DNA of 33,856 nucleotides, from assembly GCF_000685155.1 (NCBI RefSeq), contig NZ_JMIY01000003.1, positions 329,061-362,916 on the forward strand, in the 5' to 3' direction. This DNA is from Candidatus Methanoperedens nitratireducens. Lineage in GTDB: Archaea; Halobacteriota; Methanosarcinia; Methanosarcinales; Methanoperedenaceae. Positions 1-33,856 of the stretch are shown here, piece by piece (the first letter of the stretch is position 1; each line of letters starts with the position of its first letter). The translations under genes were made by a program, and so were the position numbers. The notes under the pieces were generated by a model that was given only the letters and a program-made list of their open reading frames with translations, had not been told where the DNA came from and ran no database searches.

Positions 1-62
1 AAAACAAACAGCGGCTTGAAATTTAAAGGATATTTCAACGCTCTTTCAATATCTGCTGCCAT
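1..62 (-). CDS. N-terminal fragment of a third gene in the toxin operon
   Basis: An ATG at 62 reads off the window edge for 20 codons (MAADIERALKYPLNFKPLFV) without a stop. It lies only 2 bases after the stop of the upstream gene and has a good ribosome-binding site (GAGGT, about 6 bases before the ATG), so it is very likely translated as part of the same operon as the large secreted protein and its partner. Too little is visible to name a family; many small archaeal membrane proteins begin in a similar way, but this is only a hint. It could be a second immunity or accessory gene. Confidence 0.5.
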   Translation of the reverse strand, partial: MAADIERALKYPLNFKPLFV

Positions 63-64
63 AA

Positions 65-1225
65 TTATACCTCTGGATCAAAATAGAGCATCACAGTAGA
101 CCCCGCCTCCAGTGCATCCTTTGCCACAGTAAGTATGAGCTTGGTCTTCTCCTTCATCTCAGGCTCAACATTAGGTCTTGAAAGCAGCCTCTCGCACTCC
201 TCTATCAGAGGTTCGGGCTCCTGCAATCCCTCAGTCGCGTAAAGTTCCATCAGGCTTGAGAGCACGGGGAAATTGCCAAGGGTTTTTACCTTCTCAACGT
301 AAGCCTCAAATTCGTTCTGTGTGCCGAAAGCCTCAAGCGATCCGCTTCCTTCCCTGTCAAAGATCATCACAGAACCTTTGGTGTCATATTCGGTCGGGGG
401 AAACTCTAATTTTTTGGCTGGTTTTTTGATTTTGGATGGAACTTTTGCTAATTCTGGAGCTTTTTCGGCTGTATAAACATCGGCAAAGGTTTCTTTCAGA
501 TGGAAATAGTAAAGGTATCCTTCAAGTTTGTCTTTGTTAGCCCGCAGGCTTTTTATATATTCCTCTATGCCTGCTTTTGCTTTTGGCAAATTCTCCTGAG
601 TGGGGTTTAACTTGTATTCGCACAGTGGGACAAGGGCTTTGGGAAGGGCATATTCTACTTTTCTCCACATTTCGACGCCAGATTTTTTATATTTGTTTAA
701 GTAGAGAATTACCTGTGTTAAAAGCTCGTGTGCTTCTTCATACTTGCTCAGATTCAACAAGGCATAGCCGCGCCAGAGGTGTCCGGCTGCAATATCGTCA
801 AAATTCCCATATTTTATTGCGGCTGCAATAAAATCTTCTGACAATAGGCAACTCTCGGCAGCCCATTCAAAGAGCTGGCGGGCTTTTTGTGGGTCGGTTT
901 TTGAAAGGTTAAAAGCGATTCCCTCTCTTAATTGCCACATTCCTTGTTGAATTAATAAACGTGGCTTTTTTTTCCCCTCTTCTGACAAAGTAGCAAATCT
1001 TGAGGTATACAACCGATAACCAAAAATTGTCAAGTGATGGAACATTTTGGTTGATTTTTTTTTGTCTCCACTATAGGCATATATTGTGGCTAATTTTTCA
1101 TAACAGTCTAAAATTCCATTTTCAATCTTTTCTGGAAATTTATCATACGCATCTTTATCATGTAAGTATTTTTCACAATATTTAAGTTCATTTTTTATGA
1201 AATCAGAGAATTTATTATTTGACAT
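65..1225 (-). CDS. TPR-like helical repeat protein, candidate immunity partner of the upstream secreted nuclease
   Basis: A soluble 386-residue protein with no signal peptide or membrane segment. Residues about 35-250 are mostly helical, with TPR-like pairs (motifs such as GHLWRGYALLNLSKYEEAHELL). A separate C-terminal segment, about 275-386, is mixed alpha/beta and acidic. The gene starts 7 bases after the TAG of the 1188-residue secreted protein, and its ribosome-binding site (AGAGG) overlaps that stop codon, so the two are translationally coupled. In polymorphic-toxin loci the gene directly behind the toxin normally encodes the cytoplasmic immunity protein; that is the basis for this call and it is inference. 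Base composition is split: the 5' half is AT-rich (32% GC at 1021-1080) and the 3' half GC-rich (58% at 181-240), which suggests a mosaic. I do not recognise a named family. Confidence 0.7.
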   Translation of the reverse strand: MSNNKFSDFIKNELKYCEKYLHDKDAYDKFPEKIENGILDCYEKLATIYAYSGDKKKSTKMFHHLTIFGYRLYTSRFATLSEEGKKKPRLLIQQGMWQLREGIAFNLSKTDPQKARQLFEWAAESCLLSEDFIAAAIKYGNFDDIAAGHLWRGYALLNLSKYEEAHELLTQVILYLNKYKKSGVEMWRKVEYALPKALVPLCEYKLNPTQENLPKAKAGIEEYIKSLRANKDKLEGYLYYFHLKETFADVYTAEKAPELAKVPSKIKKPAKKLEFPPTEYDTKGSVMIFDREGSGSLEAFGTQNEFEAYVEKVKTLGNFPVLSSLMELYATEGLQEPEPLIEECERLLSRPNVEPEMKEKTKLILTVAKDALEAGSTVMLYFDPEV

Positions 1226-1232
1226 TAAACCT

Positions 1233-4200
1233 CTACTTATTCACTGCCCTGACTACAATGTCAATAGTTCCTGAGAATTCTTCAGTTCTGGTTTTGTAAT
1301 TATACGGCAATCTCGAAGGCAAATTTAAACCATCCTTGATTGCCTGACTGTTCGGTCCGTTAAGATAAAGGATAAATTGTTTTCTTAAGTTGGGATTTTT
1401 ATTTGAATCAAAATAATCTTTTCCAATGTGATTGGCTGAATATTTGACATTAAACTCCAGAGCGTCAGTTAGTTCGTCCTTCTTAATATAATTCCTTAAA
1501 TCCCATAACGTCAGTGTCTGCCTTGTTTTTGCCTCTGCTATATTTAAAACATTATCGTATATATCAGAGTAATCCGGTCCTCCCTTGTTGACATGCTTTG
1601 TATCAATTAGAATATTTCGAGAATTCTCAGGAATATTACCCAATATCTCTTTCTTCACAAGATATTCCCCATATGCACCTTTGAGATTGCCCAGATAGCC
1701 GGCAACGGATTTGCCTGCAGCATCTGCAGCCGTCATTTTCTTAACATCGATTGTGACCCTGTCCGTCAATATCGAACCTCCACTTGTCAATTCATCCCTC
1801 ACAAACGTAGGCAATCCAGGGAATTCCTGGTAAATCTTACTGTTTGTAAGAATGTCATCAAATCTCTTTAAATCTATTCCCTGCTTGTAAAGAGAAACGA
1901 TAACATCATCAGAGAATCCTTTAGTGTTCAAATTTTTAACAATATCATCACCGATAGAAGCCTTGACCCAGATTATTGAATCATCAACATATTTTAATGT
2001 AAAAGACGCGGCTGAAAACACCATATTCGGATGCTTTGCAACAAACTTCGTGATAGCTCCAGAAACCTTCGCAGTATCCCCATAAGCCGGAATCAGGGCA
2101 AGTGCATTCAAAAGTGTACCAAGACCATCGCCATGCCATATCGATGCAGCTATGTCCCTGATATCACCCACGACAATGAAACCGCTGAGCATCCAGCCTG
2201 CAAAATAATATAGACTATCATGGTCATCAGCACCCCACTCACCAAGAACAGCGCCCAGGACAATCTCCCTTCCGATCTCAAGATAGCTGTAGCGTTTCTC
2301 ATAGACAAGCGGATCATAGTCAGGATCCAGGTATTCTTCATAATCATCAAATCCGTCATAATCGGTATCTGCGATCAACGGATCAGTACCTATTTCCAGC
2401 TCAAACCCATCTTTTAAGCCATCTTTATCGTAATCAGGATTTAATGGGCTTGTTCCAAACTCTTCCTCATCTGAATCTGCTATACCGTCGTAATCGCTGT
2501 CCACCAGCGTTGGCTTACTTATAATATTGAAATATCTCTTTCCATTGACCTCAACTAGTACTCCAGCCTCTTCCCCATCCGACAGCCCATCGCCGTCTGT
2601 ATCGGGATCATTAGGGTCAGTGAAGTACCAGTTTCCCAGCCCGTCCCTGAATCCTCCAGTCTCAAGCGCATCAGGGATGCCATCGCCATCTGTATCTGCA
2701 GGTTCTATCCCTCCGGATATAGTACGGAATACCTCAGGAAGCTGATCAGCAGAAGCAACAGAGTAATACTGTCCGCCTGTAGCAGTAGCAATGCCTGTAA
2801 GAAGCGTGCTATCCACTGAACTTCCAAGCCCGATCGTGTAGATAGTGATGTTGTTCGCCACGGCCTGCTGGGTGTAGTAATCGTGATAATAACCCTCACC
2901 ATCTGTGAGCAGTATCATCATCCAGGCATGGCTTGTATTTCCGGCACTGATAAGATGGCTATTTGCAACACTTACTCCAGCACCGATATTCGTTCCGCCC
3001 CATGCATCAAAGCTGTCTATTGAAGCATTGACTGCGCTGAAATCATCAGTGAGCGGTCTTATGAGATATGCGTAACTATCAAAATCCACAACCCCTGCGC
3101 GGTCGCCAGGGATAAGCGCACCCACGAAGTTCTTTGCTGCTATCTTGCGGTATCCGTAAGGATCGTTCCAGCTCATGCTCCCTGAGCTGTCTATGGTGAA
3201 CATGACATCCACGAACACCACATCAGTACCACCGCGTCCTGTATTCATTTCAGCTTCGAACAGGGCATTCCATGCAGGTACGTAAAAGATCGCGAACACA
3301 GAGAAGTGTGATGTTGTTCCTGTGACCGTGCGATTATCAGGATCTACTGTTGATTCTATCTGGATAAAAGTGCCAAGAGTCTCATTGAAATAGAAAAGAG
3401 AGAGGTTTGCAGGATCGCTTACTTTATCTGGATTGTAAGGCAGGCTTATACTGGCTGATTCAAATGATCTATTCAGGCTGAGATCAACAACAGGACTTAC
3501 AAGTGCAGAGACGTTATTGAGATATCCTGAAGCAACATTATATATCTTCAAATTTCTTGCCAGGTCTCCTTTACCTGTAATTGATACCCTTACATCGAGT
3601 GTATCGTGAGTTTTTACAGAAGTATAGGCCTCATCCCCGTCAAGGATACCGTCGCCGTCTGTGTCAGGGTTTAAGGGATCTGTGCCAAGGCGCAGTTCAC
3701 TGTCATCATCCAGACCGTCGTTATCTGTGTCTTTCAGAAGTGGATTCGTGCCTATGCTTACCTCAAAGCCGTCTGGCAATGAATCCTTATCTGTATCGCT
3801 GACAAGAGGATCTGTTCCGAGCGTTTGTTCCTTAAGATTGGTAAGACCGTCGTTATCCGGGTCCTCTTCTGCATCGGGTATTCCGTTGCTGTCTGAGTCG
3901 ACTGAGCGAATGTCAGTGAGAAGACCCAGCTTCATCAATTCAAAGTAATCAGTTAGACCATCGCCATCTGTATCTTCTTTGAAGGGATCTGCTCCTATGC
4001 GATATTTTACAAAGGAGGGTAGCTGGCCTCCCAGCATCTCATAGCCGTCTTTAATTCCGTTCCCTGCCTCGTTTTCCTGTGTTAATGAGGAGTCTGAATC
4101 AGGGTTTTGCGGATCGAATCCCAGCAGTCTCTCGTAGTATTCGGGAAGCATGTCCCCATCAAGGAGAAGGGTGATGGATCTTGTCCGTCCGATCGAGTCT

Positions 4201-4799
4201 ATGGCACTGATGGTGATGTTGTTTATTTCAACAAGATGTACGATTGTTGAGAAATTCTGATCTATGACCGGTACTGTGAATGCCGCTCCGTTGTGAGTTA
4301 AAGTGATACTGGTTACTGCTGGCTCTGCTATGGTGCCTGAGACTATGATTGGCTGGTTTGAGGCTGTGTCGTCGGATGGGGAAAGTATGGTGATTAATGG
4401 TGTTTCGTCCTCTATCCACAGCGTGGTATGGCTTCCAGGGCTGCTTCTTACCTGAATTTCCAGTTCATTTTTTTCCTGGACTGAGATGTTCTTTTCTATC
4501 AGGCGGATATTCTGGTTGAACTCGTTTGTCCTGACTACTGTTTCTCCGTTGAGCCTGATTAAAGAACTGCTGCTTGAATTGTTTTCTTCATCGCCATTCT
4601 GGATATATAAAGTGTAGTTACCGTTTATTCTGCTAAGTGAGAAATTATCCTGGACTGTGGCAGGTGCGCCATTTGTCCGCTCGAACCTGACAGGGCCATA
4701 AACAATTGAGGCTGTTGCTGCAGGGCTGAATGTCGATACAAGAATTAGTGCTATGACTATATACGAAGTGAAGGGCCTATGATCCATACCTAATACCAC
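1233..4799 (-). CDS. Large secreted VWA / calcium-repeat protein with C-terminal PD-(D/E)XK nuclease toxin domain
   Basis: 1188 residues counted from a GTG at 4799; an ATG at 4787 is equally likely, and either gives a Sec signal peptide (hydrophobic 13-25, cleavage near ATA-S 31). Domains in order: beta-rich segment 32-130; Ig-like 132-210; DxDxDG calcium-binding (thrombospondin-3-like) repeats about 214-395; a beta domain ending in H498-F499-S500; VWA domain about 525-700 with a complete MIDAS (D537-S-S-G-S541, T603, D633); a second repeat block 700-835; hydrophobic segments 862-910 with IPAYGD, typical of pre-toxin regions; then a PD-(D/E)XK nuclease fold with E1045 (GAYGEY), P1075-D1076 and E1089-A-K1091. 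The architecture is that of a polymorphic toxin: export, stalk and adhesion, then a DNase- or RNase-like tip. There is no C-terminal membrane anchor. The toxin tip is AT-rich (27-37% GC) against 53% in the VWA region, suggesting module exchange. It is operonic with a likely immunity gene. Target and activity are unknown. Confidence 0.85.
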   Translation of the reverse strand: MVLGMDHRPFTSYIVIALILVSTFSPAATASIVYGPVRFERTNGAPATVQDNFSLSRINGNYTLYIQNGDEENNSSSSSLIRLNGETVVRTNEFNQNIRLIEKNISVQEKNELEIQVRSSPGSHTTLWIEDETPLITILSPSDDTASNQPIIVSGTIAEPAVTSITLTHNGAAFTVPVIDQNFSTIVHLVEINNITISAIDSIGRTRSITLLLDGDMLPEYYERLLGFDPQNPDSDSSLTQENEAGNGIKDGYEMLGGQLPSFVKYRIGADPFKEDTDGDGLTDYFELMKLGLLTDIRSVDSDSNGIPDAEEDPDNDGLTNLKEQTLGTDPLVSDTDKDSLPDGFEVSIGTNPLLKDTDNDGLDDDSELRLGTDPLNPDTDGDGILDGDEAYTSVKTHDTLDVRVSITGKGDLARNLKIYNVASGYLNNVSALVSPVVDLSLNRSFESASISLPYNPDKVSDPANLSLFYFNETLGTFIQIESTVDPDNRTVTGTTSHFSVFAIFYVPAWNALFEAEMNTGRGGTDVVFVDVMFTIDSSGSMSWNDPYGYRKIAAKNFVGALIPGDRAGVVDFDSYAYLIRPLTDDFSAVNASIDSFDAWGGTNIGAGVSVANSHLISAGNTSHAWMMILLTDGEGYYHDYYTQQAVANNITIYTIGLGSSVDSTLLTGIATATGGQYYSVASADQLPEVFRTISGGIEPADTDGDGIPDALETGGFRDGLGNWYFTDPNDPDTDGDGLSDGEEAGVLVEVNGKRYFNIISKPTLVDSDYDGIADSDEEEFGTSPLNPDYDKDGLKDGFELEIGTDPLIADTDYDGFDDYEEYLDPDYDPLVYEKRYSYLEIGREIVLGAVLGEWGADDHDSLYYFAGWMLSGFIVVGDIRDIAASIWHGDGLGTLLNALALIPAYGDTAKVSGAITKFVAKHPNMVFSAASFTLKYVDDSIIWVKASIGDDIVKNLNTKGFSDDVIVSLYKQGIDLKRFDDILTNSKIYQEFPGLPTFVRDELTSGGSILTDRVTIDVKKMTAADAAGKSVAGYLGNLKGAYGEYLVKKEILGNIPENSRNILIDTKHVNKGGPDYSDIYDNVLNIAEAKTRQTLTLWDLRNYIKKDELTDALEFNVKYSANHIGKDYFDSNKNPNLRKQFILYLNGPNSQAIKDGLNLPSRLPYNYKTRTEEFSGTIDIVVRAVNK

Positions 4800-4820
4800 A
4801 GCTATACGTAGATTAATTAA

Positions 4821-4833
4821 GATATATATAATT
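4821..4833 (-). promoter_or_regulatory. TATA box of the toxin operon
   Basis: On the minus strand this reads AATTATATATATC and lies about 22-34 bases before the GTG/ATG starts at 4799/4787. An archaeal transcript would start near 4800, giving a leaderless or very short leader. No Shine-Dalgarno sequence is visible before either start, which fits. Confidence 0.5.
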
Positions 4834-5065
4834 ATTGATTATAATTATAATGATGATGGTAAATTTGACGTTTTCGCAGCCCTGGCAGTTAAGTAAGGAT
4901 ATTTGAGGAGGATCAAGACATTCAAGATATCTTTTTTGTTTCATCTCTTACAGATATTATCACAAACCACTCTTTTATAATATCGTCTTATGATAGTTCT
5001 TTTTTATCCATACCTTTATCTACCTCCAATCCCATATACGATTTTATATACAAGTATAGTAAGAG

Positions 5066-5077
5066 AAATATATAAAG
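5066..5077 (+). promoter_or_regulatory. TATA box of gatCAB
   Basis: AAATATATAAAG preceded by the purine-rich AAGAG (BRE-like) stands 58-69 bases before the gatC ATG. Expected transcription start is near 5098, leaving a leader of about 35 bases that carries the GGAGA ribosome-binding site at about 5125. Confidence 0.5.
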
Positions 5078-5134
5078 CTTTTAATAACCTTTATTGAGGG
5101 CTTATTACGTTTAATTCAGATTGCGGAGAAGATT

Positions 5135-5425
5135 ATGATCACAAAAAAAGACCTTGAGCACATAGCATGGTTATCCCGTCTTGAGTTAAGTGAAGAGGAC
5201 AAGGAGAAGTATACGCCAAAGCTCAATTCAGTTCTTGACTATTTTGGGGAACTTGATGAAGTGGATACTGAGGGGGTTGAGCCCACGTATCATGTGCTTC
5301 AATTGAGCAATGTATTCAGGGATGATGAACCAGGCGTTCCAGCAGTCTCACTCTCTCAGGAAGAGGCGCTTGCCAATGCCCCGAAGAAGCAGGATGGATT
5401 CTTTAAAGCACCAAGGATGATGTAA
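5135..5425 (+). CDS. gatC: Asp/Glu-tRNA amidotransferase subunit C
   Basis: GatC, 96 residues, the usual size. It is the small belt subunit that wraps and stabilises GatA and GatB in the complex that converts Asp-tRNA(Asn) to Asn-tRNA(Asn), or Glu-tRNA(Gln) to Gln-tRNA(Gln). The family signature is clear: IAWLSRLELSEED at the N-terminus, LNSVLDYFGELDEVDTEGVEP in the middle and the C-terminal DGFFKAPRMM. The ATG has a GGAGA ribosome-binding site. The stop codon touches the gatA ATG with no gap, so the three gat genes form one operon. In archaea that also carry GatDE, as here, GatCAB mainly serves Asn-tRNA formation (known of the family). Confidence 0.95.
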   Translation: MITKKDLEHIAWLSRLELSEEDKEKYTPKLNSVLDYFGELDEVDTEGVEPTYHVLQLSNVFRDDEPGVPAVSLSQEEALANAPKKQDGFFKAPRMM

Positions 5426-6847
5426 ATGTGGGCAGGTATAAATGAACTGAGAGAGAGGATCCAGGATGAATCCTCAGAAGAAGTTGTGTACGAGTACCTT
5501 GAGAGGATCGAATCAAGTAAGCTTAACGCCTTTATCACAGTTGCCCGTGAAAGTGCCCTTACGCGTGCCAGGGAGATCGATTCAGAAGGTCATGATGGCC
5601 AGCTTGCAGGCATACCTGTTGCCATCAAGGATAATATCTCAACGGCCGGCATACAGACCACATGTGCCTCAAAGATCCTGACCGGCTATATCCCGCCTTA
5701 TGATGCCCATGTGATAGAGAGGCTAAAGGATGCAGGCGCCGTGATTATCGGAAAGACCAACATGGATGAGTTTGCCATGGGAACATCGACAGAAACAAGC
5801 TTCTTTGGTCCGACACTCAACCCCTGGGATCTGGACAGGGTACCGGGCGGGTCATCAGGCGGTAGCGCAGCAGCAGTGGCAGGCGGAGAAGCGCCTTTTG
5901 CCCTTGGTTCTGATACAGGAGGCTCAGTCCGCTGTCCGGCATCGTTTTGTGGTGTGGTCGGATTAAAACCCACATACGGTGTGGTATCACGCTACGGGCT
6001 CGTCTCTTACGCCAACTCACTTGAGCAGATAGGGCCGTTTGCCACGAATGTCCGCGATCTGGCAGCCCTTTTTGACGTGATCGCAGGTAATGATGCCCGG
6101 GATTCAACATCTATTGATACAGAAGTGAACTATTCATCATCGCTTAAGGATGATATAAGGGGACTGAAGATCGGCGTGCCGGAGGAATACTTCGGGGAAG
6201 GGACTGATAAGAAAGTAGAGAGGGCTGTGTGGGATGCGATCCATACACTCGAGGACCTGGGGGCAAGCTGGAGCGGGGTAAGGATGCCGCATACAGGACA
6301 CGCCCTCTCAGCATATTATATAATCGCAATGAGTGAAGCTTCTTCCAACCTTGCACGGTTTGACGGGATGAGATACGGGCTTCGCACAGAGGACAGCGAC
6401 TGGCACACCACATTCTCACAGACAAGAGCAGCCGGGTTTGGCGATGAAGTAAAGCGGAGGATAATACTGGGAACGTATGCGCTATCTGCCGGGTACCATG
6501 ATCGATACTACTTAAAAGCCCTGCGCGTGAGAACACTTATAAAGCAGGATTTTGAGCGTGCATTCAGGGATCTGGATGTTCTCATCACACCCACAATGCC
6601 GTACCCTGCATTTCGGATCGGGGAAAAAATAGGCGATCCGCTGTCACTGTATCTTGCTGATGTGGACACCGTCCCTGTAAACCTTGCAGGGGTTCCTTCT
6701 ATTTCCATATCATGCGGTTTCGCGGAAGGATTACCCATCGGGATGCAGATCATAGGCAAGCACTTTGATGAGGCTACTATCCTGAGGACTGCTTATACAT
6801 TCGAAGAGAATACTGATTTTCACAATAGAAGACCGGAGGGGTTATGA
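5426..6847 (+). CDS. gatA: Asp/Glu-tRNA amidotransferase subunit A (amidase)
   Basis: GatA, 473 residues, is the glutaminase subunit: it hydrolyses glutamine and passes ammonia through a channel to GatB. The amidase-signature triad is complete: K68 in VAIKDN, cis-Ser S143 in [11 protein letters not shown] and nucleophile S167 in [11 protein letters not shown]. The spacing (75 and 24) equals that of characterised GatA proteins. The ATG follows gatC directly, and the TGA overlaps the gatB ATG by 4 bases (ATGA), so expression is coupled. The N-terminus is shorter than in many bacterial GatA proteins by about ten residues. Nothing else is unusual. Confidence 0.97.
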
Positions 6848-8262
6848 CATACGAGAACCCGGATGGAGTGAAGATAGGACTTGAGGTCCATGTGCAGTTG
6901 AACCGGCTAAAAACAAAGGTATTCTGCGGATGCACCACGGATTATCACAGCGATCCCCCGAACACCCATGTCTGTCCTGTGTGTCTCGGTCTCCCAGGCT
7001 CATTACCTGTGATAAATAAAAAGGCAGTGGAAGCAGCTATAAAAGTAGGTCTTGCACTTAATTGCAGGATAGAGGAGCATACGCAGTTTTACCGCAAGAA
7101 CTACTACTATCCCGATCTCCCGAAGGGCTTTCAGATCACGCAGTACGATTTCCCCATCTCAAGCGGGGGCTATATCACTATCGAGGGTGAGGACGGGGAA
7201 CATAAAGTCAGGATCACGCGTGCCCATATGGAAGAAGATCCGGGCAGGCTTGTTCATGAGGGCACGATCGACAGATCAAAGTATACTCTCATCGATTACA
7301 ACCGCTCAGGCATGGCGCTGCTTGAGATCGTGAGCGAGCCGGATATCAGGAGTCCAAAAGAGGCGCGGCGGTATCTTGATAAGCTTCGGAACATCCTTGA
7401 GTATCTTGATGTTTTCGACGGGAATCTTGAAGGCGCCCTGAGAGTGGATGCCAATGTCTCTATAATGGGTGGCCAGCGTGCTGAGGTCAAGAACATCTCA
7501 TCGCATAAGGGTGCTGAGCGCGCACTGCTTTATGAGATAGTAAGACAGAAAAACGTTATACGGCGGAGAGGCACGGTTGTACAGGAGACGCGCCACTTCG
7601 ACGAGGCAAGAGAGATCACTGTATCAATGAGAACAAAGGAAGAGGCGCACGATTACCGCTATTTCCCCGAGCCAGATCTTGTGCCCTTGAAGATATCAAG
7701 CTGGGCGCCTGCGATTGCAGAGACGCTGCCTGAGCTTCCGGATGCAAGACGGCTTCGATTTATTGAGCAGTACGGGATAACGGATGAACACGCAAAAGCC
7801 CTCACATCAGAGTTGAAGCTTGCAGTATTCTATGAGGATGTTGCAGGGAGAGTTGATCCCAGAATGGCTGCTGTATGGGTAAGCGATGTTCTTAAAGGAG
7901 AATTGAACTACCGCGACCTCACGATTGACGCTTTCAGAAAAGAGCATATGATATCGATAATCGAGATTCTTGCAAATAATAAGATCACAGAGGACGGTGC
8001 TGTTGATATAATAAGGACGATCCTTGATAAAGGCGGCTCGCCTGAGGAAATAGTTAAAGAGAAAGGTCTCCTTAAAGTTGAAGGGGATATCGTTGAGACA
8101 GCGGCGCAGGAGGCAATAAAGGAAAATCCGCAGGCTGTAGCTGATTATAAAGCTGGTAAAGAAAAGGCCCTCAACGCGCTTGTTGGACAGGTAATGAAAA
8201 AGACAAAAGGAAGGGCAGATGCAAGGACTGTAAGGGAAGTACTGCTGAAGGAATTGAAATAA
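6844..8262 (+). CDS. gatB: Asp/Glu-tRNA amidotransferase subunit B
   Basis: GatB, 472 residues, binds the misacylated tRNA, activates the side-chain carboxylate with ATP and completes amidation with ammonia from GatA. The N-terminal [10 protein letters not shown] motif, the zinc site (C28-x-C30 and C44-x2-C47), the [16 protein letters not shown] segment and the GEADxN-like RVDANVS motif are all present. The C-terminal helical plus YqeY-like tail (about 300-472), which senses the tRNA elbow, is full length and ends in [12 protein letters not shown]. The start overlaps gatA by 4 bases. It is a paralogue of gatE at 29148 in the same window. Confidence 0.97.
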
Positions 8263-8328
8263 GAACCGAAGGTGGACGAAGATTCAAGAAATCTTTAACT
8301 ACAATGAAATAGCTTAAAGTCCCTGGTA

Positions 8329-8368
8329 GCGGGAGAAAATCCCGCAGGAATGTGGCCCATAAGGGCTG
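8329..8368 (+). promoter_or_regulatory. Two adjacent hairpins in the rpl15e leader
   Basis: The 130-base gap before rpl15e holds a perfect 6-bp hairpin, GCGGGA-GAAAA-TCCCGC (8329-8345), followed by a second, GGCCC-ATAA-GGGCT (8354-8367, with one G-U pair). Both are upstream of the GGTGA ribosome-binding site at 8383. They could be a leader structure bound by the ribosomal protein or a processed small RNA. No known RNA family was recognised. Confidence 0.4.
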
Positions 8369-8392
8369 AACCGTAAAACTTAGGTGAATACA

Positions 8393-8980
8393 ATGAAATC
8401 AATGTATGCATATATCAGAGATGCATGGAAAAAACCGGATGAATCATATGTGGACGAACTCATGTGGGGAAGACTGCAGGAATGGAGACGGGAACCCACA
8501 GTAATAAGAGCAGAGCGCCCCACAAGGCTGGACAGGGCAAGAGCTCTGGGCTATAAAGCAAAGCAAGGGATTGTAGTCGCACGCGTTAAAGTAAGACGCG
8601 GAGGCCGACGCAAATCAAGGTATCAGCGCGGAAGGAGAACTAAACGCATGGGCGTGAACAAGATAACGCCTGGAAAGAGCATCCAGAGCATTGCAGAAGA
8701 GCGTGCAGCGCGCAGGTACCCGAATATGCAGGTATTGAACAGTTACTGGGTAGGCCAGGATGGCAGACACAAATGGTACGAGACCATTCTCGTGGATACA
8801 AGTCATCCTGTAATTATAAGTGATAAGAATCTCAACTGGATATGTAATACCAGTCAGAAAGGCCGTGTTTTCAGAGGAAAGACAAGTGCGGGCAGGAAGG
8901 GCAGGGGCCAGAGACATAAAGGCATTGGCACAGAAAAGACAAGACCAAGCCTGCGCTCGCATAATAACACAGGCAAGTGA
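8393..8980 (+). CDS. rpl15e: 50S ribosomal protein L15e
   Basis: L15e, 195 residues, is an archaeal/eukaryotic large-subunit protein that runs through domain-I/II rRNA. Strongly diagnostic: [19 protein letters not shown] at the N-terminus, [17 protein letters not shown], the basic [19 protein letters not shown] stretch and the C-terminal [22 protein letters not shown]. The ATG at 8393 is chosen because family members start with M-(A)-K-S and a GGTGA ribosome-binding site lies 5 bases before it; the frame is open to a GTG at 8384. The stop overlaps the start of the next gene by one base (TGATG), so the two are co-translated. Confidence 0.96.
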
Positions 8981-9408
8981 TGCAGATACATCATGTCACG
9001 CTCAGGACAATTGCCCAGGCAACCGAAAGTAAGGACAGGGTAAAAGATGCCCTGTCGCTTTTTCTTCCCGATGGTAAAATAGAGACTATTGATACAGAGG
9101 GGCATTTTGGAAATCCAATCACCATTCTTCAAGCACAGATAAAAGGCAGGGATTGCAGCAGATTTATCGATCTATTAAAATCAAAGCTAAAAGAGCAGGA
9201 TCTGAAGAGATTAAAAGATGAGCTTGGCGAGAGAATTGATGATGAATGCCGTCTCCATATAAGGTTTGATAAGCAGGCCGCTTATGAAGGAGCGGTTCAA
9301 CTTGCAACTACTGCTGATACGATTGCAGCAGAAATAAAGATCAAAGCATATCCTGCAATACGCCAGAATGCTATCCAGGTGGCAGAAAGGATTTTTAGAT
9401 CGACATGA
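8980..9408 (+). CDS. Small RNA-binding protein of the archaeal exosome-associated family (COG1325-like)
   Basis: A 142-residue protein resembling the archaeal RNA-binding family (PF01877/COG1325) that is regularly encoded behind rpl15e and has been described as a predicted exosome subunit. Visible features: N-terminal HHVTLRTIAQATESKDRVKDAL, the FGNPITILQAQIKGR strand and the DDECRLHIRFDKQAAYEG segment, where a conserved Asp-Lys-Gln motif lies in the typical place. The ATG at 8980 shares its A with the L15e stop; a GTG one codon earlier is possible. The link with L15e suggests a role in rRNA or mRNA handling. Its molecular activity is not established from the sequence. Confidence 0.85.
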   Translation: MQIHHVTLRTIAQATESKDRVKDALSLFLPDGKIETIDTEGHFGNPITILQAQIKGRDCSRFIDLLKSKLKEQDLKRLKDELGERIDDECRLHIRFDKQAAYEGAVQLATTADTIAAEIKIKAYPAIRQNAIQVAERIFRST

Positions 9409-9417
9409 ACATCACAA

Positions 9418-10221
9418 TCAGGCAATGTCTTTCGTAGTATCGATCTGGATACCATCCCCTACGATGAACCTTAATGTCTCTGTTGCCTGAGCTCTACCTC
9501 TTAACTTGGGTATTAACAGGTGGTTTGAGACCTTCTCTGAATTCTTCTCAGTCTCGATCTCAAATATCACATCGCAGGATTTCAGGGTTCCATTCTCAAG
9601 GTTCTTCTCATGCGTATCCTTGAGGCCATATAAAAATGACAGGCAGTTCAGTTTTTTTGTTGTTTCATAGATCACATTTATAAGCCGTTTGATTATACCT
9701 GGATTGACATTAAGGTCCAGGTAAAAAGAAAATGAATCGAAGATTATGTTTACATCCATACCCTCTGCTTCTGCCATTATTTTTCTCAGGTTAGATTCTG
9801 TGAACTCTACGATCTTGGCATCTATGAGCTCATTGCCTATATTATCAACTATTTCTCCATGAGCAGTGATATAATATGCACTGTATATATCAACGAATAC
9901 TATGTTATTAGTTTCAAAGCCATAATTCTGTATATCACGCAATACATACTTTGGATGCCTGTCGTTTGAGAAATAATAGCTTTTGCGGGCCTGCGTGAAC
10001 TGATATAAGAAGACCTCGCCCATGGATCTTGCATCCGAAAATATATATACCATAGAGCCTGAGGGCAATCCACCTCCCAGAGTACGATCAAGAATAGATA
10101 TAGCAGTCTCCCGATTTATCTGCTCCGGAGCCTTCTCCTCTATTAGATCCACAGCAGGAGCTTCTTTAGTTTGATTTTCTGCGGAGATTTGCACTAACGT
10201 GGCTTTTTTTTCTTTTGACAT
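9418..10221 (-). CDS. KaiC/RecA-like protein with degenerate P-loop (HTR-like)
   Basis: A 267-residue protein with a disordered N-terminus (1-35) and then a RecA/KaiC core beginning ISILDRTLGGGLPSGSMVYI, the normal KaiC entry to the P-loop. The Walker A itself is lost: residues 62-69 read SDARSMGE instead of GxxGxGKT. A Walker-B-like strand VNIIFDSFSF (D162) remains. ATP hydrolysis is therefore doubtful. Similar proteins in methanogens are annotated as HTR-like and are thought to be signalling relatives of KaiC (known of the family, function unproven). The start has a strong GAGGGAG ribosome-binding site. The gene is convergent with the gene ending at 9408, with only 9 bases between them. Confidence 0.75.
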   Translation of the reverse strand: MSKEKKATLVQISAENQTKEAPAVDLIEEKAPEQINRETAISILDRTLGGGLPSGSMVYIFSDARSMGEVFLYQFTQARKSYYFSNDRHPKYVLRDIQNYGFETNNIVFVDIYSAYYITAHGEIVDNIGNELIDAKIVEFTESNLRKIMAEAEGMDVNIIFDSFSFYLDLNVNPGIIKRLINVIYETTKKLNCLSFLYGLKDTHEKNLENGTLKSCDVIFEIETEKNSEKVSNHLLIPKLRGRAQATETLRFIVGDGIQIDTTKDIA

Positions 10222-10354
10222 TATTCTCCCTCTAAGTGCTATTATCTCTGTACCCTCTAATAAATCTAATCATGATAATGATTATATGATTATCCCGTAC
10301 GGTATCCGGTCCTGGGACATAAAGGCTAAAAATATATTTACAAACTTGTGCAGT

Positions 10355-10666
10355 TCATGGAGAAGTAGCTGGCCCCAGACCAATTGTCTTTATTTCTTCT
10401 GTTATCTCGCTGATCTTTTCAAGCTCAGCCATGAACTCAGAATACGCTACCTCTGCTGACTTTGTGGCAATAGCACCCTGAGTGGATGGTGCGATCAACC
10501 CCTGCTGCTCAAGAACACGCAATGAGTACCTTACAAGATGATCTGGTATGCCTGTCTCAAGAGAGAGCTTCATTATTCCGATGGGCCCACAGCCCATCAC
10601 TTTCTTAAGTATTATAATGTGCCTCTTTAGCAGTTCAAGTTCATGTTGGATTCTTCTTGTCAGCAT
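10355..10666 (-). CDS. Winged-helix predicted transcriptional regulator
   Basis: From an ATG at 10666 this is 103 residues: an N-terminal helix (LTRRIQHELELLKRHIIILKKV), a winged-helix core with IGIMKLSLETGIPDHLVRYSLRVLEQQGLI, a short wing, and a C-terminal coiled helix (FMAELEKISEITEEIKTIG). It resembles the small archaeal wHTH family with the motif PIGI-KLSE-TGIP-H-VRYSLR-LE (COG3388-like). The frame is open to 10786, but the extra 40 residues (Cys-rich) would overlap taw2 and look unlike the family; an ATG at 10693 is another option. It is the last gene of the ACT-hom-taw2 operon, which may or may not be its target. Confidence 0.75.
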   Translation of the reverse strand: MLTRRIQHELELLKRHIIILKKVMGCGPIGIMKLSLETGIPDHLVRYSLRVLEQQGLIAPSTQGAIATKSAEVAYSEFMAELEKISEITEEIKTIGLGPATSP

Positions 10667-10752
10667 GAAAGTTAGAGTTGTAACTAGGGACATATCTAAT
10701 TTGGCATGGAGATCAGTGGCACAGCAGTGATTCCACATATTATTGAAGACAG

Positions 10753-11754
10753 CTAATCCACCCTCGCATCCACTACCACATGCCACACTCCTGGTGAGTA
10801 CTTTTTTATCCGTCTCATATTGATTATTTTTGCATCTCTTCCCTGTTTTTCTGCCTCAGCAGATATCCTCTCAACAGGGCGGCGCTCTATCGCCTCAGGC
10901 ACGGCCTCATGGTAGTGAATAATCCCGCCCGGTGAGAGGGCACGGATACCGTGCTTGAGGTACTCATGTGCATCTAAATACCCCATGATCACCCTGTCCG
11001 CTATCCCGTGCGGGGTAACAACTGCGCAATCTCCTTCCACAGGTTCAATAACATCCTCTACTCTGTTAAGCTTTATATTCTCTTTTAAATAACCAGATGC
11101 TACAGGGTTTATTTCTATAGCGAATATCTTTTTGGGTTTTGAATGCACTGCCATGGGTATCGAGAAATACCCGATCCCTGCGAACATATCCACAACAGTT
11201 TCACCCTCACCAAGCCCGCTCATGCGCTTTCTTTCAGCGAGATTTCCCTTGGAGTACATAAGCTTCATGGCATCGATCTTAAAAGAACAGCCGTTCTCAA
11301 TATGTATGGTCTCAGTGCTCCTCCCTGCGATTACTTCCCGCTCAGGCTGCCTCATCTGACCGCTTATTCCCCTGTCAAGAAGCACTGTCCTGCATCCCGG
11401 ATATAAGGATAATAGCGCCTTACCGATCTCCGCCTTTTGGTTCTCCAGTTTTTCGTGCAGTGAGACTATGATTATGTCCCCGAGGATCTGCCATCCTGCA
11501 GGTAAAAGCTCTCTCTCGCTATCCGGGATATCAAGAATATCAAGATAGTCGCCAGGGGTCTTTTTCGGGATATAGAACCGGGGCTCTTCCTGTTCGACCA
11601 GAGTAAGACCTTCTTTTGCAAAGGATTCCTTTACAGGGATCTCAATAAGACCGCTCTTTTTAACAAGCCTTCTGGTTTTATCAAGAGCGCCTTCAAAGAG
11701 CAGTTTTTGCCGAACTTTTTCAGCTTCCTCTCTACTAACAATAACAGCCCTCAT
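10753..11754 (-). CDS. taw2: tRNA(Phe) wyosine-pathway aminocarboxypropyltransferase Taw2 (Trm5-related)
   Basis: 333 residues of the Trm5/TYW2 family. An N-terminal region 1-160 is followed by a SAM-binding Rossmann domain with motif I VVDMFAGIGYFSIP (D189) and the upstream FKIDAMKLMYSKGN...ER signature. The motif at 257-266 is MGYLDAHEYL rather than the NLP-type motif of Trm5 methyltransferases, and the C-terminus reads SPGVWHVVVDARV; both fit Taw2/TYW2, which transfers the 3-amino-3-carboxypropyl group of SAM to 4-demethylwyosine at position 37 of tRNA(Phe). Overlap with the upstream homoserine dehydrogenase is 4 bases. A Trm5-type m1G37 methyltransferase is the main alternative. Confidence 0.8.
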   Translation of the reverse strand: MRAVIVSREEAEKVRQKLLFEGALDKTRRLVKKSGLIEIPVKESFAKEGLTLVEQEEPRFYIPKKTPGDYLDILDIPDSERELLPAGWQILGDIIIVSLHEKLENQKAEIGKALLSLYPGCRTVLLDRGISGQMRQPEREVIAGRSTETIHIENGCSFKIDAMKLMYSKGNLAERKRMSGLGEGETVVDMFAGIGYFSIPMAVHSKPKKIFAIEINPVASGYLKENIKLNRVEDVIEPVEGDCAVVTPHGIADRVIMGYLDAHEYLKHGIRALSPGGIIHYHEAVPEAIERRPVERISAEAEKQGRDAKIINMRRIKKYSPGVWHVVVDARVD

Positions 11755-12749
11755 GAATTTCTTGCAATATGCAGAACATCGCTCAGGATAGAACTTGCGG
11801 TCTCAATTGAACCTGCACCTTTTCCACTGATAGTGATCCTTCCTGCAAGGTCGGTCAGTATGGATGCAACGTTCAGCGTGCCTCCCACAGCAAGGGGATG
11901 CCGCTTGGGGACAAGGCGCGGCGCAACAGTAAGCGTACCATTCCCGGCCTCACAGATGAGCTTTACCACGTAATTGTTTTTACTGGCAAGCTCAAGGGCC
12001 TCAGGTGTGATCTTTGTGATACCAGTGATATCTACATCGCGATATGTGACAGCATCCTGGAAGATCGAGTTTGCGATGATGACAAGTTTGCATGCAGAAT
12101 CTATACCTTCAACATCGTACGTGGGGTCGGTCTCTGCTATCCCCAGTTCCTGTGCCTCTTTCAGCACAAGCTCATACGGCAGCCTCTCTTCTGCCATCCT
12201 TGTAAGGATATAATTGCAGGTACCGTTGAGTATGCCCTCAATCCCGATAACAGTGTTACCAGCCATGGCCTCATGAACAAGGTTAAATATCGGAACAGCC
12301 CCGCCCACCGTAGATTCATATCTGAAGAACAGGCCGTTATCTTCAGCCATCTCTTTCAGATCGGAGAAACGCAATGCAAGAGGTCCTTTATTCGATGTGA
12401 CAACGTTCTTTCCTGAATTGAGGGCAGTAAGCATATTGTTGAGGCCAGGTTCACCATCCTTGATGTTCGTAGGAGTTGCTTCTACGATGATCTCATGCTC
12501 CACGTTACTGATCAGATCAAATGCACTTTCTGCACATGTCGCAACTGTGCCTGTTTGTTTTTTTCTGGTTATAGCGCCCATCAGGTCTATTCCCTTATCA
12601 TCGATCTCGCATCCGCCAGAATCCGCTATCCCTACAACGCACAGGTTGATGCCCTGTTTATTAATATACCCCTGTTTTGATAAGATTGACCGGGCTACCC
12701 CCTGGCCTACCGCCCCGAACCCGATGATGGATAATCTGATAGTCTTCAT
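11751..12749 (-). CDS. hom: Homoserine dehydrogenase
   Basis: 332 residues, a monofunctional homoserine dehydrogenase that reduces aspartate semialdehyde to homoserine for threonine and methionine synthesis. The NAD(P) loop is G10-F-G-A-V-G15-Q-G. The catalytic domain carries VVTSNKGPLAL with its conserved Lys, YESTVGGAVPIF, GILNGTCNYILTRM, and the ETDPTYDVEGIDSACKLVI signature. It lacks the C-terminal ACT domain of the long bacterial form; instead a separate ACT protein is encoded just upstream with a 4-base overlap. This split is typical of euryarchaea. Confidence 0.95.
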   Translation of the reverse strand: MKTIRLSIIGFGAVGQGVARSILSKQGYINKQGINLCVVGIADSGGCEIDDKGIDLMGAITRKKQTGTVATCAESAFDLISNVEHEIIVEATPTNIKDGEPGLNNMLTALNSGKNVVTSNKGPLALRFSDLKEMAEDNGLFFRYESTVGGAVPIFNLVHEAMAGNTVIGIEGILNGTCNYILTRMAEERLPYELVLKEAQELGIAETDPTYDVEGIDSACKLVIIANSIFQDAVTYRDVDITGITKITPEALELASKNNYVVKLICEAGNGTLTVAPRLVPKRHPLAVGGTLNVASILTDLAGRITISGKGAGSIETASSILSDVLHIARNS

Positions 12750-13258
12750 GCTCCCTCCGAGTTAAGCCTGATAGGTTCTATCATAAGCAGGTCCTTTTTA
12801 TCTGCAACATCCCGCAGGATCTCAAGTGATTTTTTCAATTCCTTCTCCCCGGTAGCACTGATTACAAGGTATGCTGATGAAGTCCTATCTATCGCCGGCA
12901 TCGAGAGTGATAGGTCTACGACCTCTGCAAAGCCTGTGGAATCTATCCTGTCGATGGTATCTCCTATATCTGAATGAATGATATGCCCTATAAGAACTAA
13001 AGAGACCGAGGATCTCAGCCTCTCTTCCCCTACTCTTGCCACTCTGACACCGCTTTTCTCAAGCCGCTCGATGAGTTCGTCAAGAACACGCTGATCTATC
13101 TCAAAAGTGATCTGTACAGGGATTGTTCCTCTGGGAGTTTTCTCTTCGTGCTGATGTACAACGCTCATAATATTCCCATGTAACTCTGATATCGGCGAAA
13201 GTGCAAGAACAAGCTGCCCCGGAATATCCTTTAGCTCAAGCGTCATAGAAACAATCAT
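12746..13258 (-). CDS. ACT-domain protein, predicted allosteric regulator of homoserine dehydrogenase
   Basis: 170 residues. The N-terminal half is an ACT fold (MTLELKDIPGQLVLALSPISELHGNIMSVVHQH, where the DIPGQL turn marks the ligand site), and the C-terminal half (about 90-165) looks like a second, more diverged ACT-like unit. It matches the archaeal family encoded next to hom (COG2061-like) and is thought to sense end-product amino acids. The ATG at 13258 has a GAGG ribosome-binding site at the right distance; an ATG four codons later is possible. First gene of the operon ACT-hom-taw2-wHTH, with 4-base overlaps between the first three. Confidence 0.88.
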   Translation of the reverse strand: MIVSMTLELKDIPGQLVLALSPISELHGNIMSVVHQHEEKTPRGTIPVQITFEIDQRVLDELIERLEKSGVRVARVGEERLRSSVSLVLIGHIIHSDIGDTIDRIDSTGFAEVVDLSLSMPAIDRTSSAYLVISATGEKELKKSLEILRDVADKKDLLMIEPIRLNSEGA

Positions 13259-13408
13259 AAATCCTCACTATGCACAGGTGGGTAATAAGTTTATTTGGTG
13301 GATGTTAATTTTTTTTGTCCCCGGGTCGGGACTTACACAGGGCATATATAATCCAGAAACCTTTATGTAAAATCTTGAGAAATTATACCAGGGGTATTGA
13401 ATAAGTCT

Positions 13409-14536
13409 ATGGCTCAACTTCCGAATAAAAAATCACTTGTTCTCATTGCTATAATTGTTTTTATAATCCTGTTAATAGGTCTTGTCTTGTGGGATTTTTC
13501 AGTTAGCAGACCTGGCGATATCCTAACCCCAACCGCACCACCTCTGGATGATACACTTCCTGCCGTTTCTGTGGCTAAAGAGTTGGATATTCCCTGGGCT
13601 CTTGATTTTCTGCCTGATGGCAGTATTATTTTTACCGAGAGGGCAGGCAGGATAAGATTGATCGATGAAAAAGAAGGCCTGCTTCCAGATCCCTTGCTTA
13701 CCATCGATGAAGTGGCTCATAGAGGGGAGGGGGGCTTGCTTGGTATTGTGCTGCATCCTGATTTTGTCCAGAATTCATTCGTATATGTTTATTACACCTA
13801 TCAAAATGGTGCTGTTTTAGCTAATCGAGTGGTAAGATTTAGAAAACATGATAACAATTTGTCAGATAAAGAAATAATCATCGATAATATCCCCGGGGCC
13901 TCAATACATAACGGCGGTAGAATAAAGTTCGGTCCTGACGGGCACCTGTACATCACAACCGGTGATGCCAATAATCCAGATCTGGCCCAGGATGAAAACT
14001 CTTTAGCTGGAAAGATCTTACGTTTAAAAGATGATGGGACAATCCCTGCTGATAATCCTTTTCCAGACTCACCTGTTTATTCTTTTGGCCATCGAAATCC
14101 CCAGGGTCTTGTCTGGGATGGTCAGGGTGTGCTCTGGGCAACCGAGCACGGCCCCAGGGCTAATGATGAACTGAATCTTATTGAGCCTGGAAAAAACTAT
14201 GGCTGGCCGATTGTTCAGGGTGATGAAGAAGCACCAGGATTTGTAAGCCCTGTAATCCACAGCGGTACAGAGACATGGGCACCTTCTGGTGCTGCTTATT
14301 TAGATGGGTCTTTATTTTTTGCAGGGCTGCGGGGCCAGAGCCTGTATGAGGTGGTAATAGATGATCAACCAGTGTCTCTGCGCCGTCATCTGAATAGAGA
14401 TTTTGGCAGGCTGCGGGATGTTGTTGTCGGCCCTGATAATTTCCTGTATATCCTTACAAGCAACAGGGACGGAAGGGGTATGCCTGGTGAAGACGATGAC
14501 CGGATCATCAGAATAGACCCGGGGAAATTCAGATAG
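13409..14536 (+). CDS. Membrane-anchored PQQ-type glucose/sorbosone dehydrogenase family protein
   Basis: 375 residues from the ATG at 13409 (a TTG at 13397 adds four). A single N-terminal anchor or uncleaved signal (residues about 10-28) leads into a six-bladed propeller of the soluble glucose dehydrogenase/sorbosone dehydrogenase family. Visible family marks: IPWALDFLPDGSIIFTER, the catalytic-type His in ASIHNGGRIKFGPDG (H167), ITTGDA, GHRNPQG, WATEHGPRANDELN and GKNYGWP. Known members oxidise sugars with PQQ on the outer face of the membrane. No PQQ biosynthesis gene is visible here, so cofactor and substrate remain open. A TATA-like CATATATAAT at 13343-13352 fits a transcript starting near 13373. 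Confidence 0.85.
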   Translation: MAQLPNKKSLVLIAIIVFIILLIGLVLWDFSVSRPGDILTPTAPPLDDTLPAVSVAKELDIPWALDFLPDGSIIFTERAGRIRLIDEKEGLLPDPLLTIDEVAHRGEGGLLGIVLHPDFVQNSFVYVYYTYQNGAVLANRVVRFRKHDNNLSDKEIIIDNIPGASIHNGGRIKFGPDGHLYITTGDANNPDLAQDENSLAGKILRLKDDGTIPADNPFPDSPVYSFGHRNPQGLVWDGQGVLWATEHGPRANDELNLIEPGKNYGWPIVQGDEEAPGFVSPVIHSGTETWAPSGAAYLDGSLFFAGLRGQSLYEVVIDDQPVSLRRHLNRDFGRLRDVVVGPDNFLYILTSNRDGRGMPGEDDDRIIRIDPGKFR

Positions 14537-14541
14537 TTTCT

Positions 14542-15966
14542 CTAGAGTGAGTGCAAAACCGTCAATCCTGCGATATAGAAATAGCCAAGTGCATAGAGCA
14601 CAAGAAACGGCACCAGAAAATAGCTTCCTGTAGTAATCGATATATAAAGAGCAGCCAGGGCATATATACCAAGAGAAAGCTCCAGGATAGTGGTGAAGGG
14701 GAAACTTAACCTGTATTTTTTGGTATCCCACCTATCAGCTCTTCTCTCTATCCCGAACTTAGGTGTTCGCAGGAAAGCACCCTTACGATTGAGCAGTGCT
14801 TCTACAACAGCTATGGTACTGCTGGCCGATATCCCGATCCCGAGGACCGTGAGCATAGGCAGATATACCAGGCGCCGCCACCAGTTCTCATATAGCTCCA
14901 TCTGCGAGAGGGTATACATGACCAGAGGTCCAAGAGTACCGAAAGCTAAGAACTTGAAATAAGAGAAGATAGTATTTGAAAAAGTAATAAGAGGAAGACT
15001 GAGGAGCAGAAGCACAACCATCATTGGATGCACTGAGTAATAAGTGAGGTGCAGCAGAGTCTCTATCTTCCTGAAGACTGAAGCATCTGATTTTGCAACT
15101 TCTGGCAGGAGCTTCTTGGCACACTGGATTGAGCCTTTAGCCCACCTGAACTGCTGGCGTTTGAAGGCATTTATCTGTACCGGGACCTCAGCAGGAGAGA
15201 CCACATCATCAAGAAAGATCATTCTCCAGCCCTGAAGCTGTGCCCTGTAGCTTAAGTCCAGATCCTCAGCGAGAGTATCAGCCTGCCATCCTCCAGAGTC
15301 CTCAATGCACTTCCTGCGCCATATACCTGCAGTGCCGTTGAAGTTAAAGAAGAGCCCGGCACTGTACCTTGTACTCTGCTCTATCTGGAAATGTCCATCG
15401 ATCCCGATAGAAAGCGCCCTTGTGAGGAGGGAATAATCTTCATTTATATGCCCCCACCTTGTCTGTACCATGCCTACAGTAGGATCAGAGAAATAGGGGA
15501 TACACTTCTTAAGAAAATCAGGATCAGGCAGGAAATCAGCATCAAAAATCGCTATGAATTCACCCTGCGCATGCTTCAGCCCCTCCTGCAGTGCCCCGGC
15601 CTTGTATCCCTCCCTTGTAGGGCGGCGGAGCAAATGGATATTAAGGCCCCTGCTTCCAAGCTCATTAATGCATCCCTGTATTATTTCTGTAGTTTCGTCT
15701 GTTGAATCGTCCAGCACCTGTATCTCAAGTTTCTCAATCGGGTAATCCATATCTGCTACTTTTCTTATCAGGCGCTCAACTACGTAGAACTCGTTATATA
15801 CAGGGAGCTGGATTGTCACAGCCGGGTAGGAGGAAGGCGTATCTGGAGGTTTTTCCTTCTTCCTTTTACTGTGGAGATAAGCAAAGAGAAGGTTGTTGCT
15901 TCCATATATGGAAAGGGCAACTACGGTCATGGTATATATCGCTATGAGCAGGTAGATAGGACTCAT
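14542..15966 (-). CDS. Processive family-2 glycosyltransferase (cellulose-synthase-like membrane protein)
   Basis: 474 residues. One N-terminal membrane helix (3-30), a cytoplasmic GT-A domain (about 45-290) and about five C-terminal helices (300-470). All signature residues of processive GT2 enzymes are present: D86-D87 (LDDSTDE), D142-x-D144 (IFDADFLP), the base in TLAEDLD (E234-D235) and the Q271-x-x-R-W275 motif. Such enzymes polymerise a beta-linked sugar chain, or make a glycolipid, and extrude it through their own membrane channel. There is no PilZ domain. It is convergent with the sugar dehydrogenase, with only 5 bases between the two stops. The ATG has a GGTGAT ribosome-binding site. 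Product unknown. Confidence 0.88.
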   Translation of the reverse strand: MSPIYLLIAIYTMTVVALSIYGSNNLLFAYLHSKRKKEKPPDTPSSYPAVTIQLPVYNEFYVVERLIRKVADMDYPIEKLEIQVLDDSTDETTEIIQGCINELGSRGLNIHLLRRPTREGYKAGALQEGLKHAQGEFIAIFDADFLPDPDFLKKCIPYFSDPTVGMVQTRWGHINEDYSLLTRALSIGIDGHFQIEQSTRYSAGLFFNFNGTAGIWRRKCIEDSGGWQADTLAEDLDLSYRAQLQGWRMIFLDDVVSPAEVPVQINAFKRQQFRWAKGSIQCAKKLLPEVAKSDASVFRKIETLLHLTYYSVHPMMVVLLLLSLPLITFSNTIFSYFKFLAFGTLGPLVMYTLSQMELYENWWRRLVYLPMLTVLGIGISASSTIAVVEALLNRKGAFLRTPKFGIERRADRWDTKKYRLSFPFTTILELSLGIYALAALYISITTGSYFLVPFLVLYALGYFYIAGLTVLHSL

Positions 15967-16312
15967 ATCCTATCACCGAATATACAAAGATTATATGTAT
16001 TATTGTCATTACCTTCACTCCTGTTAGCTATAATCCCGATCACCATGTTATTTTAAACCCCAACCTATGCAAATGTATGCAAGGTTTAAATAAATAACTT
16101 TTTTGTTTTCAATGAGACCATCCGCCAATTCACTCAAACAACTCTTAGATTAACTCTTTTGCATACAAATAATGACATGAATCGGCTATATGCATTATAA
16201 TTACCGTGGATAGCCACCAGTTGATCTATACAGAAAGCACTTTAATGTAATCTTTAAAAGAATAGAAATATTTATTAGCCAGCATCATTATAATAATCAG
16301 ATTAGTGATTGT
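15967..16312. other. Divergent intergenic region with repeated TTGCATA boxes
   Basis: This 346-base AT-rich gap serves two divergent genes. It carries three copies of TTGCATA or its complement (16066-16072, 16076-16082, 16159-16165). The first two are a tandem pair inside an imperfect inverted repeat, AACC...GGTT. On the minus strand a TATA-like GGTTTAAAATAAC follows the pair; on the plus strand AAATATTTATTAG (about 16266-16278) suits the small lipoprotein gene. No ORF in it looks real. Confidence 0.45.
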
Positions 16313-16702
16313 ATGAAAAAAATATTATTAATTATTTTAATAATATTGGGTGTATTAGTTGCCGGATGCAGCGGTCCTATAGGTTCTTCAAATAAGCAAA
16401 CAAGTACTATTGTGAATGAACAATTTACAATATCTGCAAATAGTGTAAAAGGCTATTACAGCGATCTACAGACAGGTGACGAATTAGAAGTTTCAATTAC
16501 TGTATTGCAAGGTGGGGATCTAGATATAGATTTTTATATAACCAATGCCGACGGTGCAAAAATAATTTCACGTTCTAAAATAGGAGATACAACGATCTCA
16601 TGGGTAGCTCCTTCTTCTGGCACATATTATTTTAAATACGATAACAGTTTCAGTGCACTTACGTCAAAAATTGTTAAAACTACAATTACTGTGACCAGAT
16701 GA
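16313..16702 (+). CDS. Small secreted lipoprotein with GOLD/emp24-like beta domain
   Basis: 129 residues. A lipoprotein signal peptide (MKKILLIILIILGVLVAG then C19) with lipobox V-A-G-C is followed by a short linker and one beta-sandwich of about 95 residues. The domain has the pattern of emp24/GOLD-like proteins that are common in Methanosarcinales: a hydrophobic strand LEVSITVLQGGDLDIDFYI, a N-A-D-G turn, WVAPSSGTYYFKYDNSFS, and a final KTTITV strand. Expected to sit on the outer face of the membrane; partner and function unknown. The coding sequence is AT-rich. It stands alone. Confidence 0.75.
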   Translation: MKKILLIILIILGVLVAGCSGPIGSSNKQTSTIVNEQFTISANSVKGYYSDLQTGDELEVSITVLQGGDLDIDFYITNADGAKIISRSKIGDTTISWVAPSSGTYYFKYDNSFSALTSKIVKTTITVTR

Positions 16703-16830
16703 TGGGAATACACACTTAATGTCCGTATAATCGAAGCTAACTATACTATCTAAACCCCTTTATTTCTACTGGAAAAATCATGACAGATCTACGAAATGTA
16801 GATATACATTATTGTACTCTAGGACGGTAT

Positions 16831-17985
16831 ATGTTATCATGCAGAGTAGATCATTTTGTTGAATCCGTCATCCGTGATATGACAAGGCTCTCATTAAAAC
16901 ACGATGCGATCAACCTTGCCCAGGGATTCCCGGATTTTCCGGCTCCGGATGAGTTAAAGCGCGCTGCTGTATCTGCAATTATAGAAGACCGAAACCAGTA
17001 TTCAATCACATGGGGAGCAAAAGAGCTGCGGGATGAGATCTCACGAAAAGCGCGCGATTATAATCACATCGAAGTCGATCCAGAGAGCGAGATCACGGTA
17101 ACGTGCGGTTCAACAGAGGCCATGATGGCTGCAATGCTTGCTATAATCAATGAAGGGGATGAGGTCATCATATTCGAGCCGTTCTATGAGAACTATGGTC
17201 CTGATGCTGCTGTTTCTGGTGCGATTCCTCGTTTTATACCCCTGGACGATGAGTACAATATTGATGAAGATGCCCTTACATCTGCTTTTAACAGGAAGAC
17301 GCGTGCGCTCATTCTTAACACCCCGAATAACCCATGCGGCAAAGTGTTCAGTAAGGATGAGTTAAAATTGATCGCAGATCTATGCGTTGATTATGATGCT
17401 ATTGTTGTGACAGATGAGATATATGAATATATACTGTACGACGGCAAAACGCATACCAGTATAGGCTCACTGGATGAGATGAGGGACAGGACGATAACCA
17501 TAAGCGGGTTCTCAAAGACATACAGTGTCACAGGCTGGCGTATCGGCTATGCGCTTGCAGAAAAAACCCTGACCTCTGCTATCAGGAAGATACATGATTT
17601 CCTGACCGTAGGAGCCCCTGCCCCGCTTCAACATGCATGCGTCAGTGCACTTAGATTTCCAGATTCGTATTATAAAGAGCTTGTGGCGATGTATGACAGA
17701 AAGAGAAGATTTCTGTATGATGCCTTAATAAAAGCCGGATTTGGATGCACGATGCCGCAGGGTGCATACTATATCCTTGCCGATATACCCGATGGGATGG
17801 ATGATAAGGCTATGGATGATACTGCCTTTGCTAAGTATATGGTGCGTGAGATCGGAGTAGCAGCCGTACCTGGAAGCAGCTTCTATAAGAGCGAAGCAGG
17901 CAGACATAAGCTGCGCTTCACGTTCTCAAAGAGGGATGAGACTTTAATCGAGGCCGCACAGAGGCTTGAGAGACTTAAGATTTAG
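16831..17985 (+). CDS. Class I/II pyridoxal-phosphate aminotransferase
   Basis: 384 residues from an ATG at 16831, chosen because family members start MLSxRIxxxPESVIRxMTRL and AGGACGGT precedes it; the frame is open to an ATG at 16780. Fold-type I aminotransferase: NLAQGFPDFPAP (substrate loop), CGSTEAMMAA, NTPNNPCGKVF, VTDEIYEYI and the PLP Schiff-base lysine K229 in SGFSKTYSVTGWRIGY, then the C-terminal Arg in HKLRFTFS. It is closest in pattern to the aspartate/kynurenine aminotransferase group (COG0436). The amino acid it serves cannot be read from sequence. It stands 48 bases before pyrC. Confidence 0.9.
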   Translation: MLSCRVDHFVESVIRDMTRLSLKHDAINLAQGFPDFPAPDELKRAAVSAIIEDRNQYSITWGAKELRDEISRKARDYNHIEVDPESEITVTCGSTEAMMAAMLAIINEGDEVIIFEPFYENYGPDAAVSGAIPRFIPLDDEYNIDEDALTSAFNRKTRALILNTPNNPCGKVFSKDELKLIADLCVDYDAIVVTDEIYEYILYDGKTHTSIGSLDEMRDRTITISGFSKTYSVTGWRIGYALAEKTLTSAIRKIHDFLTVGAPAPLQHACVSALRFPDSYYKELVAMYDRKRRFLYDALIKAGFGCTMPQGAYYILADIPDGMDDKAMDDTAFAKYMVREIGVAAVPGSSFYKSEAGRHKLRFTFSKRDETLIEAAQRLERLKI

Positions 17986-18033
17986 CAGAGAATCTAAACC
18001 TAATTAAGTATCTGCGTATAATTAAGTACCACT

Positions 18034-19368
18034 ATGCCAGATCTTGTAATCAAGAATGCCAGACTTCTTATTGACGATACAATCCAGCCGGCTGAAATAG
18101 CCGTAGATGACGGCAGGATCTCAAAAATAGGGAAGATAATCAGCACAGAGGAAGTAAATCAGGTAATAGATGCAAAAGGCGCGCTTGTTCTGCCAGGGGC
18201 AATAGATCTTCATGTGCACTTCCGAGATCCTGGAATGACAAAGAAGGAGGACTGGTACACCGGCTCATGCGCAGCGGCAGCAGGCGGTGTCACCACTGTT
18301 ATTGACCATCCCAATACAAACCCTCCGACAATTGACATCGAATCCTTCAAGAAAAAACAAAAAGAAGCAAAAAAATCCATAATCGACTACAGCATAAACG
18401 CCGGGGTAACCAGCAATCTGCAGTACCTGAGGAAGCTCTGGGAACTTGGAGCAATGGCTTTCGGGGAGATATTCATGGCAGAGTCCACAGGCTCCCTGAA
18501 TGTGAACGACCTGATACTTAAAAGATCACTTGAGATCACAGGAGATCTGGGCGCAGTGGCATGCATCCATGCAGAGGATGAAGAAATAATGAAGAGGTTC
18601 GTTCACATATTAAAAGGAAAACATGAGCCAGAATCCTACTCAAAATCGCGCCCTGAACTATCAGAGAAGACCGCTGTTGAGAAAGCGATTAGATTTGCGG
18701 GGGATACAGCAACAAGACTTCATCTCTGCCATATAAGTGCACATGAGAGCCTTGAGGTCATAAGAAGAGCAAAAGCTGAAAGCAAAAATATAACCTGTGA
18801 GGTCACACCGCACCATCTTTTCCTCTCAACAAAGGACTGGAAGCGCCTGGGAACTCTCGGAAAAATGAACCCGCCACTTCGTGATTTTTATTCGCAGCAG
18901 AGCCTCTGGGTCGGTTTAACTAATGGAATTATCGATGTAGTTGCTTCTGATCACGCACCTCATCTTGAGCACGAGAAGATGACCGATATATGGAGCGCGC
19001 CGGCAGGCGTCCCCGGAGTTGAGACCATGCTGCCGCTCATGCTCATGTCTGTTAAACGCAACCTTCTCACCCTGAAGCGATTAATCGAGGTCACAAGCTT
19101 GAATCCTGCAAGAATATTTGGCCTGAATAAAGGAGTGCTTGCACCGGGGTATGACGCTGATATGATAATTACGGGAGAGGTAATGGAGATCCGCAGAGAA
19201 AAATTGCACAGCAAAGCGGGATGGACGCCGTATAATGGCATGTATGGCATGTTCCCAAGGATCACGATCTCCAGGGGAGATATAGTCTTTGAAGATGGTG
19301 ATATTATTGCGAAAAGAGGCAGGGGCAGATTTATTCCAGGGCAGGGGTTGATCTACTCAAAGCAATAA
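18034..19368 (+). CDS. pyrC: Dihydroorotase
   Basis: 444 residues, type I dihydroorotase: interconverts carbamoyl-aspartate and dihydroorotate in pyrimidine synthesis. Amidohydrolase TIM barrel with metal motif D58-L-H60-V-H62-F-R-D-P-G, substrate loop IDHPNTNPPT, the metal histidines in CIHAEDE and LCHISAHES, and catalytic D306 in VASDHAPH. The C-terminal beta domain is full length. There is no ribosome-binding site before the ATG, and a TATA-like TAATTAAGTAT at 18001-18011 is about 25 bases upstream, so the mRNA is probably leaderless. Confidence 0.95.
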   Translation: MPDLVIKNARLLIDDTIQPAEIAVDDGRISKIGKIISTEEVNQVIDAKGALVLPGAIDLHVHFRDPGMTKKEDWYTGSCAAAAGGVTTVIDHPNTNPPTIDIESFKKKQKEAKKSIIDYSINAGVTSNLQYLRKLWELGAMAFGEIFMAESTGSLNVNDLILKRSLEITGDLGAVACIHAEDEEIMKRFVHILKGKHEPESYSKSRPELSEKTAVEKAIRFAGDTATRLHLCHISAHESLEVIRRAKAESKNITCEVTPHHLFLSTKDWKRLGTLGKMNPPLRDFYSQQSLWVGLTNGIIDVVASDHAPHLEHEKMTDIWSAPAGVPGVETMLPLMLMSVKRNLLTLKRLIEVTSLNPARIFGLNKGVLAPGYDADMIITGEVMEIRREKLHSKAGWTPYNGMYGMFPRITISRGDIVFEDGDIIAKRGRGRFIPGQGLIYSKQ

Positions 19369-19416
19369 TTACATTATCTTGAAGTTCTAATAAAAATAAA
19401 AAGAAATTATAAAAAA
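19369..19416. terminator. Bidirectional T-rich terminator between pyrC and mc1
   Basis: The 48-base convergent gap is nearly all A and T, with runs of A/T that give oligo-U on either strand (for the minus strand TTTTTATAATTTC and following). Archaeal polymerase stops at such T-rich tracts without a hairpin. Confidence 0.45.
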
Positions 19417-19707
19417 TTAAATTTTAGTGAGTTTTTCTATACCTGCTTTCTTTACATTGGGTTTATTGATCTCAGCAGGCATCCACTTTGGTTTGTTCTT
19501 TGGAGCCGGGACAGTTTCCTTCCATCCTTTATAGATATGGATCTTTTTGCTTCCTCTTTCCCTCAGTCTTAATTCAACGGGTTTAGCTTTTGTTCCATCG
19601 CTGCGATTGGCTGCTTTCAATGCTGCCTGCCTTGGCTGGTTGCCTGTAAATACTCCTGTCTCTTTTCCATCCTTATCCCGTAATACAAAATTTCTTATTT
19701 TCGCCAT
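19417..19707 (-). CDS. Chromatin protein of the MC1 family
   Basis: 96 residues, a close match to the Methanosarcina chromosomal protein MC1: IRNFVLRDKDGKETGVFTG, then PRQAALKAANRSDGTKAKP, LRLRERGSKKIHIYKGWKE and PKNKPKWMP-INKPNVKK. MC1 is a small basic monomer that binds and sharply bends DNA, the main nucleoid protein of these archaea. The ATG at 19707 is preferred over the one at 19716, because the GGGG ribosome-binding site is then about 9 bases away and the N-terminus aligns with M-S-N-T-R-N of known MC1. It is a strong taxonomic marker for Methanosarcinales and relatives. Confidence 0.95.
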   Translation of the reverse strand: MAKIRNFVLRDKDGKETGVFTGNQPRQAALKAANRSDGTKAKPVELRLRERGSKKIHIYKGWKETVPAPKNKPKWMPAEINKPNVKKAGIEKLTKI

Positions 19708-19962
19708 ATTTTTCATACCCCGACAACGGTTTGTTGTCTTATTATTAGATTACTCATTATAGTATATAAATCTTATTGAAGAGCATAAGGCTAAGCATAC
19801 TGATTTATAAATATGGTGCGACAGATGCTGGTATTTCAAAAACTAAGAAAGCCAATGCAATAGACCCAGAAACTCAATTTTGAATTTAAAATTATCTTCT
19901 GCTACTCAAAGCATGGAAAGGTATAAACTCTTAAAATTTAATAGTGAAAAATGGTGGTCTAA

Positions 19963-20268
19963 CTGAATATCGAAGGAAACGAAAAGATAAAGACACGCCT
20001 CACAAAGTATCTGATGCGGGACGAAACAGGCATAAGGAAGTCTGTCTTAAAACTATTCCTCAATAGTAAACCATATACCACCCAGGAGATATTTGATTTT
20101 CTTATCAAAGAGGGCTTTGATGTTAATTATAGGGGAGTTTCAGCTATGGTCGGGCTTATGAATACAAGGCTTGGTATCCTGAGAGTGGATGTAAAAGGAG
20201 ATCATAATATCTATTCTCTTAAAAATGAATATAAAAACGCTGTAAAGGCCACTATGGATAATTACTAA
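19963..20268 (+). CDS. DUF2551-like small wHTH-type protein with non-AUG start or N-terminal lesion
   Basis: The first ATG (20014) gives 84 residues, MRDETGIRKSVLKLFL...; however, the frame stays open upstream to 19963 and the extra residues (IEGNEKIKTRLTKYL) continue the predicted first helix in the way DUF2551 proteins do. A CTG at 19963 has an ideal ribosome-binding site (GGTGG, 19953-19957), while the ATG at 20014 has none. One codon before the CTG is an in-frame TAA, and three codons before that an ATG (ATG-GTG-GTC-TAA). So either the CTG is the start, or a stop codon has arisen near the N-terminus. A TATA-like GTATAAACT at 19921-19929 supports a transcript starting near 19945. The body (TTQEIFDFLIKEGFDVNYRGVSAMVGLM) looks like a winged helix. 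Function unknown. Confidence 0.7.
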   Translation: MNIEGNEKIKTRLTKYLMRDETGIRKSVLKLFLNSKPYTTQEIFDFLIKEGFDVNYRGVSAMVGLMNTRLGILRVDVKGDHNIYSLKNEYKNAVKATMDNY

Positions 20269-20296
20269 AAAACTGAAAATTCTTGAGATCCCCATC

Positions 20297-21610
20297 TCAC
20301 GAATAAGCCTTCTCAGCATGTTGAGAAAGATCTAATCCTATGGCCTCCTCATCATCTCTGACACGCAATCCTATGGTTACATCAATAATCTTTGCAATAA
20401 TCAAGGTCACCACAAAAGCATACACTGAAGTCACACCTACTGCTACTATCTGCGTTACAATCTGATCTGCATTGCCGTCTATCAAACCTGAGCCAGCAGG
20501 ATTCACTAAAGTGGTGGCAAATATACCTGCTGCAATGATACCCCATGCTCCGCCTATGCCGTGGCAGGCCCAGACATCGAGGGATTCATCTATGTTTCGC
20601 CTCATTCTGAAGAGCATTGCGTAATAGCTTACCACTGCTGCGACTGCACCTATCACCATAGCTGCCAGAGGTGTAACAAAACCAGATGCAGGAGTAACTG
20701 CTGCCAGCCCAACCACGGCTCCAGTGGCTATACCAAGACCGCTTGGTTTTTTATAGTACCAGCTCAACAGTATCCATACCAGTGCAGCAGTACCACCTGC
20801 TATATTTGTTACCACAAATGCGCTTGCTGCAAGTCCATTGCTTGTTACTGCGCTGCCTGCATTGAATCCGAACCAGCCAAACCACAGAAGCGCAGCGCCC
20901 AGAATAGTTATAGGTATGCTGTGAGGCTCCATTGTATATTTCCCGAATCCCCTGCGTGCGCCTATCACCAGAGCAACAGCAAGAGCTGACATCCCGGCGC
21001 TTATATGCACAACTGCGCCTCCTGCGAAATCAAGCGTACCCATTTCGCGAAGCCACCCTCCAGTGCCCCATATCCAGTGCGCTATTGGATCATATACAAG
21101 GGTTGCCCAGAGCACAGAGAATATAAGGAAGGCGCTGAACTTTATTCGCTCAACAAATGCACCTGTAATCAGGGCGACTGCGATGATGGCGAACATGGCC
21201 TGGAATATCATGAATGCCAGTGCAGGAACAGTGGCAGCGTAATCGGCATTCGGCTCCTGACCCACACCATTGAGCCCAACCCACTGAAGGTTCCCTATTA
21301 CGCCTCCCACATCAGGGCCAAAGACAAGGCTGTAGCCAAAGAGCACCCACTGCACGCTTATCAGTGCAAGGATCGCAAAGCTTAATATCATGGTTGAGAG
21401 AGCATTTTTCTTCCTCACCATGCCTCCGTAGAACAGGCCTACTCCAGGGATCATTATCATCACGAGCGCAGTGCTGATAAGGACCCACGCGGTATCGGCC
21501 TTATCTATTTCTGGCACTTCGGCCGCATAAACACCATCTGCCAGCGTTGAAAGTAAAATTGCTGCAAAGAAAATATATTTCAAATATCTTATAGTTCTTT
21601 TAATATCCAT
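20297..21610 (-). CDS. amt: Ammonium transporter Amt
   Basis: 437 residues from the ATG at 21610, which has a GGTGAG ribosome-binding site; the open frame upstream to 21634 is not needed. A cleavable signal sequence (about 1-26, ending VYA-A) precedes eleven membrane helices. Family marks: AWVLISTALVMIMIPGVGLFYGGMVR, the conserved Asp and first pore His in YDPIAHWIWG, GGAVVHISAGMSAL, and the second pore His in HGIGGAWG. It imports ammonium under nitrogen limitation. Unlike most archaeal amt genes it is not followed by glnK here: the next gene is convergent and unrelated. A TTGCATAGGTT box precedes its TATA region (21676-21686). Confidence 0.95.
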   Translation of the reverse strand: MDIKRTIRYLKYIFFAAILLSTLADGVYAAEVPEIDKADTAWVLISTALVMIMIPGVGLFYGGMVRKKNALSTMILSFAILALISVQWVLFGYSLVFGPDVGGVIGNLQWVGLNGVGQEPNADYAATVPALAFMIFQAMFAIIAVALITGAFVERIKFSAFLIFSVLWATLVYDPIAHWIWGTGGWLREMGTLDFAGGAVVHISAGMSALAVALVIGARRGFGKYTMEPHSIPITILGAALLWFGWFGFNAGSAVTSNGLAASAFVVTNIAGGTAALVWILLSWYYKKPSGLGIATGAVVGLAAVTPASGFVTPLAAMVIGAVAAVVSYYAMLFRMRRNIDESLDVWACHGIGGAWGIIAAGIFATTLVNPAGSGLIDGNADQIVTQIVAVGVTSVYAFVVTLIIAKIIDVTIGLRVRDDEEAIGLDLSQHAEKAYS

Positions 21611-21675
21611 ATTCTCACCTTCCATGCCTACCATGGCATACGGATACCTACTGTAGATAGCTAATATTTAAATTT

Positions 21676-21686
21676 AACCTATGCAA
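21676..21686 (-). promoter_or_regulatory. TTGCATAGGTT box upstream of the amt promoter
   Basis: On the minus strand TTGCATAGGTT precedes the TATA-like AAATTTAAATATT of amt. The same 11 bases occur on the minus strand at 16062-16072, again followed by a TATA-like stretch, upstream of the glycosyltransferase. Identity and position in two promoters suggest a shared regulator site; this is inference. Confidence 0.35.
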
Positions 21687-21824
21687 GGAGAAAACTATTT
21701 ATTAAAGAAGTGGAACATGCTTTTCTACCCAGAGCTGCACAAAACCGCTGATTAGCACCCTCACTGAGGAAGAGCAAAGAAGAAACATTTAAGGATAAGT
21801 AGTACAATGTGTTTTGTGAGATAA

Positions 21825-22223
21825 ATGAACAAGAAACATCGTTTTGTATTTGGATTCTCCATAGTTGTTATCTTATTAGGCTATCTGGCACTTACAAGTG
21901 GCGTGCTCTCGAACCAGTATGAGGTCAGTGAAGCGGTCGCAGCAAAACAAAACCTCACAGACAGTGTGATTATTGTTAACGGCTCAGTGGTCATGGGTAC
22001 TGAGAAATGGGATGCTCTCAATCGCACATTTACTTTTAAACTGACTGACGGTATAGAAACGATTGACGTTATCTACACAGGTGAGAGGCCAGACATACCA
22101 CCTGATGCCACAAGCATCCAGGCAGTAGTAACCGGGAGATTCAACGACAGCATGTTCGAATCATATAAGATGCTAACAAAATGCCCATCCAAGTATGATG
22201 CTGCTGATGATATCACTCGGTAA
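21825..22223 (+). CDS. ccmE: Cytochrome c maturation protein CcmE, Cys-type
   Basis: 132 residues. One N-terminal membrane helix (7-27) anchors an OB-fold haem chaperone on the outer face: VNGSVVMGTEKWDALNRTFTF, DVIYTGERPDIPPDATSIQAVVTGRF and then ESYKMLTKCPSKYDA. In most bacteria the haem attaches to His in HxxxY; here the motif is C120-P-S-K-Y124, the Cys variant known from archaea and some sulfate reducers. It passes haem to apocytochromes c, which implies that the organism makes c-type cytochromes. No ccmA, B, C or F lies next to it in the window. The ribosome-binding site is weak (GTGAG). Confidence 0.9.
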   Translation: MNKKHRFVFGFSIVVILLGYLALTSGVLSNQYEVSEAVAAKQNLTDSVIIVNGSVVMGTEKWDALNRTFTFKLTDGIETIDVIYTGERPDIPPDATSIQAVVTGRFNDSMFESYKMLTKCPSKYDAADDITR

Positions 22224-22266
22224 AGTTTCTTATCCTTATGTCTCAGGCTAATCTCTTCTAAATAAA

Positions 22267-22278
22267 AGTATATATCCT
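22267..22278 (+). promoter_or_regulatory. TATA box of the hairpin/microprotein unit
   Basis: AAGTATATATCC, about 25 bases before the 5' arm of the hairpin at 22299. An archaeal transcript would start almost at the base of the hairpin. Confidence 0.45.
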
Positions 22279-22298
22279 AAAAAATCATACTATAGTTC

Positions 22299-22317
22299 CT
22301 GACCTTAAGGGTCAGGA
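22299..22317 (+). promoter_or_regulatory. Hairpin that covers part of a ribosome-binding site
   Basis: CCTGACC-TTAAG-GGTCAGG forms a perfect 7-bp stem with a 5-base loop. Its 3' arm includes the first bases of the AGGAGG ribosome-binding site (22315-22320) of the short ORF at 22330. Folding would partly hide that site, so translation could be switched. Confidence 0.5.
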
Positions 22318-22329
22318 GGCGTAAATTCT

Positions 22330-22380
22330 ATGGCAAAAAAGGAAAAGAAGCCAAAAGGGAAGCCAGAGCCTAAGAAGTAA
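22330..22380 (+). CDS. Lys/Pro-rich 16-residue microprotein
   Basis: The ORF MAKKEKKPKGKPEPKK is too short for most gene finders. It is supported by a perfect AGGAGG ribosome-binding site 9 bases upstream, a TATA box, and a T-rich terminator directly after it. Nine of sixteen residues are Lys, so it would be strongly basic and could bind RNA, DNA or ribosomes. It lies alone between ccmE and the convergent prenyl operon. The alternative is that the transcript is a small RNA and the ORF incidental. Function unknown. Confidence 0.5.
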   Translation: MAKKEKKPKGKPEPKK

Positions 22381-22390
22381 CCCGGTAAAC

Positions 22391-22412
22391 GTCAATTTCT
22401 TCTTTTTTCTCT
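22391..22412 (+). terminator. T-rich terminator of the microprotein unit
   Basis: CAATTTCTTCTTTTTTCTCTT directly after the short ORF is a typical archaeal oligo-T terminator. It would end a transcript of about 110 bases that starts near 22297. Confidence 0.45.
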
Positions 22413-22437
22413 TAGAATGCATGGTCATTTGATCATT

Positions 22438-23415
22438 CTATCCTTCTCTGATTATCATATCTGCAATCCCGGATGGTGCATCAAGCAGGACCTTCTTATA
22501 TTCTATGTATAGCACATCTATGGAGGATATTATTCCCCTGGATCTGATAATCTCCTTATCAAGAATGCTGCTGATGGTTCTCTGTACGTCCTCATGTGAC
22601 CATAACTGCTTTATCCTGGATAGATGCGGTGACAGGCTCTTACGATGCAGAAGGGCTTCTTTAACAGGTCTATCTATGTTCATGCACTCAAGAAGCAACA
22701 GCTCTGAACCAAATCCGCTGATCTTTTTCCCTTCAATTACCTGCTCTAAGTCTGCTATATCATCAGCTATCTGCATTACTTTACCACATCTGAGCCCGTA
22801 TTCTGCAAACGATATAGTATCTTTCCTGTACATGCATGTCCCATCAGATACCGGGTTACAGCCGTCGGATCTTATCAGATATCCCCACGCAGTAGCCAGG
22901 CTGAATAATTTTCCAGTCTTCCGGGTGATTATGGCATCATAGAGTTTAATTGCTGGCAGGTCAGGTCTGTGGAACAGCTCTTTTATAATACCTGAGACCA
23001 TTCCTCTTTGCGTCTCTGCCAGCATCCGTACATATGATTCTCCGTATTGTGCCACGATATCATACGGAATACTCAGAACATCTATCGTATCCAGCATAGC
23101 CTTCTTATGCCCTCTGGTAAGATGCAGAGTTGTCAGCCCACGGCGCTCTGTATCCTCATCGAGCATATCATCAAGGATAAGCGAGGCACTATGAGCAAGC
23201 TCAACAGCGCAGGCCAGATCAAGTGCACAGGATCGATCCTGATCTTTATCAGATACAGCATCAAAAACCAGAAGTAAAAGCCCTGCACGTATTCTTTTTC
23301 CTCGCAGTAGCATCGGAAGTATATCCGGATCTGATATTTTTTTCTCAGCTATGAGTTTTATACGATCATTTATCCCTGGTCTTATTTGATCAAGATATTC
23401 CTTGAATGTTCTCAT
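22438..23415 (-). CDS. Trans-polyprenyl diphosphate synthase (long-chain type)
   Basis: 325 residues of the trans-isoprenyl diphosphate synthase family, which condenses IPP with allylic diphosphates. Substrate motif RGKRIRAG (38-45), first Asp-rich motif D82-D-M-L-D86, K-T-G at 166-168 and second Asp-rich motif D218-D-I-A-D222 are all intact, so it should be active. Residues 4 and 5 before the first motif are small (S78, A77), which in this family permits chains of C20 or longer (inference). It is the last gene of a four-gene operon with a reductase and two membrane proteins, 8 bases behind its neighbour. The C-terminal helices are diverged from standard GGPP synthases. Confidence 0.88.
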   Translation of the reverse strand: MRTFKEYLDQIRPGINDRIKLIAEKKISDPDILPMLLRGKRIRAGLLLLVFDAVSDKDQDRSCALDLACAVELAHSASLILDDMLDEDTERRGLTTLHLTRGHKKAMLDTIDVLSIPYDIVAQYGESYVRMLAETQRGMVSGIIKELFHRPDLPAIKLYDAIITRKTGKLFSLATAWGYLIRSDGCNPVSDGTCMYRKDTISFAEYGLRCGKVMQIADDIADLEQVIEGKKISGFGSELLLLECMNIDRPVKEALLHRKSLSPHLSRIKQLWSHEDVQRTISSILDKEIIRSRGIISSIDVLYIEYKKVLLDAPSGIADMIIREG

Positions 23416-23423
23416 TATCTACC

Positions 23424-24101
23424 CTATCGCATCCACACCCTTCCAGAGGATAATGCACCGGCGAGTGCGTATATCAAAAGGAAATGTAGTCCGAGTAACC
23501 TCCATGCAATCTTATATTCCTGCGTCTTGGTGTGCTCATACAGTGCAAGCATCACATAGCCATAACCAAAACCGAATATACCAAGACCTGCTATGATAAC
23601 CGGGTTTACATCCAGACCGGCAGCAAGCACCTGTGCAAGATAAGATGATACCGGTATTGCCGCCATACCCAGGGCGCCGAACTCTACTGTATGGAAGCTC
23701 CAGAGTTCAAGACCGTATAACACGCAGAAAAGTATGCCAGTACCAACTGCCACACCGGGAAATGGAGATTCCAGCAGGCGGTTTGCGTATATCCCTATCA
23801 ATGATGCCAGTATGAACAGACAGACACCTGCTGATACAAGAGTGGCATCACCGAATACGGTTCTCCAGGGTTTCCCTGCAAGGGTAGTATCATCAAGCAT
23901 GTGCTCGCCATATAGTAAAAGAAACACAACTGCAAGAGATAGAACCAGAACTGCATAATCTATGACTTGAAGTGCGACTGTCCCGACTATGACAAGAGAC
24001 AGAAATGCCAGCATGAAGGGCATGTGTATAAGGGTGAACAGGCCGCCCGGGACACTTTTATTATATACCAGGTATCTATACCACTCTAACTGCCGGTTCA
24101 T
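23424..24101 (-). CDS. Polytopic membrane protein of the prenyl operon (UbiA-like candidate)
   Basis: 225 residues with about seven membrane helices and a short cytoplasmic loop after the second, containing G-E-H67-M-L-D70-D71. The position of this His/Asp loop resembles the first Asp-rich loop of UbiA prenyltransferases, but the motif is not the canonical NDxxD. It is a distant paralogue of the protein at 25082: both begin WY...(I/L)H-P, and both have the HxxD loop after the second helix. Overlap with the upstream flavoprotein is 4 bases. It is probably a membrane prenyl-transfer or lipid-processing enzyme. I do not recognise a named family. Confidence 0.65.
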   Translation of the reverse strand: MNRQLEWYRYLVYNKSVPGGLFTLIHMPFMLAFLSLVIVGTVALQVIDYAVLVLSLAVVFLLLYGEHMLDDTTLAGKPWRTVFGDATLVSAGVCLFILASLIGIYANRLLESPFPGVAVGTGILFCVLYGLELWSFHTVEFGALGMAAIPVSSYLAQVLAAGLDVNPVIIAGLGIFGFGYGYVMLALYEHTKTQEYKIAWRLLGLHFLLIYALAGALSSGRVWMR

Positions 24102-25078
24102 TTCCTCGCCCTCATCAACATCTTCAAAGCATCCCAGAGATGAAGCTTCATATTCATCCTCTTTGTAGTTTCTTTAAGTATCAGGCCGTCTCTTATACCA
24201 ATCCGCTCTCCTCTCCTGAGCCTGTCCACTACCCTGCGTTCCTCTTCCATCCATGAGAACTCATTAAGTATCGCACGCTCATATGCAAGAGGATAATCCC
24301 AGTTCTTAGCTAATATCTGTGCGCTTCTCATCCCGGGAATGATACCCTCGCCTGCAAGCGGAGCCACGCATCCGATCGCTTCGCCTGTACCCCATATATT
24401 TTTGGATATGTACGGTCTGCTGCCGAGCGGTGCGGTTAAGCGAACTCTACTGGCGCAGCTACAGAGTACCTCCCTTTTTTTATTTCCATCGCCTTGTTTA
24501 ACCCAGCTCAGGTTTTTGAGCATATCATACGGCTTGACCACAAGACTGCCTGCCCCTATATGATATATATCATCGGATAGTGGAAAAATCCATGCATACC
24601 CTATCCTGCTGATCTTAATACTCATATCAAGAGGTTCTGAGCTGCGAACACAGTACTGGATACATGGAAAGATAAGATCATCCTTTATCTCTGGTAAATA
24701 TGCACGTAAAACACCGGTAGCATCAATTACCCTGTCGTATTCTGCAGTATCTATCGGTGATCGTTGTATTACTGCATCCTGCAGCAGATCTGATATGAGA
24801 AGCGGCTTATCAAAGGTCAGAGCATATGCTTCTATTCTCATCTCATCCATCATAATATGATCAAACTGCATCCGTGTGTATTTGGCCGGATCAAGTCCAG
24901 CATGCTCAACAAGCGGCTCAAACCCAAGTGAAGTACCCCAGGCACACGGGCTGATATCGCAGTTTGTTTTATGCTGCTGTTCCTGTTCAAATACAGATAC
25001 ATCATCGAATCCCTGGTTGCGCAGCAGCCTGTACAGGTATGCACCTGATATTCCTGCGCCAGCAATTGCTATTCTCAT
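24098..25078 (-). CDS. FAD-dependent geranylgeranyl-reductase-like oxidoreductase
   Basis: 326 residues. N-terminal FAD Rossmann motif IAGAGISGAYLYRLL (GxGxxG) with the acidic end of strand 2 in VFEQE, a substrate domain from about 110 to 235, and the second FAD motif GTGEAIGCVAPLAGEGIIPGM near 250-275, where the PLAGEGI turn is that of geranylgeranyl/archaeol reductases. Such enzymes saturate isoprenoid double bonds. It is shorter than archaeal GGR proteins (about 390-400) and less similar to them than those are to each other, so its substrate may be the product of the neighbouring polyprenyl synthase rather than archaeol. Third from last codons RARK suggest a basic membrane-surface tail. 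Confidence 0.78.
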   Translation of the reverse strand: MRIAIAGAGISGAYLYRLLRNQGFDDVSVFEQEQQHKTNCDISPCAWGTSLGFEPLVEHAGLDPAKYTRMQFDHIMMDEMRIEAYALTFDKPLLISDLLQDAVIQRSPIDTAEYDRVIDATGVLRAYLPEIKDDLIFPCIQYCVRSSEPLDMSIKISRIGYAWIFPLSDDIYHIGAGSLVVKPYDMLKNLSWVKQGDGNKKREVLCSCASRVRLTAPLGSRPYISKNIWGTGEAIGCVAPLAGEGIIPGMRSAQILAKNWDYPLAYERAILNEFSWMEEERRVVDRLRRGERIGIRDGLILKETTKRMNMKLHLWDALKMLMRARK

Positions 25079-25081
25079 TAT

Positions 25082-25795
25082 TTACCTCAGAAGGAAAGAG
25101 AATGCCAGAAAATAACTCATGAGGCATAAGAGCTTAAGAGCAGTCTCAGGTTTATGTGTATAGTATTCAATGCGCTTTACTGCAGTGGCTTTGCCATGTT
25201 TCCCTTCATCTTCGGCATAGCTCTTCCGTATCGCCCTTACATACCTTGATAGGGTGATCTCTATAGCAGAGATCAATGCTGCCAGAGCCGCCCATGTAAG
25301 AAATGTTCCATTGAGCGTTAATGTATTCATATAAAACCCGACCATTACAGGGATGAATCCGAATGATACTGCAAACCAGAAATCATTGTGAAAGAATCCA
25401 TTCATGAATCTGGAGTTCGGATATGCCCATACGAAAAAAGTCTGCAGAGGAATAATCCACAGCAGATGCCATGCAGCAAGTTTTACCATCCAGTATATGC
25501 CTATCAGCACGGCTATACTCACGGCGGCCAGTCCGAGCAGCAGCAGTTCTCCGGGTGCCAGGTATTTTACATAACTGCTGCCCATTCCTGGCAGTTGATC
25601 AAAGGCATGTGCTGCAATCCCAAGCCCGAGGAAGTACGCGATCATGATCCACACAAGAACATCCCACCTGTTAACACCTGCAATCCCGAACCCGATTGCA
25701 AGGAAGCTCAGGTTCATTGCTGTATATGGAAGGTGCAGTATAGTCCATATCTCAGCCTGCTTTGAGCCTTCAAGCTGATACCAGGTCTTTTTCAT
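25082..25795 (-). CDS. Polytopic membrane protein of the prenyl operon (paralogue of 23424 gene)
   Basis: 237 residues from the ATG at 25795, chosen because a TATA-like stretch at 25836-25846 puts the transcript start near 25815, inside the longer TTG-initiated frame (25837). It has about six or seven membrane helices. After the second there is A-A-H63-A-F-D66-Q-L-P-G, the same kind of His/Asp loop as in its paralogue at 23424. The C-terminal part has a basic loop (SRYVRAIRKSYAEDEGKHGKA) before the last helix. First gene of the operon; 3 bases separate it from the flavoprotein. A UbiA-like prenyltransferase fold is possible but unproven. Confidence 0.65.
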   Translation of the reverse strand: MKKTWYQLEGSKQAEIWTILHLPYTAMNLSFLAIGFGIAGVNRWDVLVWIMIAYFLGLGIAAHAFDQLPGMGSSYVKYLAPGELLLLGLAAVSIAVLIGIYWMVKLAAWHLLWIIPLQTFFVWAYPNSRFMNGFFHNDFWFAVSFGFIPVMVGFYMNTLTLNGTFLTWAALAALISAIEITLSRYVRAIRKSYAEDEGKHGKATAVKRIEYYTHKPETALKLLCLMSYFLAFSFLLR

Positions 25796-25967
25796 GGTTA
25801 AAAATACATCACTCCCTGTAATTGTATAAGTTCTCAATATAATAGTATTATCAGCGTAACTACAAGAATTTTTCCGTTATTTGACGCAATTTTAATTATT
25901 AATAGGCTATATGGAGTATCTATCTATAAGTAATAATGAATATCTTTATATCTTATAGGAGATTACT

Positions 25968-26015
25968 ATGGTCATAACCAAGAATTTGGAGGCATATAAA
26001 TGGCTGATTTATTGA
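25968..26015 (+). CDS. Overlapping 15-residue leader ORF in front of cooS
   Basis: ATG at 25968 with its own ribosome-binding site (AGGAG, 25957-25961) encodes MVITKNLEAYKWLIY and stops at 26013-26015, 16 bases inside cooS and in another frame. The cooS ribosome-binding site (GGAGG, 25988-25992) is inside this ORF. Ribosomes on the leader must pass over that site, so leader translation can couple to or interfere with cooS translation. Supported by position and two good ribosome-binding sites only; there is no evidence for a stable peptide. Confidence 0.45.
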   Translation: MVITKNLEAYKWLIY

Positions 26016-27937
26016 AGAAAATAGGATTTGGCAAAGATAAAGATAATGCAGTAGATAATGCTAAAGAGAGTATCTCGGCACATAAATCCACACAGGAGAT
26101 GTACGAGAGAACAAGTAAGATGAACATACCCACAATATTTGATCGCTATAATGCCCAGCAGCCACAGTGTACTTTTGGGGCACAGGGAATATGCTGTCAG
26201 TTGTGCAGCCACGGACCGTGCAGGATCACAACCAGGGCCCCAGCAGGCATATGCGGTGCGACCGCTGATGTCATAGCAGCCAGAAACTTCCTGAGACTCA
26301 CAGCAGGAGGTGCAGCGGCTTATACCCACCATCTGGAGCTGGTTGCAAAGACCCTGAAGGCAGCAGCACAGGGAAAGACATCATTTAAGATACAGGACCC
26401 TGGAAAGCTCAGGGCAGTTGCAGGAGCCCTTGGATTAGATACCACAAAGTCAACTGAGGAGCTGGCAGTTGCCCTGGCTGATGCAGTGCTTGCTGAAATC
26501 AAGAAGGGCGCAGATGAACCTCTGCTTCTTGTTGAGAAGTTCGCACCAAAGACCCGGCTTGAGATATGGAAGAAACTCGGTATCATACCTGGCGGAACAT
26601 ATGCAGAGGTGGGCGATGCGATGACAAAGACGCTTACATCAATAGATACAGACCCTGTGGATCTTTTGCTCACAACTCTCAGGGTAGGAATAGCCACAGG
26701 ATATATGGGACTTGTAGCTACAATCACGCTTCAAGATATTCTCCTTGGAACCCCGGCCCCGACCACTTCTTCAGCAGATCTCGGTATAATCGATAAGGAT
26801 ACAGTTAATATAGTAGCGCACGGGCACATCCCGCTCATGGCAACATCTGTCCTTAAGGCATCCCAGAGCCCTGATATGCAAAAACTCGCAAAAGAAGCAG
26901 GTGCCAGGGATATAAAGCTTCTGGGTTCCATGTGCACAGGCCAGGAACTCATGCAGCGCTCAGCTACCTCTGCAAAAGGATTTGCCGGACAGACAGGTAA
27001 CTGGATAAACCAGGAGTTCCTCATTGCCACAGGGGCCATAGATCTTGTTATGATGGATCTTAACTGCTCCACACCCGCCCTGAAGACAATGGCAGATAAC
27101 TTCCATACAAAGGTTATCTCGGTCGATAAACTCGTCAGGATGGCAGGTGTAACAGACCACCTGGACTTTACACCGGAGAAAGCGGATGAGCAGGCAAATC
27201 AAATAGTGAAAATGGCAATAGATGCCTACAGAAAGAGAAACAACGGCAAGGTCCATATACCCGGATATAAATCAGACGTCATGGCAGGCTTCTCTGTTGA
27301 GAGCTGCAAGGCTGCCCTGGGAGGAAGCTGGAATCCACTCATCGATGCCATAAAGGCAGGAAGTGTCAAGGGAATAGTGGCAGTTGTGGGCTGCACTACA
27401 GCAAAGACAAAACATGATACTGTCTCGGTCAGGCTGTCCCGTGAACTCATAAAGCGCAATATGCTGGTGATAAACGCAGGCTGTGTCAGTTCGGCTACGC
27501 AGATAGAAGGACTCATGAGACCGGAGGCAGCAGAACAGGCAGGCGAAGGCCTGAAGGCAGTTTGCAAGTCACTCGGGATACCGCCGTGCATCAACTACGG
27601 CTCATGTGTTGATATCGGTAGAATAGGCGTAGCTGTGACTGAGATCGCAGCAGCGCTGGGAGTCGACCCGAGCGCCCTGCCAGTTGCGGCATCAGCACCA
27701 GAGTACCTTGAGCAGAAGGCTGTAGCCGACGGGGCATTCGCGGTAGCTTTCGGATTGCTGCTGCATCTCTCACCCGTGCCACCGGTCACAGGTGCACCGC
27801 TTGTGGCAAAGGTACTCACAAACGATGTTGAGTCGCTCACCGGAGGAAAGGTGATTGTTGAACTCGATCCAGTCAAGGCAGCAGATGCGATCGAGGCACA
27901 TATCAATACCAAGAGAAAAGCACTCGGATTGCCGTAA
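26000..27937 (+). CDS. cooS: Ni-Fe-S carbon monoxide dehydrogenase catalytic subunit
   Basis: 645 residues, a CooS-type anaerobic CODH (CO + H2O to CO2 + 2e- + 2H+), a cytoplasmic homodimer. D-cluster C57 and C65, B-cluster C66, C69, C74 and C85 are visible near the N-terminus. All C-cluster ligands are present: H276 (AHGHIP), C312 (MCTGQE), C356 (LNCSTP), C465 (GCTTAK), C495 (GCVSS) and C536 (GSCVD). It is shorter than archaeal CdhA and lacks its extra ferredoxin domain. Neither a CooF ferredoxin, CooC, hydrogenase nor acetyl-CoA synthase gene is adjacent, so the electron partner is unknown. The start has a GGAGG site. A hairpin terminator follows. Confidence 0.96.
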   Translation: MADLLKKIGFGKDKDNAVDNAKESISAHKSTQEMYERTSKMNIPTIFDRYNAQQPQCTFGAQGICCQLCSHGPCRITTRAPAGICGATADVIAARNFLRLTAGGAAAYTHHLELVAKTLKAAAQGKTSFKIQDPGKLRAVAGALGLDTTKSTEELAVALADAVLAEIKKGADEPLLLVEKFAPKTRLEIWKKLGIIPGGTYAEVGDAMTKTLTSIDTDPVDLLLTTLRVGIATGYMGLVATITLQDILLGTPAPTTSSADLGIIDKDTVNIVAHGHIPLMATSVLKASQSPDMQKLAKEAGARDIKLLGSMCTGQELMQRSATSAKGFAGQTGNWINQEFLIATGAIDLVMMDLNCSTPALKTMADNFHTKVISVDKLVRMAGVTDHLDFTPEKADEQANQIVKMAIDAYRKRNNGKVHIPGYKSDVMAGFSVESCKAALGGSWNPLIDAIKAGSVKGIVAVVGCTTAKTKHDTVSVRLSRELIKRNMLVINAGCVSSATQIEGLMRPEAAEQAGEGLKAVCKSLGIPPCINYGSCVDIGRIGVAVTEIAAALGVDPSALPVAASAPEYLEQKAVADGAFAVAFGLLLHLSPVPPVTGAPLVAKVLTNDVESLTGGKVIVELDPVKAADAIEAHINTKRKALGLP

Positions 27938-27954
27938 ATTTCAAACGGCTTAAA

Positions 27955-27993
27955 AGATGCGCCATATCCCGGGTGCATCTCTTCCTTTTTTTT
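27955..27993 (+). terminator. Hairpin plus oligo-T terminator after cooS
   Basis: AGATGC (27955-27960) pairs with GCATCT (27975-27980), and a run of eight T follows at 27986-27993. It begins 18 bases after the cooS stop and has the form of an intrinsic terminator. Confidence 0.6.
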
Positions 27994-28035
27994 CGATTAT
28001 AGTACCTACATAAAATCGGCTGCTGGCAGCGTTAA

Positions 28036-28284
28036 TTATCGGCTCTGGCTTCTCTGGTGATCTGCCTGTTTCTTTTTCGGGGGGGCTTTCTCATCGGTGC
28101 TTTCTTCGTATGCTATTATCGTCTTGTGGTTTAAAAACGTGAAATGTAACGTCTTGTCTCTCTGTTTTTTTTGAATGAAGTGGGGTGTTCCGTATTGGGC
28201 TACCAGGGCCTCAAGCACCTTTTTCTCTACTATGATGGCATCTTTTTCCACATTCAGGGCATTGATTACCGGGTATTCTGGCAT
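28036..28284 (-). CDS. Small hypothetical protein with charged C-terminal tail
   Basis: 82 residues from the ATG at 28284, preceded by GGAAGGTG as ribosome-binding site; a GTG at 28293 adds three. The body (4-60) is one small alpha/beta unit (VINALNVEKDAIIVEKKVLEALVAQYGTP) and the last 25 residues are Lys/Gln/Arg-rich. The tail could bind nucleic acid. No family recognised. It is convergent with cooS and divergent from the AbrB-type gene. Confidence 0.6.
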   Translation of the reverse strand: MPEYPVINALNVEKDAIIVEKKVLEALVAQYGTPHFIQKKQRDKTLHFTFLNHKTIIAYEESTDEKAPPKKKQADHQRSQSR

Positions 28285-28391
28285 GTTTTTCACCTTCCTT
28301 TCTGTGAGTTACATTGATTCTTTTCTTTATTTGTATTTAAATTTATCTTTTATTTCTTTAAAATTCAATATGCCGTAATAATATTTAAGTT

Positions 28392-28405
28392 ATTGTAATT
28401 ACAAT
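28392..28405. promoter_or_regulatory. Palindromic operator candidate before the AbrB-type gene
   Basis: A perfect 14-base palindrome, ATTGTAATTACAAT, lies between a TATA-like AATATTTAAG (about 28379-28389) and the ATG at 28413. AbrB-type proteins are dimers that often repress their own promoter at such sites (known of the family). Confidence 0.5.
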
Positions 28406-28412
28406 TTATCCA

Positions 28413-28562
28413 ATGATGGGCGAAATAATAGATATCGCAAAAGTGAGTAAAATCAATCAGATTACAATACCAAAAGCTGTTCGGGAGATTTTAAAGTTAA
28501 ATCCAGATGATAGGCTTGTTTTTAAGAGAGAAGATAATAAAATCGTTATAGAAAAGGCTTGA
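28413..28562 (+). CDS. AbrB/MazE-type swapped-hairpin DNA-binding protein
   Basis: 49 residues: MMGEIIDIAKVSKINQITIPKAVREILKLNPDDRL then VFKREDNKIVIEKA. The pattern K-x-N-Q-I-T-I-P-K-x-V-R-x-x-L-x-L-x-P-D-D-x-(L/V)-x-F is the classic AbrB/SpoVT N-terminal fold, a dimeric DNA-binding domain found in antitoxins and archaeal regulators. It is too short for the usual ORF cut-off. A second ATG follows the first directly. There is no PIN or PemK toxin gene behind it; a possible membrane mini-protein follows. It may act alone on the palindrome in front of it. Confidence 0.8.
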   Translation: MMGEIIDIAKVSKINQITIPKAVREILKLNPDDRLVFKREDNKIVIEKA

Positions 28563-28588
28563 TGTGTGTGCTCAATATTTAGTTTGAG

Positions 28589-28705
28589 ATTGAATTTAAT
28601 TTTTCATTCGTTGGGTTCATCCTTGTGGCTATAATCGCTGTGTTGATTTTATTCTATATTTTACGAACAATAGTGGTGAGAACAAACCGTAAAGCTGCGG
28701 CATAA
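28589..28705 (+). CDS. Possible single-pass membrane mini-protein with non-AUG start
   Basis: After an in-frame TAG at 28580 the frame reads ATT-GAA (28589), then encodes EFNFSFVGFILVAIIAVLILF, a convincing membrane helix, and a basic tail YILRTIVVRTNRKAAA, ending in TAA at 28703. No ATG is available; ATT (28589) or GTG at 28625 would have to start it. It follows the AbrB-type gene by 26 bases. The hydrophobic-then-basic pattern recalls small toxins or regulators, but translation is unproven. Confidence 0.3.
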   Translation: MEFNFSFVGFILVAIIAVLILFYILRTIVVRTNRKAAA

Positions 28706-28821
28706 AAAATCAGTTTTTCTTAAAAATTCTATCTTTTATGGCGTTAGTTGATTCATCTAAGGAGTATTAATAGTTTTTCTCACTATTGAGACCATCCAAT
28801 AATTCCAACTTTTCAAAAAAG

Positions 28822-28871
28822 CTCTCTGTGCCTCGGTGTCTCTGTGGCTTCATAAAAAACTTGCCACAGAG
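28822..28871. repeat. CACAGAG-type repeat with 9-bp inverted repeat
   Basis: CTCTCTGTGCCTCGGTGTC and the following TCTGTGGC, with the complementary GCCACAGAG 14 bases later, forming a perfect 9-bp stem (28840-28848 with 28863-28871). The motif resembles the CACAGAG-type intergenic repeats seen scattered in several prokaryotic genomes. A related copy lies at 29051-29070 in the opposite orientation. Confidence 0.55.
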
Positions 28872-28915
28872 TCTGCTATGAACGCTGTTCATAAATGAAC
28901 ATGAAAAAGACGATT

Positions 28916-28989
28916 AACAACGAACTCAAAACGAACTTAAACGAACTCATAAGCCCGAGTTCGTATCGAGTTAGTACCAGTTCGTTGTT
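28916..28989. repeat. Nested inverted repeat of CGAACT units
   Basis: An outer perfect 11-bp arm AACAACGAACT (28916-28926) pairs with AGTTCGTTGTT (28979-28989), and an inner 8-bp arm ACGAACTC (28941-28948) pairs with GAGTTCGT (28957-28964). A further CGAACTT copy lies between. The whole can fold into a hairpin of about 74 bases with internal bulges. Confidence 0.6.
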
Positions 28990-29050
28990 TATATTAGCTG
29001 AACCACATCCAAGTCTAAGATGCGATATAGTTGAACTTTTTCATACAAGG

Positions 29051-29070
29051 CACAGAGAACACAGAGATTA
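29051..29070. repeat. CACAGAG-type repeat, second copy
   Basis: CACAGAGAACACAGAGATTA. In reverse complement it matches the style of the repeat at 28822-28848 (CTCTGTG twice), so the two flank the CGAACT hairpin as an imperfect inverted pair. Confidence 0.5.
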
Positions 29071-29147
29071 CAATCAGGATTTCTTAAATTGGATGGGCTC
29101 GGACAAACAATAATCATTTTATATGTTGTCTCATATCAGAGACATCC

Positions 29148-31040
29148 ATGGATCACGACTACAGGGCACTTGGATTAAAAGCAGGACTTGAGATTCACCA
29201 GCAACTTGATACTGAGCAAAAACTCTTCTGCGGCAGCCCTACCCTTCTTCGTGATATAAAGGAATCCAATTTTGAATTCATGAGGTATCTTCGACCGACA
29301 CAGAGCGAGATGGGTATGGTTGACAGGGCAGCGCTTGAGGAGGTAAAATTTACAAAAAAATTCATCTATAAAGCATATGATACCACCTGTCTGGTCGAGG
29401 CGGATGAAGAGCCGCCGCGGGAATTGAATCAGGAGGCTCTGGACTATGCGCTTATGATCGCACGCATGTTGAATATGAAGATCGTGGATGAGCTCTATAC
29501 CATGCGGAAGATAGTTATTGACGGCTCCAATACATCAGGCTTCCAGAGATCGGGTCTTCTTGCCACCCAGGGATATCTTGATTCATCCTCTTGTCGCGTG
29601 GGGATAGATGTGCTCTGCCTTGAGGAAGAGGCTGCCCAGAAAGTTGAAGAGCGCAAAGATTCAGTGGTTTATTCACTTGACCGCCTCGGTATCCCGCTTG
29701 TAGAGATCGGAACCGCGCCGGATATCATCTCACCTTCGCATGCAAGGGAGGTCGCAGAGAAGCTCGGGATGATACTGCGCTCAACAGGCAAGGTCAAGCG
29801 CGGTCTTGGAACCATAAGGCAGGATATCAACATCTCAATAGCACAGGGCGCAAGGGTGGAGATAAAAGGCGTGCAGGCGCTTGAACTAATAGAGATGATC
29901 GTGGAGCGGGAGGTAGCAAGGCAGATCGCGCTTCTGGAGATAAGAGATGAACTTAGAAAAAGAGGTGCATCAATCCAGGATAGAATTGTGGATGTCACAC
30001 AGGTATTTGTGAACACATCTTCAAATGTAATATTAAAAGCATTGAGAGAAGGCACTGTACTTGCGGTAAACCTGCCCGGGTTTACAGGACTTGTGGGCAA
30101 AGAGATTCAGCCCGATAGGCGCCTGGGGACGGAATTCTCAGATTACGCCAAAAAAGCAGGTGTTGGAGGTATATTCCATACAGATGAGCTTCCAGATTAC
30201 GGCATAACAGAGGATGAGGTGAGCGCGCTCAGAGGAGCACTGGGAGCACAGGACAAAGATTGCGTGGTCATGGTTGCTGATACAAAGGAAAGAGCAAGGG
30301 GCGCGCTTGAGGCTGTGATCGCCCGTGCAAAAGAAGCACTTGTGGGCATCCCTGAAGAGACAAGACGGGCGCTTCCAGATGGGAATTCAGCCTATATGAG
30401 GCCGCTTCCCGGTGCAGCACGCATGTACCCGGAGACAGATGTTCCTCCTGTGGAAATAACAGAGGAGCGGATCCGTGGTATAAAACTACCTGAACTTATT
30501 GATGAGCGCAGATCAAGATACATAAAGCAGTTTAATTTGAATGAGGAACTCGCAGGGATGATCGCGAGATCAGAGGATTTTATTCTGTTTGAGAGAATTA
30601 TGCAGCAGGTACCGAACGCAAATGCGACTATGGTTGTGCGTACCCTTGAGACGACTTTACCTGAACTTGAAAAAGAGGGGATACCTGTAGATAATATTAC
30701 TGAGGGGCACCTTGTGGATCTTTTCAGATTTCACTCCGAGGGAAAGATCCCGAATGAAGCAATCGGCAATATCCTGAGAACGATTACAAATAAGCCTGAA
30801 CTTACAGTCGATAGGGCAGCCCAATCTCTTGGGATCGGGGTTGAGACCGGGGAATTAGAGGCCGTTATCGATAGGATCATAGAATCTAAAATCGATTTTA
30901 TTAAAGAAAGAGGATTGAATTCCGTTGGTCCTCTGATGGGCGTGGTCATGAAGGAATTCAGGGGCAAGGTAAGCGGCCAGGAGATCAACAGGCTTCTAAA
31001 AGAAAAAATCTCCAGGAAACTGGGGATGATGAACAGTTGA
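29148..31040 (+). CDS. gatE: Glu-tRNA(Gln) amidotransferase subunit E
   Basis: 630 residues, the archaeal GatE subunit. With GatD (not in this window) it converts Glu-tRNA(Gln) to Gln-tRNA(Gln). The core is GatB-like ([63 protein letters not shown]), with the AspRS-like insertion near 290-400 that is specific to GatE ([15 protein letters not shown]) and the C-terminal YqeY-like tail. The insertion is why it is 160 residues longer than GatB. The ATG at 29148 has only a weak upstream signal. gatD is usually unlinked in this group, so its absence is not odd. Confidence 0.96.
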
Positions 31041-31100
31041 ATTTTACATCGCTTATAATGTATCCATAAGATTATTAGAGAGATGAGAAATATGAAGAAC

Positions 31101-31130
31101 CGCAGATGAACGCAAATGAACGCAGATTAA
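31101..31130. repeat. Three 10-base tandem units CGCAGATGAA
   Basis: CGCAGATGAA, CGCAAATGAA and CGCAGATTAA follow each other directly, preceded by AAC, in the gap between gatE and the next gene. Repeats of this type (AACCGCAGATGAACGC) recur between genes in various prokaryotic genomes; their role is unclear. Confidence 0.6.
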
Positions 31131-31148
31131 ACCTGTTGGGGAAACATT

Positions 31149-32501
31149 ATGCGAAGCCTTATTAAAACAAATCTGATAATTTTAATACTATTATCTTCTC
31201 TCTCATATACCGCTTTTGGCGTCCCGGAAATAACACTAAATGATACCCAGAGACCCGGCGGAGCTATTCTTTTTATTGTTGATGGACTGGGTTCTTCATA
31301 TTATTATCCTGAATTCACACCTTATGCGCTTGATGGCAGCGAGCTTTTAAAAGCAAGAACCCAGAACCTGAGCTTTGGAACCAGGATAATAAATATCAGA
31401 ACTACAAAGCCCGTAACAGGCATCGCACACTCCATCCTTGTCACAGGCTACTCAGAGGCGAACGAAGAAGTGGTTGGCTATCCTGATGCGACTATTTTTG
31501 ATATCACAAGGCAGCACGGATTTATCAACCTGGCCGTGATGCAAAGAGGCGATTTCTTTAACATGCGTGAGGAGCAGGATATAATACTGTTTGCACAGAA
31601 CAATTCAATTGATAAACCTCTGATATCGATCCAGAGTAAAAATCCACCTGCCGGAGTTTATGAATTGATGTACGACTGGAAGATGAAGCTTCCCGCATAT
31701 CTGGATAACCGGTCAGGTGTAGATAAATATTCTGCTTATAACAGATGGGGTATTGATACTGCCAATGCAGTTGCGACACTTATGATCGAGAACTATCCGT
31801 CCCAGAAATTCCTCCTGACGGTGAATATAGGTGCAATCGACAGCGGAGGTCATAATCTCGGAGATAGTAGATACATCAGGCTGATTGAGGAACTTGACAG
31901 GGACATATCCTCTCTATATAAAACTGCATCAGAGAACAATATTGCCCTGTTTTTCACAGCCGACCACGGTATGTCCTTTGCCAGCAGGAATGCACAAAGA
32001 GGCGGACACTCATCAGATAAATACTCCTCAAGTATGGAGAGCCTGAGAATACCCCTTGTCATTATATCCCCGAATACCATACCGGATATAATAAGCGGGG
32101 AATACAGACAGGAGGATATAGCTCCGACACTGCTTAGCGTTCTTGACCTTCCCAATCACCTCCAGTACGTAAACGGTAATTCCATCGATATAAAGAACTA
32201 TGCAAGCATCTTTATAACAGCCGATTCAGAATATAAGATCTCGTTATGGAGCGGGGATCGAAGGGTATCAGAAGGCACAGGCTCGGAGATTATCATTGCA
32301 GGGCTTCCTTTGAACACGAGCTATACGCTCAGGGCAGCAGGCGATGCCGGAACATACGAGGAATATCTGTTCCTTGATTCTGATAAGCAGTTTGATTTTA
32401 AATCCCGGGAAGGACTGAATTACAGGGAGATCACCGCGGTCATCCTGATATTGATTGTAAATATTACCGGGCTGATGATCATAAGGAGAATAAGGGACTA
32501 A
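31149..32501 (+). CDS. Membrane-anchored alkaline-phosphatase-superfamily hydrolase
   Basis: 450 residues. N-terminal signal (5-24) and a C-terminal membrane helix (about 426-446) with a basic tail leave the catalytic part outside. It has the metal-binding pattern of the alkaline phosphatase/phosphodiesterase/sulfatase superfamily: FIVDGLG (D45), a Thr/Ser nucleophile region TKPVTGIAHSILVTG (T90 or S95), IDSGGHNLG, TADHGMSF and RGGHSSD. Several members hydrolyse phosphodiesters or transfer phospho-head groups. A C-terminal beta domain (about 345-420) is like carbohydrate-facing modules. Substrate unknown. GGGG-type ribosome-binding site 6 bases before the ATG. Confidence 0.82.
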   Translation: MRSLIKTNLIILILLSSLSYTAFGVPEITLNDTQRPGGAILFIVDGLGSSYYYPEFTPYALDGSELLKARTQNLSFGTRIINIRTTKPVTGIAHSILVTGYSEANEEVVGYPDATIFDITRQHGFINLAVMQRGDFFNMREEQDIILFAQNNSIDKPLISIQSKNPPAGVYELMYDWKMKLPAYLDNRSGVDKYSAYNRWGIDTANAVATLMIENYPSQKFLLTVNIGAIDSGGHNLGDSRYIRLIEELDRDISSLYKTASENNIALFFTADHGMSFASRNAQRGGHSSDKYSSSMESLRIPLVIISPNTIPDIISGEYRQEDIAPTLLSVLDLPNHLQYVNGNSIDIKNYASIFITADSEYKISLWSGDRRVSEGTGSEIIIAGLPLNTSYTLRAAGDAGTYEEYLFLDSDKQFDFKSREGLNYREITAVILILIVNITGLMIIRRIRD

Positions 32502-32584
32502 TAGATGCCTCCATTTAATCTGAGGCTAATGTTCTTTCCCCTTGAATTTACTGTAAATAGAAATTTATTAATACTTGTGTAACA

Positions 32585-32607
32585 ATACTCTCTTTTAACA
32601 AGAGTAT
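32585..32607. promoter_or_regulatory. Inverted repeat over the AbiEi start, operator candidate
   Basis: ATACTCT (32585-32591), 9 bases, then AGAGTAT (32601-32607), the last bases being the ATG of the AbiEi-like gene. A TATA-like AAATTTATTAAT lies at about 32559-32570, so the repeat spans the expected transcription start and the mRNA is probably leaderless. AbiEi proteins repress their own promoter at inverted repeats (known of the family). Confidence 0.55.
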
Positions 32608-33421
32608 GATTACACGAAACATAAAATTAGGAACAAATGAACTCAAGCTGCTATTTACTTTAGAAGAGGAGAATAAATCAGTCTTCTCAATAAACGATGC
32701 AAAGCGAATTCTCAGTACCTCGACCCCCTCTGTCTGGAATGTTATATACCGCTTAAAGAAGAAGGGAAGGATTGAAGAGATAGAAAAAGGAAAATACCTG
32801 CTGATACCAGCACGAGCAGGATACGAGGGATCATGGTCAGAAGTCCCATACCTACTCGTTCCTCATATCATAGATGTCTATTACATCGGCTTCTGGTCAG
32901 CCCTTAACTACTGGGGCATGACAGAACAGGTTCCCCGTGTGGTCTTTGTTGCGGCAACACAGAGGAAAAGAGATCTGGATTATGGAGCTACGCGGTTCGA
33001 ATTTGTCACATTGAAGAAAAAGAGGTTTTTCGGATATGTTGAAGAAAAGACCGCCAGGGGTACATTCAATATATCTTCGAGAGAGAAAACCATCATTGAC
33101 TGCATGTTATATCCAAAATACTGCGGCGGGATGGATGAAGCCATCAAAGGGATATGGAACGCCAGAGATGAACTGGATTTTGTAAAGCTGCTTGAATACT
33201 CAAAAAGACTGGGAGTGAGTGTGGTTACGAGGAGGGTTTGTTATGCGCTGGAATTGCTCGGGTTAGCAGAAGAAATATGTTCTGAGATAGCTTTGAGCAG
33301 GTTGAAAGGATATATGTGGCTTGATCCTCTCGGACCAAAGAGAGCTCTGGAATACTCTAAAAAATACAAACTCATTATAAACCGAACAAGGGATGAGCTG
33401 ATGGGCTGGATGAGGTATTAA
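32606..33421 (+). CDS. AbiEi-type antitoxin / transcriptional repressor
   Basis: 271 residues. N-terminal winged helix (about 12-70: NDAKRILSTSTPSVWNVIYRLKKKGRIEEIEKGKYLLIP), followed by the AbiEi core with YIGFWSALNYWGMTEQVPRVVFVAATQRKRD and REKTIIDCMLYPKYCGGMDEA, and a C-terminal helical region. This is the antitoxin of type IV toxin-antitoxin AbiE systems: it blocks the toxin's effect and represses the operon. The partner gene starts 2 bases after its stop. An operator-like inverted repeat covers its start codon. Confidence 0.9.
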   Translation: MITRNIKLGTNELKLLFTLEEENKSVFSINDAKRILSTSTPSVWNVIYRLKKKGRIEEIEKGKYLLIPARAGYEGSWSEVPYLLVPHIIDVYYIGFWSALNYWGMTEQVPRVVFVAATQRKRDLDYGATRFEFVTLKKKRFFGYVEEKTARGTFNISSREKTIIDCMLYPKYCGGMDEAIKGIWNARDELDFVKLLEYSKRLGVSVVTRRVCYALELLGLAEEICSEIALSRLKGYMWLDPLGPKRALEYSKKYKLIINRTRDELMGWMRY

Positions 33422-33423
33422 AA

Positions 33424-33855
33424 ATGGATGAAAATGAATTAAGAAGACGAGCCAGGAAAACAGGGTTCGATGTGGCGACCCTAGAAAAGGATTACGCACT
33501 GACATGGCTTCTCAGCGGCATTTACTGGGAGAACTCACAGCTCAGGGATATCCTCATCTTTAAAGGAGGGACGGCGATAAGGAAAGTTTACTTCCCTGAA
33601 TGGCGTCTTTCCGAGGATCTGGACTTCACGGTCATGCAGAAGATCGCCCCTCAGAGTTTGAAACAGGGTTTTGAGCAGGTTTTTATATCAATCAACAAGA
33701 GGAGCAGTATAGTTTATTCTTTCCGTGCTTTTAATGCAGGAGAGTATGCTATATTTGCTGATGTTCAGTTCCTGGGTCCGATAGGATTCAAGAATAAGAG
33801 CCTATCCGAAAAGTCCAGAAGCTCTGAACGTTATCCATGCACATGCGAAGTGTAA
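33424..33855 (+). pseudogene. AbiEii-type nucleotidyltransferase toxin, broken or cut off at the window edge
   Basis: The first 127 residues match the AbiEii/AbiGii toxin family: LEKDYALTWLL, and the nucleotidyltransferase core FKGGTAIRKVYFPEWRLSEDLDF with G48-G-T50 and the acidic pair D65-x-D67, then VQFLGPIGFKNK. Family members run to about 250-300 residues. Here the frame leaves the family pattern after residue about 127 and stops at 33855, one base before the window ends. One other forward frame stays open from about 33802 to the end. So there is either a frameshift, a junction, or an assembly-end error. AbiEii uses NTPs (GTP in the studied case) to inactivate a cell target. Confidence 0.8.
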
Positions 33856-33856
33856 C

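Follow-up and report, generated by a model that had tools for sequence, protein, structure and literature searches.

Methanoperedens archaea couple methane oxidation to the reduction of nitrate or metals through a membrane quinone pool. A compact operon in Candidatus Methanoperedens encodes a polyprenyl diphosphate synthase homologue (P1), a prenyl reductase homologue (P3) and two seven-transmembrane (7-TM) proteins (P2 and P4), and thereby raises the question of which prenyl compound these four genes would make or modify, and whether it is the electron carrier of the cell or something accessory to it. Here we examine the operon in a window of 33,856 nucleotides, the whole stretch of DNA that was analysed, and compare it with related genomes. 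The reading that we tentatively favour is that of an optional, lineage-restricted operon for prenyl-lipid tailoring, in which P2 and P4 would do a UbiA-like job and the product would be either a partly saturated prenyl lipid of accessory function or a different tail for a quinone. Should the operon change a prenyl tail, or supply an extra prenyl lipid, in some species only, strains would differ in their membrane energetics on its account.

The window's list of open reading frames places the four genes co-directionally on the minus strand, in the transcription order P4–P3–P2–P1, from position 25795 to position 22438. P4 and P3 are separated by 3 bases, P3 and P2 overlap by 4 bases, and P2 and P1 are separated by 8 bases, which bears out the packing described in the initial annotation. 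A Shine–Dalgarno-like stretch, GGGAGTGATG, lies about 12 bases 5′ of the P4 ATG, and the presumed promoter region, as read from the sequence, is the stretch 25796..25999 that separates the operon from the CO dehydrogenase gene. The operon is flanked on one side by a divergent Ni-CO dehydrogenase gene and gatE, and on the other by a ccmE-like gene and an ammonium transporter gene. The closest relative, Ca. Methanoperedens nitroreducens isolate BE2012_43_12, carries the same block, and its GatE is 94% identical. There is no head-group gene among the four operon genes, a point that we count against the lipid-tailoring reading.

The last gene of the operon, P1 (22438..23415, minus strand), encodes a 325-residue trans-polyprenyl diphosphate synthase homologue, which matches PF00348 at 8e-29 and carries GKRxR, DDMLD (residues 82–86), RR, KT and DDIAD (residues 218–222), including both of the DDxxD motifs previously noted. 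It is 26–29% identical to the other three synthases encoded in the same genome. Its best profile and structure–sequence matches are the methanogen geranylfarnesyl/hexaprenyl diphosphate synthases (NF040627 and NF040936) and PDB 3ipi, with which it has both DDxxD motifs and GKRxR in common; however, it scores far under the cut-offs of NF040627 and NF040936 (72 of 600 bits), and the GKxxxxD segment is absent. This segment, which follows the second Asp motif, is deleted in P1 and its orthologues and present in the same-genome synthases L063, L064 and L055. Lacking it, P1 may differ from the usual elongating synthases, which counts against the tailoring reading, and could be a modified subunit or a partner of another protein. 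The residue at position −5 of the first Asp motif is linked to product length in this family, and P1 has Ala77 at this position, where L063 has Ser and L064 has Phe. This one residue suggests a longer product, and it is all that now carries the label 'long-chain' given to P1 by the initial annotation, which was right about the synthase homology itself.

P3 (24098..25078, minus strand) encodes a 326-residue FAD-dependent prenyl reductase homologue with the motifs GAGISG (an FAD-binding GxGxxG), SPCAWG, GYAWIFP (of the GYxWxFP type) and GEAIGC. It matches the geranylgeranyl-reductase superfamily TIGR02032 with an E-value of 2e-15, below the family cut-off, in keeping with its earlier description as a geranylgeranyl-reductase-like flavoprotein. 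A profile of the P3 orthologues retrieved compact reductases (about 310–350 residues) from 54 of 393 genomes of the phylum, and the canonical geranylgeranyl reductases of the order matched only near E 1e-5. One of the proteins retrieved has Tyr150 within its GYAW motif and adjoins an isocitrate dehydrogenase gene, which we take to be AF0647, the neighbour of AF_0648. Tyr150 has been described for AF_0648 (PMC10821996); given this residue and the isocitrate dehydrogenase neighbour, we took the matched protein as AF_0648 of Archaeoglobus fulgidus. In E. coli, AF_0648 gives rise to partly saturated menaquinone-8 (Hemmi 2005, as reported in PMC10821996), and among archaeal enzymes it alone has been shown to saturate the tails of menaquinone (PMC10821996).

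P3 is 34% identical to AF_0648 over 296 residues (E 1e-50), and in a maximum-likelihood tree 35 proteins with the CAWG signature, P3 and AF_0648 included, split from seven canonical reductases with support of 100/100. The two proteins are alike in their compact length, in the CAWG and GEAIGC signatures, in the GYAWxFP catalytic motif and in their membership of one clade, whereas AF_0648 lies beside the isocitrate dehydrogenase gene without a synthase or 7-TM partner, and P3 lies in a prenyl operon. Thus, P3 belongs to the AF_0648 ('CAWG') subfamily of prenyl reductases, and its placement in this clade is the chief gain of the analysis. Three more Methanoperedens genomes carry a stand-alone CAWG reductase, 46–49% identical to P3. 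At five loci in other Halobacteriota families (L111, L130, L131, L143 and L147; families f17, f27 and f28), an ordinary UbiA gene lies directly 5′ of a CAWG reductase gene. The pairing of a membrane prenyl protein with a CAWG reductase therefore recurs, although in these pairs, unlike in the P2/P4 operon, the reductase is accompanied by an ordinary, NDxxDxxxD-bearing UbiA and the synthase is absent. Together with the placement of P3 in the AF_0648 clade, these pairs argue for the tailoring reading.

Futalosine genes are present in all eight Archaeoglobaceae tested, and MqnA/D of this pathway are absent from all 20 other CAWG-bearing genomes examined. The CAWG subfamily extends beyond the makers of futalosine menaquinone; AF_0648-type reductases make up a wide archaeal subfamily whose genes frequently adjoin one for a membrane prenyl protein and frequently occur where futalosine genes are missing, and the label 'menaquinone-specific' may be too narrow for them. 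This distribution bears on the main rival of our reading, in which the operon remodels menaquinone tails: P3 would reduce the menaquinone made by the futalosine and UbiA enzymes, P1 would give another tail length, and P2 and P4 would present or exchange the tail. The homology of P3 to an enzyme shown to act on menaquinone (PMC10821996) speaks for such remodelling, as do the futalosine menaquinone genes (PF02621) in all 31 Methanoperedens genomes, a distribution that agrees with published analyses (PMC7327174); moreover, a modified tail would be optional, matching the distribution of the operon. However, the 20 genomes without MqnA/D indicate that a quinone is not the sole likely substrate of the clade, and reduction alone requires neither a dedicated synthase nor a membrane pair. 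On balance, we regard menaquinone tail remodelling as somewhat unlikely.

The two remaining genes, P4 (25082..25795, minus strand), which is the first of the operon and encodes 237 residues, and P2 (23424..24101, minus strand), which encodes 225 residues, each specify seven hydrophobic segments, as judged by hydropathy. Across five orthologues, the invariant residues are H21xP23, H63xxD66, Y125, H136 and E179 in P4, and H26xP28, H67xxD70, Y129 and H137 in P2. Both proteins have HxP in TM1, HxxD at the end of TM2, a Tyr at the end of TM4, a His in the next loop and IPV in TM5. The Smith–Waterman score between P2 and P4 is 80, against a mean of 40 (s.d. 6.6) for hydropathy-preserving shuffles, none of 1,000 of which scored as high. 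Furthermore, a search with P2 from one species reaches P4 from a second (E 4e-5, about 150 residues aligned), and in a P4 profile search every P2 copy ranks above about 310 other proteins. That P2 and P4 are paralogues, as the initial annotation had proposed, is thus well supported by sequence comparison. Neither protein gives a meaningful match to any family in Pfam or NCBIfam, the carotenoid, CruF, lycopene-cyclase and sterol-isomerase families among them, and no relatives were detectable outside Methanoperedens in the genomes searched. AlphaFold models of the two proteins, computed with four near-identical sequences per job, reached pLDDT values of 43.7 and 41.5 and pTM values of 0.30 and 0.29, which is too poor for a comparison with the nine helices and central cavity of the UbiA fold. 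P2 and P4 constitute an orphan membrane family with a conserved His/Asp loop.

This loop invites comparison with UbiA (PF01040), whose place it had been said to take. In both P2 and P4, HxxD follows TM2, at the position of the DxxD of UbiA motif 1, and the overall order (TM1, TM2, a charged loop with (D/H)xxD, TM3–TM6, a polar loop and TM7) resembles that of the UbiA superfamily. Three Methanoperedens UbiAs that pass the Pfam cut-off carry NHxxD or GHxxD in place of DxxD, which we count in favour of a UbiA-like role for the pair. By contrast, P2 and P4 have seven transmembrane segments rather than eight or nine (the same hydropathy count detects seven or eight in UbiA), they have no third Asp in motif 1, and the second Asp-rich motif of UbiA is absent after TM6, where the loop reads RYVRAIRK in P4 and YEHTKTQEYK in P2. 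PF01040 gave no match to either protein at E-values up to 1, and profiles of P2 and P4, built on five orthologues and so too few for a sensitive comparison, came out mid-ranking among 30 membrane decoys when compared with a UbiA profile of 27 sequences. A match between a P2 segment and the reductase-linked UbiAs, with z-scores of 5–7, was rejected, as it was out of register and a P-type ATPase decoy scored as high or higher. Thus, the position of the His/Asp loop stands, and homology of P2 and P4 to UbiA is possible but not supported by the Pfam, profile–profile or decoy tests. This outcome, the seven segments and the missing second motif count against the tailoring reading.

Under the tailoring reading, and if the pathway runs in this direction, P1 would build or bind a long prenyl diphosphate, P3 would draw on a low-potential electron donor to saturate the chain in part, and the P2/P4 pair would hold the chain in the membrane, where the His/Asp loop after TM2 would pass it to an acceptor, as UbiA does with its Asp-rich loop. 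The product would be accessory, whether a prenyl lipid saturated in part or an alternative tail on a quinone, and not an essential electron carrier. The orphan family of P2 and P4 thereby gains a defined catalytic hypothesis. In a bolder form, which we consider unlikely, P2 and P4 would be a new heterodimeric membrane family of prenyl-transferring proteins with a His/Asp metal site where UbiA has its Asp-rich motifs, which together with P1 and P3 make an undescribed, partly saturated prenyl lipid found only in some Methanoperedens.

The same membrane proteins admit a different role, in which the operon makes a saturated polyprenol, a polyprenyl phosphate or an apolar isoprenoid, and P2 and P4 act as diphosphate-removing enzymes or flippases and not as transferases. 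The invariant H21, H136 and E179 of P4 could form a metal site for such an enzyme, and neither protein is detectably a UbiA or has the second Asp-rich motif; however, they show no similarity to PAP2, BacA or other known phosphatases or flippases, and the role is guessed from a residue pattern. We therefore hold this alternative to be distinctly improbable.

Returning to tailoring, its optional character follows from the distribution of the operon. The operon is intact in four of the 31 Methanoperedens genomes and decayed in two more. A profile search found P4 in six of the 31, one copy being truncated, and these are the same six found among 238 genomes of the class; outside the genus, no P4 appeared among these 238 genomes (one of 39 genera positive) or among the 393 genomes of the phylum. 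The class sample should include makers of methanophenazine, presumably with Methanosarcina as a member. P2 was found in five genomes by a profile search of the class; weak matches of its profile in two other genera (G041 and G106) were attributed to chance, as one lies within a P-type ATPase and the other in sequence that is not homologous. In Ca. Methanoperedens sp. BLZ2 (G017), a named laboratory lineage which we take to come from the same enrichment line as MPEBLZ, a single deletion has fused P4 residues 1–90 to the final third of P1, so that the relic retains only the two ends of the operon and nothing is left of P3 or P2. Menaquinone-like compounds, but not methanophenazine, were observed in the MPEBLZ enrichment (PMC4683180).

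These results bear directly on the product. The initial annotation had proposed a scheme in which a chain is made, partly saturated and attached or flipped to give a redox carrier, methanophenazine- or menaquinone-like. A prenyl operon with putative synthesis, saturation and membrane steps survives from this scheme, strengthened by the grouping of P3 with AF_0648, and the respiratory carrier does not. The presence of a polyprenyl synthase homologue and a menaquinone-type prenyl reductase in one operon would suit core methanophenazine or menaquinone biosynthesis, but the phylogenetic profile contradicts it: futalosine genes are in all 31 genomes and the intact operon is in four, the membrane genes occur in no other genus of the class, BLZ2 holds a mere relic, and methanophenazine was not seen in the MPEBLZ enrichment. 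UbiA genes, too, are in all 31 genomes, with eight in the genome of the window. The operon is thus dispensable for menaquinone, and dispensable across the genus, and a core-carrier function is very improbable. Patchy presence with decay in two genomes fits an accessory product, and an optional membrane lipid or tail modification is more likely than the main electron carrier of the cell.

Where it persists, the operon has been maintained as a unit. P4–P3–P2 occur in constant order in five species, P1 is also present in four of these, and the surroundings vary: G000 and G024 have CO dehydrogenase and gatE nearby, G008 has a patatin-like gene, G021 a fused cbb3-type oxidase together with a ZIP-like gene, and G020 ABC-type genes. 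The fixed P4–P3–P2–P1 order in four genomes despite clade-specific flanks indicates a unit and not a chance adjacency. Between clades, dN/dS is 0.09–0.25 for all four genes, indicating purifying selection, which with the kept order speaks for the tailoring reading, and rises to as much as 0.40 only in the P2 of G020, where the synthase has been lost and the P2 C-terminus replaced. In this genome the P3 and P4 frames are still open with P1 and the original P2 C-terminus gone, a point against the tailoring reading. If the four genes were neighbours by chance, or a functionless relic that is decaying or mobile, the patchy presence and the decay of two of six copies would be explained, but the constant order amid different flanks, the low dN/dS, the tight spacing and the lack of mobile-element genes around the operon in the window make this scarcely credible. 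A search for viral or plasmid homologues of the operon found none.

Two apparent links to neighbouring genes were set aside. The operon follows the fused cbb3-type oxidase in G021, but a full-length COX1 match is missing from G000 and G024, which makes the association with a terminal oxidase incidental, and adjacency to CO dehydrogenase and gatE is confined to G000 and G024. In a GatE tree, intact copies fall at three places (G000 with G024, G008, and G021); G012, the sister of G008, is without the operon, and G017 and G020, which are relatives of G021, hold the decayed copies. This scattered presence suggests that the operon was lost repeatedly or passed between members of the genus.

A gene encoding a DUF2769 domain together with a glutamate-synthase domain (L009:169-1647, L012:8889-10454 and equivalents) adjoins the prenyl operon in three Methanoperedens genomes, G017 (BLZ2), G020 and G021, and lies a few kilobases from the stand-alone reductase, a homologue of the operon's FAD prenyl reductase, in G005, G007 and G009. 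The presence of this gene near both the operon and the stand-alone reductase hints at an ancestral location.

In other Halobacteriota families, f17, f27 and f28, an AF_0648-type reductase gene has a UbiA gene directly upstream (L111, L130, L131, L143 and L147), and the futalosine-pathway genes MqnA/D are absent from the tested genomes of these families that carry this reductase subfamily. Among UbiA-family proteins, motif 1, (N)DxxD, is replaced by NHxxD or GHxxD in L065, L068 and the window's own genome (L059:1095-2030).

In G021, an anaerobic methanotroph, a single 906-residue open reading frame (L009:1971-4691) encodes a CcoN-O-P fusion, with COX1, FixO and cbb3 cytochrome c domains joined in the same polypeptide, and COX1-covering open frames of 875–990 residues occur in about ten Methanoperedens genomes.

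The window also contains amidase, GatB-like and GatE genes (positions 5426-8262 and 29148-31040) and, between the end of the synthase gene and a ccmE-like gene, a lysine-rich 16-codon open reading frame, MAKKEKKPKGKPEPKK (22330-22380, plus strand). AbiEi-like and AbiEii-like genes are candidates for a type IV toxin–antitoxin pair (32606-33855), of which the AbiEii-like gene is truncated where the window stops; BLZ2 has genes resembling these close to its relic of the operon (L011:971-2571).
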